This document shows positions 1 to 7,337 of a DNA stretch of 7,337 nucleotides, one piece after another. The stretch covers positions 1 to 7,337 of the forward strand of contig QILJ01000379.1 of NCBI GenBank assembly GCA_003233295.1, given 5' to 3'. Numbering within the stretch: position 1 is the first letter of the stretch; the number at the start of each line of letters is the position of its first letter. This DNA comes from Ignavibacteria bacterium. GTDB taxonomy: Bacteria; Bacteroidota; Ignavibacteria; Ignavibacteriales; Melioribacteraceae. The notes below the pieces were generated by a model. The model made no database searches and had not been told where the DNA came from. It saw only the letters and a program-made list of their open reading frames with translations. Made by a program: the position numbers and the translations under genes.

Positions 1-1280
1 GCTTGAAGCGAACGGTTGATTACTCCATTAGAAATACTTCTGCATTGATCTAATCTGTGATGAACGTCTTTTTCAATTTGGTCTAAGCCGGTTCCCGAAA
101 TTGAGTCATGCGGATGTGACTGCAGTAAATATTTCCAAGCCATATCTAAATAATTTTTCGGATATTCCTTGCCAAGTAGAAAAGCAATAACAGAATAAGG
201 TTCTGCTTTACGCTGCAACTCTTGTTCAGCTAAAGCATTTTTTCTCTTCATATTTGTACGTGTAGAAGTTACATCGCCATATAAATGCTTTCTTGACCCC
301 AATTGACGTGGAGTTCGGCGTTCACCCTTTAGCACAGTCAAGTTATCCCAGTCAACTGACTTCTTTAGTGCATCGATAAACTCAGGCAAACTGCTATGAA
401 ATATTTCATCATCGGTTAAATATTTAGCAGCTTCCTGCATCGTTTTCATTTCATAAACGTCAGGTTGTGTGCTATCCATTCCTTGCATACATGCTATGTT
501 ATTAGTAGTCGCATGTTTGGTTTCAATTTCTTTTAATTCCTGCATTGATTTTTTTACTGCATTAGAATCCAATTTCTTTATTGGATCGAGCAATATATGA
601 TGCCCCATGTGTTTACCATTTGCTGCAAGATGAAAAGGGAGTCCCTTTTCATCCCAATTATAATCACGTTCCAAAATTTCTTTTCCATAAACAGAAGGAC
701 GATAAACAGTAAAGAAAAAATTATAACGTGCATTCGAACCCATTCGTGACCCAAGAATTTGAGTACCATCAGCGCCTTCAAAAATGAACTCGGCAGGAAC
801 CTCTCCAGAATTAACTCCGTGATAGAAAAGAATCGTATCTATGTCAAAGCCTTTATAGATCTGCGGCATTTGTGATGCTTGCCCATAAGAAAAAGGAGAA
901 TAGCCAACCTTCATCGGTTCGCCATATTTTTTTGTAACCCTATGACCAATTAGTAAATTTCTAATTAGAGATTCACCATTGACCAAGTGCTCTTCCGGTA
1001 ATGTGTACCATGGTCCAACTTGTAAACGTCCTTCTTGAATTCTTTTGCTAATCTCATCTTTTTTCTCGGGACGAATTGCTAAATAGTCTTCAACCGGAAT
1101 TATCTGAGAATCGAGCAAATATGTTTTATACTCGGGATAATCGTTAAAGATTGTTAACAACTTATCCATAAACTCAACTAAAAACATTCTCGTTTCCTGA
1201 AAATCATATAGCCATTCTCTATCCCAATGAGTGTTTGTTATAAAATGAAACTTCAATCCTTTATCATTATCTTTTGCCAC
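1..1280 (-). CDS. GH38 alpha-mannosidase-like protein, N-terminal 426 residues (3' end beyond the left edge)
   Basis: The frame is open from 1280 to the left edge with no stop, giving 426 codons. Known GH38 enzymes are retaining, zinc-dependent alpha-mannosidases, usually 850-1000 residues in bacteria, so about half the protein is present. The motifs appear in family order: NTHWDREW (residues 16-23; His18 and Asp20 match the first two zinc ligands), VGPWYT (near residue 82), GYSPFSYGQ (126-134), QGMDST (266-271; Asp269 sits at the proposed acid/base position) and SHPHDSISGTG (388-398; His391 matches the last zinc ligand). The nucleophile Asp expected inside the third motif is Phe130, so ordinary mannosidase chemistry is doubtful. 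No signal peptide is visible, so it is probably cytoplasmic. I chose the GTG start at 1280 because AAGG lies 7 nt upstream, an in-frame TAA lies just before it, and no ATG precedes the HWD motif. A terminator separates it from the upstream operon, so it may have its own promoter. Family assignment is firm; substrate and activity are unknown. Confidence 0.9.
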   Translation of the reverse strand, partial: MAKDNDKGLKFHFITNTHWDREWLYDFQETRMFLVEFMDKLLTIFNDYPEYKTYLLDSQIIPVEDYLAIRPEKKDEISKRIQEGRLQVGPWYTLPEEHLVNGESLIRNLLIGHRVTKKYGEPMKVGYSPFSYGQASQMPQIYKGFDIDTILFYHGVNSGEVPAEFIFEGADGTQILGSRMGSNARYNFFFTVYRPSVYGKEILERDYNWDEKGLPFHLAANGKHMGHHILLDPIKKLDSNAVKKSMQELKEIETKHATTNNIACMQGMDSTQPDVYEMKTMQEAAKYLTDDEIFHSSLPEFIDALKKSVDWDNLTVLKGERRTPRQLGSRKHLYGDVTSTRTNMKRKNALAEQELQRKAEPYSVIAFLLGKEYPKNYLDMAWKYLLQSHPHDSISGTGLDQIEKDVHHRLDQCRSISNGVINRSLQ

Positions 1281-1335
1281 AATATTACCTTTCCACTTAA
1301 ATTAAATTAAATTTTTGAAACCAACTTTAATGCAT
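1281..1335 (-). promoter_or_regulatory. Leader of the GH38 gene; weak promoter candidate only
   Basis: These 55 nt lie between the operon terminator and the GH38 start. They contain three tandem copies of a 5-bp AAATT unit (near 1299-1315) and a ribosome-binding sequence GGAAAGG at 1288-1294. A TTGGTT (minus strand) followed by AT-rich hexamers could be a promoter, but no pair of boxes is convincing. Either a weak promoter is hidden here or the GH38 gene depends on read-through of the terminator. Confidence 0.3.
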
Positions 1336-1374
1336 AAAAAAAAGGCCATTTCTAAATAAATAGAAATAACCTTT
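1336..1374 (-). terminator. Rho-independent terminator of the six-gene operon
   Basis: Read on the minus strand, AAAGGTTATTTCTA pairs with TAGAAATGGCCTTT around a 6-nt loop. This is a 14-bp stem with two internal U-G wobbles, followed directly by a run of T. It starts 17 nt after the stop codon of the DapA-family gene. On the plus strand the wobble pairs become C/A mismatches and no T-run follows, so it works in one direction only. It ends the operon before the GH38 gene. Confidence 0.88.
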
Positions 1375-1391
1375 CCCGAAATATAATCTGT

Positions 1392-2339
1392 TTATTTAAC
1401 TGAATCTACAACAAATTTTGAATCCTTTAATATTTTTAGCTCTCCGTTTTCATCAAACCAAACTTTTGATGCTTGATCAAGACTATATTTTTCCTCTGGA
1501 GATAAAACTCGTGGATAGCGCGTCAACGGCTTTATAGGAATACCTCGTTTGCTGATCAAGTATTTCACTCCCATCGGATGAACAGAACGCTGCGCCATTT
1601 CCATTCCACAAAGGATACCATTCAGTTCATCGGCAGTTGGATCACCTTCAAGTCCCCTTTTTAATACTTCAAGTTCAAGATCCGGGATCCAATTCGCTGC
1701 AATATTCATTGAACCGGGTGAGCCTAATTTAACCGCCTCTAACATGTAAGGAACATTTGCCTGTAAAAATGAAAGATTAGTATCCCTTGTAATTTCAATT
1801 ATCTTTTTGATTCTATCGAGATTACAGCTTGTTTCTTTGTATGCAAAAAATCTTCCAGTGTTTGTGAGAACCTTTACTAAATCAAATCCCAGATTATAAG
1901 AACGAGGAACCGGGCATTCATATATGCCAAGTTTGGCGTCGGTTTTTTCAACAATAGTTAAATAGTACTTCTCAAGTTCCTCATCCGTATTATGAAAAGT
2001 TGGTACTGTAAGCATAACTATTTCAGCACCGGCATCTGCTGCTTTCTTAATAAATTCTATATGCTCATCAACATTATTACCAAAGTTCCCTGTTGCTACA
2101 ACAGGAAATTTTCCATCTACAACTTTTAACGCTTCAGTAATTAATAATAATCGTTCATCATCTGTTAACTCAAACATTTCACTAGATTGGCAATTTGCAT
2201 AAACTCCGCCAAGATCTAATGATGAATACCACTCAAGCATTTTCCTATATCCGTCAATGTCAATAGAAAGGTCATCATTATAGGGAGTTATTAAAACAGG
2301 CCAAACTCCTTTATACTTTTGATTGCTCTTTTCACTCAT
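1392..2339 (-). CDS. DapA/NanA-superfamily class I aldolase or dehydratase
   Basis: This 315-residue protein matches the usual length (about 290-320) of the dihydrodipicolinate synthase/N-acetylneuraminate lyase superfamily. These TIM-barrel enzymes form a Schiff base between lysine and a 2-keto acid, often pyruvate. The Schiff-base lysine is Lys168 in AYKETS, and the catalytic tyrosine is Tyr140 in IYECP. The N-terminal GVWPVLITPY is also typical. The canonical GTTGE loop is replaced by CQSSE (50-54), and the Arg five residues after the tyrosine in E. coli DapA is Pro145 here, with Arg146 next to it. Lysine biosynthesis is therefore unlikely; a catabolic aldolase or keto-deoxy-sugar-acid dehydratase fits the operon better. 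The ATG at 2339 has GGGAG 6 nt upstream, directly after the araB stop (11-nt gap). It is the last gene before the terminator. The superfamily is firm; the substrate is unknown. Confidence 0.88.
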   Translation of the reverse strand: MSEKSNQKYKGVWPVLITPYNDDLSIDIDGYRKMLEWYSSLDLGGVYANCQSSEMFELTDDERLLLITEALKVVDGKFPVVATGNFGNNVDEHIEFIKKAADAGAEIVMLTVPTFHNTDEELEKYYLTIVEKTDAKLGIYECPVPRSYNLGFDLVKVLTNTGRFFAYKETSCNLDRIKKIIEITRDTNLSFLQANVPYMLEAVKLGSPGSMNIAANWIPDLELEVLKRGLEGDPTADELNGILCGMEMAQRSVHPMGVKYLISKRGIPIKPLTRYPRVLSPEEKYSLDQASKVWFDENGELKILKDSKFVVDSVK

Positions 2340-2350
2340 TTGTGACTCCC

Positions 2351-4027
2351 TTAATTAAGTGTTCGTTTTATTTCAATAAGCTTTTTCATTACACCAAACA
2401 AACTCTCTTGATGATCTTTCACTCCAAATGCATCATGCAGAGTTTTATACAACTCATAAATTTGAGAATAAGTTTCATGCTCTTTTTCATTCGGAGTATA
2501 ATCCTTATCCTTTACTTTACATACCCTTGATTGAATTTCTTCAATACTTTGAAAACCCTCTTTATCTTTCATTGCAACAAAACCACCAATAATTGCAGCG
2601 CCCATTGCAACGGTTTGTCCGCTTGCAGCAACGTCCATTGGTCTTCCTAAAATATCTGCATATATCTGCATTACCATTGGATTCTTTTCAGCAATGCCGC
2701 CGCAGTTAACCAGTTTATCTATCTTTATTCCGTATTCTTCCATCCTTTCAATTATCATCAGAGCGCCGAAAGCAGTTGCTTCAACTAAAGCGCGGTAGAT
2801 TTCATAATCTTTTGTGTGAAGTGTTTGACCAAGAATCAATCCGGTCAAATTGAAATCTGCCAATACATTACGGTTACCATTGTTCCAATCTAGTGCGAGC
2901 AAACCAGACTGACCGGCTTTTAATTTTTCCGCTTTCTCGGTTAATACATTATGATAATCACCATCTCGGTTCAGAACATTGGAGACAAACCAATTGAATA
3001 TATCACCCACAGCAGATTGACCCGCCTCAATACCAATATAACCCGGGAGAACTGAACCATCAACAACTCCGGCAACACCTGGAATATTTTTAATTTCTTT
3101 ATCTTTTGGCGATGCCATTATATCGCAAGTTGATGTACCAATGATCTTTACCAGCACTCCTTCGCCAACACCGGAGCCAATAGCGCCTATGTGAGCATCC
3201 AAAGCACCGACTGCGATTGGGGTTCCTTCTTTCAATCCAAACTTCTCTGCCCATTCTGAGGAAAGAGTTCCCATAGTCTCATCAATTGTATACGCTTCAT
3301 CGCTTAATGTTTTTCTTAGTTCAACAAATTCAGGCGCTAATTTTCCTAAAAATTCTTCATCCGGATATCCGCCCCATTCTTTACTGTACATTGCTTTATG
3401 CCCGGCAGCGCAGACATTTCTTTTTAGATCGGAAATATTTGTTATTCCTGCAATTGCCGCTGGAATGTAATCCGAACACTCAAGCCAAGTAAAGGCTGCA
3501 TCGAAAACTGTTCTATCAACATTGTAGCAATGAAGTATTTTTGAGAAGAACCACTCTGATGAATAAGCGCCGCCGCATTTTGCAATATATTCAGGACGAA
3601 TTTCAGCGGAAAGTTCCGTTATTTTTTCCGATTCCTCTATTGACGAATGATCTTTCCATAACCACGCTTGAGCATTAAGATTATTTTTGAATTCATCCTT
3701 CAAAGCTAAAGGCACTAAATCTTCATCAACAGGAATGGGAGTTGAACCGGTAGTATCAACACCAATGCCCGCAATTTCATCAACAGAAATATTTTTACTT
3801 ATCGCTTCGGTTACTGCTGCTTTAACTGCAATTTCCATGCTTTCGAGATAATCACCGGGATACTGTCTTGCTACAAGCGGATTGTTTTCATCCAGAAGGA
3901 TCCCACTATTTCCGTTCTTGTAGTTTGAAACCGAGCTGGAAATCTCTTCTCCATTAGTTAAATTAAGTACTAATGCTCTAACAGAATTTGTTCCAAAATC
4001 TATACCAAGTGCATATACATCGTTCAT
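2351..4027 (-). CDS. araB: AraB-type ribulokinase (FGGY carbohydrate kinase)
   Basis: This 558-residue cytoplasmic kinase is close in length to E. coli AraB (about 566). AraB phosphorylates L-ribulose to L-ribulose 5-phosphate with ATP, and the family also accepts other 2-ketopentoses. Recognisable AraB blocks occur in order: DFGTNSVRA (10-18, N-terminal phosphate-binding fold), YPGDYLESM (56-64), GIGVDTTGSTP (87-97), WLWKDH (122-127), GGAYSSEWF (152-160), AAGHKAM (207-213), GALDAHIGAIGSG (274-286; Asp277 is the likely catalytic base), KIIGTSTCDI (294-303), GIEAGQSA (332-339) and GGIAEKNP (443-450). These match the ribulokinase branch rather than xylulokinase or glycerol kinase. The start at 4027 follows the preceding stop by 5 nt, and its AGGA ribosome-binding site lies at the end of that gene, suggesting coupled translation. 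No frameshift or missing key residue was seen. The araA and araD partners are absent from the window, so the physiological ketose is uncertain. Confidence 0.95.
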   Translation of the reverse strand: MNDVYALGIDFGTNSVRALVLNLTNGEEISSSVSNYKNGNSGILLDENNPLVARQYPGDYLESMEIAVKAAVTEAISKNISVDEIAGIGVDTTGSTPIPVDEDLVPLALKDEFKNNLNAQAWLWKDHSSIEESEKITELSAEIRPEYIAKCGGAYSSEWFFSKILHCYNVDRTVFDAAFTWLECSDYIPAAIAGITNISDLKRNVCAAGHKAMYSKEWGGYPDEEFLGKLAPEFVELRKTLSDEAYTIDETMGTLSSEWAEKFGLKEGTPIAVGALDAHIGAIGSGVGEGVLVKIIGTSTCDIMASPKDKEIKNIPGVAGVVDGSVLPGYIGIEAGQSAVGDIFNWFVSNVLNRDGDYHNVLTEKAEKLKAGQSGLLALDWNNGNRNVLADFNLTGLILGQTLHTKDYEIYRALVEATAFGALMIIERMEEYGIKIDKLVNCGGIAEKNPMVMQIYADILGRPMDVAASGQTVAMGAAIIGGFVAMKDKEGFQSIEEIQSRVCKVKDKDYTPNEKEHETYSQIYELYKTLHDAFGVKDHQESLFGVMKKLIEIKRTLN

Positions 4028-4032
4028 GAAAA

Positions 4033-4266
4033 TTAATCCTGATTACTTGTTTTTAATTTCTTAATAGTCATCCATGATTTTATTATCATTCCAGCCCCAA
4101 TTGCACACAAGATTAATCCCGCTACAAGATTGGTCATTTCCCCAATATACGTGTTTGTATGAGTGGTTGCTATCAATATCACAATTCCAAAGAAAAGGAT
4201 AAAAACACCGAGAGCATTATTGATCTGTGCACTTTTTTCTTTTGCTTTATCTTCTTTAGTCATCAT
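4033..4266 (-). CDS. Small two-helix membrane protein, unknown function
   Basis: I do not recognise this 77-residue protein. It has a charged N-terminus rich in Lys and Glu, two hydrophobic stretches (about 18-34 and 46-63, the second rich in Gly and Ala), and a basic C-terminal tail (KSWMTIKKLK). By the positive-inside rule both ends should lie in the cytoplasm. Two adjacent ATG codons open the frame. AAGGA lies 3 nt before the first and 6 nt before the second, so the second may be the real start (76 residues). It sits 14 nt after the 71-residue gene and 5 nt before araB, in the symporter operon, so an accessory role for the transporter is plausible. That role is inferred from context only. 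Confidence 0.72.
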   Translation of the reverse strand: MMTKEDKAKEKSAQINNALGVFILFFGIVILIATTHTNTYIGEMTNLVAGLILCAIGAGMIIKSWMTIKKLKTSNQD

Positions 4267-4280
4267 CTTTCCTTAAAACA

Positions 4281-4496
4281 TTAAAATAAATAGTATGTAT
4301 AATATAAAACAGCCATTACGGCTAATGCCCATATTTTAAGATTCATCCACCAGTGTCTGTTTTCAACTTCAATTCCTTCGAATATATATTCGTTTGGAAT
4401 AATTATGATAAGCAAACCAATCAATATAAAAAGTCCGTAAAAGAACCATTTTGCAGATTCAACTGATACTCCAGCTAACCAATCAAAATTTAACAT
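4281..4496 (-). CDS. Small two-helix membrane protein next to the symporter, unknown function
   Basis: This 71-residue protein has two predicted membrane helices, at about 17-34 and 54-70. Between them is a loop with NEYIFEGIEVENRHWW (residues 35-50), rich in acidic and aromatic residues. No signal peptide cleavage site is evident. The ATG at 4496 has GGAG 6 nt upstream. The gene begins 15 nt after the symporter stop, so translation together with the transporter is likely. Some sodium:solute symporters are encoded beside short membrane partners (the YjcH-ActP and YhdT-PanF pairs of enterobacteria), and this may be an analogous accessory subunit. I see no clear sequence similarity to those partners, so this is inference. 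Confidence 0.75.
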   Translation of the reverse strand: MLNFDWLAGVSVESAKWFFYGLFILIGLLIIIIPNEYIFEGIEVENRHWWMNLKIWALAVMAVLYYTYYLF

Positions 4497-4511
4497 TTAT
4501 CACTCCAATTA

Positions 4512-6011
4512 TTATTTACTATCTGCTTTATGAACTTTATATACTAAACCATCCAATTTGTCAGCCGAATATGGTTCGGTAAAGAAAGTAACAACTATTG
4601 TAACTATAAACGCTAATACAAATGACCACCAGGAAACATAAAGGAATGGATCTTCTATAGTAAATATCGATTCGCTAAATAAATTCAGATAAAAGGCGAA
4701 TGCTATACCAATCACTAAGCCCGATAATCCACCCCACTGCGTTGCCCTTTTCCAAAAGATGCCTAATAATAAAATTGCGAATAATGGACCTTGGAAGAAT
4801 GATAAGAAAGTCTGTATCGCCACGTATATTCCGGGATAAAGACTACTAATCGGAGCCGTGGCAACACCTATGACTAACAAAGCAAGTGTAGTCAACTTAC
4901 CGACTAGAAGATAATGTTTATCTTCAGCATTCTTTTTTATAAACGGCTGGTAAATATCTTTTGTAAAAAGTGTTGCGGTTGAATTGAGCATTGAATCGAC
5001 ACTTGACATTAAACCTGCAAAAAATGCAGAGAACATTAATCCTATTAATCCGGGCGGTAGTATTTTTTTTATCATCATTGGTAAAGCTTGATCACCATCT
5101 TTCAAATCAGGAAAGAGAATAATAGCGACAAGCCCTGGAAATAAAACTAATAACGGGATGAGCATCTTAAGTCCGGAAGCAAAGATCATACTTGCTTTCG
5201 CATGCCATTCATTTTTTGCAGTCAAACAACGCTGAACGATTGCTTGATTACCGATCATATATGCATTTGCCATAACAAATGTAAGTCCAAATAATATACC
5301 TGTCCAAGGGAACGGAGTATTCGAAGTAGAGGGTTGGATCAAATCAAAATGCCTCGCATATTCCGGACCAAGCGCATATATTTTTTCTACCAATGCATCC
5401 CAGCCGCCAATATAATAAAAACTCAAGAATACGAGAGTAAAACCTCCAACAAACATTATAATCAGCTGCACAACATCTGTCATTACTACTGCTGTAATTC
5501 CACCGAAATATGTATATAAACCCACTACCGCAGCAGTTACGAATATTGAAAGCCAAATCGGCCATCCCATCAGAACATTCAGTAATACAGCGCTTGCCCA
5601 AAAGAGGACTCCCAGATCTACAGCAAAGAAAACTATCCAAGTAACAGAAGCAGCTGTTCTAACATATTTATTATATCTTCTCCCTAAGTATTCCGGAATA
5701 GTGTACATTCCGCCTTTCCAGAAATAAGGAATAAAAATGAAAGCGGCAAGAAGCATAGCAGGAACAGATCCAATCCAATCGAAATTCCCTACCGAAATCC
5801 CATATCTATAAGCTTGTCCGGAAACACCCACAAAATCGAGCGCCCCGATATCAGAAACTACAATTGACATCCCAATTGCCCAGAACGGTAAACTTCTTCC
5901 ACCGAGAAAGTAGTCTTCTGAAGTATCAACAAATCTTTTGAAGTAATATCCTAACAGTAGAATACCTATCAAATATGCTATCACAACAAAATAATCTATT
6001 CCAGCAAGCAT
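4512..6011 (-). CDS. Sodium:solute symporter, SGLT-like (SSS family), probably sugar
   Basis: This 499-residue inner-membrane protein has about 13-14 hydrophobic helices, as expected for SSS transporters, which couple solute uptake to sodium. Family signatures are EDYFLGGRSLPFW (32-44), the helix-1 segment SDIGALDFVGVSGQAYRYG (53-71), IPEYLGRRYNKYVR (105-118), NQAIVQRCLTAKN (255-267) and SSVDSMLNSTATLFTKDIY (336-354). The paired serines 336-337 match the sodium-site serines of Vibrio SGLT, and the STATxFTxDIY ending is typical of the sugar-transporting branch rather than proline or pantothenate carriers. FWKRATQWGGLSG (419-431) is another conserved block. The ATG at 6011 has AGGAGA about 8 nt upstream. 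The gene lies 38 nt after the deoxyhypusine-synthase-like gene and 15 nt before a small membrane protein. A monosaccharide substrate fits the AraB kinase downstream; the exact sugar cannot be read from the sequence. Confidence 0.93.
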   Translation of the reverse strand: MLAGIDYFVVIAYLIGILLLGYYFKRFVDTSEDYFLGGRSLPFWAIGMSIVVSDIGALDFVGVSGQAYRYGISVGNFDWIGSVPAMLLAAFIFIPYFWKGGMYTIPEYLGRRYNKYVRTAASVTWIVFFAVDLGVLFWASAVLLNVLMGWPIWLSIFVTAAVVGLYTYFGGITAVVMTDVVQLIIMFVGGFTLVFLSFYYIGGWDALVEKIYALGPEYARHFDLIQPSTSNTPFPWTGILFGLTFVMANAYMIGNQAIVQRCLTAKNEWHAKASMIFASGLKMLIPLLVLFPGLVAIILFPDLKDGDQALPMMIKKILPPGLIGLMFSAFFAGLMSSVDSMLNSTATLFTKDIYQPFIKKNAEDKHYLLVGKLTTLALLVIGVATAPISSLYPGIYVAIQTFLSFFQGPLFAILLLGIFWKRATQWGGLSGLVIGIAFAFYLNLFSESIFTIEDPFLYVSWWSFVLAFIVTIVVTFFTEPYSADKLDGLVYKVHKADSK

Positions 6012-6049
6012 ATAGTATTTCTCCTAATTATTCACAAAAATTATAACTT

Positions 6050-7156
6050 TTAGCTATGCTCGTTTAATCTTTGATACAAAGCCAAAAGGAAATCTCTATT
6101 ATCAGCAGACAGATATTTCATTGTCCCGCCCATTCTGCTGAAAGTTTTTAAGTATCTTAAATAGTAAGCCGGATCTGTGGCAGGCGGTTCACCGTCAGCC
6201 CAATCCCAAGTACTTTTTGCTAAATCAACAATAAGCATATAATGATTATCAATGTGCTGTCCCTTCTGAATATGAACATTCTGTGACATGGAAAGGGATT
6301 TTTCGAATATCATCGGTGACATTACAGCAGAACCAACGGACATGTAAACACCATTTTCGAGTTGATTGATTTGATTTGCAAAAGTTAAAAAATCACGCAA
6401 TGCTGTTCTTCCGATAGCAGCGCCGTGATTAAGCGGATGAGTATATATAATATCATGTCCGATCATCGGGTGCCCCGTAAATGGGATGTGTAATCTGTAT
6501 GCAGCAGCTTGAACACAATATTGTTTATATGGAAACGGTATTTCCATCCAGCCGGATGGAAGATCAAACTTTTTTATTGTATCTAATAAATCCAATGCAG
6601 CAGCAGTTTTTTCCGGGTTTGAATAATAATCTTTTACGATCTGATCAATTTCTTCCTCAGTTGGAATTTTAAGACCGCCGTTTTCTATCATACTGCCAAC
6701 CGATTCTCCATAACCTTTATCCTCAAATGCACCTACTACTAACGCAAGATTGATGTATTTACCCGTTTCGTCCCAGATACCAAACTGTCCCATATTCACA
6801 TTAGCTTTAACATCTTCACTACTTACACCTTGATAAGCAAATTCCCAATCATGGATAATTCCGGCGCCGTTTGTTGCCAAATGTGTGAGCCATCCTTCTT
6901 CCATTAATTTAATTATTGTAGGAGCCATGCAATTTTTTATTGTATGAGCCCCCATGGTTAACATTACCGGTGCATCTTTTTCTTTAGCCTTTATGATCCG
7001 CTCAACTGTATCGTTAACAATTTTGTTAAATATCTCTGAATCATTAGAAGGTTTTTGTGTAATCGGGATTTGATCTTTTTCAATGTTGACTTTGTTATAT
7101 CTTTCGGAAAGAGGTTTAACATTTAACCTAGTTCTATCAAATCGAGGATACGGCAT
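6050..7156 (-). CDS. Bacterial deoxyhypusine-synthase-like protein (NAD-binding fold), function unknown
   Basis: The 368-residue product resembles the deoxyhypusine synthase (DHS) superfamily. The clearest blocks are MLTMGAHTIKNCMAP (65-79) and THLATNGAGIIHDWEFAYQG (91-110), corresponding to the NAD-binding region of DHS (its TAGGVEED segment). IPFTGHPMIGHDIIYTHP (224-241) resembles the DHS block before the active site. True DHS modifies archaeal and eukaryotic eIF5A using spermidine. Bacteria lack that target, and I cannot find the WGK motif carrying the DHS catalytic lysine. It therefore belongs with bacterial DHS-like proteins of unknown role, perhaps NAD-dependent redox or isomerisation of a small substrate. 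No signal peptide or membrane helix is seen. I prefer the ATG at 7156, with AGGTGA 5 nt upstream, over the GTG at 7165, which lies inside that ribosome-binding site. As first gene of a sugar operon, 38 nt before the symporter, it probably acts on the imported compound. The family link is moderately sure; the reaction is not. Confidence 0.75.
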   Translation of the reverse strand: MPYPRFDRTRLNVKPLSERYNKVNIEKDQIPITQKPSNDSEIFNKIVNDTVERIIKAKEKDAPVMLTMGAHTIKNCMAPTIIKLMEEGWLTHLATNGAGIIHDWEFAYQGVSSEDVKANVNMGQFGIWDETGKYINLALVVGAFEDKGYGESVGSMIENGGLKIPTEEEIDQIVKDYYSNPEKTAAALDLLDTIKKFDLPSGWMEIPFPYKQYCVQAAAYRLHIPFTGHPMIGHDIIYTHPLNHGAAIGRTALRDFLTFANQINQLENGVYMSVGSAVMSPMIFEKSLSMSQNVHIQKGQHIDNHYMLIVDLAKSTWDWADGEPPATDPAYYLRYLKTFSRMGGTMKYLSADNRDFLLALYQRLNEHS

Positions 7157-7161
7157 AAATT

Positions 7162-7167
7162 TCACCT
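7162..7167 (-). promoter_or_regulatory. Ribosome-binding site that decides the start of the first operon gene
   Basis: AGGTGA on the minus strand lies 5 nt before the ATG at 7156. It contains the GTG that gives a 3-codon longer frame from 7165. A start codon inside the only good ribosome-binding sequence is unlikely, and nothing purine-rich lies at a suitable distance before 7165, so the shorter protein is favoured. Confidence 0.75.
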
Positions 7168-7172
7168 AAATC

Positions 7173-7195
7173 ATTAAGTTTCAAGTAATTAAGTT
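7173..7195. repeat. Short direct repeat in the operon leader
   Basis: ATTAAGTT occurs at 7173-7180 and again at 7188-7195, a 15-bp period. It lies in the untranslated leader, just upstream of the ribosome-binding site. In DNA this AT-rich, such a repeat may be chance; no function is assigned. Confidence 0.35.
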
Positions 7196-7218
7196 AGTTT
7201 TTGAGTGTGTTTATATTC

Positions 7219-7251
7219 TTAGACAAACGAATGACACAATCGATTGTCTAA
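7219..7251. promoter_or_regulatory. Candidate operator: 33-bp dyad containing a perfect 12-bp palindrome
   Basis: TTAGACAA (7219-7226) and TTGTCTAA (7244-7251) are perfect inverted arms. The dyad extends inward around C7235, with 13 of 16 pairs matching. Within it, ACAATCGATTGT (7236-7247) is a perfect palindrome with a central CG, the shape typical of LacI-family operators. ACAAACGAATGA (7223-7234) matches it at 9 of 12 positions, with its CG 13 bp away. The element abuts the -10 box and covers the expected transcription start, a position suited to repression. No regulator gene is in the window, so the binding protein is unknown. Confidence 0.68.
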
Positions 7252-7278
7252 TTTATAATTACTATATGGAATAGTCAA
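7250..7278 (-). promoter_or_regulatory. Sigma70-like promoter of the operon
   Basis: On the minus strand, TTGACT (7273-7278) is a good -35 box. Two overlapping -10 choices exist: TATAAA (7252-7257, spacer 15) and TAAATT (7250-7255, spacer 17). DNA upstream (7279-7337) is extremely AT-rich, as in an UP element. Transcription would start near 7243-7246, inside the candidate operator, giving a leader of roughly 85-90 nt before the ATG at 7156. The -35/-10 form is unlike the TTTG/TAnnTTTG promoters of typical Bacteroides. Confidence 0.6.
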
Positions 7279-7337
7279 GTTAAATTTCATTTTTAATGTA
7301 AAATAATCAAACTTAAATTTTATAATTACATTTTGAT

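What the first reader, a model, noticed from the sequence alone, without database searches (positions are those of the whole stretch)
1392..7156. Uptake and catabolic operon that fits no standard sugar pathway
The sequence shows a DHS-like protein, an SGLT-type symporter, two small membrane proteins, an AraB-type ribulokinase and a DapA-superfamily enzyme in one tight operon. Classical arabinose use needs AraA and AraD with AraB. The oxidative arabinose route uses a DapA-type dehydratase but no kinase. Here a kinase and a DapA-type enzyme occur together with neither AraA nor AraD, and with a DHS-like protein as the leading gene. I infer a pathway in which the DHS-like protein performs an early redox or isomerisation step on the imported compound.
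Basis: partly seen in the sequence, partly recalled or inferred. Interest (0 to 1): 0.75.

Follow-up and report, generated by a model that had tools for sequence, protein, structure and literature searches.

The report
Unusual sugar-degradation regulon, not arabinose
An environmental bacterium carries a compact set of genes for taking up and breaking down an unidentified mannose-like glycan, in which a kinase usually assigned to arabinose probably handles D-ribulose and a protein of unknown function with a deoxyhypusine-synthase-like fold takes part.

Summary
The six genes are real, compact and co-oriented. Relatives keep the operon. It is not an L-arabinose locus by context: the two nearest MAGs lack AraA and have only weak AraD-like matches; Agaribacillus aureus has a separate araB-araD-araA cluster, while its nearest relative of the window kinase (58%) sits beside a fucose-isomerase-type gene. 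A LacI-type palindrome in the window promoter recurs exactly, on another contig of the nearest MAG, before LacI-LacI-FucI-GmhA-like-HAD; a second species shows variant sites at matching places. Best reading: the DapA-like enzyme cleaves a 2-keto-3-deoxy sugar acid (I propose Kdo) to pyruvate and D-arabinose, FucI gives D-ribulose, the kinase gives D-ribulose-5-P; the DHS-like GSU2086-family protein belongs with a GmhA/HldE-like arm. Families, linkage and shared sites are computed; substrates, reactions and operator function are inference.

The parts
7236..7247 (.). LacI-type operator-like palindrome ACAATCGATTGT upstream of the operon (function inferred)
   Evidence: exact 12-mer only at window, L001/L106 (nearest MAG, same place) and L138:1517 in 1,710,621 bases held, overlapping loci included
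6050..7156 (-). GSU2086-family protein with deoxyhypusine-synthase-like fold (368 aa from the ATG at 7156)
   Evidence: NF052581 336.5 bits, cut-off 250; AF2 model and fold matches
4512..6011 (-). SSS-family Na+/sugar symporter, best-scoring solved relatives vSGLT/SGLT1
   Evidence: PF00474 260.3 bits; 2xq2 246 bits
4281..4496 (-). 71 aa small membrane protein, possible symporter accessory subunit (inferred from position)
   Evidence: conserved beside the symporter in L001, L002, L005; no family at E 0.001
4033..4266 (-). 77 aa small membrane protein, possible symporter accessory subunit (inferred from position)
   Evidence: conserved in L001, L002, L005; weak PF02659 match, 25.7 against 24.4 bits
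2351..4027 (-). AraB-type FGGY pentulose kinase, read here as a D-ribulokinase
   Evidence: NF003154 630.6 bits; 3qdk 392.7 bits; FucI-linked relative in G003, tree
1392..2339 (-). DapA-superfamily lyase/aldolase of an unnamed subfamily (motifs CxSSEM, YECPxPR, KET)
   Evidence: PF00701 100.1 bits; alignment A2; PDB profile alignment
3..1280 (-). GH38 alpha-mannosidase-type protein, first 426 aa, cut by the window end
   Evidence: 95% to L104 GH38, which has PF01074

Best explanation
The operon is the uptake and early-catabolism part of a LacI-controlled glycan-use regulon, not an arabinose operon. GH38 enzymes release alpha-linked manno-configured sugars. The SSS symporter, perhaps with the two small membrane proteins, imports the product. 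Arm 1: the DapA-like enzyme cleaves a 2-keto-3-deoxy sugar acid, which I propose to be Kdo, into pyruvate and D-arabinose; a co-regulated FucI-type isomerase makes D-ribulose; the AraB-type kinase makes D-ribulose-5-phosphate for the pentose phosphate pathway, so neither AraA nor AraD is needed. Arm 2: the DHS-like GSU2086-family protein works with a GmhA-like isomerase and a PfkB (HldE1-like) kinase with a HAD phosphatase/mutase on a manno-configured sugar such as a heptose, perhaps as a redox-neutral NAD epimerase. Computed: gene families, linkage, shared palindromes, no AraA found in the two nearest MAGs. Inferred: that the palindromes are LacI operators, every substrate and reaction, and the role of the DHS-like protein.
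For: Kinase: in G003 (Agaribacillus aureus) the closest relative of the window kinase (58%) lies in FucP (TIGR00885 479 bits, cut-off 280.4) - FucI-like - kinase - DUF6786, with two DUF2961 genes upstream, while the same genome has a separate araB (45%)-araD-araA cluster. In a tree of 124 kinases (window, the 120 listed hits out of 8000, three from G003/G004) that relative is 51st nearest to the window kinase and the other G003 and G004 kinases are the last two, 122nd and 123rd; listing only the best hits favours this. D. gadei on D-arabinan makes a 'predicted fucose isomerase' as its most abundant carbohydrate-active enzyme (PMC10115798, passages). Regulon: the exact 12-mer is shared by the window promoter and L138:1517 before LacI-LacI-FucI-SIS-HAD in the nearest MAG; first-order simulations had it in the window 3, in L138 2 and in both 0 of 2000 times, which by my arithmetic is about 0.2 chance hits over all 1.71 Mb held. 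A related palindrome (2 mismatches) lies at L138:5665 before SIS. In G002 a variant 10-mer occurs upstream of DHS, upstream of an earlier gene, and twice between LacI/FucI and SIS-PfkB-HAD (4 sites in 37,386 bases against 0.083 expected, 0 of 1000 simulations with 4; the variant was chosen after looking). DapA lies with SSS, HldE-type adenylyltransferase, PfkB, HAD, GH38, BNR and SIS genes in G007, with a FucI-like gene on the same contig. NAL-type DapA relatives make KDO from D-arabinose and pyruvate, though at about 1-1.5% of the ManNAc rate (PMC4016182, passages); Lys and Tyr are kept (K168, Y140). SIS proteins carry GmhA-type motifs (their role is recalled).
Against: No substrate has been shown and no binding of a LacI protein. 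The first Thr of the DapA GTTGE motif is replaced (C-Q/L-S-S-E-M), so pyruvate-type chemistry is not assured. G004 has the DHS-DapA pair but no FucI match (PF07881). G007 and G632 have FucI-like and DapA genes but only distant kinases (40% and 38%), and in G632 FucI-like and DapA lie on different contigs. The FucI of G001/G002 is a different subtype from that of G003/G007/G632 (23-28% identical) and could serve L-fucose. Representative SIS and PfkB proteins score below the GmhA and HldE1 cut-offs (160 against 209.45; 129.4 against 345). 73 of 78 DHS runs have no DapA match, and many carry mannose-type enzymes (GH92, AGE epimerase, ROK), so plain mannose use is a serious rival. The operator 10-mers are not unique to the regulon: they also occur in L003, L004, L014, L020, L053, L062 and L137. 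My paper searches gave no report of Kdo or heptose catabolism to lean on (listings).
Confidence: 0.33

Rival explanations
1. Ordinary alpha-mannoside utilisation: GH38/GH92 release mannose, and the DHS-like protein, GmhA-like isomerase, PfkB-HAD protein and (in this clade) the AraB-type kinase and DapA-like enzyme are an alternative mannose pathway, for example with a GmhA-like mannose-6-phosphate isomerase.
For: GH38 in 21 and GH92 in 13 of 78 DHS gene runs, AGE epimerase in 25, SSS in 25, ROK in 11, MFS in 10. GmhA's known reaction is the seven-carbon analogue of mannose-6-P to fructose-6-P (recalled).
Against: It gives no role to a DapA-type aldolase, to FucI behind the same palindrome, or to a pentulose kinase with AraB-type residues; L102 carries an HldE-type adenylyltransferase above its cut-off.
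Confidence: 0.27
2. Lipoarabinomannan-type glycan use: D-arabinan supplies D-arabinose and GH38/GH92 supply mannose; the DapA-like enzyme acts on some other component.
For: DUF2961 genes near the FucI-linked kinase and a DUF4185 gene near the DapA cluster in G003; both families include D-arabinan hydrolases (PMC10115798, passages).
Against: Neither family was identified in the window or L138, and L136-L140 gave no BLAST hit to the two G003 DUF2961 proteins; these stretches are short, not every ORF was scanned, and DUF4185 was not sought there. DapA is left unexplained.
Confidence: 0.15
3. One reading: a new route for an imported pentose or deoxysugar in which the DHS-like protein does the first redox or isomerisation step, followed by kinase and DapA-like enzyme.
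For: The DHS-like gene leads the operon; NAD-binding relatives by fold run redox-neutral reactions (chemistry recalled); DHS and DapA overlap by four bases in L011.
Against: A FucI-type isomerase is apparently co-regulated; DHS-like genes mostly occur with PfkB-HAD, SIS and GH38. A sugar phosphate is an uncommon DapA-superfamily substrate (recalled).
Confidence: 0.15
4. An ordinary L-arabinose locus with passengers.
For: The kinase is annotated ribulokinase by sources and NF003154.
Against: No AraA found in G001/G002; separate araB-araD-araA cluster in G003; the supposed passengers are conserved.
Confidence: 0.03

Closest known systems
AraB ribulokinase (NF003154 / 3qdk)
   Same: Whole-length match, 630.6 bits over a 428 cut-off; residues aligned to 3qdk K208, D274 and E329 are identical (that these bind the sugar is recalled)
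   Different: Below TIGR01234 (547.4 against 583.25); no araA partner found in G001/G002; the FucI-linked relative coexists with an araA/araD-linked AraB in G003
D-arabinose branch FucI plus ribulokinase (as in D-arabinan use)
   Same: FucI-family gene behind the same palindrome as the kinase operon; FucP-FucI-kinase order in G003; fucose isomerase abundant on D-arabinan in D. gadei
   Different: Here joined to a DapA-like enzyme and GH38; no DUF2961 seen in the window or L138
GSU2086 in Geobacter sulfurreducens (hldE-GSU2086-gmhA)
   Same: Same NCBIfam family by name; the family lies beside HldE-like and GmhA-like genes there (PMC5585712, one table passage) and in many of the loci here
   Different: There called a sugar biosynthesis operon; here beside hydrolases and a symporter
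Deoxyhypusine synthase / AgrE C-terminal domain
   Different: 10-19% identity; Pfam DS not reached; a DS-family gene over its cut-off coexists in G002, G004 and G632 (3 of 9 genomes)
N-acetylneuraminate lyase / DHDPS superfamily
   Same: PF00701; catalytic-lysine and tyrosine columns kept
   Different: Below the cut-offs of all 7 NCBIfam models it hits; C-Q/L-S-S-E-M in place of GTTGE

Membership tests
L-arabinose (araBAD) locus | AraA isomerase in the genome | tested here: not met
   PF02610: no match in G001 or G002; matches in G003, G004, G005 of 8 searched. MAGs may be incomplete; the window's own genome is not held
L-arabinose (araBAD) locus | AraD epimerase | tested here: inconclusive
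   TIGR00760: G001 48.6, G002 45.1 bits; 0 of 6 genomes pass the 389.1 cut-off, including G003's araA-adjacent gene, so the cut-off is strict
AraB ribulokinase | curated family score | tested here: inconclusive
   NF003154 passed, TIGR01234 narrowly missed
GSU2086 family (NF052581) | curated score | tested here: met
   336.5 against 250 bits
Deoxyhypusine synthase | Pfam DS gathering score | tested here: not met
   12.2 against 27 bits; 1 of 120 listed relatives has a precomputed PF01916 label
Deoxyhypusine synthase | catalytic lysine in SWGK motif (recalled) | tested here: inconclusive
   the profile alignment covers only a 49-column N-terminal stretch
DapA superfamily (PF00701) | domain score; Schiff-base Lys and Tyr | tested here: met
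   100.1 bits; K168, Y140 invariant in 36 sequences
Named DapA-superfamily enzymes (DapA, NanA, KdgD) | NCBIfam equivalog cut-offs | tested here: not met
   dapA 102.4/206.15, N-acetylneuraminate lyase 59.9/281 and 45.2/382, KdgD 53.5/373.95
Kdo aldolase | cleavage of Kdo to D-arabinose and pyruvate | not testable with these tools
   no model by that name among the hits; needs an assay
GH38 alpha-mannosidase | GH38 domains | tested here: met
   window part matches NF007331 with 261.4 bits (below its whole-length cut-off of 1138); the 95% identical G002 protein has PF01074, PF09261, PF07748. Pfam was not run on the window fragment itself
GmhA phosphoheptose isomerase (SIS gene behind the same palindrome) | metal/catalytic motif | tested here: inconclusive
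   GNGGSAADAQHIAAE and QE[MI]HILIGH in L138 and L139, motif role recalled; the representative scored (L079) is below the GmhA cut-off, and L138/L139 were not scored

The most novel reading that the evidence does not exclude
A dedicated catabolic regulon for the inner core of lipopolysaccharide: GH38 enzymes act on alpha-manno/heptosyl-Kdo, a new DapA subfamily is a Kdo aldolase feeding D-arabinose to FucI and a D-ribulokinase, and a DHS-fold NAD enzyme (GSU2086 family) epimerises or isomerises the manno-heptose for a GmhA/HldE-like route to sedoheptulose-7-phosphate.
Probability: 0.17. Interest if true: 0.8.

Novelty: new variant of a known kind. Interest (0 to 1): 0.52.

Why it matters
It points to a likely annotation error (a pentulose kinase called L-ribulokinase in MAGs where no AraA was found), places the uncharacterised GSU2086 family in a sugar context shared by MAGs labelled Bacteroidota, Chlorobiota, Calditrichota and others, and gives a specific testable substrate (Kdo and D-arabinose) for an unnamed DapA subfamily. 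If the Kdo/heptose reading holds, it would describe how environmental bacteria recycle the sugars of lipopolysaccharide inner core.

Tried and rejected
Arabinose locus: rejected. The 77 aa protein as a manganese pump: PF02659 only 1.3 bits over cut-off on a partial profile; not pursued. DHS membership by profile comparison: one search used wrong ORFs for two of three reference loci and is void; one search repeated it with the right ones and found only a short N-terminal match (probability 22.5%). Broader sampling of the DapA subfamily at E <= 1e-70 (1e-60): 1 of 247 genomes (phylum of G001), 1 of 391 (class), 2 of 79 (family), 2 of 63 (class of G007), 1 of 390 (order of G003). The centre genomes count among these hits; only G002 and G632 are others. 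So close relatives are rare among the genomes held. Plasmids: 639 records match the DapA-like protein, all under 60% identity, listed rows 29-32%. Census of unidentified neighbours: 88 of 125 candidate ORFs scanned; no family recurred in more than 3. Paper searches: GSU2086 (1 paper); DHS with heptose (0); DHS with mannosidase and Bacteroidetes (0); DHS-like with ribulokinase and DHS with sugar kinase (no listed paper holds the DHS term); 'Kdo aldolase' (2 papers); Kdo/heptose catabolism (nothing on such a pathway in the listings).

Counting notes: the 78 runs are 77 of the 80 loci plus the window; in 3 loci (L030, L035, L080) the script lost the DHS ORF. Families in that call are assigned by profiles built from the loci themselves, and a run is same-strand ORFs less than 300 bases apart. 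L001 is nearly the same sequence as the window. The DapA count of 5 includes L021, whose DapA is only 21% identical.
Full report
What is there. The minus strand of the window carries a compact run of genes: GSU2086-family protein, SSS symporter, two small membrane proteins, AraB-type FGGY kinase and DapA-superfamily enzyme, separated by 5-38 bases. No tRNA gene and no Rfam match at gathering score was found. The nearest relative, L001, is a Chlorobiota-labelled MAG contig (DHS 99%, symporter 100% rounded, kinase 95%, DapA 88% over the 244 residues held).

Conservation. The order DHS-SSS-71aa-77aa-kinase-DapA recurs in L001. In a second species, G002, contig C263 ends inside the kinase, and contig C365 starts inside it and continues with DapA and two GH38 genes. 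That these two contigs adjoin is inference. Agaribacillus aureus (L005/G003) has DHS-SSS-71aa-DapA with the 77 aa homologue and without the kinase, in a cluster with PfkB-HAD, SIS, GH38 and GH92 genes. L011 has DHS and DapA overlapping by four bases.

The DHS-like protein. It belongs to NCBIfam GSU2086 and does not reach Pfam's deoxyhypusine synthase cut-off, although its predicted fold matches that family and the AgrE/ArgZ C-terminal part. Of 78 gene runs around it (77 loci plus the window), 48 include a PfkB-HAD protein, 25 an AGE epimerase, 25 an SSS symporter, 24 a GmhA-like SIS protein, 21 a GH38 and 13 a GH92. By locus numbers the namesake lies between hldE and gmhA in Geobacter sulfurreducens (PMC5585712, one table passage). 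Nearly all SIS proteins keep a QExHxxxxH stretch (32 of 33) and the glycine-rich GNGGS...H...E stretch is the consensus. This family therefore seems to belong with a manno-sugar or heptose module; its reaction is unknown.

The kinase is not an arabinose kinase by context. AraA was not found in G001 or G002. G003 has an araB-araD-araA cluster and, elsewhere, a 58% relative of the window kinase in the order FucP - FucI-like - kinase - DUF6786, downstream of two DUF2961 genes. In a tree of 124 kinases the FucI-linked one is 51st nearest to the window's and the other two kinases of G003 and G004 are the farthest; since the 120 database rows are the best hits only, this shows placement, not a test. 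[quoted passage not shown] I therefore read the kinase as a D-ribulokinase; that AraB kinases accept D-ribulose is recalled.

A probable regulon. Upstream of the operon lies the palindrome ACAATCGATTGT (7236-7247). Across 1,710,621 bases of held loci, overlaps included, it occurs exactly only here, at the same place in L001/L106, and at L138:1517, on another contig of the nearest MAG. There it precedes two LacI genes, a FucI gene (PF07881/PF07882/PF02952), a SIS gene and a HAD gene; a related palindrome with two mismatches lies before the SIS gene. In 2000 first-order simulations the 12-mer appeared 3 times in the window, twice in L138 and never in both; scaled by me to all bases held, about 0.2 chance hits are expected. 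In G002 the variant CAAACGATTG/CAATCGTTTG occurs upstream of DHS, upstream of an earlier gene, and twice in the divergent region between LacI-FucI and SIS-PfkB-HAD: 4 sites in 37,386 bases against 0.083 expected; it was chosen after looking, and single copies also occur in L003, L004, L014, L020, L062 and L137. Binding is not shown.

Proposed mechanism. Putting these together, the DapA-like enzyme plus FucI plus the pentulose kinase would convert a 2-keto-3-deoxy sugar acid into pyruvate and D-ribulose-5-phosphate. Kdo is the natural acid whose aldol cleavage gives D-arabinose (recalled); the reverse reaction is catalysed by NAL-type relatives, at low relative rates (PMC4016182, passages). The Calditrichota locus adds weight: SSS, DapA, an HldE-type adenylyltransferase over its cut-off, PfkB, HAD, GH38, a BNR protein and SIS lie together, with a FucI-like gene about 11 kb from DapA on the same contig in G007. 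Kdo and heptose are neighbours in lipopolysaccharide inner core (recalled), hence the bold reading in the section on the most novel reading.

Against it. G004 has no FucI match; G007 and G632 have no close kinase; the two FucI subtypes are only 23-28% identical; DapA's threonine motif is altered; representative SIS and PfkB proteins score below the heptose-enzyme cut-offs. Mannose use remains a close rival. MAGs may miss genes, and the window's own genome is not held.

Verdict. The locus is a real, conserved and unassigned catabolic system with a probable regulon, of moderate interest.

Noticed in passing
window:3-2339 against L104: Identity to G002 is uneven along the operon: GH38 95%, DapA 71%, kinase about 85-87%, DHS 87%; against L001 it falls from 99-100% (DHS, SSS) to 95% (kinase) and 88% (DapA). 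Recombination or a mosaic assembly may be the cause.
   Followed up: no
L102:9100-9579: Stand-alone HldE-type adenylyltransferase (TIGR02199 201.2 bits, cut-off 181.5) inside a GH38/SSS/DapA locus of Calditrichota, odd for a catabolic cluster.
   Followed up: partly
L124:783-3512: Two DUF2961 genes upstream of FucP-FucI-kinase in Agaribacillus aureus, suggesting D-arabinan use.
   Followed up: partly
L128:8751-9968: DUF4185 gene (43.8 bits, cut-off 39.5) near the DHS-DapA cluster of Agaribacillus aureus.
   Followed up: no
L127:2247-3251: A second, distant DapA-superfamily gene (21% identity) beside PfkB-HAD and SIS in the same cluster.
   Followed up: no
L126:11802-13297 and L139:7195-9000: In G002 the symporter is split into three ORFs and FucI into two; assembly errors or frameshifts.
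   Followed up: no
L003:2941 and L004:2408: The G002-type operator 10-mer also occurs downstream of DHS in these two loci.
   Followed up: no
L005:6643-8205: Ceramidase-like gene (PF04734 38.4 bits) near the symporter and DHS genes.
   Followed up: no
L004: A MAG contig labelled Actinomycetota carries a DHS-like gene 75% identical to the window's; possible mis-binning.
   Followed up: no
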